DNA of 64,000 bases from Parafrankia elaeagni (GTDB lineage: Bacteria; Actinomycetota; Actinomycetes; Frankiales; Frankiaceae), in the NCBI RefSeq assembly GCF_000374165.1, contig NZ_KB893717.1:124001-188000 (forward strand), read 5' to 3'. Of the stretch, positions 1 through 64,000 are shown piece by piece; the stretch's first letter is position 1, and every line of letters begins with the position of its first letter. The position numbers and the translations under genes were made by a program. Under the pieces are notes generated by a model. The model searched no databases and was not told where the DNA came from. It was given only the letters and a program-made list of their open reading frames with translations.

Positions 1-1989
1 AGCGACGAGACGGGCCGAGATCAGCTCGTCGTCGTCGCGCAGGTTGATGGCGACCAGGCCGCCGGCCCGGTTGGAGTCGAAGTCGGTCAGCGCGGTCTTC
101 TTGCACAGACCGCGCTTGGTGGCGAGCACCAGATACGGCGCGGCCTGGTAGTCCTGGATCGCCATCACCTCGGCGATCCGCTCGTCCTGGCTGAACGCGA
201 GGATGTTGGCGACGTGCTGCCCCTTGGCACTGCGTGCCTGCTCGGGCAGTTCATGCGCCTTCGCCCGGTAGACCCGGCCCTTGTTGGTGAAGAACAGCAG
301 CCAGTGGTGGGTCGTGGTGACGAAGAAGTGCTCGACGATGTCGTCCTCGCGCAGCGTCGCGCCCATCACGCCCTTGCCGCCGCGCTTCTGCGAGCGGTAC
401 AGGTCGGTCTTGGTGCGCTTGGCGTAGCCGCCGCGGGTGACGGTGACGACGACGTCCTCGCGGGCGATGAGGTCCTCGACGGACATGTCGCCCTCGAAGG
501 GCACGAGACGGGTACGCCGCTCGTCGCCGTACTTCTCGACGACCTCGGCCAGCTCCTGACCGATGATCTCGCGCTGCCGGGGCGGCGATGCGAGGATCGC
601 CTCCAGGTCGGAGACGCGCGCCCGCAGCTCGGCGGCCTCGTCGGTGATCCGCTGGCGTTCCAGGGCGGCCAGCCGGCGCAGCTGCATGTCCAGGATCGCG
701 GTGGCCTGGATCTCCGAGAGGGAGAACCGCTCCATGAGCTGGCCGCGGGCGACGTCCGCGGACTCGGCGTTGCGGATGAGGGTGATGACCTCGTCCAGGT
801 GGTCCAGCGCGATGAGCAGACCGTCCAGGACGTGCAGCCGCTCGCGCGCCTTGCGCAGCTGGTAGCGGGTGCGCCGGACGATGACCTCGATCTGGTGCTC
901 GACGTAGTACGAGATGATCTGGTCGAGCCGCAGCGTGCGGGGGACCCCGTCGACGATCGCCAGCATGTTGACACCGAACGTGTCCTGCAGCTGGGTGTGC
1001 TTGTACAGGTTGTTCAGCACGACCTTGGCGACGGCGTCGCGCTTGAGGTCGATGACGAGCCGCTGCCCGATCCGCGCGGAGGTCTCGTCGCGGACGTCCG
1101 AGATGCCGGTGATCTTGTTGTCACGGACGAGCTCGGCGATCTTCTCGGCGAGGTTGTCCGGGTTGACCTGGTAGGGCAGTTCGGTGACGACGAGCTGGGT
1201 GCGGCCCTTGTTCTCCTCGACGTTGACCACCGCGCGCATCCGGATGCTGCCCCGGCCGGTGCGGTAGGCGTCCTCGATGCCGTTGCGGCCGACGATCAGG
1301 CCGTGGGTCGGGAAGTCCGGGCCCTTGATGAGACCGAGAAGGGCCTCGAGCAGCTCCTCGGGCGTGGCGTCAGGGTGGTCCAGCGCCCACCGCACGCCCT
1401 TGGCGACCTCCACCAGGTTGTGCGGCGGAATGTTGGTCGCCATGCCGACGGCGATACCGCCGGCACCGTTGACGAGCAGGTTCGGGAAGCGGCTGGGCAG
1501 GACCAGCGGCTCGGACGAGCGGCCGTCGTAGTTCGGCGCGAAGTCGACCGTCTCCTGGTCGATGTCGCGCAGCATCTCCATGGCCAGCGGCGCCATCCGC
1601 GCCTCGGTGTACCGCATGGCGGCGGGCGGGTCGTTGCCCGGCGAGCCGAAGTTGCCGTTACCGTCGACCAGTGGGTAACGCAGCGACCACGGCTGGGCGA
1701 GGCGGACGAGGGTGTCGTAGATCGCCGTGTCGCCGTGCGGGTGGTAGTTACCCATGACGTCACCGACGACGCGGGAGCACTTGAAGTACCCCCGGTCCGG
1801 CCGGTATCCGCCGTCGTACATGGCGTACAGGACCCTGCGGTGCACGGGCTTGAGCCCGTCACGCACCTCCGGCAGAGCACGGCCGACGATGACGGACATG
1901 GCGTAGTCGAGGTACGACCGCTGCATTTCGACTTCGATGCCGATGGGTTCGATGCGGTCGCCGGGGGGCGGGGGTAGGACGTCGACCAC
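1..1989 (-). CDS. gyrA: DNA gyrase subunit A, C-terminal end outside window
   Basis: Breakage-reunion subunit of DNA gyrase, which introduces negative supercoils with GyrB. Translation from the GTG at 1989, preceded by GGAAGGA, gives 663 codons still open at the window edge, so roughly the last fifth (end of the beta-pinwheel) is missing. The N-terminal winged-helix domain shows the quinolone-resistance region [10 protein letters not shown] near residues 83-92, with Thr88 at the position of E. coli Ser83, and the catalytic Tyr127 in MRYTEARM. It lies 197 bp downstream of gyrB on the same strand, as is usual for actinobacteria. Identity is certain; only the start choice is inferred. Confidence 0.97.
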
Positions 1990-2186
1990 GGGGTCCTTCC
2001 AGGCAGTGGGAGCGATGAGTCGGCGGGGGCGGGCCGGGCGCCGGGTCGCGGGGGTGGCCCGGTCCGGGCCGTGGCCATCCGCGGGCCGCTCACTCGCGGG
2101 TCCGCCGGGATCGGGAACGCCAGATCGCCCCGCCGGGCCGGGTCGGTCGGCCCGGTCAGCCCGGATCCGACCCGACGGGGGCTGGC

Positions 2187-6703
<4,517 letters not shown>

Positions 6704-6704
6704 G

Positions 6705-7865
6705 TCACCCGTTGAGACGAATCGGCATCAGCAGATAGCGGTAGTCGGGGATCTCCGTCTGGTCGTCGCCGCCCTTGCCGGTGAGGATCGCGGGCTTGTT
6801 CGCGGCCAGGGCCGCGTCCTCGTCGCTGGCGAACCCGATCCGCACGATGTCGGACTCCAGCGCGCCGAGGGCGTCAAGCAGGTAGGCGGGGTTGAACGCG
6901 ACGGTGAGTTCGGGGCCGTCGTAGGTGACCGGCAGGGTCTCGGACGCCTGCGCCTCACCGCCGGTGCCGGCCTCCAGCACGAGATGGTCGGGGGTGAAGG
7001 TCAGCTGCACCGGGGCGGTGCGGGGGGCGACGAGGGCCACCCGCTTGACGGCCTCGGTCAGGGGGGAGATCTCCAGCTGGGCGATCAGCGGCGAGCTGTC
7101 GGGCAGCAGCTTGCGGTAGGGCGGGAAGGTGCCCTCCAGCAACCGGGTCGTGGTCTGCCGGGTGTTCCCGGCGAAGCCGGCGAGGGTCTCGCCCGACGGA
7201 CCGGTTCCCAGCGCGATGGCGACCTCCACACCAGCCCCCGACAGCGACTTGGCGGTGTCGAGCAGAGTGCGGGCCGGAACGAGGGCGACGCCGGACGCAT
7301 CCGGCGACGCCGGGCGCCACTTGAGGGTGCGCACCGCGAGCCGGTACCGGTCGGTGGCGGCGAGGGTGAGCGTGTCGCCCTCGATCTCGACCCGGACGCC
7401 GGTGAGGACCGGAAGGGTGTCGTCCCGGCCCGCTGCCACTGCGACCTGTGCGACGGCGCTGCCGAACGCGGCGCCCTCGATGTGGCCGGTGATCTCCGGC
7501 ATCGGCGGCAGGGTCGGGTAGTCGTCGACGGGCAGCATCGGCAGCGCGAACCTGGCGTTGCCACAGGCGACGACGAGGCGGGTGCCGTCGACGCTGACAT
7601 CGACCGGGGCCGCGGGCAGTGAGCGGGTGATGTCAGCCAGCATCTTGCCGTTGACCAGGCCGCGGCCCTCCTCGGTGACCGTCGCGTCGACCTCGCCCTG
7701 GGCAGCGACCTCGTAGTCGAACGCGGCGACCTTGAGCGCCGGGCCGGTGGCGTCGAGCAGCAGGCCGGCCAGCACCTGCAGCTGGGTGGTCGCCCGGCTC
7801 GGCAGGGTGCGCGCCGTCCAGGCCACCGCTTCGGTGAATTCGTCCCGTTCCACCCGGAACTTCAT
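6705..7865 (-). CDS. dnaN: DNA polymerase III beta sliding clamp
   Basis: Ring clamp that tethers the replicative polymerase. Begins [16 protein letters not shown] and ends [10 protein letters not shown], the conserved C-terminus of the family; 386 aa, normal length. Two in-frame ATGs occur (7871 and 7865). The second is preferred because GGGAGGAC sits at good distance from it and almost touches the first. The stop codon is one base before the recF start. It is the first gene of the leftward dnaN-recF-DUF721 run that starts from the oriC region. Identity is certain, start within two codons. Confidence 0.97.
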
Positions 7866-8326
7866 GGACATGTCCTCCCGTCGTTCCACGTCCGCCGTTG
7901 CCTGCGGCGAGCCGCGGAACCTGACATCACCGGTAGAGCCGCACAGGAACCAGCCGCCACCACCGAATGCCACGCCCCGGCCACCCGGGACGGACGAACG
8001 GCCACGATGCCGAGCCTGACCCGATCCAGCATCTCAGAGCCGGCCGGGCGTGCGGCGAGTGGTCTGTGTTCCGAGGGTGGCACACCGACCCGGGCGCCTG
8101 GACGGCGGTGCCGGGGTGTCCGGCTCCGCCACCGACAACCGTGCCCACCACCCGGCCTGGAACCCGTCCGCTGACGCACGCGCTCCTGCACGTTCATGAC
8201 GCGTTTGCGTGAACGCGTTTGCCGGGAGGCGCCCGCGGGGACGACGCGTCCAGGCGGGTGATCGGCGCGGCATGAGCAGACGGGCCGCCCGGAGCCGTGG
8301 ACCACACCAAGATCGTTTTCAGGCAC
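7866..8326. other. Upstream region of dnaN, no gene seen
   Basis: Non-coding stretch between the dnaN start and the first DnaA box. It should hold the dnaN promoter and leader. I see no convincing -35/-10 pair, no hairpin and no ORF with coding character on either strand. Confidence 0.5.
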
Positions 8327-8715
8327 TTGTCCCCAGGCCCTACTGCTTCGCGTTTTTTCTCTCCTGAAGAAGATCTCCTTCGTAGTAGTAGTAGGGGCTG
8401 TGGAAACTGTGGAGAACCGGCGTTCTCCCAGCTCAGGGCACCTATGGGCCTGTGCGCATCCTGGGGGCGACGATGTGGATGATCAAGGTGCTTATCCCCA
8501 GGGCTTGATCGATTCCACAGCACCCCCCCAGATGCGCACAGGCTGTGCACACGTTCATCCACCGGCTACCCACAGGCCACGAGACCACTGTTCCGCGGTT
8601 TCGGGACACGCTCGGCAGCCCGGGACGACCGGCATCGACCGACATTGACCAACATCAACCGTCTCGCACCGAGAACGGCGACTTATCCACAGTCTTCTCC
8701 ACAACCTGTGGGCAA
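8327..8715. other. oriC: oriC: chromosomal replication origin (DnaA-box cluster)
   Basis: Lies between dnaA and dnaN. Boxes matching or close to the actinobacterial TTGTCCACA/TTATCCACA consensus: 8327 TTGTCCCCA (+), 8399 GTTTCCACA (-), 8408 TTCTCCACA (-), 8474 TCATCCACA (-), 8492 TTATCCCCA (+), 8566 CTACCCACA (+), 8683 TTATCCACA (+, perfect), 8695 TTCTCCACA (+), 8707 TTGCCCACA (-). The boxes at 8399 and 8408 abut head to tail; those at 8683 and 8695 are 12 bp apart. An AT-rich segment and a TAG repeat adjoin the left group. The position, box density and synteny make the call strong; functional limits are not known. Confidence 0.93.
8351..8394. other. Candidate DNA unwinding element with DnaA-trio-like repeat
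   Basis: 8351-8380 is the most AT-rich stretch of the intergenic region (a T6 run, then GAAGAAGATCTCCTTC at 8366-8381, a 16-bp near-palindrome with one mismatch). It is followed by TAGTAGTAGTAG (8383-8394), then GGGC, then the two abutting DnaA boxes at 8399 and 8408. Read on the minus strand, the order is box, box, short GC cluster, trios, AT-rich. This is the arrangement known for basal unwinding systems, where 3'-GAT-5' trios guide DnaA onto one strand. The function is inferred from that match. Confidence 0.6.
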
Positions 8716-9477
8716 ATACCACTAGTGGCCTCTCGGTCGGGCTCGAGAGGGGCCGGCAGGTGGTGCGAGTGCCCGTTCGGGAGATATACCCGATCCGCGT
8801 CGGGCACCCCTGTTCGGATGCACACGTCAGCTCTCGCCCGTTATAGGAATTCCAGGTCTTCTGGCAGGGAAACTGGATGAATAGCGGGTAACGGGCAGAA
8901 GGCCACGAGTTCGCCGTCCGCACCACTCCCCCGTCGCGGGGAGCGCATGCCCACCGGCCTTCAGGAAGCCGAGGATGGCCCTCGGGGGCCCTCGGGGGCC
9001 CTCGGGGGCTTGAGGATGACGGTGTGGGGGTTGCCGGTGTGGGGGCTGCCGGGCGTGCCCGGCAGCCCGTTGGGCGAGGGCCGACGGCCGCGCAGGGCCG
9101 GGTGCGATGCCGCGACGTCCGTGACATCTCAGGGTGCCGGCCGGTGGAACGCCGTCCCATGACAGCGCACGCCGCTGTCAGAAGGGCATGACGGGACACG
9201 CACAACCGAGAGGGCGCGCGGGTTGCGAAGTGGCGATGGTGAGCCGCGGTCAACGGCGCAAGGAGAAAGTCGTTCCGCGGGCCCGGTTGGCACTGGGCGC
9301 GGTTGGCACTGGGCGCGGGGCGCAGCGCACCCGGCCGTATCTCTGCTACTTCGTCCGGGAGAGACGGGTCATCGAGGCACTGTGCGTTATGCCCGATTCG
9401 GGCCGTATTTACCGCGGCTGTCTTTCCGCTATGCCATCCCGGCCGTGCCGGCCGTCGCAGTTCGAACGAGCGCCGGT
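8716..9477. repeat. dnaA-oriC spacer with short tandem repeats
   Basis: 762 bp between the last DnaA box and the dnaA stop, without a credible gene. Two perfect tandem repeats are visible: CTCGGGGGCC-type 10-bp unit three times at 8981-9010, and GGTTGGCACTGGGCGC (16 bp) twice at 9285-9316. The rest shows no structure I can interpret. Confidence 0.6.
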
Positions 9478-11001
9478 TCAGGCGTGGCGGGCCTGCGCGC
9501 GGATCCGGTTCGTCAGCTCGGTCACCTGGTTGTAGATCGCACGGCGCTCGGCCATCAGTCCGCGGATCTTGCGGTCGGCGTGCATGACCGTCGTGTGGTC
9601 GCGTCCGCCGAAGTGCTGGCCGATCTTCGGTAGCGAAAGATCCGTCAGTTCGCGGCAGAGGTACATCGCGATCTGGCGGGCCGTGACGAGCACCCGGCTG
9701 CGGGACGTCCCGCAGAGGTCGTCCATGGAGACCCCGAAGTACGCCGCCGTCGCGTTCATGATCGCCGCCGCGGTGATCTCGGGGTTGGCCGCGTCGGGGA
9801 TGAGGTCGCGCAGGACGATCTCGGCCAGGGTGCGGTCGACGTGGGACTTGTTGAGGCTCGCGAACGCGGCGACCCGGATCAGGGCGCCCTCGAGCTCGCG
9901 GATGTTGCGCTCGATGTGCGTGGCGATGTACTCGAGGACGTCCGGCGGCACCGGGAGCCGCTCGGTGGCCGCCTTCTTGGACAGGATCGCTATCCGCGTC
10001 TCCAGGTCCGGCGGTGTCACGTCGGTGATCAGGCCCCACTCGAACCGGCTGCGCAGCCGGTCCTCCAGCGCCGACAGCTGCTTGGGCGAGCGGTCGGAGC
10101 TGATGACGATCTGCTTCTCGGTGTCATGCAGGACGTTGAAGGTGTGGAAGAACTCCTCCTGCGTCCGCTCCTTGTTCTCCAGGAACTGGATGTCGTCCAC
10201 GAGGAGCACGTCGATGTCGCGGTAGCGGCGCTGGAAGGCGAGCTGCCGGTCGTCGCGGATCGACGCGATGAAGTCGTTGGTGAACTCCTCCATGCTGACA
10301 TACTTGATCTTGCTCTCGGGGTAGAGCCGGACCGTGTAGTGGCCGATCGCATGCAGCAGGTGGGTCTTGCCCAGGCCGGAGTCGCCGTAGATGAACAGCG
10401 GGTTGTAGGCCTTGGCCGGTGCTTCCGCCACCGCCACGGCCGCAGCGTGGGGGAACCGGTTGCTGTCCCCGATGACGAAGGTCTCGAACAGGTAGCGGGG
10501 GTTGAGCCGGGCCGGCTCGGACGGCCGGGGAGACGGGTCGCGGCCGAGGCCAGGTGACATCCGCCCGGGCGCTGGGCCGTCGACCCGGCCGTTGTCGTCC
10601 GCGGTGGTGTCGGCGCCCAGCCCGTGCCGGGGGATGTCGGACCCGGTGCCCGGCAGACTGAGCGGTCCGGTCATCGGTTCGGGGTCCGGCGTGTGCTCAA
10701 CGGTGACCGCGACCCGGATCTCCCGGCCGTAGGCCGAGGAGAGAGCGGTGGAAAGGAACGGCCGCAGCCGGGAGTCGAGCAGGTCCTTGGTGAACTCGTT
10801 CGGTGCGGCGAGCAGCGCCGTGTCCTGGACCAGACCGAGCGGCCGGGTCAGCCGCAGCCACGCACGCTGCTGTGCCGACAGCGCGCCATCCGCGACACCG
10901 GCCACAGCTTCCTCCCACACCGCCGACAGGTCCGGATCGGATGTCGGCGCGGCTCCCCGGGACGGCAGACCGGCGACGGAGTCGGCGCTGAGGTCGGTCA
11001 C
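9478..11001 (-). CDS. dnaA: Chromosomal replication initiator DnaA
   Basis: AAA+ initiator that binds DnaA boxes and opens oriC. From GTG 11001 (AAGGAG seven bases upstream) it has 507 aa: domain I (1-~95), a disordered linker (~100-165), the AAA+ module with Walker A GDSGLGKT (206-213) and Walker B LLVDDIQF (near 266-273), and domain IV ending with the DnaA-box signature [14 protein letters not shown]. The frame stays open 45 bases further upstream but that part lacks a ribosome site. It points away from rpmH, as in most actinobacteria. DnaA boxes both downstream (oriC) and upstream (11610-11630) suggest autoregulation. Confidence 0.97.
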
Positions 11002-11390
11002 TGCGGGGCTCCTTGTGGCTCTTCGTGGCTCTTCGGCGGACCACACGACCGCCGGAGCCGGAGTCGCTGGCCTGGCACTGACGCTCCGGCTGGCACTGAC
11101 GCTGTGGCTGCACTGACGTTCTGGCTGTGGCTGTGGCTGTGGTCTTTGGGTGTCTGCTGGGGGTCTGCGGTCGTCCCGTCCCGATGGTCAGTCCTTCTGC
11201 CCCGGCTGCCGTCGGATGTTGCTGTGCTGACGAACAGGGCCGGACTGACGACTATGCCGGCCGACGAGCGATGTGTCGTGCCGACGGGATCCGGGACGGC
11301 CCCGGGCGGGAGTCGGCGGTGGGGCGCTGCTGGCGGTTGCGGGTCGTTCCTCGTCGTTCGCGGGGTTCAGGATCTGTTCGCTGTCTCGTG

Positions 11391-11434
11391 GTCGGACCGT
11401 ACGGGGCAGTTAGTCGGACCGTACGGGGCAGTTA
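11391..11434. repeat. 22-bp perfect tandem duplication
   Basis: A 22-bp unit beginning GTCGGACCGTACGG occurs twice without a gap (11391-11412 and 11413-11434). It is in the dnaA upstream region and no function is evident. Confidence 0.85.
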
Positions 11435-11609
11435 ACAGGGCAGCGGTGACAGGGCGTGGGGCGGTTGTGCTACTGGGGATTGTTCCGCCTCGCCACGGCC
11501 GGTGTGCGCGGGACCCCCGCGGTGTCGGCACGGTCCACGACCGGTCCCGGGCTGCCGGAACAGCTCTGCGGCCTGTCGTGTCCGGCGGCACACGGCTCCT
11601 CCGAGAAAG

Positions 11610-11630
11610 TTCTCCACAACGTCGTCCACA
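11610..11630 (+). promoter_or_regulatory. DnaA-box pair upstream of dnaA
   Basis: TTCTCCACA (11610-11618) and TCGTCCACA (11622-11630) stand in the same orientation 12 bp apart, about 600 bp upstream of dnaA. The same 12-bp phase is seen at oriC (8683/8695). Likely part of dnaA autoregulation or an outlying part of the origin; which of the two cannot be told from sequence. Confidence 0.7.
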
Positions 11631-12000
11631 ACCTGTGCATGGACATGACACCGCATCGGGTATGGCACCGGCGGTCGGCCCACATCGGGTGGCGGCCGGG
11701 CCAGGCGGTGCGTGGTTCCGACAGGTGGCGGTGCTGCCCGCCCGTGACCCTGCGTCCGGGCGAAGGGAGCGGGTGGTGCACGGGTTCGTGTTGCAGGTGG
11801 TGCGCGGACGGAGGTTGCGGACGTTCACGGAGGCACGGACAGAGCACCAAACGTTAACAGCAGGGCACCGCGGACGGGATCGGGGTCTCCCGACGGCCAC
11901 GCACCGGCCACGCATCGGCGCCGTGAGCGTGGCCTGCGGTCAGGACGGACCCGGCGTTGGTGGCATCGTGTGTAGGCTAGGGCGAACCACGGCGACGGTC

Positions 12001-12060
12001 GGCTCGGCGCCTGTTCGAAACGGCTCAGTGCCTTCTGAGGCTCGGTGCCTGTTCGAAACG
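12001..12060. repeat. 22-bp direct repeat upstream of rpmH
   Basis: GGCTCGG(C/T)GCCTGTTCGAAACG occurs at 12001-12022 and 12039-12060, one mismatch, 38-bp period. Each copy contains the palindromic core TTCGAA. It could be a pair of operator sites in the rpmH promoter/leader; there is no other support. Confidence 0.6.
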
Positions 12061-12217
12061 CAGGGTCTGGCTTCCCGGACGTGGGCTTCGGCGAGCGGTC
12101 TCCCCTAGCCTTGGGGGGCCGATGCTGTTGGCCCGGGTCCTGGCCCCGTAGCCGAGGTGTCAGCCATGACCGGCGTGCCGCCGGTGTCCCGCCCGCCTGT
12201 GTCTCCGGAGTCCTCAC

Positions 12218-12355
12218 GTGAGTAAGCGCACCTTCCAGCCGAACAACCGCCGGCGGGCCCGCACCCACGGGTTCCGGCTCCGGATGCGGACCCGCGCGGG
12301 CCGCTCCATCCTGTCCGCCCGCCGCCGCAAGGGCCGCAACGAGCTTTCCGCCTGA
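12218..12355 (+). CDS. rpmH: 50S ribosomal protein L34
   Basis: A 45-residue basic protein starting at GTG 12218 with GGAG eight bases upstream: [18 protein letters not shown] at the N-terminus, then [19 protein letters not shown], the classic L34 pattern. Structural protein of the large ribosomal subunit. It heads the rpmH-rnpA-yidD-yidC-jag series transcribed away from dnaA, and rnpA begins 29 bp later. Confidence 0.97.
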
Positions 12356-12384
12356 CGGCGGAACAAGCCCGCCGCCGTCCGGCC

Positions 12385-12786
12385 ATGCTCCCCCGGGGCT
12401 CCCGAGTACGCACAAAGCAGGACCACGCCGAACTGGGGCGGTCCGGGCGGCGTGTTCGGGCGGGGTCAGTCGTTGTCCACAGCGTGCACACCGATGTGGA
12501 CAGCCCGCCCCGGGCCGGCTTCACCGTCGGGCGGCGGGTTGGTAACGCCGTGGTCCGTAACCGCGTCCGTCGGCGTCTGCGGGAGCAGACCCGGCTGCGG
12601 CTGTCATCCCTGCCGAGGGGAACCGCGGTGCTGATCCGGGCGTTGCCCGGTGCGGCGGGCGCGACGTCGGCCGAGCTGGGTAGTTCGCTTGACTCGGCTT
12701 TCCGAGCGGTGCGGTCCGCCGGTTCCGTCCGGCCCGCTGCTTCCCCGCGCTCCGCGGGGCCGCAGCGAACGGCCCGGTCCACATGA
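12385..12786 (+). CDS. rnpA: Ribonuclease P protein component
   Basis: Protein subunit that binds the 5' leader of pre-tRNA in RNase P. 133 aa with the family hallmark [20 protein letters not shown] at about 50-70 and the preceding PRAGFTVG strand. The C-terminal 30 residues are a variable basic tail. The last four bases (ATGA, 12783-12786) overlap the yidD start, implying coupling. A perfect DnaA box, TTGTCCACA at 12473-12481, falls in the VVHSVH codons and is probably a coding coincidence. Confidence 0.95.
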
Positions 12787-13238
12787 GCGTGGCCGCGGCG
12801 CTCGGCACAGTAGCTGTGCTGCTGGTGCTCGCCGACCTCGGTCTCGCCGCTCCCCTGACAGCCAGCCGTTTCCCCGTACTGGCCCGGACATCCAGCGGTG
12901 CGGTGCGCGGCCCGTTGGCCTGGGCGCTCGCTGCGCTGGTACGGCTCTATCGCGCGGGCTGGTCGGGGCGGAACGCGGGCTGTTGCCGCTTCGAACCGTC
13001 GTGCAGCGCCTATGCCCTGACGGCGATCACCCGTCACGGCGGCGTCATCGGTGGCCTGTTGGCCGTGCGCCGGCTGCTGCGCTGTCAGCCGCTGTCGGCG
13101 GGCGGCTACGACCCGGTGCCCGGCGCGGCGGCCGGGAGCACCGATCGGGTGCAGGTCTGGCCCGGGTATCGCACTGCGTCCCCCCGCCGGGGGACGCGTT
13201 CCGAGATCGAAGGTTCCCGTCGCGGAACGCGGGTGTGA
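12783..13238 (+). CDS. yidD: YidD membrane protein insertion efficiency factor
   Basis: Small amphipathic membrane-associated protein that helps YidC/Sec insertion. Signature [23 protein letters not shown], then [17 protein letters not shown], contains the conserved Cys and Pro residues of the family. It is longer than most (151 aa): an N-terminal hydrophobic segment (about 5-25) precedes the core and ~35 polar residues follow it. The start overlaps the rnpA stop; yidC begins 12 bp after its stop. Confidence 0.95.
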
Positions 13239-13250
13239 GGAGACAGACTG

Positions 13251-14672
13251 GTGTTGGATCCGCTTTACCATCTCGCGGCAAACGCGATCGTCTTCTTCCA
13301 CAAGGGCTTCGGGCCCATCTTCGGCCACGACAGCTTCTTCTCCTGGGCGCTGTCCGTCGTCCTGCTGGTCATCTCCGTCCGCATCCTGATCTTCCCGCTG
13401 TTCGTCAAGCAGGTGAAGTCCCAGCGGACGATGCAGATGATGCAGCCGCACATCAAGGAGATCCGGGAGAAGTACGGGCACGACAAGCAGCAGATGCAGC
13501 TGGAGATCATGAAGCTGCAGAAGGAGCACGGCAACCCGCTCCTCGGCTGCCTTCCGATCCTGCTGCAGATCCCGCTGTTCATCTCGCTCTTCCACGTCTT
13601 CACCCACCTGGCCCCCATGAACGAGGGGCCGGGCGGCTCCCTGGTCTGGCGGCCCCGGGTCGGCCTGTCCGCCGATCAGGTGGAGCAGATCGCCTCGGCG
13701 AAGCTGTGGGGCATTTCGCTGTCAGGCAAGTTCACCTCCTCGCAGGAGTTCCTGGACTTCCTCGACGGCAACGGGACCAACACGAAGATTCTCGCGGTCG
13801 TGCTGATCATCCTGATGGGTGCGACGACCTTCCTCACGCAGCGCCAGATCATGTCGCGCACCGGGCCGGTCGACCCCCAGCAGGCGATGGTCCAGAAGGT
13901 CCTGCTGTACGGCTCGCCTCTCATGCTGGCGATCTTCGGTTTCCAGTTCCCGATCGCCGTCCTGCTGTACTGGTTCACCACGAACCTGTGGAGCATGGGC
14001 CAGCAGTTCTTCGTCATCAAGAAGATGCCGCCGATCAAGCCGCTCGGCGCCGGCGGCAAGGTGCCGGGCGCGCGTCCCGGCTCGGCGGACGGCGCCGCGG
14101 TTTCCCGGCCCGCTCCCGGCGCCCGCGCGGGTGCCAAATCCAAGAGCCGCCCGCGGGCGGACGAGGTCTCTCTCACCAAGGGCACGGCTGGGGCCGGAGC
14201 CACCGGCGCGCAGGCAGCGACGCCCCGGTCGGGCAGCCGGCCGTCGACCGCCCCGCCCGGGACACGTTCCCGGACCGGTGCGTCCGCGGGCAACGGCACC
14301 CCCAGGACCGGTGCCGCCGGCAAGCCCGGTGCCGGAGGAAAGGCCGGTACCACGGGCAGGACCGGTGCCGCCGGCAGGACAGGTGCGGCCGCGGCAGGAA
14401 CGAAGGGTGCTCCCTCCGCTGGCAAGCCCGATGCCGCGAGCGGCAACGGGACGGTGGGCGCGACAGGCGGGCTGGCGGACGGTGTGAACGACACCCAGCC
14501 CGGTTCGGTGCCCGCCGCGGCGGGCACGCCTCGGACGAACGGCATCGCCGACGCCGACCAGGCAGCCCGGCCCACCCCGGCGCCGGTACCCGCGGGCGCG
14601 CGTCGCGCACCCGGTGGGTCCCGGCCCGCGAAGCGCCGCGGGAAGGGCAAGCGGCCGGGCGGGCGCCGGTGA
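13251..14672 (+). CDS. yidC: YidC/Oxa1 membrane protein insertase with long Gly/Ala tail
   Basis: Insertase for membrane proteins. GTG 13251 opens the short Gram-positive-type YidC: first membrane segment about 29-49, then the charged cytoplasmic hairpin with QRTMQMMQPHIKEIREKYG, NPLLGCLPILLQIPLFISLF (about 88-107), and further segments near 182-200 and 220-243. After about residue 262 the chain becomes a ~210-residue Gly/Ala/Thr/Pro-rich tail (repeats of GAAGKPGAGGKAGTTGRTGA type) ending in a basic stretch SRPAKRRGKGKRPGGRR. A basic tail is known to aid ribosome contact in some YidC proteins; its length here is unusual. Confidence 0.95.
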   Translation: MLDPLYHLAANAIVFFHKGFGPIFGHDSFFSWALSVVLLVISVRILIFPLFVKQVKSQRTMQMMQPHIKEIREKYGHDKQQMQLEIMKLQKEHGNPLLGCLPILLQIPLFISLFHVFTHLAPMNEGPGGSLVWRPRVGLSADQVEQIASAKLWGISLSGKFTSSQEFLDFLDGNGTNTKILAVVLIILMGATTFLTQRQIMSRTGPVDPQQAMVQKVLLYGSPLMLAIFGFQFPIAVLLYWFTTNLWSMGQQFFVIKKMPPIKPLGAGGKVPGARPGSADGAAVSRPAPGARAGAKSKSRPRADEVSLTKGTAGAGATGAQAATPRSGSRPSTAPPGTRSRTGASAGNGTPRTGAAGKPGAGGKAGTTGRTGAAGRTGAAAAGTKGAPSAGKPDAASGNGTVGATGGLADGVNDTQPGSVPAAAGTPRTNGIADADQAARPTPAPVPAGARRAPGGSRPAKRRGKGKRPGGRR

Positions 14673-14901
14673 TGTACGGGCGGTGGCCCCGAACCCGCTC
14701 CACGAGGTGTCCGGTCGACGTCCCAGGGCCCACGCCCGGCAGCGGTCCCGGACCCGACCACAGGCATCGTCCGGGCAGTCTGGCCGGGACGACCCGGAAC
14801 GTCCGCGTCGGTCGCCCCCGACAGCGTCGCGTTGACCCTGCGGCGTCCGGACGCCGGAGTACCCTCGGCACCGCCGCCCACTTTCCCCTGGAGTAATGCT
14901 G

Positions 14902-15495
14902 ATGACCGGTTCGGCACCTGATCTGGCCGTGGAAGGACCTGAGGCCGACGCGGCCAACGAGGACGGCTCCGCGGCCGGGGCCGACACCACCACGACCGAG
15001 GAGTCCGCGGATTCCGCCCGCCCCGAGGAGCGCCGCCTGGCCGACCTGGAGCAGGAGGGCGAGGTCGCGGCCGACTACATCGAGGGTCTGCTCGACATCG
15101 TCGACATGGACGGTGATCTCGACCTGGACGTCGAGGGCGGGCGCGCCATCGTCGCCGTGGTCGGCGACGGGCTGGACAAGCTCATCGGTCCCGGTGGCGA
15201 GACGCTGGAAGCCCTGCAGGAGCTGACCAGGCTCGCGGTGCTGCAGAAGACCGGCATGCGCAGCCGGCTGATGCTGGATGTCGGCGGTCATCGCGCCCGC
15301 CGGCGGATCGAGCTGCGCAAGGTCGCGACCACGGCCGCCCGCCGCGTCATCGACAGCGGCGAGCCGCGGAAGCTGGCCGCGATGACGCCGTTCGAGCGCA
15401 AGGTCGTGCACGATGTGATCGCCTCGATCGACGGCGTGCACAGCGAGTCCGAGGGCGAGGAGCCCAGCCGCAGGGTCGTGGTCCTGCCCGACTGA
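14902..15495 (+). CDS. Jag/KhpB-type RNA-binding protein (KH + R3H)
   Basis: About 197 aa. A KH domain (about 75-130) contains VVGDGLDKLIGPGGETLEALQ, a GxxG-type loop; an R3H domain (about 145-190) contains RKLAAMTPFERKVVHDVIASIDGVHSESEGEEPSRRVVV. The first 60 residues are acidic and disordered. An earlier ATG exists at 14896, but GGAG lies only two bases before it and eight before ATG 14902, so the latter is chosen. Position after yidC is conserved. In firmicutes this family links RNA binding to cell elongation; that role is not established here. Confidence 0.92.
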   Translation: MTGSAPDLAVEGPEADAANEDGSAAGADTTTTEESADSARPEERRLADLEQEGEVAADYIEGLLDIVDMDGDLDLDVEGGRAIVAVVGDGLDKLIGPGGETLEALQELTRLAVLQKTGMRSRLMLDVGGHRARRRIELRKVATTAARRVIDSGEPRKLAAMTPFERKVVHDVIASIDGVHSESEGEEPSRRVVVLPD

Positions 15496-15664
15496 CGGCC
15501 GTGTACCGTCGCGGGAACCTGCCCGGGGGCCGGCACCGTCGGCAAACCTGAACGCGCACGGGCGCCACCTGCGTGCGCACGTGGTGCCGCGGTGTGAAGA
15601 GCCGCCCCGGCGGGGTCACCGCGCCCGGGGCCCCGGGCGTCCAGCGCGGGATCGGGGAGCACGG

Positions 15665-17525
15665 GTGGTTTCGCCACGGGTGGAGGACCCGGCCGTCGGC
15701 ATCCCGTCGGCGCCGACAGCGCCGGTGCCGCCGGTGCCGACGGTGCCAGCACAGGGCGTCGAGGCCGAGCGTCTGACGGGCGAGCCGCACACGCCAGTCG
15801 CGGTCCGCGACGACGCCGCGCCTGGCGGGGTCGGTGGTCCTGGCGGGGCTGAGGCCGTCCGGGTGCCGAGGCACGCCCGGCTGTGGACGGCTGTCTTCGT
15901 CGTCGCGGCCCTGACGGGGCCGGTGGTCCTCCTCTCCGCCTACCTGCGCCGCCCGTTCTGGTACGACGAGATCTGGCGCGGTCATTTCGTCAGCGAGCCG
16001 GTGGGCTCACTGTGGTCCGAGCTCTCGGTGGCCAACACACCCTCCGCGCTCGGCTGGCTCGGCCTCGTCCGGCTTTCCGGCGAGATGTTCGGCTGGCACG
16101 GCTGGGCGCTGCGGCTGCCGGGCCTGCTGGCGGTCCCCGCCCTGGGTGTCGCGATCGCCGTCCTGGTCCGCCGGTTCGCCGGGCGCGCCGCCGCGGTTGC
16201 CGCAGTGTGCCTGCTGTGCCTGAACGCGACCTTCCTCGATCTGGCGAGCCAGCTCAAGCCGTACGCGATCGAGACACTCGCGGTGGTCGCCGTCGTCCTG
16301 CTGTGGCTGGGGCCGGTGCCCGGCGGTCGCGACGAACGTGCCCGCGGGACGAGGCGCACGGCGGCCGGCATCGTGGCCCTGTGCGCCGTGCCCGCGGTCT
16401 TCGTGGTCGTGCCGCTCGCCGCGCTGGACGTCCTGACCGGTGCCGGGAAGCGGAGACGCCGCCTGGCCGAGGGGCTGCCGGCCGTCGGTCTCGTCACCGC
16501 ACACGCTTGTCTTCCTCGGGCACCAGTCCGCGCAGCGCGGCGGCGTCTACTGGGACACCCAGTTCCTCGCCGGACGAGACCCGTGGGAAGCCCTGGTCTT
16601 CGTCGCCGACCAGCTCTGGCTGACCGTCACCGGATCCCCGCCGGGGATCGACAGGTTCGACCCGAGTCTCCTGCCGGTGTTCGTCGAGCTGCCGCACCAG
16701 CTGCCCTGGCTGCTTGCTCCGGCGACAGTCGGCTTCGGCTTGGTCGGGGCGGCGGCGCTGCTCCGCCGCCCGGACGGCCGGCAGGTCCTGGGGGTGGTCG
16801 CGGGCGCCGAGCTTCTCATGCTCGCGGCGAGCGCCGTCCGGTTCTGGCCGTTCGGTCCGACCAGGACGAACCAGTTCCTCGTACCGCTGCTTCTCCTGGT
16901 CGTGCTGGTCGGCGCTGACCGGGTGGTCCGCCGCGCGTTCCTTTCCGACGGTCTCCTCCCCCTCCGCGGGACTGTCGGCGCAGTGTCCGCGGTGATGGCC
17001 GTGGTCCTGGCCGCGGGTGTGGCAGCCGCCGGCGGGCTGTCCGGGAATGGGCTGCTGTGGGAGCGGCGGGACCGCCTGCGCGGAATGGATCTCACGGTCG
17101 ACGCGGCGGTGGCCGCGCGGCGCCTGGTCCGTCCGGGGGATGTCGTGGTCGTCGGCGGGCGGCTGGCCCGGCCCGGCTGGACCTACGCCATGGAGGTCAG
17201 CGACGATGCGCCGCGGTCTCCCGGCGGGCTGCCCCCCGTGCCGGCGGGTACGCCGGCCGGGCGGGAGCCGGCCCGGGTCCTCCGCGCCGAGACCGTCTTC
17301 GTGCGGGCCGATCTCCGCGATGACGCCGGTCGCCTGATACCGCTTGCCGCTCAGCTGGCGCGCCCTCGGAAGCCGGAGCGACTTGTTGTCTTCATCCTCG
17401 ACATCGAGGAACGAGAGATGGCCGCTGGGCTTGCCGCGCTGCGCGCCGACGGCTGGTGTGCCGGTGAGCGCTGGTCGTTTCGACTCACTGGATCGGTCAC
17501 GGTCTACGGGCGCTGCGCGGCCTGA
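15665..17525 (+). pseudogene. GT-C (family 39-like) membrane glycosyltransferase, frameshifted
   Basis: Polytopic membrane protein resembling polyprenyl-phosphate-dependent sugar transferases (ArnT/PMT type). GTG 15665 follows GGGGAG. After ~70 disordered residues, the first half has the early acidic motif YDEIWRGHF and many hydrophobic helices. It reads correctly to about 16500 (AVGLVTAH), after which that frame becomes Arg-rich nonsense. The sense sequence resumes one frame over as TLVFLGHQSAQRGGVYWDTQF and continues to 17525. The break is in ACCGCACACGCTTG, where loss of two bases (AC) or gain of one would explain it. Either a decayed gene or a sequencing error; the rest is intact, so the event is recent or artefactual. 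Confidence 0.8.
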
Positions 17526-17871
17526 CTGTCCTGTCGGTGCCGATCCTGTCGGTGCCGGCGGAATGATTCACGGGAAACATTGAGCGGTGTCGGCGGGCGG
17601 GTCACTCGTCCCGAAACGGCTCTCCGAGCCCTGAGTCCCGACACAGCGCCTATCCTGGGCAGCGCCTGGCCCGTCAGCGCGTGTTGAGCAGGGATGCTGG
17701 TTCTGTGCCTTCATACCCCACCTTCCTGACCCGTCGCGGGTGTCGCCCGTTGTCGGCTCGTTCCGGCCTGTCCAGACCGCCCTCCCCCGATCGGGGGAGG
17801 GCGCGCCTGCCGCGTCCCCACCCCGCCGTGACAGTGGCCCGCGCGCGAGGCAACCGGACGGCGGCCTGCCA
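17526..17871. other. Spacer with 26-bp perfect palindrome
   Basis: Between the glycosyltransferase remnant and the chosen rsmG start. CGCCCTCCCCCGA at 17778-17790 is followed at once by its exact reverse complement (17791-17803), a loop-free 26-bp palindrome. The rsmG frame is open through it (from 17740), so it could be coding if rsmG starts early; otherwise it is a 5' leader hairpin or operator. CTGTCGGTGCCG-like direct repeats occur near 17530-17560. Confidence 0.6.
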
Positions 17872-18798
17872 GTGACCGGTCAGGATGGCCCCGATACTTC
17901 AGAGAGCGCCCGTGGCGCGGGCGGCCTCGACAGTGGTCTCGGCAGTGGCCCCGCCGGCAGCGACGGCAGCGACGGCAGCGACGGCGAGACCGGTGGAGTC
18001 GAGCCTGTTCCGTCGGCGGCGGCCACCGTCTTCGGTGCGCGCCTGCCGCTGGCGGTCCGGTACTCGGAGCTGCTGGCGACGGCTGGCGTCGAACGTGGCC
18101 TGATCGGTCCCCGTGAGACGGGCCGGCTGTGGGAGCGGCATCTCCTCAACTGCGCGGTGCTCGCCGAGGCCATCCCCGCGGCGGCGCCGGATGCCGCCGG
18201 CTCACCCGGCCACCCACCCGAGGTGGTGGACGTCGGCAGCGGCGCGGGTCTGCCGGGAATCCCCCTGGCGCTCGCCCGACCGGACCTGCGGGTGACCCTG
18301 CTCGAGCCGATGGACCGAAGGTGCCGGTTTCTCGGCGAAGTTGTGGCACAGCTTGGCCTGGACGAACAGGTGACGGTTGTGCGCGGCCGCGCACCGGACT
18401 TCGCAGACCTGCCGCCACGTCGGGTTTTCGACGTATCCGTGGCCCGCGCCGTGGCTCCTTTGGCGCAACTTGGCGCGGTACTGCTTCCGATGACTCGTCC
18501 GGGCGGTGTCATGCTTGCACTGCGCGGTTCGCGAATCCTTGAGGAATTGCAGGCGGCGCGTAGTGATCTCGATTCCCAGGGTTGGCGCGAGGTGGACGTC
18601 GTGACGTGCGGAGCTGGCCTGGTGGAGGAGCCCACCCGCCTGCTGCGCGCTGTGCGCTCCCGTTCGTCGGCTCGCGGGGACGGCGGGAGGGGACGGCGCG
18701 GCGCGGATGACCGGCAGGCCAGGCGGGCGACACAGCAACGGCGAGCACGGGAGGGCACTCCTGATCGACCGGCACGTGGACGGTCTCGTTCCACGTGA
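17872..18798 (+). CDS. rsmG: 16S rRNA (guanine527-N7)-methyltransferase RsmG
   Basis: SAM-dependent methyltransferase (GidB) modifying G527 of 16S rRNA. Motif I is VVDVGSGAGLPGIPLALARPDLRVTLLEP, followed by RRCRFLGEV and a VARAVAPL segment typical of RsmG. Start uncertain: GTG 17872 gives 308 aa with ~55 disordered N-terminal residues; the frame is open to 17740. The last ~45 residues form an Arg-rich tail. Its stop codon lies inside a parS-like site, and parA begins seven bases after the stop. Order rsmG-parA-parB is standard. Confidence 0.93.
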   Translation: MTGQDGPDTSESARGAGGLDSGLGSGPAGSDGSDGSDGETGGVEPVPSAAATVFGARLPLAVRYSELLATAGVERGLIGPRETGRLWERHLLNCAVLAEAIPAAAPDAAGSPGHPPEVVDVGSGAGLPGIPLALARPDLRVTLLEPMDRRCRFLGEVVAQLGLDEQVTVVRGRAPDFADLPPRRVFDVSVARAVAPLAQLGAVLLPMTRPGGVMLALRGSRILEELQAARSDLDSQGWREVDVVTCGAGLVEEPTRLLRAVRSRSSARGDGGRGRRGADDRQARRATQQRRAREGTPDRPARGRSRST

Positions 18799-18801
18799 AA
18801 C
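18788..18801. other. parS: parS-like centromere site, upstream of parA
   Basis: GTTCCACGTGAAAC differs by one base from the near-universal parS core GTTTCACGTGAAAC. The rsmG stop TGA (18796-18798) is part of the site. An identical 14-mer occurs at 22129-22142, on the other side of parAB. ParB binding is inferred from sequence match and location. Confidence 0.8.
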
Positions 18802-18805
18802 ACAG

Positions 18806-20263
18806 ATGCCTCATCACATGGCGAGGGCACCTGAAGCAGCGTCGACGGGTTGGGGTGGCCTGGCACACGGGGGGACTCCGGGCCACGCGTCCGGCTTCCC
18901 GGGGCTGGACCCCCTCGACTCCTCGACCCCGATCGGAGCGGCGGCGGCAGCAGCGGTGGAAGCACTGACGATGGAACGACGACGGCCATTTCCCCGACCC
19001 AGGCGGCGGCGGGTCATCACCGTCGCCAACCAGAAAGGTGGCGTCGGGAAGACGACGACCACCGTCAACCTCGCGGCCGCACTGGCCATGCACGGCATCC
19101 GGGTGCTCGTGGTGGACCTGGACCCCCAGGGCAACGCCTCGACGGCGCTGGGGGTGGACCACCGCTCCGGGACTCCGTCGATCTACGAGGTGCTCGTCGG
19201 CGACCGGCCACTCGACGAGATCGTCGTGCAGTCCGGTGAAGCCGAGGGGCTCTTCTGCGCACCGGCCACCATCGATCTCGCCGGCGCCGAGATCGAGCTG
19301 GTCTCCCTGGTGGCGCGGGAGACCCGTCTGCGGCGGGCCATCGAGGGCATGCGGAACGAGGTCGACTACGTCCTCATCGACTGCCCGCCGTCCCTGGGCC
19401 TTCTCACGGTCAACGCGCTGGTCGCCGCCCGTGAGCTCCTGATCCCGATCCAGTGCGAGTACTACGCCCTCGAAGGCCTCGGTCAGCTGCTGCGTAACGT
19501 CGAGCTGGTCCAGGCCCATCTCAACCAGGAGCTCCGGCTGTCGACCATCCTGCTGACCATGTACGACTCGCGCACCCGGCTCGCGGACCAGGTCGTGCAC
19601 GAGGTGAAAGAGCACTTCGGCGACCGGGTGCTGAACACCACGATCCCCCGCAACGTCCGGCTCGCCGAGGCACCGAGCTATGGGCAGTCCGTCCTCACCT
19701 ACGACCCGGCGTCCCGCGGGTCGCTGTCGTACCTGGCTGCGGCACGGGAGCTCGCCGAGCGCGGGGCGGCAGCACCTCGCGGCGCCGCCACCCCGCCCGA
19801 GCGGGAGACTCCCCCCGCCGCCGGGGCCGCACCGGCACCCGCCGCGCAGGGCGGTCCTCTCACACCCGGCGGCGGGGCTCAGCGCGGGCCCGTCCCACGT
19901 GCGCCCGGAGCAGTGAACGGGCGCTCCCCCGCCACTGACACCGCCCCCGCCGGTTTCGGGCCGCAGCAGCCCGCTGAGCGCCGCGCCGCGCCCCTTCCGC
20001 AGTTCCGCAGCGCGGAGCGGAGCGGCGGCGTGGACGGCTATGCCGAGGCCGCGGCCTACCCGAGCACCACCCCGTACCCGAAGGGCGACGGCTACGCGCC
20101 GGCTGACAGCTACTCGTCGGCTGACGGCTACCCGACCGCCGACGACTACGAGGCCGTGGACGGCTACCCGGCCACCGACGCCCACCCGGCCACCGACGGC
20201 TACCCGGGGTCGGGCGGCTACGCGGGTCCCGGCGGTCCAGACCTGAACGGGGTCCGCCGATGA
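18806..20263 (+). CDS. parA: ParA chromosome partitioning ATPase with Tyr-rich tail
   Basis: Walker-type ATPase that moves ParB-parS complexes. Deviant Walker A KGGVGKT at 77-83, Walker A' region VVDLDPQGN (102-110), and Walker B VLIDCPPS (189-196). The conserved Soj core ends near residue 320. It is followed by ~165 extra residues: Ala/Pro-rich, then repeated GY/DGYP/TDGYP units (about 410-485). Most ParA proteins stop at the core. ATG 18806 is just right of the parS site; ATG 18818 is an alternative. The stop overlaps the parB start (ATGA, 20260-20263). Confidence 0.94.
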
Positions 20264-21189
20264 CGACGCGGCGCGGCGGACTCGGCCGCGGGCTCGGCGC
20301 GCTCATCCCCGCGTCCGCCGAGGCCGCGGACGCCTACCACCAGCCGGGCGTGGCTCCGGAACGCGGGCCGGCACCCGCCCCGGTCGCCGGCGCGACCTTC
20401 CGCGAGATCGCGCTGGACTCGGTCACCCCCAACCCGCGGCAGCCGCGCAACCACTTCGACGAGGACGCGCTGGCCGAGCTGGCCGACAGCCTCAAGGAGG
20501 TGGGTCTGCTCCAGCCGATCGTGGTCCGCGAGCTGCTGCCCGGTCGGTACGAGCTGGTGATGGGTGAGCGCCGCTGGCGCGCGTCGAGGCTCGCCGGCCT
20601 CGACCGGGTGCCCGCCATCGTCCGGGAGACCGCGGACGACGCCATGCTGCGCGACGCGCTGTTGGAGAACCTGCACCGCCAGCAGCTCAACCCGCTGGAG
20701 GAGGCGGCCGCCTACGAGCAGCTGCTGCGGGACTTCGGCGCCACCCATGAGGAGCTGGCAGGCCGGCTCGGCCGTTCCCGCTCGCATGTCACGAACACCA
20801 TCCGGCTGCTGGGCCTGCCGCCGGCCGTCCAGCGGCGGGTGGCCGCCGGTGTCCTCTCGGCCGGGCACGCCCGCGCGCTGCTCTCCCTGGAGGGCCCTGA
20901 GGCCCAGGACCGCCTGGCCACCCGCATCGTGGCCGAAGGGCTGTCGGTGCGGGCGGTGGAGGAGATCGTGGCGCTGGGAGAGGAGGGGCCACGCAAGCGT
21001 GCGCCGCGCCAGCCGCGGTCGCCGGCCCCGGCGCTGACCAACATCGCCGACCGGCTGTCCGACCGGCTCGAGACGCGGGTGAAGGTGGACATGGGCCGGA
21101 ACAAGGGGCGGATCACCGTCGAGTTCGCGACGCTGGAGGACCTGGAGCGCATCGTCGAGGCGATGTCGCCCGGCTCGGCCGTCTCCTGA
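20260..21189 (+). CDS. parB: ParB chromosome partitioning protein (parS-binding CTPase)
   Basis: 309 aa. Begins with [14 protein letters not shown], the conserved ParA-stimulating N-terminus. The CTP-binding ParB/sulfiredoxin part has NPRQPR (about 60-65) and [13 protein letters not shown]; the helix-turn-helix centre has [11 protein letters not shown], the [19 protein letters not shown] helix and GHARALL. The C-terminal dimerisation part follows from ~250. Its ATG overlaps the parA stop. Flanking parS-like sites at 18788 and 22129 support function at this locus. Confidence 0.96.
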
Positions 21190-21351
21190 TCCGTCCGCCT
21201 CCCCTCAGGTCCGTCTCCTCGCAGGCCCGTTTCCGGGGCGCCCGGGGCCTGTGGACCCAACCGACGGCCGTTCCCTGACCCGACGGCCGGCCTGCGGTTC
21301 GCACCCCGTTCCGCCCTGTGCTGCCCCGTTCCGCCCTCCGCCTCGCCTCGC

Positions 21352-21376
21352 CCCGCCCCGCCGATGCAGGGGCGGG
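21352..21376. terminator. Possible hairpin between convergent parB and GNAT gene
   Basis: CCCGCCCC (21352-21359) and GGGGCGGG (21369-21376) can pair around a 9-base loop, three bases from the GNAT stop. There is no T-tract, so its role as a terminator is weak. Confidence 0.35.
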
Positions 21377-21378
21377 CC

Positions 21379-22017
21379 TCAGATCGCTCCGGGGACAGGG
21401 TTCACCTGGCGCAGGACGCCTTCCGGGTTCATCGACCCGAGCAGGCGCTCGAGGGCGACCTCGACGTCCTCCCGCCAGCTCACCGCGTTCTTGACCTCCA
21501 GCCGCAGCCGGGGCCACCGGTGGTGCGGGCGCACCGTCTTGAACCCGACGGCCAGAAGATAGTCGGCAGGCACCACGCAGCGGGTGCCGGAGCCCTTGAG
21601 ATCGCCGAACGCCTCGATGGCACGGTAGCCGCGGCGGGTGATCTCCTTCGCCACCGACTGGACGATGACCCTGCCCAGGCCCTGGCCGGTGAACTCGGGG
21701 ACGATCTGGGCCGTCGTGAGCAGCACGGCATCCGGGCTGACCGGGCTGGTCGGGAAGGCCACGGCCCGCGGGACGTACGCCGGCGGCGCGAACATCACAA
21801 AGCCGGCCGGGACGTCATCGACATAAACGATTTTTCCGCAGCTGCCCCATTCGAGGAGCGCGGAGGACACCCAGGCTTCCTTCTCGATGTCGGTGCCGCC
21901 GGCCTCCTCCGCCCGGCTGCGGGCGACCGGGTCGAGTTCCCAGAAGACACACCGCCGGCAGGGGAGCGGGATGTCGTCGATGTTGTCGAGCGTGATGTTC
22001 GCGATCCGTCGACTCAT
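21379..22017 (-). CDS. GNAT-family acetyltransferase
   Basis: 212 aa. The acetyl-CoA-binding core shows LTTAQIVPEFTGQGLGRVIVQSVAKEI (about 100-126), containing the Q/RxxGxG/A-like loop GQGLGR. The N-terminus has a CRRC pair (20-23). The substrate is unknown. A gene of this type next to parB is frequent in actinobacteria, but I know of no functional link to partition. Convergent with parB; the second parS-like site lies about 110 bp upstream of its ATG. Confidence 0.8.
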   Translation of the reverse strand: MSRRIANITLDNIDDIPLPCRRCVFWELDPVARSRAEEAGGTDIEKEAWVSSALLEWGSCGKIVYVDDVPAGFVMFAPPAYVPRAVAFPTSPVSPDAVLLTTAQIVPEFTGQGLGRVIVQSVAKEITRRGYRAIEAFGDLKGSGTRCVVPADYLLAVGFKTVRPHHRWPRLRLEVKNAVSWREDVEVALERLLGSMNPEGVLRQVNPVPGAI

Positions 22018-22128
22018 CGAGCAGTGCCTCCCAGCGGTGGGGATGATCCCGTCAGGCCGGTCCTTTCGCTTACCTCGGACAGCCTAGGACGCCCAGCGCC
22101 TCTGGTGACCACGGGCACGCCGTGACGT

Positions 22129-22142
22129 GTTCCACGTGAAAC
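22129..22142. other. parS: parS-like site, downstream of parAB
   Basis: GTTCCACGTGAAAC, identical to the 14-mer at 18788-18801, in the short spacer between the GNAT gene and the CwlM-type gene. Its intergenic position removes any coding explanation for the match. Confidence 0.82.
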
Positions 22143-22191
22143 CCGTCGGACGGCCGTCGGAGGGCCATCCGACGGCCGGCGGGGGCCGGCG

Positions 22192-23469
22192 TCAGGTGCG
22201 AGCCGCGATGCGGGGGACCCGCAGCTGACCGGTCGGTGGGTCCTGCTCGGGTGGCAGGAACAGTCGCTGGGTGGCGGCGAGCAGCGCCTCAGCCACCGCG
22301 GCCCGGAACTCGGTCGAGGCGAGCGCGGCCACGTCGTGGGCGTTGGTGAGGTAACCGAGGTCGATCTGGACCGCGGGCATGCGCGTACGGCGCAGCAGCT
22401 CCCACGTCTTGGAGTGTGCCCGGCAGTCGACCATGTCGGTCCGCGAGATGATCTCTCGCTGGACGAGCAGCGCGAACCGCTCGCCGACTGCCGACGATCC
22501 GCGTGCGTGGCCGTAGTAGTAGGTCGACACGCCCTGCGCCTGACTGGAACCGCTCGCGTCGACGTGCAGCGAGACGAGCAGGTCGGCGCCGATCTCGTTC
22601 GCCCGGGCCGCGCGTTCCGCCTCGGGGGGCGACTCGTGCGGGCCGTGCACCAGGTGTGCCTCCAGCCCTGACGCCAGCAGGCGTGCCTCCAGCCGGGAGG
22701 CGAGGTCGGCCATCAGATCACGCTCACACAGGGAGCCGTTCGTGACACCCGGGTCATCGCCACCGTGGCCGGGGTCGATGGCGACGACCATCCCGAGCAG
22801 GGACGGCCCGCGGGCCAGCAGCCGCACCGACTCCCGCAGGACGTCCGGCCGGCCGCCGGTGACCGTGCGTTCGAGCCGCTTGAGCTCGCGAAGGGTCCGG
22901 GGGCCGCACAGGCCGTCGGGGTCGAGGCCGCGGTTGCGCTGGAAGTCTCGGACGGCGGCGTCCGTGCGGGCACCGAAGATGCCGTCGGCACGGCCGACGT
23001 CGAACCCCATGTTCGACAGACGTTCCTGCAGGGCGGCCACGTCGTCGCCGACGAACGGGTGGGTGACGCTGTAGTAGAGGAGACGGTCGCCGAGGCGGCG
23101 GCGTGCCTCCTCGATCGCGCGGAAGGTGTCCGGCCCGATGATGCCGTCGACGGAGAGGCCACGGCTCTGTTGGAAGGCCCGGACCGCGTTGTCGAGCTCC
23201 CGGTCGAACAGCTCGGCCGTATCGGACGCCTCCACCGAACCGGCCGTGCTGCCCAGACCTGCGGCGACACCTGAACCGGTGGCGCCGGTCGAGTCGGTGG
23301 CGCCGACCGAATTCGGGGCGCTGTCCGGCCGGGCCTGATCGGCCGGTGCGTCGACATCTGACGAACTGGACTGCTGGCGCGGTGCGACAGGCAGGAAGCC
23401 GAGGTAGATGAAAGCTGCCCGTGCCTCGGCTACGGAGGGATCACGGTCGCCATGCCGCAGCAGCTTCAC
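22192..23469 (-). CDS. CwlM-like N-acetylmuramoyl-L-alanine amidase homologue
   Basis: 425 aa. Two peptidoglycan-binding type 1 repeats (about 85-125 and 140-195, the second with GFDVGRADGIFGARTDAAVRDFQ) and a C-terminal Amidase_3 domain. Zinc ligands are visible: H235 (IDPGHGG), E249, H302 (SLHVD). The position that carries the catalytic Glu in active amidases is Asp370 (AVQIDLGYLTN). No signal peptide is seen (start MKLLRHGDRDPSV), fitting a cytoplasmic location. In mycobacteria CwlM is a cytoplasmic regulator of MurA rather than a hydrolase; the same is plausible here. Placement next to parAB and trxA matches other actinobacteria. Confidence 0.88.
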   Translation of the reverse strand: MKLLRHGDRDPSVAEARAAFIYLGFLPVAPRQQSSSSDVDAPADQARPDSAPNSVGATDSTGATGSGVAAGLGSTAGSVEASDTAELFDRELDNAVRAFQQSRGLSVDGIIGPDTFRAIEEARRRLGDRLLYYSVTHPFVGDDVAALQERLSNMGFDVGRADGIFGARTDAAVRDFQRNRGLDPDGLCGPRTLRELKRLERTVTGGRPDVLRESVRLLARGPSLLGMVVAIDPGHGGDDPGVTNGSLCERDLMADLASRLEARLLASGLEAHLVHGPHESPPEAERAARANEIGADLLVSLHVDASGSSQAQGVSTYYYGHARGSSAVGERFALLVQREIISRTDMVDCRAHSKTWELLRRTRMPAVQIDLGYLTNAHDVAALASTEFRAAVAEALLAATQRLFLPPEQDPPTGQLRVPRIAART

Positions 23470-23820
23470 GAAGAAATACCTTTCATCACCTGTGCGTTCA
23501 CCGGACCGCCGATCTGCGCGGACCGGTCCGGCCGCCGGATCCCGCCATCAGATTAGGGCATGGGCCCAGGCGCGCGAGGACGGCGATGCCCATCGTCCGG
23601 CTTTCGGCACTCACGCACGATTACCCGGTCTGGTACCCGCCGGACATGCGGAAAACGGGTGTCACTACCGCGTGTGATCGAAGGTAACGGCAGTGGGTGG
23701 GCCAGGGCCCTGCGTTCCGCTTTCGATCATGTCCACGGCCCGTACAGGGCCGTGGAGCGCCACCTGGCGCCCCAGGCACGCCCCGCAACCGCTTTCTGGC
23801 ACCACGGGCAGCCGCAGCGA

Positions 23821-23940
23821 CACGCAGCGACACGCAGCGACACGCAGCGACACGCAGCGCCACGCAGCGACACGCAGCGCCACGCAGCGCCACGCAGCGC
23901 CACGCAGCGCCACGCAGCGCCACGCAGCGCCACGCAGCGC
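23821..23940. repeat. 10-bp minisatellite, 12 units
   Basis: Twelve uninterrupted copies of CACGCAGCG(A/C), with degenerate flanking copies (to about 23811 on the left; CACGTGGCGT on the right). A/C at position 10 is the only variation: A in units 1-3 and 5, C in the rest. It is non-coding, between the CwlM-type gene start and the trxA terminator. Likely prone to copy-number change. Confidence 0.95.
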
Positions 23941-24042
23941 CACGTGGCGTCACGTGACGCTGCGGGCGGGCCAGGTCGGATCCCGGCCGGGACCGACAGC
24001 GGGTCCGGCCGGGAGGGGAGCGGGCCGGGAGGGGAAAACAGC

Positions 24043-24072
24043 GACGGCCCGCTCCGAGCGGAGCGGGCCGTC
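24043..24072 (-). terminator. Rho-independent terminator of trxBA
   Basis: Perfect 13-bp arms GACGGCCCGCTCC / GGAGCGGGCCGTC around a GAGC loop. On the minus strand the hairpin is followed by GCTGTTTTCC, so it ends leftward transcription, about 80 bp after the trxA stop. Confidence 0.88.
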
Positions 24073-24151
24073 GTTTCTGGATCAGGTCAGGCCGGTGCCG
24101 GATGGGTCCGGGCGCACAGGCCGCCGGCCGGGGGACCGGACGGCAGCCCGC

Positions 24152-24478
24152 TCAGACGTACGACGCCAGGTCGCGCAGCAGCGCGGCCTTCGGCTTCGCG
24201 CCGACGATCGTCTTGTCGACCTCGCCGTTCACGAAGACGGCCATCGTCGGGATCGACATGATCTGGTACTGACGGGCGATCTCCGGGTTCTCGTCGATGT
24301 TCAGCTTGACGATCCGGAGCTTCTCGCCATGCTCCTTCGCGATCTCCTCGAGGACCGGCGCGACCATCTTGCACGGGCCGCACCACTCGGCCCAGAAGTC
24401 GACGAGCACGGGCTTGTCGCTCTTGAGTACCTCGGCGGCGAAGGTGTTGTCCGTCACCGACGGTGTGGCGCCTGCCAT
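24152..24478 (-). CDS. trxA: Thioredoxin
   Basis: 108-residue thioredoxin with the active site WAEWCGPCK (about 28-36) and the cis-Pro loop MSIPTMAVF. ATG 24478 follows AAGGAG at seven bases. It reduces protein disulfides with electrons from TrxB, encoded 124 bp upstream. It ends at a strong terminator and probably shares the SigR-type promoter in front of trxB. Confidence 0.96.
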   Translation of the reverse strand: MAGATPSVTDNTFAAEVLKSDKPVLVDFWAEWCGPCKMVAPVLEEIAKEHGEKLRIVKLNIDENPEIARQYQIMSIPTMAVFVNGEVDKTIVGAKPKAALLRDLASYV

Positions 24479-24602
24479 GGGAATCTCCTTGCGGGTTGCG
24501 TACCGGGTCGGGCGGGGGTGGGGTGTGAGGGGTCTGGGGTGGTCGCCGACGGCCGGCTCGGCCGCCGGCTTCGGTGATGGAGAGCTCAGGGTGGCGGAGA
24601 GC

Positions 24603-25646
24603 TCAGGTGGCGGCGAGCTCGGGTGCCGGCTGGCGGGGGGCCTGCGCGGTGGTGTCGGACGCCCCCTCCAGACCGGCGATGTAACGCTCGGCGTCGAGGG
24701 CGGCCGAGCAGCCGGTGCCGGCCGCCGTGATGGCCTGGCGGTAGGTGTGGTCGACCACGTCACCACAGGCGAACACACCCGGGACGTTGGTCAGCGTGGT
24801 CGGGTGGGCCACCTTCACATAGCCCTCCTCGTCAAGCTCGAGCTGGTCGCGGACGAGGTCCGTCCGAGGATTGTGACCGATCGCCACGAACAGGCCCGTG
24901 ACGGCCAGCTCGTCGGTGGCGCCGGTGACCGTGTCGCGCAGCCGCACACCCGACACCTTGTTCTCGCCGAGCACCTCCTCGACCGCGGCGTTCCACCGGA
25001 ACCTGATCTTCGGGTCGGCGAAGGCGCGCTCCTGCATGATCGCGCTGGCGCGCAGCTTGTCCCGGCGGTGCACGACGGTGACCGACTTCGCGAACCGGGT
25101 GAGGAACGTGGCCTCCTCCATCGCCGAGTCACCGCCGCCGACGACCGCGATGTCCTGGTCCCGGAAGAAGAAACCGTCACAGGTGGCACAGGCGGACACG
25201 CCGCGGCCGAGTAGCCGGTCCTCGTGCTCGACGCCGAGCTTCTTGTAGGCCGATCCGGTGGCGATGATCACCGACCGGGCCAGGTAGGTCTCCTCGCCGA
25301 CCCTGACGACCTTCGGGTTCGCGGCGAGGTTGACCTCGGTGACGTCGTCCGGGATCAGCTCGGCGCCGAACCGCTCCGCCTGGGCGCGCAGGTTGCCCAT
25401 GAGCTCCGGGCCCTGGATGCCCTCGGGGAAGCCGGGGAAGTTCTCCACCTCGGTCGTGGTCATCAGCGCGCCGCCGGCGGTGATGGCGCCCTCGAACACC
25501 AGCGGGCGCAGGCTCGCGCGGGCCGTGTAGATCGCCGCGGTGTAGCCCGCCGGCCCGGATCCGATGATGATGACGTCCAGAACCCGCTCGCCGGAACGTT
25601 CGGTCCCGGCGGTCGGGGCCGCCTGGTCCTTGCCCTGGCCTGCCAC
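24603..25646 (-). CDS. trxB: Thioredoxin reductase
   Basis: Low-molecular-weight flavoprotein passing NADPH electrons to thioredoxin. FAD-binding [19 protein letters not shown] (about 26-44), redox-active ACATCDGF (near 155-162), NADPH-binding [12 protein letters not shown], and the second FAD motif VFACGDVVD. 347 aa; the first ~20 and last ~25 residues are variable. A GGAAT-N18-GTT promoter lies about 100 bp upstream, as expected for oxidative thiol-stress control. Confidence 0.97.
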
Positions 25647-25749
25647 ACCCGCTCCCTTCGTGGTCGCCGGCGGATCCCCGCCGGCTGCTGTTCGGCTTGT
25701 CGGCCGGTGCCGGCCGCGGGTGCCGGGTCGACGTGATGTCTGCCCGCAT

Positions 25750-25775
25750 AACCCCCGGCACCCGCCGCTGATTCC
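25750..25775 (-). promoter_or_regulatory. SigR-type promoter of trxB-trxA
   Basis: On the minus strand GGAAT (25775-25771), exactly 18 bases, then GTT (25752-25750). This matches the GGAAT-N18-GTT consensus of the actinobacterial thiol-stress sigma factor SigR/SigH, of which trxBA is a classical target. Starting transcription here gives a leader of about 90-95 bases. Confidence 0.8.
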
Positions 25776-25884
25776 TCCGGTGAGTCAGTGTGGCCGGCGG
25801 CATCCGGGGCGGGCTGGCACCCATGGGCGGTCCGCGCCCGTGCCCGTCCCGCACCTTCCGCCACAGCCACCGATGATCACCTGG

Positions 25885-27387
25885 TCACGCACGGTTCGCG
25901 TTCACGCTGTACCACACGGCGCTGTGCGCCGGCACGATCCCGCAGTGCGCGTCGAGGATCACGAGCCGCGTGGACGTCGGCTGTCCCGCGACCGAAAGAA
26001 CGATCATGATGGCTGCCTGGTCGTCGAAGCGGACCCGGTCCAGCGCGATCACCGCGCCGCCGGTCTGCGCTGCCAGGCCGTCATAGCACATCCGCAGCTG
26101 CGGCGTGTCGATCAGCCGGGCGAGGGACGCCGGGGTGTTCTGCAGGGGCGTGCTCTGCCCGCCCAGCGCGTCGCCGGGCCCGCTTTCGCCGGCGCGGGGC
26201 GGGGCGGGGAGCGGATCGTCCGCCCGTGGGGACGGCGCCCCCGCCACGGACCAGGTCAGCCGTGTCACCGCGATCCGCCCGGCCAGCAGGGCGTGGCCGT
26301 GGGCCACGACGGTCGCGGGGCGGAGCACTTCGTCGGAATCACCGACGAGCACGAAGGTGCCGTCCGGCGCCTCGGCCAGCGCACGGGTGTCGCGCGTGTC
26401 CGGGACGGGCGCCGCGGCGGCCGCCGGCCCGGACGCGCTGTCGGCAGCGACCTCCACCGCCGGGTCGCTGGCCGAGGTCGCTGCCGAGTACGACTCGCTG
26501 CCCCCGCCGGTCAGCGCGCGCACGGCGAGGAGCGCGGTGCCGAACGCGAGCAGCGCCACGCAGGCGGCGGCGATCGACACCCAGTCACGGGTGATCCGGT
26601 CGCGGCCCTGCGCCGCCTGCCCGCGCCGCGACGCACGGCTGTCCTGCCTGCTGCCAACCAGCCCACCGCCGACCCGTCCGGGGCCGCGTCCGGGGCCGCG
26701 GCCGGGCTCCCGCTCCAGCCTCCGCGGCCGGCGGCCGGCGGCGACGCGGGGACGGCGGCTGCCGAGCCCACCAGGCGCCGCGGCACCGCCGGGGTGGTCG
26801 TCGTGCATCCCACCGGCGCCAGGCCCGCCCAGGGGACCGCCGTCAGCGTGCGGGCCGTGCGGGCCGTGCGGGCCGTTCGTGCCGCCGGGTCGGTCTGCCT
26901 TCGCGACCTGGCCGGCCCGGCGAGCCTCGCCGGAGCCGTCGGTCGGCCCTCGGCCGGGTGCCGGCTCGGCGTCGTCACCACCGGCGCCGGAACGGGAGGC
27001 GAGGGCCGCCTGGATGCGTGCGGCGACCTCGTCAGGCATCGTCATGGTGGCCAGCCGGGCAAGTTCCGAGCGGACCCGGTGCAGAGCGGCGAGCGTCTCC
27101 TGGCAGGTGACGCACCCACGAACGTGCCGGTCGACCCGGGACGCGGTGATCACCCGGGAACGGCCCGGGCCCGGGGGTTCCGGATGAGTGTCGAGATAGG
27201 CGTCGAGCACCTCGATGTCGGGGTGCGAGCCGCGCCGGGTCACCGAGGACGTGTCATCGGCGGGAGCGTCGTCGGGTGCGCCCGGATCGGTGAGGGGGCC
27301 GGGGCCGTGTGCGTCGTCGGCGCCGCTCGGGTCGCCGAGGTGCCAGCCGGGATCCGAGTCCTGGGCGCCGTGCTTGTCCGTCATCAC
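25885..27387 (-). CDS. Anti-sigma factor, zinc-finger type, membrane-anchored
   Basis: 500 aa. The N-terminal part has a zinc-binding anti-sigma motif H88-x3-C92-x2-C95 (DRHVRGCVTC) followed by an amphipathic helix (ETLAALHRVRSELARLA). A long Gly/Pro/Arg-rich linker leads to one membrane segment (about 268-292), and an external domain of ~200 residues with no recognised family ends the protein. It starts at GTG 27387, seven bases inside the spacer after the sigma gene, behind an unusually perfect Shine-Dalgarno. Cognate regulator of the adjacent sigma factor, by motif and position. Confidence 0.85.
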   Translation of the reverse strand: MMTDKHGAQDSDPGWHLGDPSGADDAHGPGPLTDPGAPDDAPADDTSSVTRRGSHPDIEVLDAYLDTHPEPPGPGRSRVITASRVDRHVRGCVTCQETLAALHRVRSELARLATMTMPDEVAARIQAALASRSGAGGDDAEPAPGRGPTDGSGEARRAGQVAKADRPGGTNGPHGPHGPHADGGPLGGPGAGGMHDDHPGGAAAPGGLGSRRPRVAAGRRPRRLEREPGRGPGRGPGRVGGGLVGSRQDSRASRRGQAAQGRDRITRDWVSIAAACVALLAFGTALLAVRALTGGGSESYSAATSASDPAVEVAADSASGPAAAAAPVPDTRDTRALAEAPDGTFVLVGDSDEVLRPATVVAHGHALLAGRIAVTRLTWSVAGAPSPRADDPLPAPPRAGESGPGDALGGQSTPLQNTPASLARLIDTPQLRMCYDGLAAQTGGAVIALDRVRFDDQAAIMIVLSVAGQPTSTRLVILDAHCGIVPAHSAVWYSVNANRA

Positions 27388-27391
27388 CGCT

Positions 27392-27403
27392 GATCACCTC
27401 CTT
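27392..27403 (-). promoter_or_regulatory. Full-length Shine-Dalgarno overlapping the sigma gene stop
   Basis: AAGGAGGTGATC is a 12-base match to the complement of the 16S rRNA 3' end. Its middle bases encode the last Arg codons and TGA of the sigma factor; the anti-sigma GTG follows at about nine bases. This should give tight translational coupling. Confidence 0.8.
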
Positions 27404-28437
27404 CGGCGAGTTGGCCACCCGGCCGTCAGGTCGGTCGGTTCGTTCAGGCTGATCGGGCCGGCCGACCCGGGCGGACCAGTGTCACCGGACGCCGCCGTGG
27501 CAGCACCCCCCGGACCACCGGGGCCTGCCGGGCCGACAGCGGCCTCCGCGGCGAGGCTGGCGGAGACCTGCGCGGCCGGACCGGCAGCGGCGATGTCGCC
27601 CGCCGTTGCGCTGCCCGCCGTTGCGCGGCTGGTCGTGCCGCGGCCGGTGGCAGACGCCTCCGCCGTCGTAGATACCGCTGCTGTCGTAGGTGCCGCTGCC
27701 AGGTCGCTCGCCGGCACCGTGATGCCCTCATCGGATCCGTCCCGTGCGTCGCGCCGTCCCTCATCTGAGACGGAAGGCGAGGCCCCCGGGTTCCCGAATG
27801 CCGGCTGCGGCGTGCTTTTGGGGGCGAGATGCCCGAGATGGGCGGCCAGTCTGGCCCGGGCCCGCGCGCAGCGGCTCTTCACCGTGCCGACGGGAATGTC
27901 CAGCATCTCGGCGACCTCGGCGACCGGGCGCCCCTCGACGTCCACCAGCACGACCGGGACGCGCAGGGTGTCCGGGAGCAGGGCGAGCGCGGTCCGGATG
28001 TCCATCCGGGTGTCGTGCTCGGCGATCGCGTCGCGGGCGTCGACCGGCTCGTAGGGGACACCGTCAGGAGATGACGGAAGGGGCACTGTCGGGCGGACCG
28101 CGCGGCGGCGAAGACGGTCCAGAGCAGCATTGGTGACGATCCGGTGCAACCAGGTGCCGACGGCCGCCTCGCCGCGGAAGTCGGCCGCGCGGCGGTGCGC
28201 GGAGAGCATCGCCTCCTGGACGGCGTCCGCCGCGTCCTCGGCATCACGCAGCAGGACGAACGCGACCGTCCACAGCCGGTCCGCGTGCGCCCGGAACAGC
28301 TCGCCGAACGCCTCCGGATCACCCGCCACATGCCGGCGCAGCGCCTCGGCGTCCACGTCCGGATCCGCCCCAAGGGAGCCAGGCACCACCGGGCGCCCGG
28401 CCGGAGACGGCGTCACCGTCGCTCCGTCCCAGCCCAC
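27394..28437 (-). CDS. ECF sigma factor (SigM-like) with disordered C-terminal extension
   Basis: RNA polymerase sigma-70 family, ECF group. Region 2 spans about 33-105 (FGELFRAHADRLWTVAFVLL, DAADAVQEAML, VGTWLHRIVTNAALDRLRR). Region 4 spans about 140-195 (ALALLPDTLRVPVVLVDVEGRPVAEVAEMLDIPVGTVKSRCARARARL). Homologues normally end near 200 residues; here ~150 Ala/Thr/Gly-rich residues follow, so total length is 347. Linked to the anti-sigma gene, and placed between trxB and the murJ block as mycobacterial sigM is. Orthology to SigM is by synteny. Confidence 0.9.
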   Translation of the reverse strand: MGWDGATVTPSPAGRPVVPGSLGADPDVDAEALRRHVAGDPEAFGELFRAHADRLWTVAFVLLRDAEDAADAVQEAMLSAHRRAADFRGEAAVGTWLHRIVTNAALDRLRRRAVRPTVPLPSSPDGVPYEPVDARDAIAEHDTRMDIRTALALLPDTLRVPVVLVDVEGRPVAEVAEMLDIPVGTVKSRCARARARLAAHLGHLAPKSTPQPAFGNPGASPSVSDEGRRDARDGSDEGITVPASDLAAAPTTAAVSTTAEASATGRGTTSRATAGSATAGDIAAAGPAAQVSASLAAEAAVGPAGPGGPGGAATAASGDTGPPGSAGPISLNEPTDLTAGWPTRRRR

Positions 28438-28450
28438 CGTCCCGCGCTGC

Positions 28451-30643
28451 TCAGTTCCGGAACTCGACCTCCGCGATCGACCCCTTGAACTTGCCGTCCA
28501 CGGTCGGCAGGTTGGTGAGCCAGATCACCCAGTACCTGTGCTCCTGCTGGTCGGACGGCATGACGATGGTCGCCGGACCGCTGGGCTTCTGCGCCTGCGG
28601 GTCGCCGACGACGGCGTAGTCGTTGATGTTCTCCGAGAGTGTGTCGGACGCCCTCAGCTCGAAGGTGACCGGCCCCAGGGTGCCGACGGTCACCACGACC
28701 TCGCTGGGGCGGATGGCCTCGTTGAAGGCAAACCGCAGCCCCACGCCGCTCTTGAGACCGCCGAACGGGCCAGGAGGGTCGTACCCGTCGGTGGTCCACT
28801 GGGTGGCCGGCTCCCCGTCGTGCACGTTCGGAACGGTCTCCGGGTTCTCGTCCTTCACCGCGTCGGAGCTCAGCGGGTCGAAGGACCTGACCTCGGCCGG
28901 TGGGATCGTCTGCCCGGCGGACACGCCCGCGGGCCCCGACGGGCCGCCAGCCTCAGTACCCGGCTCGCCGTCCCCGTCCTGCGGCTGGAGCGCGATCACC
29001 GCGACGACGGCGACGAGGGCGATGACGACCAGCAGCGCGAGCCAGGGCAGGAGACGCCTGACCGTGCCACCGGCGCCGTCCGCCCCGCCGCCGCGCCGGC
29101 TGTCGGACGACGGCGGCACAGGACCGCCGCCGTCGTCGTAGCGGCGTGGCTCGGAGGGCCCGCGCTGGGCGGGGTAGCCGTCGTAGCCGCGGCCCCGGTC
29201 GTCGTAGCCCCGGTTGTCACGTTCGTCGTAGCCGCCGCGGGCGCCGTAGCCCCGCTCGTCGTAGGAGGTCTGGTCGTAGCCGTCGCGGCCCAGGTAGGAG
29301 GTCTGGTCGTAGCCCGGGCGCTCGCGGCCGCCGTAGCCGTTGGCCGGGTTGGAGCCGTAGCCGCCGCGGCCGTCGTAACCGGAGCTGTCCTGGTAGCCCC
29401 CGTTGCCCTGGTAGCTGCCGTTGGACGGGTAGCTGCCGTTGGACGGGTAGTCCGCGGTGCCCGGGCCGTAGGGGTCCATCGACATCGCCTCGGTGCTGAC
29501 CGGGCCGTCGTCGCCGAGGCTCATCAGGCCGGTGTCGAGCACCTGGTCGACCGGGCTGACGGCCTCCAGCTCGGCGACCAGGTCGGCGGCCGTGGTGATC
29601 GGCGCGCCGGCGCGCTCGTCGCCGAGGGTGGCCAGCGTGATCGCGTCGAGGTCGCGGGGGACGGCACTGTTGATCTGCCGGGGGGTGCGCAGCCGCCCGT
29701 CGGAGGTCGGGGCCGCCGGCAGGGCGTGCTCGCCGACGAGGGGCCAGGTGCCGGTGAGGCCGGCGTAGAGCAGCGCGCCGAGGGCCCGCACATCCGCCAG
29801 GTCCCCGGCGGTACCGGCGCCCGCGCCGTCGCCGCCCTCCGCCTCGGCGGAGCCGATCGTGGGCTCCGCGCCGGTGACGGCGCCGTCGAGCCCGGCGAGG
29901 ATGCCGCCGATCTCCAGATCGACGACCTTGACCGTGCCGTGACCGGAGACGATGACGTCACCGGGGTTGAGCCCGCCGTGGTGGATGCCGCGCTCGTGGG
30001 CCGCGGCGAGGACCCGGGCCGCGGCCAGCACGATGGCGCCGGCCTGCTCGGGGCGCAGCGGTGTCTCGGTGGCGAGCTGGCGCAGCGTGCGCCCCTCCAC
30101 CCACTCGGACACCACGTAGGAGACACGTGCCGAACCGGTGGTGGTGGTTGTCGCGTCGTAGGTGGAGGCCGCGCCGGGATGGACGAACCGCCCCGAGCTG
30201 ATCGCGGCGCGCAGGAGCGCCTGGGCGATGTCCTCGAGAGCGGACTGGTCGATCTCGCCCTCGGTGTCCGGTTCGTCGCTGTCGAGATGCTCCACGATGC
30301 GGACAGCCACCGGACGGGCCAACACGTTGTCATCGCCCCGCCACAGTGTGACCGGACCACGAGTGTTCAGGGGGGCCAGCAGCCGGTAGCGCCGGTCGAG
30401 AACGGATTCGGCCAGCACGGCGGTACTGGCGGGGCCTGGCGCCGACGCTTCGTTCGTCACGTCGTTATCGACGTCCGCGCCCTGCGGTCGGTTGCTTCCG
30501 TCGACCACAGCGCCTCCGTCGTCCACATACCCGCCGGCCGACCCGACGACGGGTTGCCCCACCCGAACCGGGCAGGGGATCCGCCCAGCGTTCCGCCACT
30601 GTGAACGAACACCCCGGGCACCCTCCGTCGCCTTGGCAGACAT
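28451..30643 (-). CDS. Membrane pseudokinase with external discoidin-like domain
   Basis: About 730 aa. A protein-kinase fold (about 85-360) lacks key catalytic residues: the HRD loop is HHGGLNPGDV and DFG is VVDLEI. It is followed by a Tyr/Gly/Asp-rich disordered region (GYDQTSY, GYDERG repeats, about 390-510), one membrane segment (about 525-547) and an extracytoplasmic domain resembling F5/8-type (discoidin) folds. This matches the C-terminal half of mycobacterial MviN (Rv3910), here a separate gene. The start is uncertain; GTG 30508 with GGAGG just upstream is an alternative to 30643. Its stop is 13 bases before the sigma gene. Confidence 0.82.
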   Translation of the reverse strand: MSAKATEGARGVRSQWRNAGRIPCPVRVGQPVVGSAGGYVDDGGAVVDGSNRPQGADVDNDVTNEASAPGPASTAVLAESVLDRRYRLLAPLNTRGPVTLWRGDDNVLARPVAVRIVEHLDSDEPDTEGEIDQSALEDIAQALLRAAISSGRFVHPGAASTYDATTTTTGSARVSYVVSEWVEGRTLRQLATETPLRPEQAGAIVLAAARVLAAAHERGIHHGGLNPGDVIVSGHGTVKVVDLEIGGILAGLDGAVTGAEPTIGSAEAEGGDGAGAGTAGDLADVRALGALLYAGLTGTWPLVGEHALPAAPTSDGRLRTPRQINSAVPRDLDAITLATLGDERAGAPITTAADLVAELEAVSPVDQVLDTGLMSLGDDGPVSTEAMSMDPYGPGTADYPSNGSYPSNGSYQGNGGYQDSSGYDGRGGYGSNPANGYGGRERPGYDQTSYLGRDGYDQTSYDERGYGARGGYDERDNRGYDDRGRGYDGYPAQRGPSEPRRYDDGGGPVPPSSDSRRGGGADGAGGTVRRLLPWLALLVVIALVAVVAVIALQPQDGDGEPGTEAGGPSGPAGVSAGQTIPPAEVRSFDPLSSDAVKDENPETVPNVHDGEPATQWTTDGYDPPGPFGGLKSGVGLRFAFNEAIRPSEVVVTVGTLGPVTFELRASDTLSENINDYAVVGDPQAQKPSGPATIVMPSDQQEHRYWVIWLTNLPTVDGKFKGSIAEVEFRN

Positions 30644-31156
30644 CGGGCGCCCATAGGCGCCGCGAGCCTGGGTGCTGCGCCTGGTTCACCGGCGACGTTG
30701 GGCGGGGCCCGCGCACAGCGTGTTCAGTGTACGAGGCGAGCCCAGTCATCTCGCGGATGTCTTCGGACAAGCCAGGTTGGCACACACACCGGAACCGCGT
30801 GCCTATCGATGCGCCACGGACACCGTCTCGCGCCGCCCCGGATATGGAGCGGGCCGGCGGCCTGGGCGGCGCGAATCCGATTGGAGTTTTCGTCTCGACA
30901 CTCTCCGTTCCAGATCCTGCCGGATGTCCGAAGAATTTCACGCGACCGACACGTAATTGCTACGTGCCGTTGTGTCGCGGGATGGTGGACACAGCCAGGT
31001 GGGATCGGAAGCAGTGCTGGGCCCGCCGCCGTCAACCGCAGGAGGCTTTGTCGTGCCCCCGGTGGTCCTCCAGGCTGGCAAGCCGTGGATACGACCTTGG
31101 TGCCATGGGCGGCCGAAAACAGGGCGACGGATTCGCGGCCACCGGCCCGTCGGGGC
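30644..31156. other. murJ-pseudokinase spacer
   Basis: 513 bp without a credible gene. It separates murJ from the pseudokinase gene that is fused to murJ in mycobacteria, so it probably contains a promoter for the pseudokinase-sigma-antisigma run. I see no clear terminator or sigma-specific promoter motif. Confidence 0.5.
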
Positions 31157-34100
31157 TCAGCGCCCGCGCCCGCCAGGCGGCCCGCCACGCCCGCCCGAGG
31201 AGCCCCGCGGGCCGCCGCCGCGTCCACGGCCCTGCCCCCGGTCCGGCCCGGGCCCGCCCGACCCCGACCCTCGGGACCCGCCCGACCCTCGGGACCCCGA
31301 CCCTCCGGACCCCGACCCTCCGGACCCGCCCGACCCTGATCGTCCCGAACCGGACCGCCCGGAGGAGCCGCCGCCGGCCGGCGGTCGGCCCGACGAGGAA
31401 CGGCCTGAGGAGGAACGGCCCGACGAGGCACCGCCGGTGGGAGCCCGACCGGACGGTGGCCGTTTCGCTCCGGCCGCCGAGGCCGGCCGCGCGGCGGCAC
31501 CGGCACCGGCACCGGCCGGAGCGCGGCGCCCGGCGCCGAGCCTGCCTCCCACCATGCGCATCAGCGCGGTCATCTCGTAGAGCCCGCTGCGGACCGACAC
31601 CACGACGAAGACCACGCCGCCCACGGCCAGTCCGACGACGACCGCGACCGCCGAGACGAGCCAGCCCGTCCCGAGCAGGTCACGCAGGCCGGCCGCGATG
31701 ACACTGGCGAGCACGGCGCCGATGCCGGCCGTCACGCTCACCCGGGTGGTCACCCGCGCGATCCGGTTCCCGTCGATGCCGCCGAGCCGGCGCCGCAGCA
31801 GGACGGTGGTGGCGGCCAGGCCGATCAGGTAGGCCAGCGAGAAGCCCAGCGGCAGCACGACGGCGCGGTGCTCCACATCCGCCAGCTGGGACAGCGTCAC
31901 CGCGGCGACGACATTCGTCGCCACCACGCCGATGTTGACCAGCGCGGGGGTGCGGCTGTCCCGGTAGGCGTAGAAGGCCCGCAGCTGCACCTGGAACAGG
32001 GAGAAGGGCACCAGGGCCACGGCGAAGGCGCTCAGCGCATCACCGATTTTCACCGCGGAGTCGTACCCGACAGCACCGTGGTGGAAGATCGCGACGGCGA
32101 TCGGACGTCCCAGCGCCAGCAGGAACAGCGCCGACGGGACGATCGCGGTGACCGTCATCCGGGTAGCGGTGGAGAGGTCCTCGCGGACCAGCGCGTCCTT
32201 GCCCGCGGCCGCGTGGTTGCTCATCCGTGGCAGCAGTGCGGTGACGACCGAGACGCCGATGATCGCGTAGGGCAGCTGGAAGATCTGGTAGGCGTTCTGG
32301 TAGATCGTGAGGACCTGGCCGCCTGTCGCCAGCTTGGTGATCACGATGAGGCCGAGCTGGCTGACGACCACGTAGAGCAAAGTCCAGCCGGCGAGCCGGT
32401 ACGCCGCACGCAGGCCGGGGTGGCGCAGGTCGAGGCGCGGCCGATAGCGGAAGCCGACGGCGCGCACGGCCGGCAGCAGCGCGACGGTCATGACGATCAC
32501 GCCGAGCGTGGTGCCGCCGGCGAGGATGTAGGTCTGCGCGTCGGTGATCCCGTCGACCGTCGGCGGCCTGTCTCCGGGCGCGAAGATGAACACCACGCAG
32601 GTGAGGATGACCACCAGGTTGTTCAGCACCGGCGCGAACATGGGCGCGGCGAACGACTGTCTGGTGTTGAGGACCGCGCCGAGCGTCGCCCCGACCCCGT
32701 AGAAGAGCACCTGGGGCATGAACCAGCGCAGCATGTCCGCTGCCAGGGCCTTCTGCCCCTCGTCGCCCTTGATGTACAGGCCGATGATCTGGGGCGCGGC
32801 GAACATGCCCAGGACGACCGCCACGCCCAGGACCATCACCGTCAGGGTCACCAGGGACGAGGCGAAGCCGTCCCCGCCGTCCGGGTCCTCCTTCGAGGCG
32901 CGGACGAGCACCGGGACGATGGCGCTGGTGAGAATGCCCCCGAGCAGCAGGTCGTAGAGGATGTTGGGCGTGGTGTTGGCGGCGGTGTAGGCGTCGCCGA
33001 CGGATGCCACTCCGATGGCGGCCGCGATGGCCACGGTGCGCAGGAATCCGGAGGCCCGGGAGGCGATCGTGCCGATCGCCATGGTCCCGCTGGCGCGGCC
33101 CAGGCCGACGCCCGCCTTGCCAGCGCCCTTGCCCGTGCCGGTGCCCTTGGTGGCGGCCACGGGACGCTTCCCGCTCGGCTGCCGTGGGCGTTGCTGCTGT
33201 GGCTGACGCTGCTGCTGTGACGGGCGCTGCTGCCGTGGTGGTCCGGGGCGCCCCGGTGCCGGTGGTCGGAGGCGCCTGTCGGCGGGCGGGGGAGCCGCGG
33301 GCGGGGCCAGGCGGGCGGTGCGGTCGTCGGCGGGAAGTTCCTCGAACAGGTCCTCGTCGGGCAGCGGCGTGCGACCACCACCGGGTGGCGGCGTGCGACC
33401 ACCGCCGGGCAGTGGTGTGCGGGGGCCGGGGGCCGGGGTGCGCGCGCGCGCCGGCCGCACACCGGGCCCGCCCTCCGACGGCGGCGGGATCGCCGGTGCG
33501 CTCGGAAGCCTCCTGGTCTGCTCCGCGGCCAGACGTTCCACGGGAGCGTGCGGGCCGGAGGGGTACCCGCTGATCGCTTCCTCATCCACCTGGTATGACT
33601 TGGGCGGCATACCCGGATACGGGTCGATACGGCCAGCTCCGCTGTCGTGCGGGTCTCTGCTGGGCCGCCGGGCCGCTGCCGGTGATGGTGGCGGCGCTGC
33701 CGGGGGCGGAGTCGGAGGCACTGGCGGACCACCGGGGTAGGCGGAACCGGACGGCACGCGGGCCGTGGGAGGCGCTCCGTCCGCAGGCCACGAGCCCGCC
33801 CGGCTGTCCGGGGAGTGCCGGCCTCGGCCCTCGCCGCGGGCGCCGTAGCCGTAGCCGAGGTCCCGGCCGTAGCCCTCATCCTGGTCGTAACCGTCGTCGG
33901 CCCAGGGGCGTCGGGGCCCTCGGCCGTCGGCCGCGGCGTCGTGACGGTGCCCCTCGGACCGTGAACCGCCATGCCGGTCCACGTCGTACGAGGGGCCACC
34001 GCGGTCGCTGCCGCCGCGTTCGTCGTCATACCAGCGCTCGTATCCGGCGGGTGTGTCCGCGCCGCGCGCCGCGTCGTGACCGTCATATCCGTGTCGATCA

Positions 34101-34735
34101 CCGGGCCCGCGTTCGCCGCCCCGCGGGTAGCCGTCGGACTCGCGGTCGTCGTACGGACGGTCGTCGTACGGACGGTCGTCGTGGCGATGATGACCGGCCT
34201 GGTAGTCCTCCCGCCGGCGGCCCTCGCGCGGGTGATCGTCCGGCGGGTAGGCCTCCGGGGGGTAGCTGCCACGCGGGTAGTCGACCGGCGGGCCGTCGTC
34301 GCGCTGGTAGCCGTCGTGCCGGTAGCCGTCACGCCCGTACTCGTCACGCGGCTGTTCGTAGCCGCGGTGGTCGCGAGGGTCGTGCTGGTCGCGAGGGTCG
34401 CGAGGGTCGCGAGGGTCGAACTCGTCGGCGGGACGGGGGGGCCGGTGCGGATCCGGGTCGTCCCAGGACGTCGAGGAGTCTCCGGAGGGTCGGGCCACGT
34501 TCGGACGGTAGCGGTCCAGACGCTCATCGGCATCGGGAAACGGCGGGTCTTCCGGACGGGGCCGCGCGGCGTTCCCGTAGTGCTCGTCGCCGTGGTCGGC
34601 GTACCGCTCGACGGAGTAGGGATCCCGCTCGACGGAGTAGGGGTCGCCGGCGGTGCCGCGGTCGGGGTTCCGCCCGTGCGGGCGGCCGTCCCGGCCGTCG
34701 CGGGGGGGCCGCCGAGGCCGGTCGGCCGGGGTCAC
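31157..34735 (-). CDS. murJ: Lipid II flippase MurJ with ~540-residue disordered N-terminus
   Basis: MATE-like polytopic flippase for the peptidoglycan precursor lipid II. The MVIN core begins near residue 545 (RASGTMAIGTIASRASGFLRTVAIA, then GDAYTAANTTPNILYDLLLGG) and continues through about 14 membrane segments to near 1060. In front of it lie ~540 residues rich in Asp, Arg, Tyr, Pro and Gly (DPYSVER, DPRDPRDQ, YDDRPYDDR repeats); behind it ~130 Gly/Ser/Pro-rich residues. It starts at GTG 34735, overlapping the stop of the DUF6049 gene by four bases. Core identity is firm; at 1192 aa it is about twice the usual length. Confidence 0.93.
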   Translation of the reverse strand: MTPADRPRRPPRDGRDGRPHGRNPDRGTAGDPYSVERDPYSVERYADHGDEHYGNAARPRPEDPPFPDADERLDRYRPNVARPSGDSSTSWDDPDPHRPPRPADEFDPRDPRDPRDQHDPRDHRGYEQPRDEYGRDGYRHDGYQRDDGPPVDYPRGSYPPEAYPPDDHPREGRRREDYQAGHHRHDDRPYDDRPYDDRESDGYPRGGERGPGDRHGYDGHDAARGADTPAGYERWYDDERGGSDRGGPSYDVDRHGGSRSEGHRHDAAADGRGPRRPWADDGYDQDEGYGRDLGYGYGARGEGRGRHSPDSRAGSWPADGAPPTARVPSGSAYPGGPPVPPTPPPAAPPPSPAAARRPSRDPHDSGAGRIDPYPGMPPKSYQVDEEAISGYPSGPHAPVERLAAEQTRRLPSAPAIPPPSEGGPGVRPARARTPAPGPRTPLPGGGRTPPPGGGRTPLPDEDLFEELPADDRTARLAPPAAPPPADRRLRPPAPGRPGPPRQQRPSQQQRQPQQQRPRQPSGKRPVAATKGTGTGKGAGKAGVGLGRASGTMAIGTIASRASGFLRTVAIAAAIGVASVGDAYTAANTTPNILYDLLLGGILTSAIVPVLVRASKEDPDGGDGFASSLVTLTVMVLGVAVVLGMFAAPQIIGLYIKGDEGQKALAADMLRWFMPQVLFYGVGATLGAVLNTRQSFAAPMFAPVLNNLVVILTCVVFIFAPGDRPPTVDGITDAQTYILAGGTTLGVIVMTVALLPAVRAVGFRYRPRLDLRHPGLRAAYRLAGWTLLYVVVSQLGLIVITKLATGGQVLTIYQNAYQIFQLPYAIIGVSVVTALLPRMSNHAAAGKDALVREDLSTATRMTVTAIVPSALFLLALGRPIAVAIFHHGAVGYDSAVKIGDALSAFAVALVPFSLFQVQLRAFYAYRDSRTPALVNIGVVATNVVAAVTLSQLADVEHRAVVLPLGFSLAYLIGLAATTVLLRRRLGGIDGNRIARVTTRVSVTAGIGAVLASVIAAGLRDLLGTGWLVSAVAVVVGLAVGGVVFVVVSVRSGLYEMTALMRMVGGRLGAGRRAPAGAGAGAAARPASAAGAKRPPSGRAPTGGASSGRSSSGRSSSGRPPAGGGSSGRSGSGRSGSGGSGGSGSGGSGSRGSGGSRGSGSGGPGPDRGQGRGRGGGPRGSSGGRGGPPGGRGR

Positions 34736-37389
34736 CGGCCTTCCCGTCGCCGGGGCCGGGGCCCCGAGCCGGCGGGGGCGGCCGGCCGGTCCGCGACCCA
34801 GGGCGCTGTCGGGCCGTGGTCCGGGTCACCGGGATGGTGGGGAAACCGGTCGAGGCCCGGCGGATACGGGTCCCGCTCCGGAACGCTCGGCAGGTTGCCC
34901 CGCAGCGGCAGCGTCGCCTGGTCGGTCCATCCGGGCCCGGCCCGGGACGGCTCGGGACGGCCGGCCTCGGGCCTGGGCGGCTCGGGGTGGTCAGGTGACC
35001 CTGCACCGCCGGCCAGGGCACGCCGCCGGGACCACGTGCGCAGCCGGCGGAGCTGGCGGACCACGACCGCCGCCATCAGCACGCCGACCGCGCCGACCGT
35101 GATGGTGGTCGCGATCGCGCCGTAGACCGTCGACCGGACCAGCACCCGCGCGGACGCCTCCGGGCCGAGCGTCCTGCCGTCGGCGGTCTCCAGCCGGATG
35201 TCGATCGGGAACGTGCCGGCGCTCTCCGCGTCGACCTCGATCTCGATCTGGTCCTTCTGGCCGGCGATGAGGCGGCGGGCGACCTCGGGCGCCGAGATGA
35301 GCCGCCCGCGGTCGCTGGAAACGATCTTCAGGACGACGGTGGCGTCCCACAGGGTGCTGTTCTCCAGCGTCACCGGCACCCGGCCGCGGCTGCTGGTGAG
35401 GTTCACCATCTGCGATCCGACGACCCGCACGCCGTCCCGGAACTCGGTGGCCTGACCGTCCGCCTGCTGGACCAGCGAGACCCCGGTCGGCCGGTCCGTC
35501 CGCCAGGCCGCCGACAGTCCGGTGATCAGGGTGTTCTTCATCCGGCGGGTCTGCTGGCAGTCGAGGGGGGCCGCGGGGGCCGCGGGGGTCGCCGGGCAGA
35601 AGAGCGAGGCCAGGGTCTGCACCTTGTCCCGGACCTCGCCGACGCCGTCGACGTAGTCGACCGGCAGCTCGCGCTCCCGGAGCGCCTCGGGGTAGGTCAG
35701 CCCGGCGCGCTGCCGGGTGCCGTCCAGGGCGGGGTCGGTCACCGCCTGGATGCCGACAGCGGTCGAGTAGGGGCTCTCGACGGTGCGGAGGATCTCGGCG
35801 AGCCAGCCCCGGGGGATCCGGCTCGCGTCCCGGGGCAGGGCGAGGACGACCGACCCCGGCGCCGACCGCGACACCCGCAGCCGCTCGGCGGTGATCATCG
35901 CGAGTTCGGCCTGGAACCGGGCGAGCGCCACGCCGTGGTCCGCCTCGCTGCCCTCGTAACCGGTGACGAGATCGGCAAGCCGGTGGTCGGCGGCGAGTGC
36001 GTGGACCTGCCCGCTGTCGGTGGCCAGGGTGACCCCGGCGGACGGGGTGTGGGTGACGGAGCGGGCCGCGGGCAGCAGCTCGTCGTCGACGATCACCGTG
36101 CCGGCGCCGTTGGCACTGAGCACGTTGACCGTCGGTGCGTCGGCGATCCCGTCAGCGGGGAAGGCGATGTCCCGGATGCGCTGCGGGTCGATCCCGAGGA
36201 GTTGGGCGATCACGGTCTGGCCGGTGTTGACGGAGTACTGCAGCGCGTCCAGCTGGTCGGCGTGGACGAGGGCGGGCAGGTCGACGTCTCCGTAGGGCAG
36301 GGCGAAGACGGTGCCGCCCAGGTCGGCGTACTGCCTGATCATGTCGAGGAAGACCTGGGCGTCCGGGTCGGGCCGGCCGCCCTTCGGCCCGTCCGGAGCC
36401 GCGAACTGGTACTCCTCCTGCATCAGGAGCAGGGCCTGGACGAGGGTGGGGTCGACTCCGAGCGCGACTGTCGGCGGGCCGGAGGGCAGGGCCACCGTGG
36501 CGCGGACCGCGTCGAGCAGCTCGCGGAGCCCGCCCCCCTCGGCGATCTCGGCGCGCAGGCCGTCGTCGGTGAGCAGGCCGTCCGAGCGCAGCCGCGGCGG
36601 GCTGGCCAGCGGCACCACGGTCAGGACCTGCGTCCGGGCCGTCACCTGCGGGGCGGACAGGACCATGAACGTCGTCGCCGTGGCCAACATGTCCGAGGCC
36701 CGGCCGTTGACCCTGCCGACCACTCTGATCCGCACGGGGCGCACCTCGACCCCCGCGGGGGGGACGTAGCGGGAGACGTCCGCCTCCGCGCGGAACGGGC
36801 TGCCCAGCATCGTGCCGGCCGGGTCCAGCAGCCCGCTGGCCAGCTTCCGGTACTGGACACTCTGGACCTGCTCGCCCTGGCTCAGCCGGCTCAGGTCGTC
36901 CCGGGAGCGCACGGCCGACCCCACGTCGAGGGCGATGCCGAGGTCGGTCAGCCCGTCGGTGCCCTGGACGAGCACGGAGCCGGCGACCTGAAGCTGTGGC
37001 GAGGCGGCGCTCGGGGGGTTGACCTGAGTGAGGGCGAGACGGATCGGGAGGTTCGCTCCCGGCGGCATCGTGCCTGACGGCGCCGTGCCCGGCGACGCCG
37101 TGCCGGTTGTGCCAGGAGATGTCCGGGTGACGGGCTGGATGGCCACCGGTGGGCCGGCAGCGATTCCCACAGATGAGGCTGATCCTGTGGACAAGTCTGT
37201 GGACAGTCCTGTGGAAACTGTGGATGAAGCCTGCCCGGAGCGGCCCTCCGCTCCGGCCGCGGTGCCCACGGCGCCGCCTGTTCCCACGCCCGGCCCGGTG
37301 ATCGCCATGGTACCGAGCACGGCCGCGACCGTGGCGAGGCGCGCCGCCGGCCGCCGCCGGCACCGCCGGGCCGGGAGGAATCCGCTCAC
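34732..37389 (-). CDS. DUF6049 membrane-anchored extracytoplasmic protein (Rv3909-like)
   Basis: 885 aa from GTG 37389, which overlaps the Nudix stop by four bases. Arg-rich N-terminus, hydrophobic segment ([13 protein letters not shown]) acting as signal, a disordered stretch, then a large external region and one membrane helix near the C-terminus ([22 protein letters not shown]) with a Pro-rich cytosolic tail. The location between a MutT-like gene and murJ and the general build match mycobacterial Rv3909; function unknown, presumably envelope related. The disordered codons just after the signal contain four DnaA boxes (37186-37227), encoding [15 protein letters not shown]. Confidence 0.85.
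37186..37227 (-). promoter_or_regulatory. Intragenic quartet of DnaA boxes (12-12-9 spacing)
   Basis: Minus-strand boxes at 37186 (TTGTCCACA, perfect), 37198 (CTGTCCACA), 37210 (GTTTCCACA) and 37219 (TCATCCACA), all head to tail, starts 12, 12 and 9 bp apart. They lie in a non-conserved, low-complexity coding segment of the DUF6049 gene. The same spacing recurs at 44830-44871. DnaA binding is inferred from sequence. Confidence 0.8.
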
Positions 37390-37856
37390 GAGGCGTCGGC
37401 GAGAATTGTCGGGACGCCGTCCAGCAGGCGCCGCTCGTCCGCGTAGGCCAGGCGGGCGGCGGCCTCGGGCAGGGGCACCCACGCGACCTCCGCCACCTCG
37501 ATGTCGTCGTCGGAGAGCTCACCGGACATCCGCAGCAGGAGGAAGTGGTGCACGGTCTTGTGCACCCGGGCCTGCCCGGTGACGAACCAGAAGTCGATGG
37601 TGCCCAGCGGGCCCAGCACCGCTCCCGTCACCCCGGTCTCCTCGGCGACCTCCCGGACGGCTGCCTCCTCCGTGGTCTCGTCCGCCTCGACATGCCCTTT
37701 CGGCAAGGACCACAACAGATGGCCATGGCGATCCCTACGGGCGATCAGGGCGGCGTTGGCCCTGGTGGAAACCGTATCGAGAACGAGCCCACCCGCGGAG
37801 GTCTCCTCCACCCTGCGCAGCGGCCTGCGGCCGGGCGTCCTGCGCGTGGAGGGCAT
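37386..37856 (-). CDS. Nudix hydrolase (MutT4-like)
   Basis: 156 aa. Complete Nudix box G-x5-E-x7-REVAEETGV ([23 protein letters not shown] region, about 78-100), so an active diphosphohydrolase is expected; substrate unknown. Begins [25 protein letters not shown]. The frame is open to 37922, but the extra part is not conserved-looking and neither start has a clear ribosome site. It is divergent from the CCA-adding enzyme gene and coupled to the DUF6049 gene, as mutT4 is in mycobacteria. Confidence 0.88.
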
Positions 37857-38035
37857 GCACTGATCGTACGAGCAGCGGCCGAATCGGCCCCGTTGTGTGT
37901 CCGCTTCATCCGGGAGTATCACCTCAGCGCGCGGTTGGGTGCGTTCCGCATCCCGGCGGCGGCCCGTGAGGTGTCCGCGCGCGTCGGAGCGGGTACGGCC
38001 GTCGCTCCGGGCCCGCTCGCCCGTAATCTGAACAG

Positions 38036-39592
38036 GTGGCTGTGATCAGTCTTGACAATCCCCGGGATTCGGCGGAGCAGGTGGTGAGCGAGCTGCTGCG
38101 GGTTCCCGCGCCCGCTGACGAGCTGGGCCGGATCTTCGCCGACCACGGGCATGCCCTGTACCTGGTCGGCGGGTCCGTCCGCGACTCGCTGCTGGGCCGC
38201 GCCGCCGACGCCCCCGACCTCGACTTCACCACGGACGCCCGGCCCGAGCGCGTCCTGGAGATCACCCGTGGCTGGGCCGAGGCGACCTGGGAGGCCGGCA
38301 TCGCCTTCGGCACGGTCGGTCTGGCCCGGCGCGGGGTGCGCTTCGAGGTCACGACGTACCGCAGCGAGTCCTACGACCGGACATCCCGCAACCCCACCGT
38401 CACCTATGGTGACGGTCTGCGTGAGGACCTGGTTCGGCGGGACTTCACGGTGAACGCGATGGCGGTGTCCGTCCCCGGGCACGACTTCGTCGACCTGTTC
38501 GGTGGCATGGCCGACCTCGCCCGCGGCGTGCTGCGCACCCCCGGCCCGCCGGAGGCGTCCTTCGACGACGACCCGCTGCGCATCCTGCGCGCGGCCCGCT
38601 TCGAGGCCGCCCTCGGCCTCACCCCGGAGCCCGAGCTGGTCGCCGCGATGCGTTCGCGGGCGGACCGCATCTCGATCGTCTCGCCCGAGCGGGTGCGCGA
38701 CGAGCTGCGCAAGCTGATCGTCAGCCCGGACCCGGTCGCCGGGCTGGAGCGGCTCGTCGAGGTCGGCGTCGCCGATCTGGTGCTGCCCGAGCTCGGCGCG
38801 ATGCGGATGGAGATCGACGAGCACCACCAGCACAAGGACGTCTACGCGCACACGATGACCGTGCTGCGCCAGGCGATGGCGCTGGAGGACGACGGGCCCG
38901 ACGAGGTCCTGCGCTGGGCGGCGCTGCTGCACGACATCGGCAAGCCGCGCACCCGCCGGCACGTCCCCGGCGGCCGGGTGTCCTTCCACCACCACGAGGT
39001 CGTCGGGCGGGACATGACGCGCCGCCGGCTCGTCGCGCTGCGCTTCCCCAAGGACGTCGTCGACGCCATCTGCTCGCTCGTCTACCTGCACCTGCGTTTC
39101 CACGGTTACGGCTCCGGCGAGTGGACGGACGCCGCGGTGCGCCGGTACGTCCACGACGCGGGCCCGCAGCTGTCCCGGCTGCACAAGCTGGTCCGTTCGG
39201 ACTGCACGACCCGCAACCGGCGCAAGGCCGAGAACCTGGCCCGCGTCTACGACTCCCTGGAGGAGCGGATCACCGACCTCGCCGCGAGCGAGGAGATCGC
39301 CTCCATCCGCCCGGAGCTCTCCGGCGACGACATCATGTCGTTGCTCGGGCTGCGCCCGTCGCGGCTCGTCGGGCAGGCCCGGGCGTACATGCTCGACGTC
39401 CGGTTCGAGCGGGGGCTGCTCGGCCGTGCGGGCGCCGAGGCGGAACTGTTCCGCTGGGCGCGCGAGAACGGCGTCCCGCTTCCGGGCGACGCGGCCGGTG
39501 ACCGTGACAGCGGCAGCGCCGGCGGCAGCGTCGGCGACGGCGGAGGAGCCGGCGACGGCGGAGGAGCCGAGGGACCGGCCGTCAGGTCGTGA
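38036..39592 (+). CDS. CCA tRNA nucleotidyltransferase with HD domain
   Basis: Adds or repairs the 3' CCA of tRNAs. GTG 38036 start. The class II nucleotidyltransferase head shows [13 protein letters not shown] (about 42-54) and [11 protein letters not shown] (the catalytic DxD-like DLD). The neck has [11 protein letters not shown] and [12 protein letters not shown]. An HD domain follows with [11 protein letters not shown] (about 302-312) and HHHEVVG. 518 aa including a Gly/Asp-rich tail. The 3' end overlaps the convergent MFS gene by 11 bp. Called pcnA or cca in databases; this locus fits the actinobacterial CCA enzyme. Confidence 0.94.
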
Positions 39593-41072
39593 GCGTCGGG
39601 TTCGTCGCGGGCGGCACGTTCGTTCCCGGCGGCGCGGACAGCGTGCCGCCGGGGGCCAGCGCGCCGCCCGAAGACGAAACGCCGCCGGAGGACGGCGAAC
39701 CGCCGGGGGACGGAGCGCCGTCCGCGGCTGATGTTCCGGGCACCGGGACAGTGGGGTGGGCCGCGCCGACCGCACGGATCACCCGGTCCTCCGGGTGGCG
39801 CATCGCGGCCCGGAAGTAGATCGCGCCGGCGAGGCAGTAGCCGACACCCGCGACGACGACGACCGGTGCCGACCGGCCGTCCTCGGGCAGGATCAGCGCC
39901 GCGATCGCGGCCGCGGCCACGAAGGCGAGATTGAACAGCAGGTCGTAGAGGGAGAAGGCCCGGCCGCGGTAGGCATCCTCGGTCTGCTCCTGCACGATCG
40001 TGTCGACGCAGATCTTGCTGGCCTGGGCGGAGAAGCCGAGCAGCAGGCCGGCGACGACGTACAGCGGGGAGCTGAACGGCAGCCCGAGCGCGATCTCGAC
40101 CACACCGCCCGCCACGAGGACCAGCGCGATCCAGGTCGCCTTCGGGAGGCGCCTGGTCACCCGGGGGGTGACGACGGCGGCCAGGACCGTCCCCGCGCCG
40201 CTGGCGGCGACCACCGCCGCGAGGCCGGCGAGCCCGCCGCCGGTGCCGGTGAAGTGGTTGCGGTAGAGCAGCACCGTCATGACCAGCACCAGGCCGTAGG
40301 CCGCCCGGGACGTCGTCAGTGCCGCCAGGGCGCGCCGGGCGGGGCCGTGGTGCCACAGGTAGCGCACCCCGTCCGCCATGTCGACGGCGACGCTGCGGGT
40401 CTGTGACCAGGCGCCCTGCCAGGGCACCGTCTCGACCGGGCCGAAGGCGAAGCGGCCGGGTCGGGCGGCGATCAGCGCGGCGGTGGCGTAGGCGAGCGCC
40501 GCCAGCGCGGCGACCAGGGCGACGGCGTTGTCGCCGCCGCCGGTGATGCCGCGCAGGCCGCTGCCGACGCCGGCCCCGATCAGGGTGGCGACGGTGCCGG
40601 AGGTGACGGACAGCGCGTTGGCGGTGACGAGCCGGCCCACGTCGACGACCATCGGCAGACCGGCGGACAGCGCGGCCAGCACGAACCGGTTCACGCTGAC
40701 GGAGGCGAGGGCGGTCGCGTAGAAGTCGGCACCGGTCCGCCCGCCGAGGATCAGCCCGACCAGCACCACCATCAGCACAGTGCGGACCACCGAGGAGACG
40801 ACGAGAACGCGTTGCCGGGAAACCCGGTCCAGCACGATGCCGGCGAACGGGCCGATCACGCTGAACGGCAGCACCACAATGGCGAGGGACGTCGCCAGCG
40901 CGCCCGCGGTCGTCGCACGTTCCGGCGAGAAGATGACGTAGCTGACCAGGCTCGCCTGGAAGACACCGTCCGCGGCCTGTGACGACAACCGGCAGGCGAA
41001 GAGCTGCCGGAATCCGCGGCCGTCGAGCAGGGCACGCAGGCTGCCGGTCCAGTGCTTGCTGGTCCAGGACAC
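39582..41072 (-). CDS. Major facilitator superfamily transporter
   Basis: 496-residue polytopic membrane protein with about 12 hydrophobic segments. The loop between helices 2 and 3 reads GIVLDRVSRQRVLV, resembling the MFS motif A (G-x3-D-R). The first ~25 residues are cytosolic and the last ~55 are a disordered Gly/Ser/Pro tail. Weakly like efflux proteins of the EntS/MFS_3 type; substrate not predictable. GTG start at 41072. Confidence 0.85.
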   Translation of the reverse strand: MSWTSKHWTGSLRALLDGRGFRQLFACRLSSQAADGVFQASLVSYVIFSPERATTAGALATSLAIVVLPFSVIGPFAGIVLDRVSRQRVLVVSSVVRTVLMVVLVGLILGGRTGADFYATALASVSVNRFVLAALSAGLPMVVDVGRLVTANALSVTSGTVATLIGAGVGSGLRGITGGGDNAVALVAALAALAYATAALIAARPGRFAFGPVETVPWQGAWSQTRSVAVDMADGVRYLWHHGPARRALAALTTSRAAYGLVLVMTVLLYRNHFTGTGGGLAGLAAVVAASGAGTVLAAVVTPRVTRRLPKATWIALVLVAGGVVEIALGLPFSSPLYVVAGLLLGFSAQASKICVDTIVQEQTEDAYRGRAFSLYDLLFNLAFVAAAAIAALILPEDGRSAPVVVVAGVGYCLAGAIYFRAAMRHPEDRVIRAVGAAHPTVPVPGTSAADGAPSPGGSPSSGGVSSSGGALAPGGTLSAPPGTNVPPATNPTLTT

Positions 41073-41133
41073 GTCCGCAGCCTACGAAGAAGGCGGCCCG
41101 GCCGTGGGAGCGGGTGGCGGCATGGTTGCCGCA

Positions 41134-41199
41134 GCCGACAGGCGCACCGGCGCCCGCCGACAGGCATACCGGCGCCCGCCGACAGGCATACCGGCGCCG
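41134..41199. repeat. 22-bp tandem repeat, three copies
   Basis: GCCGACAGGCATACCGGCGC-type 22-bp units at 41134-41155, 41156-41177 and 41178-41199. The first has GC for AT in the middle, and the last base of the third differs. Located in the 296-bp divergent spacer between the MFS and VWA genes. 22 bp is about two helical turns, so identical faces would be presented. Confidence 0.85.
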
Positions 41200-41368
41200 G
41201 ACCAGCAAGGGTTTCGCCGGGCCGCCCACCGACAAGGGCCCTGGATATCGCCGACCGGCAATGGCGCCTCAATGTAGACACTGCGGTTCTCCGACGCCCG
41301 GATGCTGTCCGAAGAGTCGACTACGGTCGCTTCGCGTAGCCCACCCGTTTCGGAGGTGTTCCGGTCTG

Positions 41369-43234
41369 ATGTCTGGTGCCCGGCACCGGTACCGCCGCTC
41401 AGGAACGTCGTTACGGGGGGTCGCCACCCTGGCTGCCGTTCCGCTCGCTGCCGGCGCCCTCACCTGCGGCTGGTTGTTCCTGCGCGCGACAGCCGGGACG
41501 GCGGGATGCTCCGGCTCCGTGGCGCTGACCGTCAGCGTCGCACCGGCGCTGGCCGAACCGCTGCAGGCGGCCGCGGCGGCCTACCGCAGCGAGCACCCGG
41601 CGGTCTTCGGCTACTGCGCCTCCCTTGAGGTGAACACCGTCGACGGCGGCAAGGCCGCCTCCTACCTGCGCGGGGGCTGGAACGAGCCGGGTGCCGGCGA
41701 GATCCCGGATGTGTGGGTGCCCGACTCCGCGGACTGGCTGGCTCTCGCCCGAACCACGGAACCGGCCAACCGGCTGCTGATCGACTCCGGGACGGTGATC
41801 GCAACCTCGCCGGTGGTCCTTGCGATGCCCCGGCCGATGGCGGAGGCGCTCGGCTGGCCACGGCACCAGGTCTCCTGGGCCGAGCTGCAGGAGTTCCTCG
41901 GCGCCGAGGACGAGGACTTCTGGGGCGCCCGCGGCCAGGAGGCCTGGGGAGACCTCTCCGTCGGCCTGCCCGACCCGCGGACGTCCACGGCCGGGCTGAC
42001 CGCGCTGACCAACGTGGTCTCGCTCGCGCTGGACGTCCCGCCCGAGCAGCTCACGGAACGTGCCGTCACCAGCGACATGACGGCCAGGCGGGCCGTGCTC
42101 GAGCTGGAACGCCGGGCGGGCCTGGTGCCCGACTCGGACACCGGCCTGCTCACCGCGTTGCGCGCCGCCGACGTCGGCGGCCCCGACGGCCTGCGGATGT
42201 CGGTCGCCCCGCTCTCGGAGAGCGTGGTCTACCAGCACAACCGTGGTCTGGGAGCCGGCGGCGCGACCGCAGCCGGGGGCGGCGGGAACGGTGGGGGCGG
42301 CGGGACGCCGGGCGGGGAACAACTCGTCGCGTCCTACCCGGACGACGGCCAGACGTTGGACGAGATCCGCTACATCGAGCTGAGCCGTACCTCGGCGGAC
42401 CCGGTGAAGGCACGCATGGCGCGGGATCTGCTGGCGGTGCTGCAGTCACCGCGGGGCAGATCAGCGCTGGTCCACAGCGGTTTCCGACCGCCGGACGGCA
42501 TCGCCGACTCCTTCGGGCCGGAGATCGGCCTGCTCGCGCGGCCGCACCTGGAGCAGAAGCACCCGCTGACCGCGTCGGTGCTGGCCGCGCTGCAGGCGAC
42601 CTTCATCAGCGTGCACCAGCGCGCGAACGTCCTCGCCGTCCTGGACACCTCGGGCTCGATGAACGAACCGGTCCCCGGGGGTCCGGGGCGCAGCCGCCTG
42701 ACGGTGGCCATCGACGCGGCGAAGGCCGCGCTCCCGCTGTTCGCCGACGACAGCCGGCTCGGCCTGTGGCGCTTCTCCGTGCGGCTGCGCGGGGAGCAGG
42801 ACTGGGCGGAGCTCGTCCCGCTCGGCCCGATCAACGAGCAGCTCGGCCCGTCCACGCGGGCGCAGGTCCTGGTGGACGCGATGAACACTATCGAGGCGCG
42901 CGGTGACACCGGGCTCTACGACACCGCGCTCGCGGCCTTCCGGTACATGACCGGGCACTACCTGGAGGGCCGGCCCAACCAGGTGGTGCTGGTCACCGAC
43001 GGGAAGAACTCCGATCCGGGCAGCCTGTCCCTCGACGAGCTGGTGCGGACCCTGCGGGCGGAGTACTCACCGCAGCGCCCGGTCGAGATCGTCACGATCG
43101 GCTACGGGACGGAGGCCGATCTGGGCGCGCTCGCCCGGATCTCGGAGGCCACCGGCGCCGAGACCTATCCCGCGCTGGACCCGAACAACATCTTCGGGGT
43201 CCTGGTCGGCGCACTCACCGAGATCCCCCACTGA
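41369..43234 (+). CDS. Substrate-binding / von Willebrand factor A fusion protein, exported
   Basis: 621 aa. N-terminal signal or membrane anchor (about 13-38), then a periplasmic-binding-protein type II-like domain (about 45-410; TVSVAPALAEPLQAAAAAY, PDVWVPDSADWL) interrupted by a Gly-rich loop. The VWA domain has a MIDAS motif DTSGSM (about 426-431), the later T (DTGLYDTALAAF) and D (LVTDGKNSD) ligands. Such fusions are known in actinobacteria but the substrate and role are not. ATG 41369 has GGAGG 12 bases upstream, somewhat far. Upstream codons in this frame overlap the MFS gene and are not coding-like. Confidence 0.85.
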   Translation: MSGARHRYRRSGTSLRGVATLAAVPLAAGALTCGWLFLRATAGTAGCSGSVALTVSVAPALAEPLQAAAAAYRSEHPAVFGYCASLEVNTVDGGKAASYLRGGWNEPGAGEIPDVWVPDSADWLALARTTEPANRLLIDSGTVIATSPVVLAMPRPMAEALGWPRHQVSWAELQEFLGAEDEDFWGARGQEAWGDLSVGLPDPRTSTAGLTALTNVVSLALDVPPEQLTERAVTSDMTARRAVLELERRAGLVPDSDTGLLTALRAADVGGPDGLRMSVAPLSESVVYQHNRGLGAGGATAAGGGGNGGGGGTPGGEQLVASYPDDGQTLDEIRYIELSRTSADPVKARMARDLLAVLQSPRGRSALVHSGFRPPDGIADSFGPEIGLLARPHLEQKHPLTASVLAALQATFISVHQRANVLAVLDTSGSMNEPVPGGPGRSRLTVAIDAAKAALPLFADDSRLGLWRFSVRLRGEQDWAELVPLGPINEQLGPSTRAQVLVDAMNTIEARGDTGLYDTALAAFRYMTGHYLEGRPNQVVLVTDGKNSDPGSLSLDELVRTLRAEYSPQRPVEIVTIGYGTEADLGALARISEATGAETYPALDPNNIFGVLVGALTEIPH

Positions 43235-43291
43235 CACCGAGATCCCCCACCGACCGTGCCGCAGGGCTGTCCCCTCCTGGCGAGCGAAACG

Positions 43292-43339
43292 GCGAGAGCC
43301 GCCGAGAGTGCCGTCTCGGGCACTCTCGGCGGCTCTCGC
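43292..43339. terminator. Bidirectional terminator, 21-bp perfect stem
   Basis: GCGAGAGCCGCCGAGAGTGCC (43292-43312) pairs perfectly with 43319-43339 around a 6-base GTCTCG loop. It lies between convergent genes (VWA fusion plus, ino1 minus). No strong T-tract on either side, as is common in GC-rich actinobacteria. Confidence 0.8.
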
Positions 43340-43372
43340 ACCGCACTGCGCCGGGCTCGGCCCGGCCGGGGC

Positions 43373-44446
43373 TCAGCCCTCGCCGCGGATGAAGGCAGCG
43401 ACCTTGTCGCGGGCGTCGCTGTCGCGGTACTGCTCCGGCGGCGACTTCATGAAGTACGACGAGGCGGAGAGGATCGGGCCACCGACGCCGCGGTCGAGGG
43501 CGATCTTCGCGCAGCGGACGGCGTCGATGACGACACCGGCGCTGTTGGGGGAGTCCCAGACCTCGAGCTTGTACTCCAGGTTCAGCGGGACGTCACCGAA
43601 CGCGCGGCCCTCGAGGCGGACGTACGCCCACTTGCGGTCGTCGAGCCAGGCCACGTAGTCGGACGGGCCGATGTGCACGTTGTCCTTGCCCAGGTCATGA
43701 GACACCTGGGAGGTCACGGCCTGCGTCTTGGAGATCTTCTTGGACTCCAGCCGCTCCCGCTCGAGCATGTTCTTGAAGTCCATGTTGCCGCCGACGTTGA
43801 GCTGCATCGTGCGGTCGAGGATGACGCCGCGGTCCTCGAACAGCTTCGCCAGCACGCGGTGGGTGATGGTCGCGCCGACCTGCGACTTGATGTCGTCGCC
43901 GACGATCGGCACGCCCGCCGCGCGGAACTTCTCGGCCCACTCGGGGACACCGGCGATGAACACCGGGAGGCAGTTGATGAAGGCCACCCCGGCGTCGATG
44001 GCGCACTGGGCGTAGAACTTCGCCGCGTCCTCGGACCCGACCGGCAGGTAGCAGACCAGGACGTCGGCCCGGGCCTCGCGCAGCGCCGCGACGACGTCCA
44101 CCGGCTCCTCGTCGGACTCCTCGATGGTCTCGCGGTAGTAGCGGCCGAGACCGTCGAAGGTGTGCCCGCGGGCGACGGTCAGCCCGAGCGGGGGCACGTC
44201 CGCGATCTTGATGGTGTTGTTCTCGCTGGCCACGATGGCCTCCGAGAGATCCCGGCCGACCTTCTTCGCGTCCACGTCGAACGCGGCGACGAAGGTCAGG
44301 TCGGAGACGTGGTAGTCGCCGAGCGTCACATGCATCAGGCCAGGGACCTGGGCGGACGGGTCGGCGTCGCGGTAGTACTCGACCCCTTGGACGAGGGAGG
44401 CGGCGCAGTTGCCCACACCGACGATGGCGACACGTACCGAACCCAT
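43373..44446 (-). CDS. ino1: myo-Inositol-1-phosphate synthase
   Basis: Converts glucose 6-phosphate to inositol 1-phosphate, the first step to phosphatidylinositol, mycothiol and inositol-containing lipids. 357 aa; NAD-binding [16 protein letters not shown] (about 6-21), then [28 protein letters not shown] and [17 protein letters not shown], all strongly conserved in the actinobacterial form. Ends just before the large hairpin shared with the VWA gene. The neighbouring PadR gene is the usual partner in actinobacteria. Confidence 0.96.
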
Positions 44447-44500
44447 GACGGATGCGCTCCTTGGCTGGTGGCTGGGATGCTGGCGTTCACTGACTGACTG

Positions 44501-44524
44501 GCAGGTGCAGGTGCAGGTGCAGGT
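44501..44524. repeat. Hexamer repeat (GCAGGT)4 upstream of ino1
   Basis: Four perfect GCAGGT copies about 55 bp upstream of the ino1 start, plus partial copies to 44526. The 272-bp spacer between ino1 and the PadR gene holds the ino1 promoter or a leader if the two are cotranscribed. Confidence 0.7.
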
Positions 44525-44718
44525 GTGCGGGTGCTGACTGGCGGTGCTCTGCCGGCCGCGGGCACCACAGGGCCGGCCAGGGCGAGCCCGCGTCGGTGGC
44601 CTGGCCCGCCGACCGGCTGTCGGTGCCCGGCTCGGTACAGCCCCGGCCCGGCAGGCCTCCGGGAACCGGCCCGTGTGTACGGACGGCTGCTCCCGGGGCC
44701 GTGGGACCAGGCCCGCTG

Positions 44719-45444
44719 CTAGCTCTCGGGACCCGGGGAGGTGCCCGCGCCGTCGGGGCTGTCGGCGCGGATCGTCGGGTCGCCCGGGGGGCCGCCCGCC
44801 GATCCGTCCGCTGCCGAGGCTGCCTCAGCTGTGGACGAACCTGTGGACAACTCTGTGGATGATGTGGACAACAGCTGCGCCCCGGGAGGGGATGCGGGCT
44901 TCTGGGCCCGTTCCGTCTCGATCAGCTCGCTGAGCCATCTGACCTCGCGCTCCACCGATTCGAGCCCGTGGCGCTGCAGCTCGAGGGTGTAGGAGTCGAG
45001 CCGCTTCTGGGTGCGGGACAGCGCCGAACGCACCTTCTCTCCACGCTCCTCGAGCCGGCCGCGCCGCCCCTCGAGGATCCGCAGCCGCACCGCCGCGTCG
45101 GTCTTGGAGAAGAAGGCGAAGCGGACGCCGAACATCTCGTCCTCCCAGGAGGACGGCCCGCCTTCGCCGAGCAGCTCGGCGAGTTTCTCCTTGCCCTCGC
45201 CAGTGAGGGTGTAGACGACCCGGCTGCGCCCCCCGATGCGGGCGGCGGCGCCGGCGTCGTCCGCGGTCACGTACCCGGAGGCCTGCATCCGGCGCAGGCA
45301 CGGGTAGAGCGACCCGTAGCTGAAGCGGTGAAAGGAACCGAGCACGGCGGCAAGCCGCTTGCGCAGTTCGTAGCCGTGCATGGGGCTTTCCGACAGGAGC
45401 GCGAGCACCGCCAGCTCCAACATGCGCGCTCTCCTCCCGGTCAT
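44719..45444 (-). CDS. PadR-family transcriptional regulator
   Basis: 241 aa. N-terminal winged helix [24 protein letters not shown] with [22 protein letters not shown] (recognition part) and the wing [23 protein letters not shown] coiled-coil dimerisation region follows (about 120-185). The last ~50 residues are disordered and carry the [14 protein letters not shown] segment that is encoded by four DnaA boxes. ATG 45423 is a possible shorter start. Candidate operators lie just upstream (45484-45544). Same neighbourhood as mycobacterial Rv0047c next to ino1; effector unknown. Confidence 0.9.
44830..44871 (-). promoter_or_regulatory. Intragenic quartet of DnaA boxes (12-12-9 spacing), second copy
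   Basis: Minus-strand boxes at 44830 (TCGTCCACA), 44842 (TTGTCCACA, perfect), 44854 (TCATCCACA) and 44863 (TTGTCCACA, perfect), head to tail with starts 12, 12 and 9 bp apart. They lie in the disordered C-terminal codons of the PadR gene. The layout is identical to the quartet at 37186-37227 although the host genes are unrelated. Confidence 0.82.
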
Positions 45445-45483
45445 GGTGGTCAGGTCGCCCCGAGGACAGCTGCGTCGAGGTAC

Positions 45484-45544
45484 TGCATCGAGAAACTACA
45501 TCGAGCTGTCCTGTCGCACCGACATATCGATGCGATACATCGAG
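45484..45544. promoter_or_regulatory. Candidate PadR operator array
   Basis: Three direct copies of (T)(A/G)CATCGAG at 45484, 45497 and 45536, starts 13 and 39 bp apart (39 = 3 x 13), and the dyad TATCG-ATG-CGATA at 45525-45537. ACAT/ATGT half-sites are typical of PadR operators. They sit 40-100 bp upstream of the regulator, between it and the divergent DUF5318 gene. Confidence 0.55.
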
Positions 45545-45761
45545 GATAGCCCTTCCGGTACGACCACGGCAACAGTGGATGGCGGATCGGCGACCGGGCG
45601 ATGACGGATCGACGTCGACAAGCCAACCCGTGCACCCTGATGTGCCGGCGATTCGGGGCGGGAGGAGACCGGTGTGACGCCGCGGGGGAGGGCCTGGCCG
45701 GCTCGTCGAGTTCTGTCGTTTCCGTCTGCCCGGCGTCCGGCGTCGGCGTACCGTGGCAGCC

Positions 45762-46169
45762 ATGCGTCCACGGTCGGTCGTCGACTACGCGCTCGCCCGC
45801 AGGGCGACGCTGGGCGACCTTTTCGCAGGAAGAGTCGCCTCCGGCGACGTCTGCGACGCGCATCCGTATCTGGTCCGGGCCGCGAGGTACCACGGCGAGC
45901 CCACCAGGAAGCGGTGCCCGGTCTGCCGGGGCGGCGACCCGCTCGTCAACGTCACCTACACCTATGGCGACGAGCTGGGTCCGAGCTCCGGCCGGGTGCG
46001 GGCGACCAGGGAGCTCCCCGGCCTCGCCGCCCGGTACAGCGAGCTGCACGTCTACGTCGTGGAGGTGTGCCAGCCCTGTGGCTGGAACCACCTGATCACC
46101 TCATATGTGATCGGCACGGGCGAGCCGCCGGCGAGGAAGCACTCCGGCCGCCGGGCCGCCGACACCTGA
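45762..46169 (+). CDS. DUF5318 family small protein
   Basis: 135 aa. Begins MRPRSVVDYALARRATLGDLFAG. Two Cys pairs, KRCPVCRGG (near 52) and VCQPCGWNHL (near 105), look like a zinc ribbon. The family has no known function. It precedes the class A PBP gene here as Rv0049 precedes ponA1 in M. tuberculosis. A GTG three codons earlier (45753) is an alternative start. Confidence 0.8.
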   Translation: MRPRSVVDYALARRATLGDLFAGRVASGDVCDAHPYLVRAARYHGEPTRKRCPVCRGGDPLVNVTYTYGDELGPSSGRVRATRELPGLAARYSELHVYVVEVCQPCGWNHLITSYVIGTGEPPARKHSGRRAADT

Positions 46170-46366
46170 CACCCACGCGCTCCGGCGCCACCCGCACTTA
46201 GGTGCCCTCTCGCGGGTGTCCCGATCTGGCGTGAGATTCTGGTCTGCCATGTGGGTTTCCACGTGGGCGCGGCCGCCTTCGGCGTGCCGCGCCGGATGCG
46301 GCACCGGCCGGACCATGGCATGAGCACGGTGACCGGGGGGATTCACGGCGACGGATGGGGTAGCTG

Positions 46367-49300
46367 GTGAGCACTCCCTACAGCCAGGGCACAAGGGCGA
46401 TCGGGCCTCGTGCCGGCAACGGTGAGGACCCGCGTGGGGCCGCGCCGGGCTCGGGCGCCGAGCGGCCACGTCCCGGCGCCCCGGTGGCCGGCGGGCCGCC
46501 GCCGCCCGGTGGGCCGGTTCCCGGCGGACCGGGTGCCCGGCGAAGCCCGGGAGCCGCCAGCGCCGGCGGGCCCCCCGCGGCTGGCCGCGGCGGGCCCGGC
46601 GCAGACGAAGCCGAGGCCGGTGGCTGGACGCCCGACCGGGGCGCCGCCGCCCGCCGCCGGGAGACCGAGGCCGCCACTCGCTCCCGCTCCGGCTCCGGCC
46701 CGGACGCACGCTCCGCGCAGCGCCCCCCCGCCGGCCCGCCGGCCGGGCCCACCGGTGGCCAGGCGCCCGGCCGGCCCGGTGGCCGCCCGGCGACCCCTGA
46801 ACGAGCTGATTCCACCAGTCGCACCGGCGGCCCTGCCGGTCGCGCCGACAACCGTGTCGACAGCCGTGTCGACAGCCGTGTCGATGATCGCGCGGGCGCC
46901 CCCGCGAGGCCCGGCTCCGGTCCGGCCGGCAGGCCGGCGCCGGGCCGCGCCGCTGCCGTGGGAGCTGGGACCGGCAGCGGGATCGATGCAGGCACGGCAG
47001 GTGGCCGCGGGTACTCCGATCGCGGTGGATCCCGCCAGACCGGGGCCGGGCGGACCGGCTCGGGCCGTGTCTCCGATCCTCGCGGGCAGTTCGGGCGCGA
47101 GGACCCCGACCGGGGTGACCTGACGCGCGCAGCCACCTCCGGTCGCGGGGAACCACCCGCACCCGGCCGCGCGCCGCGTTCCGTCGCCGGCCGGGCCGCC
47201 GCCGAGCGCGCCGCCGGCCGGCCGGCGACCGTCGACGACAGCGGCGGCGGCCGGGGCGAGCGCGGCACGCGGGGCGAGCCCGAACGGAGGGACCGCACCG
47301 AGCGGCTGTCAGCCGCCACCACCCGGCTGCGGGCCGTCCGCCCGGGGGGCGGCCGTCCGTCGGCACCCGAGCAGCCGCCCGCCCGCCCCAACGCCATCTA
47401 CGACACCGTCGACCAGGCCGCGCTGAGCCGGGTCGACGTCGCCGAGCGCACCGCGGACGCCACCGTGTACCGCAAGGTCGCTCCCGGCGGCGCCACCGGG
47501 CGCTCCGGCGGCCGGGGTGGCCCAGGTGGCCTCGACGAGCTGGACGACATGGGCCGTGACGCGGGCTCCGGGTCCTCCGCCACGGCGCGGATGAACGGCG
47601 TGGACCGGGCGTCCGGCCCGCGCCGTGCGGCGCCGGGCCGGCGGCCGGGCGGTCCGCCGCGCCCCGGTGAGCGTGACCCGGGCGGGCGCACGGGGCCCCG
47701 GTCCACCTCCGCGCACGCGGCCGGCGGGCGGGTCGCGGCCGGCGGGCGCGGTGCCGCGCGCCGCACCCAGGGCCGGCGCGGCCCGAAGTGGTGGCGCAAC
47801 CGGCCGCGGTGGTTCCGCCGCCTGGTGCTCATCGGCCTGACATCGGGGTCGCTGCTGTTCGTCGCCGGCATCGCGGTGATCTACGCGGCCACCCGGGTGC
47901 CGCTGCCCGAGGAGGTCAAGACCGACCAGACGTCGATCATCGCCTGGGCGGGCGGCGGTGAGATCACCCGGATCGGCACGGTGAACCGCACCGACGTCCC
48001 GCTCTCGCAGGTGTCGAAGGACGTCCAGCACGCGGTGCTGGCCGCGGAGAACTACAACTTCTACAACGAGCCCGGTATCTCGCCGAAGGGCATCGCCCGC
48101 GCCATGTGGGTGAACGTCACCGGCGGTGAGATCTCCCAGGGTGGCTCGACGATCACCCAGCAGTACGCGAAGAACGCCTACCTGACGCAGGACCGCACGT
48201 TCACCCGGAAGATGCGGGAGATCGTGCTCGCGATCAAGCTGGACCGGAAGTACTCCAAGGACCAGATCCTGGAGTACTACCTGAACACGATCTACTTCGG
48301 GCGCAACTCGTACGGCATCGAGGCCGCGGCGAAGAGCTACTTCGACAAGCCCGCCGCCCAGCTCACCGCCGGTGAGGGCGCGGTGATCGCCGGCCTCATC
48401 CGGTCGCCGAACTACCTGGACCCCAAGGAGAACCCGGGGCCCGCGGAGTCGCGGTGGAAGGACGTCGTCGCCACGATGGTCGCCCAGGGCTGGGCCCCGG
48501 CATCGCTGGCGAACGAGAAGCCGCCGCCCGTCCTGGACAAGGACGAAAGCGGTGGCTACAACTCCTCCGATCAGGTCGGCTACATCCGTGACCAGGTGAA
48601 GGAGGAACTGGACGCCGCCGGGATCACCGAGGACCAGATCAACCGCGGCGGGCTGCGCATCACCACCACCCTCGACGAGGGCCGGCAGACCGCGGCCTTC
48701 CAGGCTGTCAACGGCCAGATCGCGGAGGCCTACGCGGCCGTGCCCGATCTGCGTACCGGACTGGTCGCGCTGAAACCGGGCACCGGCGAGGTACTGGCCT
48801 GGTACGGCGGCTCCCTGTACGGCAAGGGCGACAACGGTCAGGAACAGTTCGAGGACAACGTGTCCCAGGCGGAGGTTCCACCCGGATCGACGTTCAAGAC
48901 CGTCACCCTGGTGACCGCGCTGAAGGAGGGCATCAGCCTGAGGTCGACCTACGAGGCTCCGGCCGAGATGACCATCGGTGACTACCAGTTCGGCAACGAC
49001 GAGAGCGAGCCCGGCCATCTGGGCTGGCCGGATCTGGTCGAGGCCACCGCGGAGTCGATCAACACGGTGTACGTGCCGCTGGGTGTCGATGTCGGGGTCA
49101 ACGACATCATCCAGACCGCCCGCGACATGGGCGTCGACGAGGACACTCGCCTCGATGATGTCGCCGGTGTCACCCTGGGCCAGGACGGCGTCTCCGCCCT
49201 GGACATGACGCAGGTCTACAGCACTCTGGCCAGCGGCGGTTACCGGTCCACCCCGCACATCGTCGCCCGGGTGGAGGACAGTTCAGGCGATGACATCCTG

Positions 49301-49942
49301 CCGCCGCGGGACGGCGAGACCACCGGCGAGCCGGTGATCCCGCCGACCGTCGCGCGGGACGCGACGTTCGCGTTGCAGGCTGTGCTTGACCACGGCACCG
49401 GTAAGAACGCGAGGCTCGCGAACAACCGGCCGGCGGCGGGGAAGACGGGCACCACGGACGACTTCCGCTCCGCCTGGTTCTGCGGGTACACGAGGGAGAT
49501 CGCCTCCTGCGTGAACATGTTCCGCGGCAAGGGGGAGAATACGGACCTCCTCAAGGGCATCCCAGGGGCCGAGAACGGGGTTTACGGAGGGGCCTACCCG
49601 GCGCGGATCTGGAAGGACTTCATGGATGCCGCGCTGAAGGACGTGCCGGTGACCGGGTTCGACCCGCCCGCCTACGGTGGTGCGATCACGCTGCGCAGCC
49701 CGGCGCCGGCCCCGACGACGCCGTCCGAGCTGCCGACCCAGCCGGCCAGCAGCAGCAGCGGCGGGATCGGCGACTGGGACCTCTTCGGGGACGATGACGA
49801 TGACCGTGGTGGGCAGAGTGGCCAGACCGGTCAACAGGGCGGCCAGACTGGTCAACAGGGCGGCCAGACCGGTCAGCAACCCACCCGACCTCGACCGTCA
49901 CGACCACCCGGCGGGATCGTGGTGGACCCGTTCAACAACTGA
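46367..49942 (+). CDS. Class A penicillin-binding protein with ~480-residue disordered N-terminus
   Basis: Bifunctional peptidoglycan glycosyltransferase/transpeptidase (PonA1-like), 1191 aa. A cytoplasmic region of ~485 residues rich in Gly, Pro, Arg and Ala (including RVDSRVDSRVDD) precedes one membrane helix (about 487-508). The GT51 domain shows AAENYNFYNEPG, GGSTITQQYAKN and LNTIYFGRNSYGIEAA. The transpeptidase has SxxK in PPGSTFKT (near 840), SxN in ESINTVY, and KTG in AGKTGTTDD (near 1024). The tail has three GQTGQQG repeats. GTG start at 46367. Active-site residues are all present. Confidence 0.94.
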   Translation: MSTPYSQGTRAIGPRAGNGEDPRGAAPGSGAERPRPGAPVAGGPPPPGGPVPGGPGARRSPGAASAGGPPAAGRGGPGADEAEAGGWTPDRGAAARRRETEAATRSRSGSGPDARSAQRPPAGPPAGPTGGQAPGRPGGRPATPERADSTSRTGGPAGRADNRVDSRVDSRVDDRAGAPARPGSGPAGRPAPGRAAAVGAGTGSGIDAGTAGGRGYSDRGGSRQTGAGRTGSGRVSDPRGQFGREDPDRGDLTRAATSGRGEPPAPGRAPRSVAGRAAAERAAGRPATVDDSGGGRGERGTRGEPERRDRTERLSAATTRLRAVRPGGGRPSAPEQPPARPNAIYDTVDQAALSRVDVAERTADATVYRKVAPGGATGRSGGRGGPGGLDELDDMGRDAGSGSSATARMNGVDRASGPRRAAPGRRPGGPPRPGERDPGGRTGPRSTSAHAAGGRVAAGGRGAARRTQGRRGPKWWRNRPRWFRRLVLIGLTSGSLLFVAGIAVIYAATRVPLPEEVKTDQTSIIAWAGGGEITRIGTVNRTDVPLSQVSKDVQHAVLAAENYNFYNEPGISPKGIARAMWVNVTGGEISQGGSTITQQYAKNAYLTQDRTFTRKMREIVLAIKLDRKYSKDQILEYYLNTIYFGRNSYGIEAAAKSYFDKPAAQLTAGEGAVIAGLIRSPNYLDPKENPGPAESRWKDVVATMVAQGWAPASLANEKPPPVLDKDESGGYNSSDQVGYIRDQVKEELDAAGITEDQINRGGLRITTTLDEGRQTAAFQAVNGQIAEAYAAVPDLRTGLVALKPGTGEVLAWYGGSLYGKGDNGQEQFEDNVSQAEVPPGSTFKTVTLVTALKEGISLRSTYEAPAEMTIGDYQFGNDESEPGHLGWPDLVEATAESINTVYVPLGVDVGVNDIIQTARDMGVDEDTRLDDVAGVTLGQDGVSALDMTQVYSTLASGGYRSTPHIVARVEDSSGDDILPPRDGETTGEPVIPPTVARDATFALQAVLDHGTGKNARLANNRPAAGKTGTTDDFRSAWFCGYTREIASCVNMFRGKGENTDLLKGIPGAENGVYGGAYPARIWKDFMDAALKDVPVTGFDPPAYGGAITLRSPAPAPTTPSELPTQPASSSSGGIGDWDLFGDDDDDRGGQSGQTGQQGGQTGQQGGQTGQQPTRPRPSRPPGGIVVDPFNN

Positions 49943-50051
49943 GTGAGGCCGTGACGGCGCCGCTCCTTCACCAGCGCCGTCACGGCCGCCCCGTTCCCCG
50001 TTCCCCGCGCCGCAAGTGTCGTCGGACGGGGCGCGGACGCCGTGTACCAGA

Positions 50052-51872
50052 ATGGCCCGCATGGCCACGACACCGGCGTCGCCCACCCGGTCCAGCCCGG
50101 CGCGTCACGACCCGGTGGTCGCGGGCGCGAGTGAGATCGTCGGCGGTCCGCCCGGGCGGCATGCCGTCATCGGCGCGAACCGCACCTGGTGGACGCCGCT
50201 GCGCCTGCTGATGCTGCTGGTCGTCGTCAGCTGCGTGCTCGGCTACGTCCAGAAGGCGGGCTGCCGCGACACCCGGAACTGGTCCGAGGAGTACCAGTAC
50301 ACCCGGATGTGCTACTCGGACGTGGTCGCCCTCTACAGCCAGGAGGGCCTGATCGATGGCAAGATCCCCTACCTGGACTACCCCACCGAGTACCCGCCGG
50401 TCATCGGCGCGGCGATGCAGTTCACCTCCCTGTTCGCCGGCCTCGGTTCGGCGCCGGAGGCGGTCTTCCGTACCGACGAGGCCGGCGCCCAGGTCTTCGA
50501 CCACTACTCGATGGACTCCCGGTCGGCCCTGTTCTACGACTTCACCGCGCTGCTGTTCGTCCTCGCCGCCTGCGTCGCGGTCGCCTGTACCGCGCTGACC
50601 GCCGGGCGCACCCGCGTCTGGGACGCGGCGCTCCTCGCGCTGGCCCCGACGCTCGTCCTGCACCTGCTGACCAACTGGGACATCCTCGCCGTCGCGTTCG
50701 CCGCCGGGGGCCTGCTGGCCTGGTCGCGGCGCGCTCCGCGGCTCGCCGGCATCCTGTTCGGGCTGGGCATCGTCACCAAGCTCTACCCGGTCTTCTTCCT
50801 CGTCGGGCTGGCCGCGCTGTGCCTGCGGACCGGGCGGATGCGGGAGCTGGCCCGCACCGCGGTCTTCGCGGCCGGCACGGCGGTGCTGGTGATGCTGCCG
50901 GTGTGGCTGACCGCCGGCTACTTCGACGGAACGACCAAGGTCAGCGACGGCATCTGGTCGACGTTCTGGGGCGGCGGCGACTGGGTCGCCCTGCTGGACG
51001 GCGAGAGCGCCGGCGCCCACAACGGCCTGCAGCGTTTCTTCGAGCTCAACTCGGAGCGCGGTGCCGACTGGGACTCGCTCGCCTTCGGGCTCACCTGGGC
51101 CGCGGGCAAGTACGACACCGGCTGGTTCGCTCCCGCGCATCTGCTCGTCCTGGCCGTCACGCTGCTGCTGGCGGGGCTCGCCGCCTGGCTGGCGATCCGC
51201 AGACGGCCCTGGCTGACCCGGCCGATCGTCGCGGCGGCCGTCGTGTGCTGGCTGGTCCCGACGATCGCCACGCCGCTGGTGCTGGGCGCGGTGCACGAGC
51301 ACGGCATCCCGGTGGGGACGCTGAACATCATCACAGCCGTGGCACTCGTGGCGGCCGTCGCCGGGATCCTCGCGCTCGCCCTGCTCGCACCACGGCGACC
51401 GCGCGTCCCGCAGGTGGTCCTGCTGCTCGTCCTCGCCTTCCTGCTGACCAACAAGGTCTTCTCGCCGCAGTACACGATCTGGCTGCTGCCGCTGGTCGCG
51501 CTGGCCAGGCCCCGCTGGCGGCTGTTCCTGGTCTGGCAGGCGTGTGAAGCATGGGTGCTGTTCACCCGCTTCATGCACTTCATCTTCAACGACACCTCGG
51601 GCGCTGACGGCATCGACCGCGGCTGGTTCGTCGGCGCCGTGGTCCTGCGCGATCTGGTTCTGTGCGTCCTCGCCGCGTTCGTGGTGCGGGAGATCCTGCG
51701 CCCCGTTCGGGATGTCGTCCGCGCCGACGGCCTGGACGACCCCGCCGGCGGGGTGCTCGACGGCGCGCCGGACGTCCGGGGCGGGCAGTTCGGCGCGCGC
51801 TCGCTGCTGCCGCGCCGGCCGCGCCGCTCGCGGGAGGCCGTGCCGACGGGCGTCCCCGCGTCGGTCGAATGA
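50052..51872 (+). CDS. DUF2029 / GT87-family membrane mannosyltransferase-like protein
   Basis: About 606 aa with roughly 12 membrane segments. The first helix (TPLRLLMLLVVVSCVLGYVQ) is followed by an external loop with YPTEYPPVIGAA, the family acidic-loop region. GT87 proteins use polyprenol-phosphate mannose to build mycobacterial lipoglycans; here the product is unknown. Order after the PBP matches Rv0051 after ponA1. Start chosen at ATG 50052 (ATG 50061 also possible; the frame is open to 50016), no clear ribosome site. The stop overlaps the next gene. Confidence 0.85.
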   Translation: MARMATTPASPTRSSPARHDPVVAGASEIVGGPPGRHAVIGANRTWWTPLRLLMLLVVVSCVLGYVQKAGCRDTRNWSEEYQYTRMCYSDVVALYSQEGLIDGKIPYLDYPTEYPPVIGAAMQFTSLFAGLGSAPEAVFRTDEAGAQVFDHYSMDSRSALFYDFTALLFVLAACVAVACTALTAGRTRVWDAALLALAPTLVLHLLTNWDILAVAFAAGGLLAWSRRAPRLAGILFGLGIVTKLYPVFFLVGLAALCLRTGRMRELARTAVFAAGTAVLVMLPVWLTAGYFDGTTKVSDGIWSTFWGGGDWVALLDGESAGAHNGLQRFFELNSERGADWDSLAFGLTWAAGKYDTGWFAPAHLLVLAVTLLLAGLAAWLAIRRRPWLTRPIVAAAVVCWLVPTIATPLVLGAVHEHGIPVGTLNIITAVALVAAVAGILALALLAPRRPRVPQVVLLLVLAFLLTNKVFSPQYTIWLLPLVALARPRWRLFLVWQACEAWVLFTRFMHFIFNDTSGADGIDRGWFVGAVVLRDLVLCVLAAFVVREILRPVRDVVRADGLDDPAGGVLDGAPDVRGGQFGARSLLPRRPRRSREAVPTGVPASVE

Positions 51873-53119
51873 TCACGGAACCCTCGCCGCCCAGTCCCCC
51901 CGGGGAGGGCGGTCCCGCTACTGCCGCCGGGAGTGGGAGCGGGAGTGGGTCCGGGGCTCGGCCTGGGTTCGGGCCTGCGAGCACGTGGCTCCGGAACGGC
52001 TGGGCGCGGCTCCCCGGGGCCGTGCAGGCGACGCTGCCGCTCTGGGTGGCGAGCCGGGTGGCGGTGGTCATCGCGTCGCTCGCCGGCGCCCGGGCCCTGT
52101 CGAACGGGCCGGTCCGGGACGTCCCCGGCCTGACCACGCTGTGGGACCGCTGGGACGTCGGCCTGTTCACGAAGGTGGCCCGGTACGGCTATCTCTCCGA
52201 CGCCTACTCGGACCGCACCGAGGTCGACTTCCCGGGGCTGCCGCTGGCGATTCGCGCCGTGCACGTCGTCGTCCCGGACTGGATCGCCGCCGGCCTCGTC
52301 GTCTCGTTCCTGGTCGGCATTCTCGGGGTGGCCGCGCTGTGGCGGCTGGCGGCCGACGAGGTGGGCGAGGCGGACGCGCGGTTCGCGGTTCTGGCGCTGG
52401 TCTGCTTCCCCTACGCCGTCTTCCTGTTCGCGGCCTACTCCGAAGGCGTGTTCCTCGGCTTCGCCACGGCGGCCTGGCTGGCGGCGCGGCGCGACCGCTG
52501 GCTGCTCGCCGGCCTGCTGGGCGCGGCGGCGGCCTCGGCGCGGGTGACCGGCCTGCCGTTCTGCGCCGCGCTGGTCGTGCAGTACGTGGTCGTGCGGCGG
52601 GCGGCCGGGCGGCCGCTGGTCGCCCGGCCCGCGCTGGCCCTGGCACTGCCCCCACTGCCGATCATCGGGTTCATCCTCTACCTGCGGGTCCGGAGCGGGC
52701 GCTGGGACTCCTACACCGACGCGATGCGCGCCGGCTGGAACCGGGCCGTCGACTGGCCGTGGCACGGCTGGTCGAAGACCTGGGACTCGGCCTTCGACGG
52801 GAACGGCGCGGCGACGTTCGTCTGGTTCTGGCGGGGTGAGCTGCTCGCCGTCGTCATCGGAGTGCTGCTCACCGGTGTCCTGTTGTGGTCGCGGCGCTGG
52901 GGTGAGGCGACGTTCGTCGGGCTCATGACGATCCTGATGAGCTTCTCGAACTACTACGCGTCGGGAATCCGCGGCATTCTCGTCGCCTTCCCCCTCTACC
53001 TGCTGCTGGCCAGGGCGGGCGCACGGAGGCCCTGGGTGCGCGGTGTGTACGTGTGGTGCTGCGCGCCGCTCATGGTGGTCTTCGTCGTTGCCTTCACACA
53101 GGGGAACTGGGTCGACTGA
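51869..53119 (+). CDS. PIG-V-like membrane mannosyltransferase
   Basis: 416 aa, starting ATG 51869 in a 4-bp overlap (ATGA) with the preceding gene. After a Gly/Ser-rich ~40 residues comes a GT-C type polytopic core with TTLWDRWDVGLFTKVARYGY (WDxxxF/Y type luminal motif), DFPGLPLAIR and AYSEGVFLGFATAAW, as in the PIG-V/mannosyltransferase II family. Coupled to the GT87 gene, so the two probably act on the same lipid-linked glycan. Acceptor and linkage unknown. Confidence 0.83.
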   Translation: MITEPSPPSPPGEGGPATAAGSGSGSGSGARPGFGPASTWLRNGWARLPGAVQATLPLWVASRVAVVIASLAGARALSNGPVRDVPGLTTLWDRWDVGLFTKVARYGYLSDAYSDRTEVDFPGLPLAIRAVHVVVPDWIAAGLVVSFLVGILGVAALWRLAADEVGEADARFAVLALVCFPYAVFLFAAYSEGVFLGFATAAWLAARRDRWLLAGLLGAAAASARVTGLPFCAALVVQYVVVRRAAGRPLVARPALALALPPLPIIGFILYLRVRSGRWDSYTDAMRAGWNRAVDWPWHGWSKTWDSAFDGNGAATFVWFWRGELLAVVIGVLLTGVLLWSRRWGEATFVGLMTILMSFSNYYASGIRGILVAFPLYLLLARAGARRPWVRGVYVWCCAPLMVVFVVAFTQGNWVD

Positions 53120-53207
53120 GGCCGTCACCCGCCCGCGAGGACGGAGCGACACGGCCACCGTGATCGGATGCGCGCCCTCGCGGCCGGCCATGGTCCAGGA
53201 TGGGTGC

Positions 53208-53525
53208 GTGGCTGACCATGGACGGGACGACCCCGCGAGCCCGGCGGCGACCTCCGCGACCTCGGCGGGCCAGGAGGAGGGCGGTGCCTCCCCGGCGCGC
53301 CTCGCCGGCGGGCCGCTGCCGCTGTCACTGCTGGTGCCGGCCGCCGCTGCCGGCCTGCTGGCGCTGCTCTTCCTGATCCTCGCCGTCGTGGTGCCCGAGC
53401 CCGGCCGGCATGCCCACGGGCTCCTGGTCGTCGTCGACCTGGCCGGCGTCATCGGCGTCGCCGTGGTGTGGCTCCGGGTGATCCGGCTGCTGAGCCTCCC
53501 GTCCGTCCGCGGGCGCGTCGAGTAA
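53208..53525 (+). CDS. Small two-helix membrane protein
   Basis: 105 aa from GTG 53208 (AGGA about eight bases upstream; ATG 53190 is an alternative). A polar Ala/Gly-rich N-terminus precedes two hydrophobic helices (about 43-65 and 75-93) and a short basic end. No family recognised; position between the mannosyltransferases and rpsF suggests a conserved hypothetical envelope protein. Confidence 0.6.
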   Translation: MADHGRDDPASPAATSATSAGQEEGGASPARLAGGPLPLSLLVPAAAAGLLALLFLILAVVVPEPGRHAHGLLVVVDLAGVIGVAVVWLRVIRLLSLPSVRGRVE

Positions 53526-53564
53526 TCTCGTCCAGACATGCCGTGTGCCGACGGTGCGGCGCTC

Positions 53565-53632
53565 TCCTGGTGGTACAGCTTTCCTGGCAGTACAGCTCTG
53601 CTGGCAGTACAGCTCTGCTGGTCAAACAGCTC
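53565..53632. repeat. 17-bp tandem repeat upstream of rpsF
   Basis: Four copies of a 17-bp unit of the type TGCTGGCAGTACAGCTC (53565, 53582, 53599, 53616) plus a 7-bp fifth fragment. Divergence is highest in the first and fourth. It lies in the rpsF leader/promoter region; CAGTAC and AGCT cores are palindromic. Confidence 0.85.
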
Positions 53633-53724
53633 TGCTGGCCACCCGGCTCAGCCGCCCCGGCATGCGGTCCCTCCTGCCACGGGTCATCCGTGGCCGCTAG
53701 AGTCCACAGGAGGTGGGTTCAGCC

Positions 53725-54051
53725 TTGTCACGTCACTATGAACTGATGGTGATCCTCGATTCCGAGCTCGAGGAGCGCACGGTCGCACCGTCACTCGACC
53801 AGTACCTCAACGTCGTCCGCCAGGGCGGCGGCGTGGTGGAGAAGGTCGAGGTCTGGGGTCGCCGCCGGCTCTCCTACGAGATCGCGAAGAGCCACGAGGG
53901 CATCTACGCGGTCATCGACCTGCACACGGAGCCGGCCGTCGTCGCCGAGCTGGACCGTCAGCTCGTGCTGAACGAGTCGGTGATCCGTACCAAGGTGATC
54001 CGCCTGCCCGAGCCGAAGGCGCCGAAGCCCGTCCGCCGGGCGGCGGCGTGA
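53725..54051 (+). CDS. rpsF: 30S ribosomal protein S6
   Basis: 108 aa, [19 protein letters not shown] at the start and [11 protein letters not shown] near the end, the S6 pattern. The start is likely TTG 53725, 11 bases after AGGAGG; GTG 53713 in the same frame overlaps that ribosome site and is unlikely. First gene of the rpsF-ssb-rpsR-rplI cluster; S6 and S18 form a heterodimer in the small subunit. Confidence 0.95.
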
Positions 54052-54114
54052 CGTACCCCGCCCGTACGGCGCGTTTCGCGCCAGGGCGGGCTGTCCAGCC
54101 AGGGAGTTGTGATC

Positions 54115-54717
54115 ATGGCCGGTGAAACGGTGATCACGGTCGTCGGCAACCTGACCAACGACCCCGAGCTGCGGTTCACCCCGAACGGGGCCGCGGTCGC
54201 GAGCTTCACGGTCGCATCCACCCCGCGCACACTCGATCGTGGCACGAACGAGTGGAAGGACGGCGAGGCGCTCTTCCTGCGCTGCTCGATCTGGCGTCAG
54301 GCCGCCGAGCACGTCGCCGAGTCCCTCACCAAGGGCGCGCGGGTAATCATTCAGGGGCGCCTCAAGCAGCGCTCCTTCGAGACCCGTGAGGGCGAGAAGC
54401 GCACTGTGATCGAACTAGACGTCGATGAGATCGGCCCGTCCCTGCGGTACGCCACCACGAAGATCACGAAGGCCTCCCGCGGTGGCGGCGGCTTCGGTGG
54501 TCAGGGTGGCCCCGGCGGCGGTGGTGGCTTCGGCGGTGGCCAGAGCGGGCCTGGCGGCCCGGCTGGCGCCGGCTTCGGTGGCGCTCAGGGTGGTTCCGGC
54601 GGCCCCGGCGGTGGTGGCTACAGCGGTGGTCAGGGCAACGGCGGTTATGCCGGCGGTGCCGCTGACGACCCCTGGTCGCAACCCGCTGGTGGCTACTCCG
54701 ACGAGCCCCCGTTCTGA
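54115..54717 (+). CDS. ssb: Single-stranded DNA-binding protein
   Basis: 200 aa. OB fold (1-~112) with [25 protein letters not shown] and [14 protein letters not shown], then a Gly-rich linker of ~75 residues ([11 protein letters not shown] type) and the acidic tip DEPPF that docks partner proteins. ATG 54115 follows AGGGAG at eight bases; GTG 54109 is less likely. Located between rpsF and rpsR as in nearly all actinobacteria. Confidence 0.97.
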
Positions 54718-54778
54718 GGGCCGGGTGTCTACATCGCGCGATCGGAACTCGCGCTCAAACCGAGGTAGGAGCACATCC

Positions 54779-55015
54779 ATGGCCAAGGCGGCCGTGCGCA
54801 AGCCGAAGAAGAAGGTTTGCGTCTTCTGTAAGGACAAGGTTCACTACATCGACTACAAGGACACCTCCCTGCTCCGGAAGTTCATCTCGGACCGGGGAAA
54901 GATCCGCGCTCGTCGAGTGACCGGCAACTGCAGCCAGCACCAGCGTGACGTCGCGACCGCGGTGAAGAACAGCCGCGAGATGGCGCTGCTTCCGTACACC
55001 TCGACGGCTCGCTGA
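54779..55015 (+). CDS. rpsR: 30S ribosomal protein S18
   Basis: 78 aa beginning [20 protein letters not shown]. It keeps the CxxC pair and the later C of NCSQHQR, so it is the zinc-binding form rather than the Cys-free paralogue seen under zinc limitation in some actinobacteria. The conserved [20 protein letters not shown] follows. Begins 61 bp after ssb; rplI starts 11 bp after its stop. Confidence 0.96.
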
Positions 55016-55026
55016 GGGGGATGACG

Positions 55027-55473
55027 ATGAAGCTCGTCCTCACGCAGGAGGTCCCGGGCCTCGGTAGCCCCGGCGACATCGTCGACGTCGCCGACGGCTA
55101 CGGGCGCAACTACCTGGTGCCGCGCAAGTACGCGATCATCGCGACCCGCGGCGCCGAGCGCCAGGTCGCGCAGATCAAGCGGGCGCGCGACGCGCGTTCC
55201 GTCCGCGACCTCGACCACGCCAAGGAGATCGCCAGCCAGCTGGCTGGGCTGTCCGTGCGACTGACCAGCCGCGCGGGCAAGGAGGGCCGGCTGTTCGGCT
55301 CGGTGACCGCGGCCGACGTCGTCGCCGCCGTCACCGAGGCCGGCGGCCCGGCGCTGGACCGCCGGCGTGTCGAGCTGAGCACGCCGATCAAGGCGCTCGG
55401 CTCGCACTCCGTGTCGGTCCACCTGCACCCGGAGATCACCGCGAAGGTGAGCGTCCAGGTCGTCACGGCCTAG
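55027..55473 (+). CDS. rplI: 50S ribosomal protein L9
   Basis: 148 aa, MKLVLTQEVPGLGSPGDIVDVADGYGRNYLVPRKYA at the N-terminus and a C-terminal domain ending EITAKVSVQVV. ATG 55027 is preferred over ATG 55021 because GAGGGGG lies better spaced. Last gene of the rpsF cluster, followed by a strong hairpin. Confidence 0.96.
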   Translation: MKLVLTQEVPGLGSPGDIVDVADGYGRNYLVPRKYAIIATRGAERQVAQIKRARDARSVRDLDHAKEIASQLAGLSVRLTSRAGKEGRLFGSVTAADVVAAVTEAGGPALDRRRVELSTPIKALGSHSVSVHLHPEITAKVSVQVVTA

Positions 55474-55555
55474 GGCACCTGCCGCGGCCACCCGCACCCG
55501 GCCAGGTCCGGTGCGGGGGCCGGCGCGTCGCGGGCGCGCCGGCTGATGTGCTGAC

Positions 55556-55601
55556 GAGGCTCCGTTGGCTCCCGACGATGGTCGGGAGCCAACGGAGCCT
55601 C
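55556..55601 (+). terminator. Terminator after rplI, 21-bp perfect stem
   Basis: GAGGCTCCGTTGGCTCCCGAC (55556-55576) and its exact reverse complement (55581-55601) around a GATG loop, then GCGTGTTTCGG. It ends the rpsF-rplI transcript before the dnaB upstream region. Confidence 0.85.
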
Positions 55602-55867
55602 GCGTGTTTCGGTGTCGCGGTGCGGGGCCGCTGCCACGTGTAGATCACTGTCTCCCGGCGTGTGGTTCGGGGCGGACGGTGCCGTGCGGCGGGAGACTTG
55701 TAGCGGTCGGGCACGCTGTTCACCTGGTTGCGTCACCTGGTTGCGCACGGCCGGCCTGTACGCGGTGTGCGGCGTAGGTCTCCCTGTGTGACGCGATCAG
55801 ACCCCGGGACGGTATGGCTCGAACTGGTTAGCCCCCACGATGGGGGCAGAACGGCCCGGACGATTTT

Positions 55868-56021
55868 TCGTCCACAGGCAGAGCCGCGCCAGCGGCCGGC
55901 AAGGACTGCGGATCCGGTTCCCACCGCCCTGCGTGTCCACAGTCACGCCGGGTTCCGTCCCAAGGCATTCCCCAGAACCTGGCCGGTTACCAACAGGTTG
56001 TCCACAGGGGGCTGTGGACAA
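55868..56021. promoter_or_regulatory. DnaA boxes upstream of dnaB, with a perfect inverted pair
   Basis: TTGTCCACA at 55998-56006 (+) and at 56013-56021 (-) form a 24-bp dyad with 10-bp arms and a GGGG loop. Weaker boxes TCGTCCACA (55868) and GTGTCCACA (55933) lie upstream. The 818-bp region between rplI and dnaB has no gene I can support, so the pair is intergenic, ~270 bp before the dnaB start. Suggests DnaA control of dnaB. Confidence 0.72.
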
Positions 56022-56291
56022 CTTCTTGGAGCCTCCCCGTGCGTGTGCCTACTGTCGAGCCGTCCACACTGGCCATCTATCCAGGAGGACCGGATAGTCC
56101 AGACGGGCGGGGGGAAATGATCTTCGAACTGGTGGCCGGGCGGCCGAGTTGACAGGCTTCATACTCACATCGAACATATGTTCGATGTCGGTGGTCGGGG
56201 TCTGTGTCGATTCCGGCGGCGTCGATTCCGGCGGCGGGGCAGGTGTCAGGTCCGCGGCCGCCGGCGTCGAAGGGCGGGAGGGCAGCAGGGC

Positions 56292-57650
56292 GTGAGCGTC
56301 GCCGACATCACCCGTGGGTCCGGAGCACCGGTCGAGTTCGACCGGACGCCACCCCACGACCTTCCGGCCGAGCAGAGCGTCCTCGGCGGCATGCTGCTCT
56401 CCAAGGACGCGATCGCCGACGTCGTCGAGGTCCTCAACGCGGCCGACTTCTACCGGCCGGCGCACGCCACCGTGTACGAGACCATCGGAGATCTCTACGG
56501 GCGCGGCGAGCCGGCCGACGTCATCAGCGTCGCCGCCGAGCTCGGCCGGCAGAACCTGCTGGAGCGGGTCGGCGGCCCCGCCTACATGCACACGCTGATC
56601 TCCAGCGTCCCCACCGCCGCGAACGCCGGGTACTACGCGCGGATCGTCGCCGAGAAGGCCGTCCTGCGCCGCCTGGCCGAGGCCGGCACCCGCATCGTGC
56701 AGCTCGCCTTCGGCCCCGCGCCCGACGTCAGTGAGGTCGTCGACCGGGCGCAGGCCGCCGTGTACGAGGTGACCGAGCGGCGTACCAGTGACGACTACAC
56801 CCCGCTGGGCGAGCTGCTCAACCCCGCGCTGGAGGAGATCGAGGCCATCCAGGGCCACGACGGGGCACTCACCGGCGTGCCGACCGGCTTCACCGATCTC
56901 GACGAGCTGACCAACGGACTGCACAGCGGCCAGCTGTGGATCGTCGCGGCCCGGCCGGCGGTCGGAAAGTCCACCCTCGGGCTGGACTTCGCCCGCGCCG
57001 CGTCCATCAAGAACGGCATGACCTCGGTCATCTTCTCGCTGGAGATGAGCCGGATGGAGATCACCATGCGGCTGCTGTCCGCGGAGGCCCGGGTGTCGCT
57101 GCAGAACATCCGCACCGGCCGGCTCACCGACGACGACTGGGGGCGGCTCGCCCGGCGGATGGGTGAGGTCGCCGAGGCACCGCTGTACATCGACGACAGC
57201 CCCAACCTGACGATGATGGAGATCCGGGCGAAGGCGCGGCGCCTCAAACAGCGCAACGACCTGCGCCTGGTCATCCTCGACTACCTGCAGCTCATGTCGT
57301 CGCCGAAGAAGGTGGAGAGCCGCCAGCAGGAGGTCAGCGAGATCTCCCGGTCGCTGAAGCTGCTCGCGAAGGAGCTGGAGGTCCCGGTCGTGGCGATCTC
57401 GCAGCTCAACCGTGCCTCCGAGCAGCGGGCCGACAAGCGGCCCCAGGTCTCCGACCTGCGCGAGTCCGGCAGCCTCGAGCAGGACGCCGACGCGGTGATC
57501 CTGCTCTACCGGGAGGACGCGGTGGAGAAGGAGTCCGCCCGGGCCGGCGAGGCCGACCTGATCATCGCGAAGCACCGCAACGGGCCGACCGGCACCGTCA
57601 CCGTCGCCTTCCAGGGGCACTACTCACGTTTCGTCGACATGGCCAACTGA
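56292..57650 (+). CDS. dnaB: Replicative DNA helicase
   Basis: 452 aa from GTG 56292. The N-terminal DnaB domain (PPHDLPAEQSVLGGMLLSKDAI) and C-terminal RecA-like ATPase with Walker A ARPAVGKST (near 218-226), Walker B LVILDYLQLM and the SEISRSLKLLAKEL/ISQLNRASEQR segments. No intein interrupts it, although dnaB is a common intein host in actinobacteria. The frame is open to 56178, but that part is Arg-rich and not DnaB-like. DnaA boxes upstream suggest coordination with initiation. Confidence 0.96.
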   Translation: MSVADITRGSGAPVEFDRTPPHDLPAEQSVLGGMLLSKDAIADVVEVLNAADFYRPAHATVYETIGDLYGRGEPADVISVAAELGRQNLLERVGGPAYMHTLISSVPTAANAGYYARIVAEKAVLRRLAEAGTRIVQLAFGPAPDVSEVVDRAQAAVYEVTERRTSDDYTPLGELLNPALEEIEAIQGHDGALTGVPTGFTDLDELTNGLHSGQLWIVAARPAVGKSTLGLDFARAASIKNGMTSVIFSLEMSRMEITMRLLSAEARVSLQNIRTGRLTDDDWGRLARRMGEVAEAPLYIDDSPNLTMMEIRAKARRLKQRNDLRLVILDYLQLMSSPKKVESRQQEVSEISRSLKLLAKELEVPVVAISQLNRASEQRADKRPQVSDLRESGSLEQDADAVILLYREDAVEKESARAGEADLIIAKHRNGPTGTVTVAFQGHYSRFVDMAN

Positions 57651-57727
57651 CTGCCCGACCACCACCCACGGCGGGTCCGTGGGCCACCGAACTGAACAGG
57701 CGTCCGGGCGGTGACAGACTGGACGCC

Positions 57728-58090
57728 ATGACCGTTTCCGGTGTTCCCCCGCGCGACTCCGGGGTTGTCGAGGTCGCGAGGTTCGACGTGTTGCCCGGCA
57801 GCGAGGAGGCGTTCGCGGACGCCTACCTGCTCGTCCGGCACGAGCTGGTCACCACGCCCGGCTGCCGGTCCGTTCGGATGACCAGGGGCGTCGAGTCACC
57901 GTCACGCTTCGTGCTGTTCGTCGACTGGGACAGCCTGGAGGCGCACACCGAGACGTTCCGCGGCTCCGACCGGTTCACCCGGTGGCGGGCGGCGCTCTCG
58001 CCGTACTTCGCCAGCGCTCCGGCGGTGGAGCACGTGGTGGCCATCGCCGACCGTGCGGACCCGGCGGGCCCGCCGGCGACGTCGGCCTAG
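57728..58090 (+). CDS. Antibiotic biosynthesis monooxygenase (ABM) domain protein
   Basis: 120 aa, ferredoxin-like ABM fold: VEVARFDVLPGSEEAFADAYL, then PGCRSVRMTRGVESPSRFVLFVDWDSLEAHTETFRGSDRFTRWRAAL. These small dimeric proteins include heme-degrading and quinone-forming enzymes; nothing identifies a substrate. ATG start 78 bp after dnaB. Confidence 0.78.
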   Translation: MTVSGVPPRDSGVVEVARFDVLPGSEEAFADAYLLVRHELVTTPGCRSVRMTRGVESPSRFVLFVDWDSLEAHTETFRGSDRFTRWRAALSPYFASAPAVEHVVAIADRADPAGPPATSA

Positions 58091-58116
58091 CCCGCCCCCG
58101 GCCCGCCTGATCTGCG

Positions 58117-59154
58117 ATGGCCACCTTCTTCGAGTACCTCGTCTTCGCGCCGCTCACCGCCGCCTTCTTCGGCTTCCTCGTGTGGCTCTTCGTCGCGATC
58201 ATTCTGCGGAGGGTCGTCGAGCGGATCCGGATCAGGCCGGTCGTGTTCTTCGTGACCGGCTACGCCTTCATCGGGCTGCTGAGCATCTACCAGCTGGTCG
58301 GCTACGACGACCCGCACGTCGCGCCCCTCCTGGGCACCGTCGCCTCACTGGTCCTCGTGCTGGCGGTCCGCAGCTGGTGGCGGGGACGGCGAGGACGGCG
58401 GGGCAGCACGACAGTGGCGCGGTTCAACCGCGCATCCGGGCCGCGGGCCGGGGCAGGCCTCCTCGGCGGGCAGGCCGGCTCCGGCGGCCCCCAGCCGGGG
58501 CAGCAGCCCGTGGAGCCCGGCCATCCCGGGCTGGCGGGGCAGCCTGGCCAGGCGGGCCACGCCGGCTATCCGGGCTTTCCCGGGCAGCCGGGTCACACCC
58601 CCCAACCGGGGCAGCAGGGCCGTCCCGGCCAACCCTTCGTCCCGCCCCACGGCCAGCCGGACCACCCCGGCTGGACGCCCGGCGCACAGGGCGGGCCGTC
58701 CGCTCCCGGGCCCGGACGCCGGCCCGGCTATCCGCTGGCCGCTCCGCCGCCGCCCTCGTCACCCTTCGCGCCCCCGCAGCCGCAACAGTGGCAGCCGCCG
58801 CACCAGCAGCCGTCGCACCAGCAGCCGCCGCGGCCGGTGGACGATCATCCGGAGACGCCTGGCTCGGGCACCGCTGGTCCGACCGGAGACCGCCCCGCCG
58901 CGGACCCGGCACCGGGGCCTGAGCCGGACATCGACCCGACCTGGCTGGACTTCCTGGCCGCCGAGTCCGGTGGGGCGAACCGCACCGACCAGCCTGACTG
59001 GCCCGACCGCACCGACCGCACCGACCGCACCGACCGCACCGACCGGCCCGACCGGCCCGAGGGGAGAGCGGGGGACCAGGGGAACGCAGGTCCTGGCGAG
59101 CCGGACGACCGGGATGATCCGGACGCCGGGCCTCCCCGCGGCTGGACGCCCTGA
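58117..59154 (+). CDS. Membrane protein with long Pro/Gly/Gln-rich tail
   Basis: 345 aa. Three hydrophobic helices in the first ~90 residues (about 8-30, 43-62, 68-87), then a basic [10 protein letters not shown] and ~250 residues of disordered Pro/Gly/Gln/His sequence. Near the C-terminus a 9-bp unit encodes four DRT repeats (about 59000-59040). No family recognised; begins 26 bp after the ABM gene and may be cotranscribed. Confidence 0.65.
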
Positions 59155-59386
59155 AGGATTCCACCCGGCTTCCCTCCAGTGGATCCGCCCAGTGGATCCG
59201 CGATCGTGGTGGGGCCGACTGTCGGAGGTGAGGCGTAGCCTTTGCGGTGGCGGGCCTCCGGATCCACACCTCGGATCGGGGTGCGCCCCGCGTGTGTACG
59301 CACGGACCGGTGCCCACCTGCCCAGGTCTGGCGTTCCGAGCACCTCTCCAGTGTTCCGTGCCCCGCAGTCCAGCCCAGAGGTCAAG

Positions 59387-61240
59387 ATGCCCGCTCTGCG
59401 TTCCCGTACCACCACCCACGGCCGCAACATGGCCGGTGCCCGCGCCCTGTGGCGCGCGACCGGCATGACGGACGACGACTTCGGCAAGCCGATCGTCGCG
59501 ATCGCGAACAGTTTCACGCAGTTCGTGCCGGGCCACGTCCACCTGCGCGACCTGGGAACCATCGTCGCGGACGCGATCGCCGGCTCCGGCGGTGTCGCCA
59601 AGGAGTTCAACACGATCGCGGTGGACGACGGCATCGCGATGGGCCACGGCGGCATGCTGTACTCGCTGCCCTCCCGCGAGATCATCGCGGACAGCGTCGA
59701 GTACATGGTCAACGCGCACTGCGCCGACGCCCTGGTCTGCATCTCGAACTGCGACAAGATCACCCCGGGCATGCTGCTGGCGGCGCTGCGGCTGAACATC
59801 CCCACGGTCTTCGTGTCGGGTGGGGCGATGGAGTCCGGCCAGGCCGTCATCACCGACGGGGTGGCCCACGCGCGGCTCGACCTGATCGACGCGATGACCG
59901 CCGCGGTCAACCCGGCGGTCAGCGACGAGCAGCTCGGCTCGATCGAGCGCTCGGCCTGCCCGACCTGCGGGTCCTGCTCGGGAATGTTCACGGCCAACTC
60001 GATGAACTGCCTGACCGAGGCGCTCGGCCTGGCGCTGCCGGGCAACGGTTCGGCGCTGGCGACGGCGGCGGCCCGGCGCGGCCTGTTCGTCGAGGCCGGC
60101 CGCCTCGTCGTCGACCTCGCCCGGCGCTACTACGAGAAGGACGACGAGGCCGTCCTGCCGCGTTCGATCGCGACGGCGGCGGCGTTCCGCAACGCGTTCG
60201 CGGTGGACGTCGCGATGGGCGGCTCCACGAACACCGTGCTGCACCTGCTCGCCGCCGCCGTCGAGGCCGGGGTGGACGTGGGCCTCGACGACATCGACCA
60301 GATCTCCCGCACGGTGCCGTGCCTGTGCAAGGTGGCGCCGAGCTCGACCGACTACTACATGGAGGACGTCCACCGCGCCGGCGGGATCCCCGCGATCCTC
60401 GGCGAGCTCCACCGCGGCGGGAAGCTCGACCCGAACGTGCACAGCGTGCACGCGGCGAGCCTGCGCGAGTTCCTCGACCGGTGGGACGTCCGCGGCGCGG
60501 ACCCGTCTCCGGACGCGGTCGAGCTGTTCCACGCGGCGCCCGGCGGGGTGCGCACCATCGAGCCGTTCAGCTCCACCAACCGCTGGGACAGCCTCGACAC
60601 CGACGCGAAGAACGGGTGCATCCGCTCCGCCGAGCACGCCTACTCGGCCGATGGCGGTCTCGCTGTGCTCCGCGGCAACCTGGCGCCGGACGGCGCGGTG
60701 GTCAAGACCGCCGGTGTCGACGAGAGCCAGTGGACGTTCCGCGGGCCGGCCGTGGTGGTCGAGAGCCAGGAGGCCGCGGTCGACGCGATCCTGAACAAGG
60801 TCGTCAGGGCCGGGGATGTGATCATCGTTCGGTACGAGGGCCCGCGCGGCGGCCCCGGCATGCAGGAGATGCTCTATCCGACGGCGTTCCTCAAGGGCCG
60901 CGGGCTGGGGCCGAAGTGCGCTCTGATCACCGACGGCCGGTTCTCCGGTGGCAGCTCGGGCCTGTCGATCGGCCATGTCTCGCCGGAGGCGGCGCACGGC
61001 GGCCCGATCGCGCTCGTCCGCGACGGTGACATCATCGAGATCGACATCCCGACCCGCCGGCTGGAGCTTCTCGTGTCCGAGGAGGAGCTCGCCGCGCGGC
61101 GAGCCGAGATCGAGGCCGGCGACGGCTACCGGCCGACGGGTCGGGAGCGTCCTGTGTCGGCGGCGCTGCGCGCCTATGCGGCGATGGCGACGTCCGCCTC
61201 GACCGGTGCGGCGCGTGACGTGCGGCTCATCACCGGTTGA
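59387..61240 (+). CDS. ilvD: Dihydroxy-acid dehydratase
   Basis: Fe-S enzyme of branched-chain amino acid and pantothenate synthesis. 617 aa from ATG 59387 (AGAGG upstream): [20 protein letters not shown] at the start, cluster ligands in [10 protein letters not shown] (about 121-130) and [17 protein letters not shown] (about 193-209), and the C-terminal [20 protein letters not shown]. The open frame upstream to 58970 overlaps the previous gene and is not conserved. This is the longer E. coli-like form. No leader peptide or riboswitch seen in the 232-bp upstream spacer. Confidence 0.96.
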
Positions 61241-61401
61241 TCGCTGTTGGTTGCTGGATCGATCGCTTGATGTGTGTGAAGGTGGGCGTTGTTCGCTCGT
61301 AGCGACGCCAGGTAGTCGTTCAATCACGATGTGATCTGTGCGGTAGCTGGTGGTCGCGGCCGGGCCCGCGGGGGGCTGATCGTGAGGAGATCCGCCTCGC
61401 C

Positions 61402-62538
61402 ATGGCTCGTCACCGGCGTCCGACCCATCGTCGCCCCCCGCTTCGGGGCGCCCGTCGCCGTCCCCGCCCCCGCGCGGCCGCCGCGGCCGCGCTGCTGTCC
61501 GGGATGGTGGTGGCCGGCCTGGTCACCGGCATCACGGTGACCACCCGTCCGCAGCTCGACGACGGCCCGGCCCGCCTGGGCGCCGCCGGCATCCCCACGG
61601 GTGGGCCTCCGGTCCCCTCCGTGGGCCCACCCGGCCGGTTCCCGGATTCCTCCTCCGGCCGGTCCTCCTCCGGCCGGTCCGTGGGGCCGTCCGCCGATGC
61701 CTCCGGGCGCCCGCCATCCGCGGGCGCGGCTCCAGCCACGGGCTCCGCCCTCGCCGCGGGCTCCACGCCCGGCGATGCTGTGTCCGGCGATGCTGTGTCC
61801 GGCGGTGACGAGGTGAGCCTGCTGTGGTCGGACGAGTTCGACGGGCCCCGCGGGGCCGCGCCGGATCCGGGCACCTGGATCACCCAGGCCGGCGCTGGCT
61901 GGGGCGACCGGGAGATGCAGTGCTACACCACGGACCGGCGGAACCTGGCGATCGACGGCCGCGGCCACCTGGTGATCACCGCGCGACGGGAGCCGTCCTG
62001 CGGTGAGGCGGAGTTCTCCTCCGGGCGGATCGAGACGCTCGGCAGGCGGACCATGCGGTACGGCTACCTGGAGGCGCGGGCGGTGCTGCCGACCGGCCAG
62101 GGGTCCTTCCCGGCGATCTGGTTGCTCGGCTCCAACATGCCGGAGGTCGACTGGCCGGCGAGCGGTGAGCTGGACGTCGTCGAGACCGTGTCCACAGCGC
62201 CCACGACCGTGCACACCAACGTCCACGGGGTGGACGAGTCCGGTGCCCACTGGCAGGCGACCTGGGGTCGCGGCGGCATGCACGACGCCGGGGTGGACCT
62301 CGCCGCCGATTTCCACACCTACGGACTGGAGTGGACACCGTCCGCGCTGCGGTTCGTCTTCGACGGCCGGACGATCCGTACGCTCACCCGCGACGACGTG
62401 CCGGTCTGGCTGTGGGACAAGGACCACTATGTGATCCTCAACGTGGCGGTGAACCGGGGCGGCGCCCAGGCCACCGCCGCCGACTATCCGCAGCGGATGA
62501 TCGTCGACTACGTGCGCGTCTTCTCCGGGCGCCCCTGA
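61402..62538 (+). CDS. Secreted glycoside hydrolase family 16 enzyme
   Basis: 378 aa. Arg-rich n-region and hydrophobic segment (AAAAALLSGMVVAGLVTGI, about 26-44) form a signal; a Ser/Gly/Pro linker follows to ~135. The GH16 domain (about 137-378) has the catalytic E-x-D-x-x-E in GELDVVET (near 255-262) and the flanking GSFPAIWLLG and HTNVHG. Family members cleave beta-1,3- or beta-1,3-1,4-glucans, among others; the exact substrate is not predictable. ATG 61402 preceded by GAGGAG at some distance. Confidence 0.9.
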   Translation: MARHRRPTHRRPPLRGARRRPRPRAAAAAALLSGMVVAGLVTGITVTTRPQLDDGPARLGAAGIPTGGPPVPSVGPPGRFPDSSSGRSSSGRSVGPSADASGRPPSAGAAPATGSALAAGSTPGDAVSGDAVSGGDEVSLLWSDEFDGPRGAAPDPGTWITQAGAGWGDREMQCYTTDRRNLAIDGRGHLVITARREPSCGEAEFSSGRIETLGRRTMRYGYLEARAVLPTGQGSFPAIWLLGSNMPEVDWPASGELDVVETVSTAPTTVHTNVHGVDESGAHWQATWGRGGMHDAGVDLAADFHTYGLEWTPSALRFVFDGRTIRTLTRDDVPVWLWDKDHYVILNVAVNRGGAQATAADYPQRMIVDYVRVFSGRP

Positions 62539-62608
62539 CGACTGTCCGGTGCGGGACGCGGCAGCCGGGGAACCAGGCGGAGGCCGGCCGCGTCGAAGCA
62601 CCGTGACG

Positions 62609-63604
62609 ATGATGACGCTGCGCGGCGCGCGACTCGCGGCCGTAGCCCTCCCCCTGTTTCTCACCGCGGCGGCCTGCGCCGGTGACACCACCGGGTCGGA
62701 CAGCCTCCGCGGGGCCGGACCCGCTCTCACCGGCGCTCCTGGCAACCCTGGCACCCCCGTCGGGTCCGGCGTGGACGACACCGCGGTGCTGCGGGTGGAC
62801 CTGGTCGGCGGGTTCGTGACCCCGCAGATCCTGGCGGCCCGGCTGCCCGTGGTGAGCGTCTACCCGGGCGGCCAGGTGATCTCCGAGGGTCCGCAGGTCG
62901 CGATCTTCCCGGCGCCGGCGCTGCCGAACGTCCAGCTACGGCGGATCGCGCCCGCGGACGTCCAACGGCTCGTCGGCCGCGCGGTCGCGGCCGGTGTCGG
63001 CGCCGGGAGGGACTACGGCGAGCCACCGGTCACCGATGTGCCGTCGACCCGCTTCACGGTCCGGACCCCGGAGGGTGTCAGGACGACTGAGGTGCGGGCG
63101 CTGGCCGAGGCGGACGGCACCGGGCTGACCGCCGAGCAGCAGAACGCGCGACGGGACATCCAGGAGCTGCTGGACGCCCTCACCGACCTGCCGGGCACGA
63201 TCGGCGACACCGGGCCGTACGTCCCGACGGCCGTCGCCGCGATCGCCGCACCGCTGGTCAGTGACTGCCCGGCGGGCGGCGTCCAGCCTGTGAACCCGTC
63301 CGGTGGCGCGGCGCCGGCAGGTCCGTCCGGTGGTGTCCAGCCACCGGACTCCTGCGGAGGCGGCCTCCCGCTTCCGGTGGAGCAGGCCTGGCCCGGCCCG
63401 GAGCTGCCAGGTGAGCCACTGGCCGAGGGCCTCGATGTGGGCTGCGTGGCCGTCCGTGGAACCGACGCGACGGTGCTGCTGGCGGCCGCGCGCACGGCGG
63501 TGGACACGACGCCGTGGACGTCCGGCGGCCGGCGCTGGACAGCCGACTTCCGGCCGCTGCTCCCGGACGAGTCCGGGTGCGCCGACCTGCGCGCGGCTTC
63601 CTGA
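62609..63604 (+). CDS. Probable lipoprotein, function unknown
   Basis: 331 aa. Signal peptide MMTLRGARLAAVALPLFLTAAAC with lipobox TAAAC, so Cys about residue 23 should be lipidated. The mature protein has an alpha/beta-looking part (VLRVDLVGGFVTPQ, VVSVYPGGQVISEGP) and a Pro/Gly-rich insert near 225-255. No family recognised with certainty. GTG 62603 two codons earlier is an alternative start. Confidence 0.7.
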   Translation: MMTLRGARLAAVALPLFLTAAACAGDTTGSDSLRGAGPALTGAPGNPGTPVGSGVDDTAVLRVDLVGGFVTPQILAARLPVVSVYPGGQVISEGPQVAIFPAPALPNVQLRRIAPADVQRLVGRAVAAGVGAGRDYGEPPVTDVPSTRFTVRTPEGVRTTEVRALAEADGTGLTAEQQNARRDIQELLDALTDLPGTIGDTGPYVPTAVAAIAAPLVSDCPAGGVQPVNPSGGAAPAGPSGGVQPPDSCGGGLPLPVEQAWPGPELPGEPLAEGLDVGCVAVRGTDATVLLAAARTAVDTTPWTSGGRRWTADFRPLLPDESGCADLRAAS

Positions 63605-63673
63605 ACAGCGCGTCCGTTCCGGCCCTGCCGGTCCAGCCCGAGCCCGCGCCCGGGGTCGTCGGGGTTGTCGGGG

Positions 63674-64000
63674 TCAGTCGGGAACGGCGAGGGTGACGGA
63701 GAAGTCGCGGTCCGGGTCGGTCCACTGGCGGCTGGTGGCGAGGCCGGACGCGGCGAGTTCGGCCCGCAGTCCGTCCAGGGTGAACTTGGCACTGATCTCG
63801 GTGCGCATCTGCTCGCCTTCCTCGAAGCGGGCGACCAGGTCCAGCGCCCGCACGGTGACCTCCTGGTCGCGGACGCTGCGCAGCCGCATCTCGATCCAGG
63901 AGTTCTCCGCGTTCCAGACCGCGACGTGGGCGAACCCGCGCAGGTCGAAGTCGGCGTCGAGCTCGCGGTTGATCACGGAGAGCACGTTCCGGTTGAACGC
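63674..64000 (-). CDS. egtD: Histidine N-alpha-trimethyltransferase EgtD, C-terminal fragment
   Basis: Last 108 codons of a gene entering from the right edge. AFNRNVLSVINRELDADFDL, HVAVWNAENSWIEMRLRS and a strand FTLDGLRAELAASGL ending DFSVTLAVPD are characteristic of EgtD, the SAM-dependent enzyme that makes hercynine in ergothioneine synthesis. The SAM-binding N-terminal domain is outside the window, so the rest of an egt cluster would be expected to the right. Confidence 0.88.
   Translation of the reverse strand, partial: AFNRNVLSVINRELDADFDLRGFAHVAVWNAENSWIEMRLRSVRDQEVTVRALDLVARFEEGEQMRTEISAKFTLDGLRAELAASGLATSRQWTDPDRDFSVTLAVPD

What the first reader, a model, noticed from the sequence alone, without database searches (positions are those of the whole stretch)
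44830..44871. Second DnaA-box quartet with identical geometry in an unrelated gene (PadR tail)
Box starts are again 12, 12 and 9 bp apart, all in the same orientation, with two perfect TTGTCCACA. The host gene is unrelated and the segment is again disordered protein ([14 protein letters not shown]). Two independent occurrences of the same four-box layout 7.6 kb apart suggest a defined DNA module inserted or selected in tolerant coding regions.
Basis: partly seen in the sequence, partly recalled or inferred. Interest (0 to 1): 0.75.

Follow-up and report, generated by a model that had tools for sequence, protein, structure and literature searches.

The report
Coding-embedded DnaA-box arrays near oriC
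Two unrelated genes near the replication origin of a Frankia-type bacterium each carry the same precisely spaced row of four probable binding sites for the replication starter protein DnaA, written inside their protein code and kept in related genera, probably to help tune the start of chromosome copying.

Summary
Four same-strand boxes start at 44830, 44842, 44854 and 44863 (12-12-9); the same layout recurs at 37186-37227. These are the only two hits in the 7.59-Mb genome at up to 3 mismatches. The exact layout occurs in 27 of 394 class genomes, all in the window's family (27 of its 36 drawn, 0 of 358 others); the reversed-pattern control gave 0.

The boxes are kept where the protein is not. 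All 8 array Ser-Thr pairs use TCC-ACA, against 5 of 331 others on the contig. Within the genus, 1 of 26 array codon columns varies synonymously, against 60 of 150 upstream in padR.

The spacings 12 and 9 bp are also the commonest tandem spacings around oriC/dnaA in 10 family genomes (26 of 33 close same-strand pairs). Recognisable arrays lie about 20-36 kb from dnaA.

I read them as DnaA-binding arrays under DNA-level selection, most likely oriC-proximal titration sites like those reported in S. coelicolor and B. subtilis, but with a fixed four-box geometry inside coding sequence. Arrays are lost in some relatives. Binding and function are inferred, not shown.

The parts
44830..44871 (-). Array A: four DnaA boxes (TTGTCCACA, TCATCCACA, TTGTCCACA, TCGTCCACA in gene direction; spacing 9-12-12) in the 3' part of padR
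44863..44871 (-). Box A1 TTGTCCACA
44854..44862 (-). Box A2 TCATCCACA
44842..44850 (-). Box A3 TTGTCCACA
44830..44838 (-). Box A4 TCGTCCACA
37186..37227 (-). Array B: four DnaA boxes (TCATCCACA, GTTTCCACA, CTGTCCACA, TTGTCCACA in gene direction; spacing 9-12-12) in the DUF6049 gene, N-terminal to the Pfam match
44719..45444 (-). padR, host gene of array A
34732..37482 (-). DUF6049 gene, host gene of array B (start codon as called by the ORF list, not checked)
8399..8703 (.). presumed oriC box region on the 3' side of dnaA: 9-bp same-strand doublet (8399/8408, minus) and 12-bp doublet (8683/8695, plus); dnaN not checked
11610..11630 (+). 12-bp tandem box pair upstream of dnaA
9478..11001 (-). 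dnaA, the presumed binding protein

Best explanation
Arrays A and B are DnaA-binding arrays written into the codons of two otherwise unrelated genes on one side of oriC, about 34 and 26 kb from dnaA in the window. DnaA (inferred) binds the four head-to-tail boxes side by side, using the same 9- and 12-bp steps that occur around oriC and dnaA. Because they lie close to oriC they double soon after initiation (inferred from position); the most likely role is to take up free DnaA then and so damp re-initiation (titration, like datA or the S. coelicolor and B. subtilis clusters). Shown here: sequence, geometry, codon-level and cross-genus conservation, oriC proximity, match to oriC spacings. Inferred: DnaA binding, cooperativity, titration.
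For: TTGTCCACA is listed as the high-affinity DnaA box of S. coelicolor and M. tuberculosis (PMC4285127, passages). The window DnaA's DNA-binding domain aligns over 97 residues with the M. tuberculosis DnaA domain of 3pvp/3pvv, E 6.7e-33.

Geometry: in oriC/dnaA regions of 10 family genomes, same-strand box pairs within 30 bp are 12 bp (21 of 33) or 9 bp (5 of 33) apart. On contig C48 without the two arrays, 5 of 8 such pairs within 40 bp are 12 or 9 bp apart.

Selection on DNA: 8 of 8 array Ser-Thr pairs are TCC-ACA against 5 of 331 others on the contig. 1 of 26 array codon columns varies synonymously against 60 of 150 in upstream padR, p 1.1e-4. In the 7 genus genomes 0 of 24 core positions vary in either array.

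Age: the exact quartet is present in 7 of 7 g1 (twice each), 11 of 13 g5, 8 of 8 g6 and 1 of 5 g2 genomes drawn, although the aligned parts of g6 and g2 DUF6049 proteins are only 34-41% identical to the window's.

Position: strong boxes TTRTCCACA within 100 kb of the dnaA end of the record: 23 of 47 (G010), 14 of 40 (G014), 9 of 33 (G011); expected 1.3, 1.5, 0.7. These counts include the oriC boxes themselves.
Against: No binding or replication data exist for these sites here. Only two of the four array-A boxes and one of the four array-B boxes are the perfect TTGTCCACA. Arrays are dispensable in evolution: array A is absent from the 5 g6 padR loci read; array B has lost box 2 in 4 of 5 g5 genomes and all boxes in G014; 9 of 36 family genomes drawn have no exact quartet, including two g5 genomes, and L086 (Frankia sp. 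AiPa1) shows neither quartet intact. The reversed TTRTCCACA control is not small (17, 19 and 14 against 47, 40 and 33), so part of the strong boxes far from oriC is background. [quoted passage not shown] subtilis although deleting all six gave early initiation (PMC5295017, passages). Titration does not demand a fixed 9-12-12 geometry.
Confidence: 0.65

Rival explanations
1. DnaA binds the arrays as a transcription factor or road-block, tuning padR, ino1 or DUF6049 expression in step with replication.
For: DnaA acts as a transcription factor at some sites in B. subtilis (PMC4447404, start of abstract in a listing). Array A lies 246-384 bp upstream of ino1 in the 10 genomes measured.
Against: The two arrays sit in different places of their genes (3' part of padR; N-terminal part of DUF6049), and the distance of array A to ino1 varies by 138 bp. 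The 5 g6 genomes keep padR and ino1 without array A.
Confidence: 0.14
2. The arrays are nucleotide-exchange or hydrolysis elements (DARS- or datA-like) where a DnaA oligomer of fixed geometry changes its ATP/ADP state, rather than passive sinks.
For: The fixed 9-12-12 geometry is kept over genera and in two places, as a structured complex would need.
Against: No partner site (IHF or similar) was looked for; the geometry of datA or DARS was not compared here.
Confidence: 0.12
3. Another DNA-binding protein with a TGTGGA-type site is the real ligand.
For: Binding by DnaA was not tested; the first three bases of several boxes are weak matches.
Against: The same core with the same two spacings is found around oriC and dnaA, and strong boxes concentrate around dnaA.
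Confidence: 0.06
4. By-product of Ser-Thr-rich protein; the DNA pattern has no role.
For: Both arrays encode Ser-Thr repeats in the same frame, outside the Pfam matches.
Against: 119 of 122 Ser-Thr positions in 33 hand-picked arrays are TCC-ACA; the 4 other Ser-Thr-rich rows on the contig contain no TCC-ACA. Amino acids between boxes change while TCCACA stays.
Confidence: 0.03

Closest known systems
Streptomyces coelicolor DnaA-box clusters near oriC (Smulczyk-Krawczyszyn 2006; cluster names D78, H69, H24 recalled)
   Different: The original paper is not held, so its geometry was not compared. In 65 loci outside the family (+/- up to 10 kb around padR, many Streptomyces) no such array was seen.
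Bacillus subtilis oriC-proximal DnaA-box clusters (Okumura 2012)
   Same: Box clusters outside oriC; deletion of all six gave early initiation, strong only when all six were gone (PMC5295017, passage).
   Different: Their geometry and coding or non-coding context were not compared (paper not held). Here two clusters share an exact four-box layout inside coding sequence.
Escherichia coli datA and the accumulation of DnaA boxes near oriC
   Same: oriC-near excess of boxes, read as favouring titration (PMC12371093, abstract and passages).
   Different: datA is described there as non-coding with five boxes; no IHF-type partner site was examined here.

Membership tests
Actinobacterial DnaA box | Match to TTGTCCACA | tested here: met
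   Three perfect boxes in the two arrays, all eight with core TCCACA; consensus from PMC4285127 (passages)
Actinobacterial DnaA box | Bound by the host's DnaA | not testable with these tools
   Only indirect: DNA-binding domain similar to 3pvp, spacings as around oriC
oriC-proximal DnaA-box cluster (S. coelicolor / B. subtilis / datA type) | Several boxes clustered outside oriC | tested here: met
   Four boxes in 42 bp, twice
oriC-proximal DnaA-box cluster (S. coelicolor / B. subtilis / datA type) | Close to oriC, position kept in relatives | tested here: met
   About 20-36 kb from dnaA in the window and 9 relatives (hand calculation)
oriC-proximal DnaA-box cluster (S. coelicolor / B. subtilis / datA type) | Removal raises initiation frequency | not testable with these tools
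   Needs a mutant
datA / DARS | Partner-protein site and effect on the DnaA nucleotide state | not tested
   No search for IHF/Fis-type sites was made

The most novel reading that the evidence does not exclude
The 9-12-12 quartet is a specific family-level device, two copies of which sit in codons of unrelated genes: a template for a DnaA oligomer of defined size and register that sets initiation timing (a switch or gauge, not a passive sink), with the host proteins evolving around it.
Probability: 0.25. Interest if true: 0.8.

Novelty: new variant of a known kind. Interest (0 to 1): 0.62.

Why it matters
It is a clear case of a probable DnaA-box array held by selection on codons across genera, with a geometry so exact that it can be searched for, and recoded with little or no change to the protein. 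That makes it directly testable whether box number or box geometry matters for initiation control. A search of the held library for Frankia together with DnaA box returned one paper, an Actinoplanes genome whose passages mention the two separately, so I found no earlier description there; other libraries were not searched.

Tried and rejected
Protein-repeat origin: rejected by codon evidence. Chance: rejected by the genome-wide and class-wide scans. Mobile insertion: nothing seen for it by eye in the aligned segments, not formally tested. Common descent of arrays A and B by duplication: left open. Orientation: arrays A, B and the third array C point toward oriC, but three cases with fixed gene order say little; TCCACA on the whole contig shows no strong bias (left of oriC 32 vs 25, right 41 vs 41). 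Searching the DUF6049 protein over whole genomes: failed twice; replaced by local tblastn on fetched regions.

Caveats on counts. Genomes are related, so counts across them are not independent. The 119 of 122 figure uses 21 DUF6049 and 12 padR arrays that I located by their boxes (one remnant, in G014, by likeness); for padR it holds 7 g1 and 5 g5 genomes, and the 5 g6 and 5 g2 genomes were left out (g6: no array; g2: 1-2 boxes at most, L015, L017, L019, L022, L023). Of the 34 places, 30 were assigned to array A (17) or B (13) by gene matches; 4 (G250, G298, G328, G349) were not checked. Codon usage rests on 174 ORFs chosen by a GC rule. Distances to dnaA were worked out by hand from call coordinates. 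The list was cut ('more matches are not listed'). One search kept the best 80 of 536 relatives.

Full report
Setting. The window lies in contig C48 (366 kb) of a 7.59-Mb genome in 135 contigs. dnaA (minus strand, 9478-11001) and, on its 3' side, a presumed oriC box region (about 8399-8703) are in the window (dnaN was not checked).

Observation. The padR tail holds four same-strand boxes at 44830, 44842, 44854 and 44863, two of them perfect TTGTCCACA. The quartet at 37186-37227 in a DUF6049 gene has the same spacing. The quartet pattern with up to 3 mismatches has 2 hits in the genome, both these. Three cores with short gaps give 11 rows genome-wide against 2 for the reversed control, several of them overlapping or low-complexity. 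The strong box TTRTCCACA occurs 45 times (reversed control 18); 13 are on C48, which is 4.8% of the genome (P 1.3e-7).

How wide. With four exact TCCACA cores at 12-12-9, 27 of 394 class genomes have the layout, at 34 places, reversed control 0. All 27 are among the 36 family genomes drawn: g1 7 of 7 (two places each), g5 11 of 13, g6 8 of 8, g2 1 of 5, g3, g4 and g7 0 of 3; 0 of the 358 other genomes. Of the 34 places, 30 were placed: 17 in padR and 13 in the DUF6049 gene; 4 were not checked. A PadR match was found in 41 of 41 genomes, but in 3 (G012, G026, G038) only a weak one (E 1e-6 to 1e-9), probably not the ortholog. The 7 padR loci from outside the family that were read from that call (L025, L027-L032) hold at most one TCCACA each in about 3.5 kb or less.

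DNA-level selection. On C48, 339 Ser-Thr pairs were counted in 174 ORFs; 13 are TCC-ACA, and 8 of these are the array boxes (Fisher 3e-13; post hoc, since the arrays were found by their boxes). ACA is 4.8% of Thr codons and TTG 2.1% of Leu codons. Resampling synonymous codons gave four TCCACA in 0 of 20,000 draws for either gene. Across the 7 genus genomes 0 of 24 core positions vary in either array; changes are 1 of 12 leading positions in A and 2 of 6 spacer positions in B. Synonymous variation touches 1 of 26 single-residue array codon columns against 60 of 150 in upstream padR (p 1.1e-4). Across genera residues between boxes change (pad[15 protein letters not shown] in g1, LSTASTGLSTAPST in g5; DUF6049 [14 protein letters not shown] in g1, SSTVSTSLSTGLST in g6) while the cores and the 9-12-12 order stay, although aligned parts of DUF6049 proteins of g6 and g2 are only 34-41% identical to the window's.

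Loss and decay. In the aligned set array B is intact in 13 of 21 genomes and array A in 11 of 12. Array B has lost box 2 in four g5 genomes, one or two boxes in three of four g2 genomes, and all four in G014, where a remnant remains. Array A is absent from the 5 g6 padR loci read, and g2 padR tails keep at most two boxes. The g1, g5 and g6 genomes read closely keep at least one intact quartet except G014; G275 (g5) has none, and the named record L086 (Frankia sp. AiPa1) has three boxes of A and two of B.

Link to DnaA. TTGTCCACA is the listed high-affinity box in S. coelicolor and M. tuberculosis (PMC4285127, passages). The window DnaA's DNA-binding domain matches the M. tuberculosis domain of 3pvp/3pvv. 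In the oriC/dnaA regions of 10 family genomes, close same-strand pairs are 12 bp (21 of 33) or 9 bp (5 of 33) apart, the two steps of the quartet. The oriC doublet in which GTTTCCACA follows its neighbour by 9 bp resembles the first two boxes of array B. On C48 outside the arrays, 5 of 8 same-strand pairs within 40 bp have these spacings. In the 65 outside loci, which are padR surroundings and not oriC regions, there are 3 same-strand pairs within 30 bp among 463 boxes.

Position. Array A is about 34 kb and array B about 26 kb from dnaA in the window; in G003, G005, G010, G011, G013, G014, G015, G018 and G019 the recognisable arrays lie about 20-36 kb from the dnaA match (hand calculation). 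Strong boxes concentrate within 100 kb of the dnaA end in three one-contig genomes (23 of 47, 14 of 40, 9 of 33), with reversed controls of 17, 19 and 14 over the whole genomes.

Mechanism. DnaA binding is an inference that I hold at about 0.9. The role is less certain. oriC proximity, no fixed relation to promoters, and the statement that box clusters near oriC in S. coelicolor and B. subtilis can repress untimely initiation (PMC4585315, passage; [quoted passage not shown] subtilis) favour titration. E. coli likewise accumulates boxes toward oriC (PMC12371093, abstract and passages). The exact geometry, kept twice, leaves room for a more specific device (novel case).

Literature. A search for Frankia with DnaA box found one paper, an Actinoplanes genome; its passages mention the two separately. 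The S. coelicolor and B. subtilis originals are not held and are cited second-hand.

Noticed in passing
G000 C48:120490-120522 (3.5 kb left of the window): Third array (C): three same-strand boxes 12-12 bp apart, between two gene calls, on the other side of oriC; similar triplets in 6 of 7 genomes of the genus, not in G004.
   Followed up: partly
G000 C45:63969-64006 (in L079): Four same-strand boxes 11-11-10 bp apart in a stretch without a good gene call; like arrays in all 7 genus genomes.
   Followed up: partly
window 55868-56021: Three boxes exactly 65 bp apart (55868, 55933, 55998) and an inverted pair of perfect boxes at 55998/56013. In G010 four strong boxes about 46 bp apart lie about 65 kb from the record end.
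   Followed up: no
dnaA gene of G010 (L166 667/679), G014 (L168 278/290), G013 (L167 1282/1294), G019 (L165 1240/1252): A 12-bp tandem box pair lies inside the dnaA gene (by match in G010 and G014; by distance only in G013 and G019).
   Followed up: no
window about 46838-46895 (penicillin-binding-protein-like ORF): Short tandem repeat in the N-terminal part, inferred from ORF translations (VDSRVDSRVDD); the DNA was not read.
   Followed up: no
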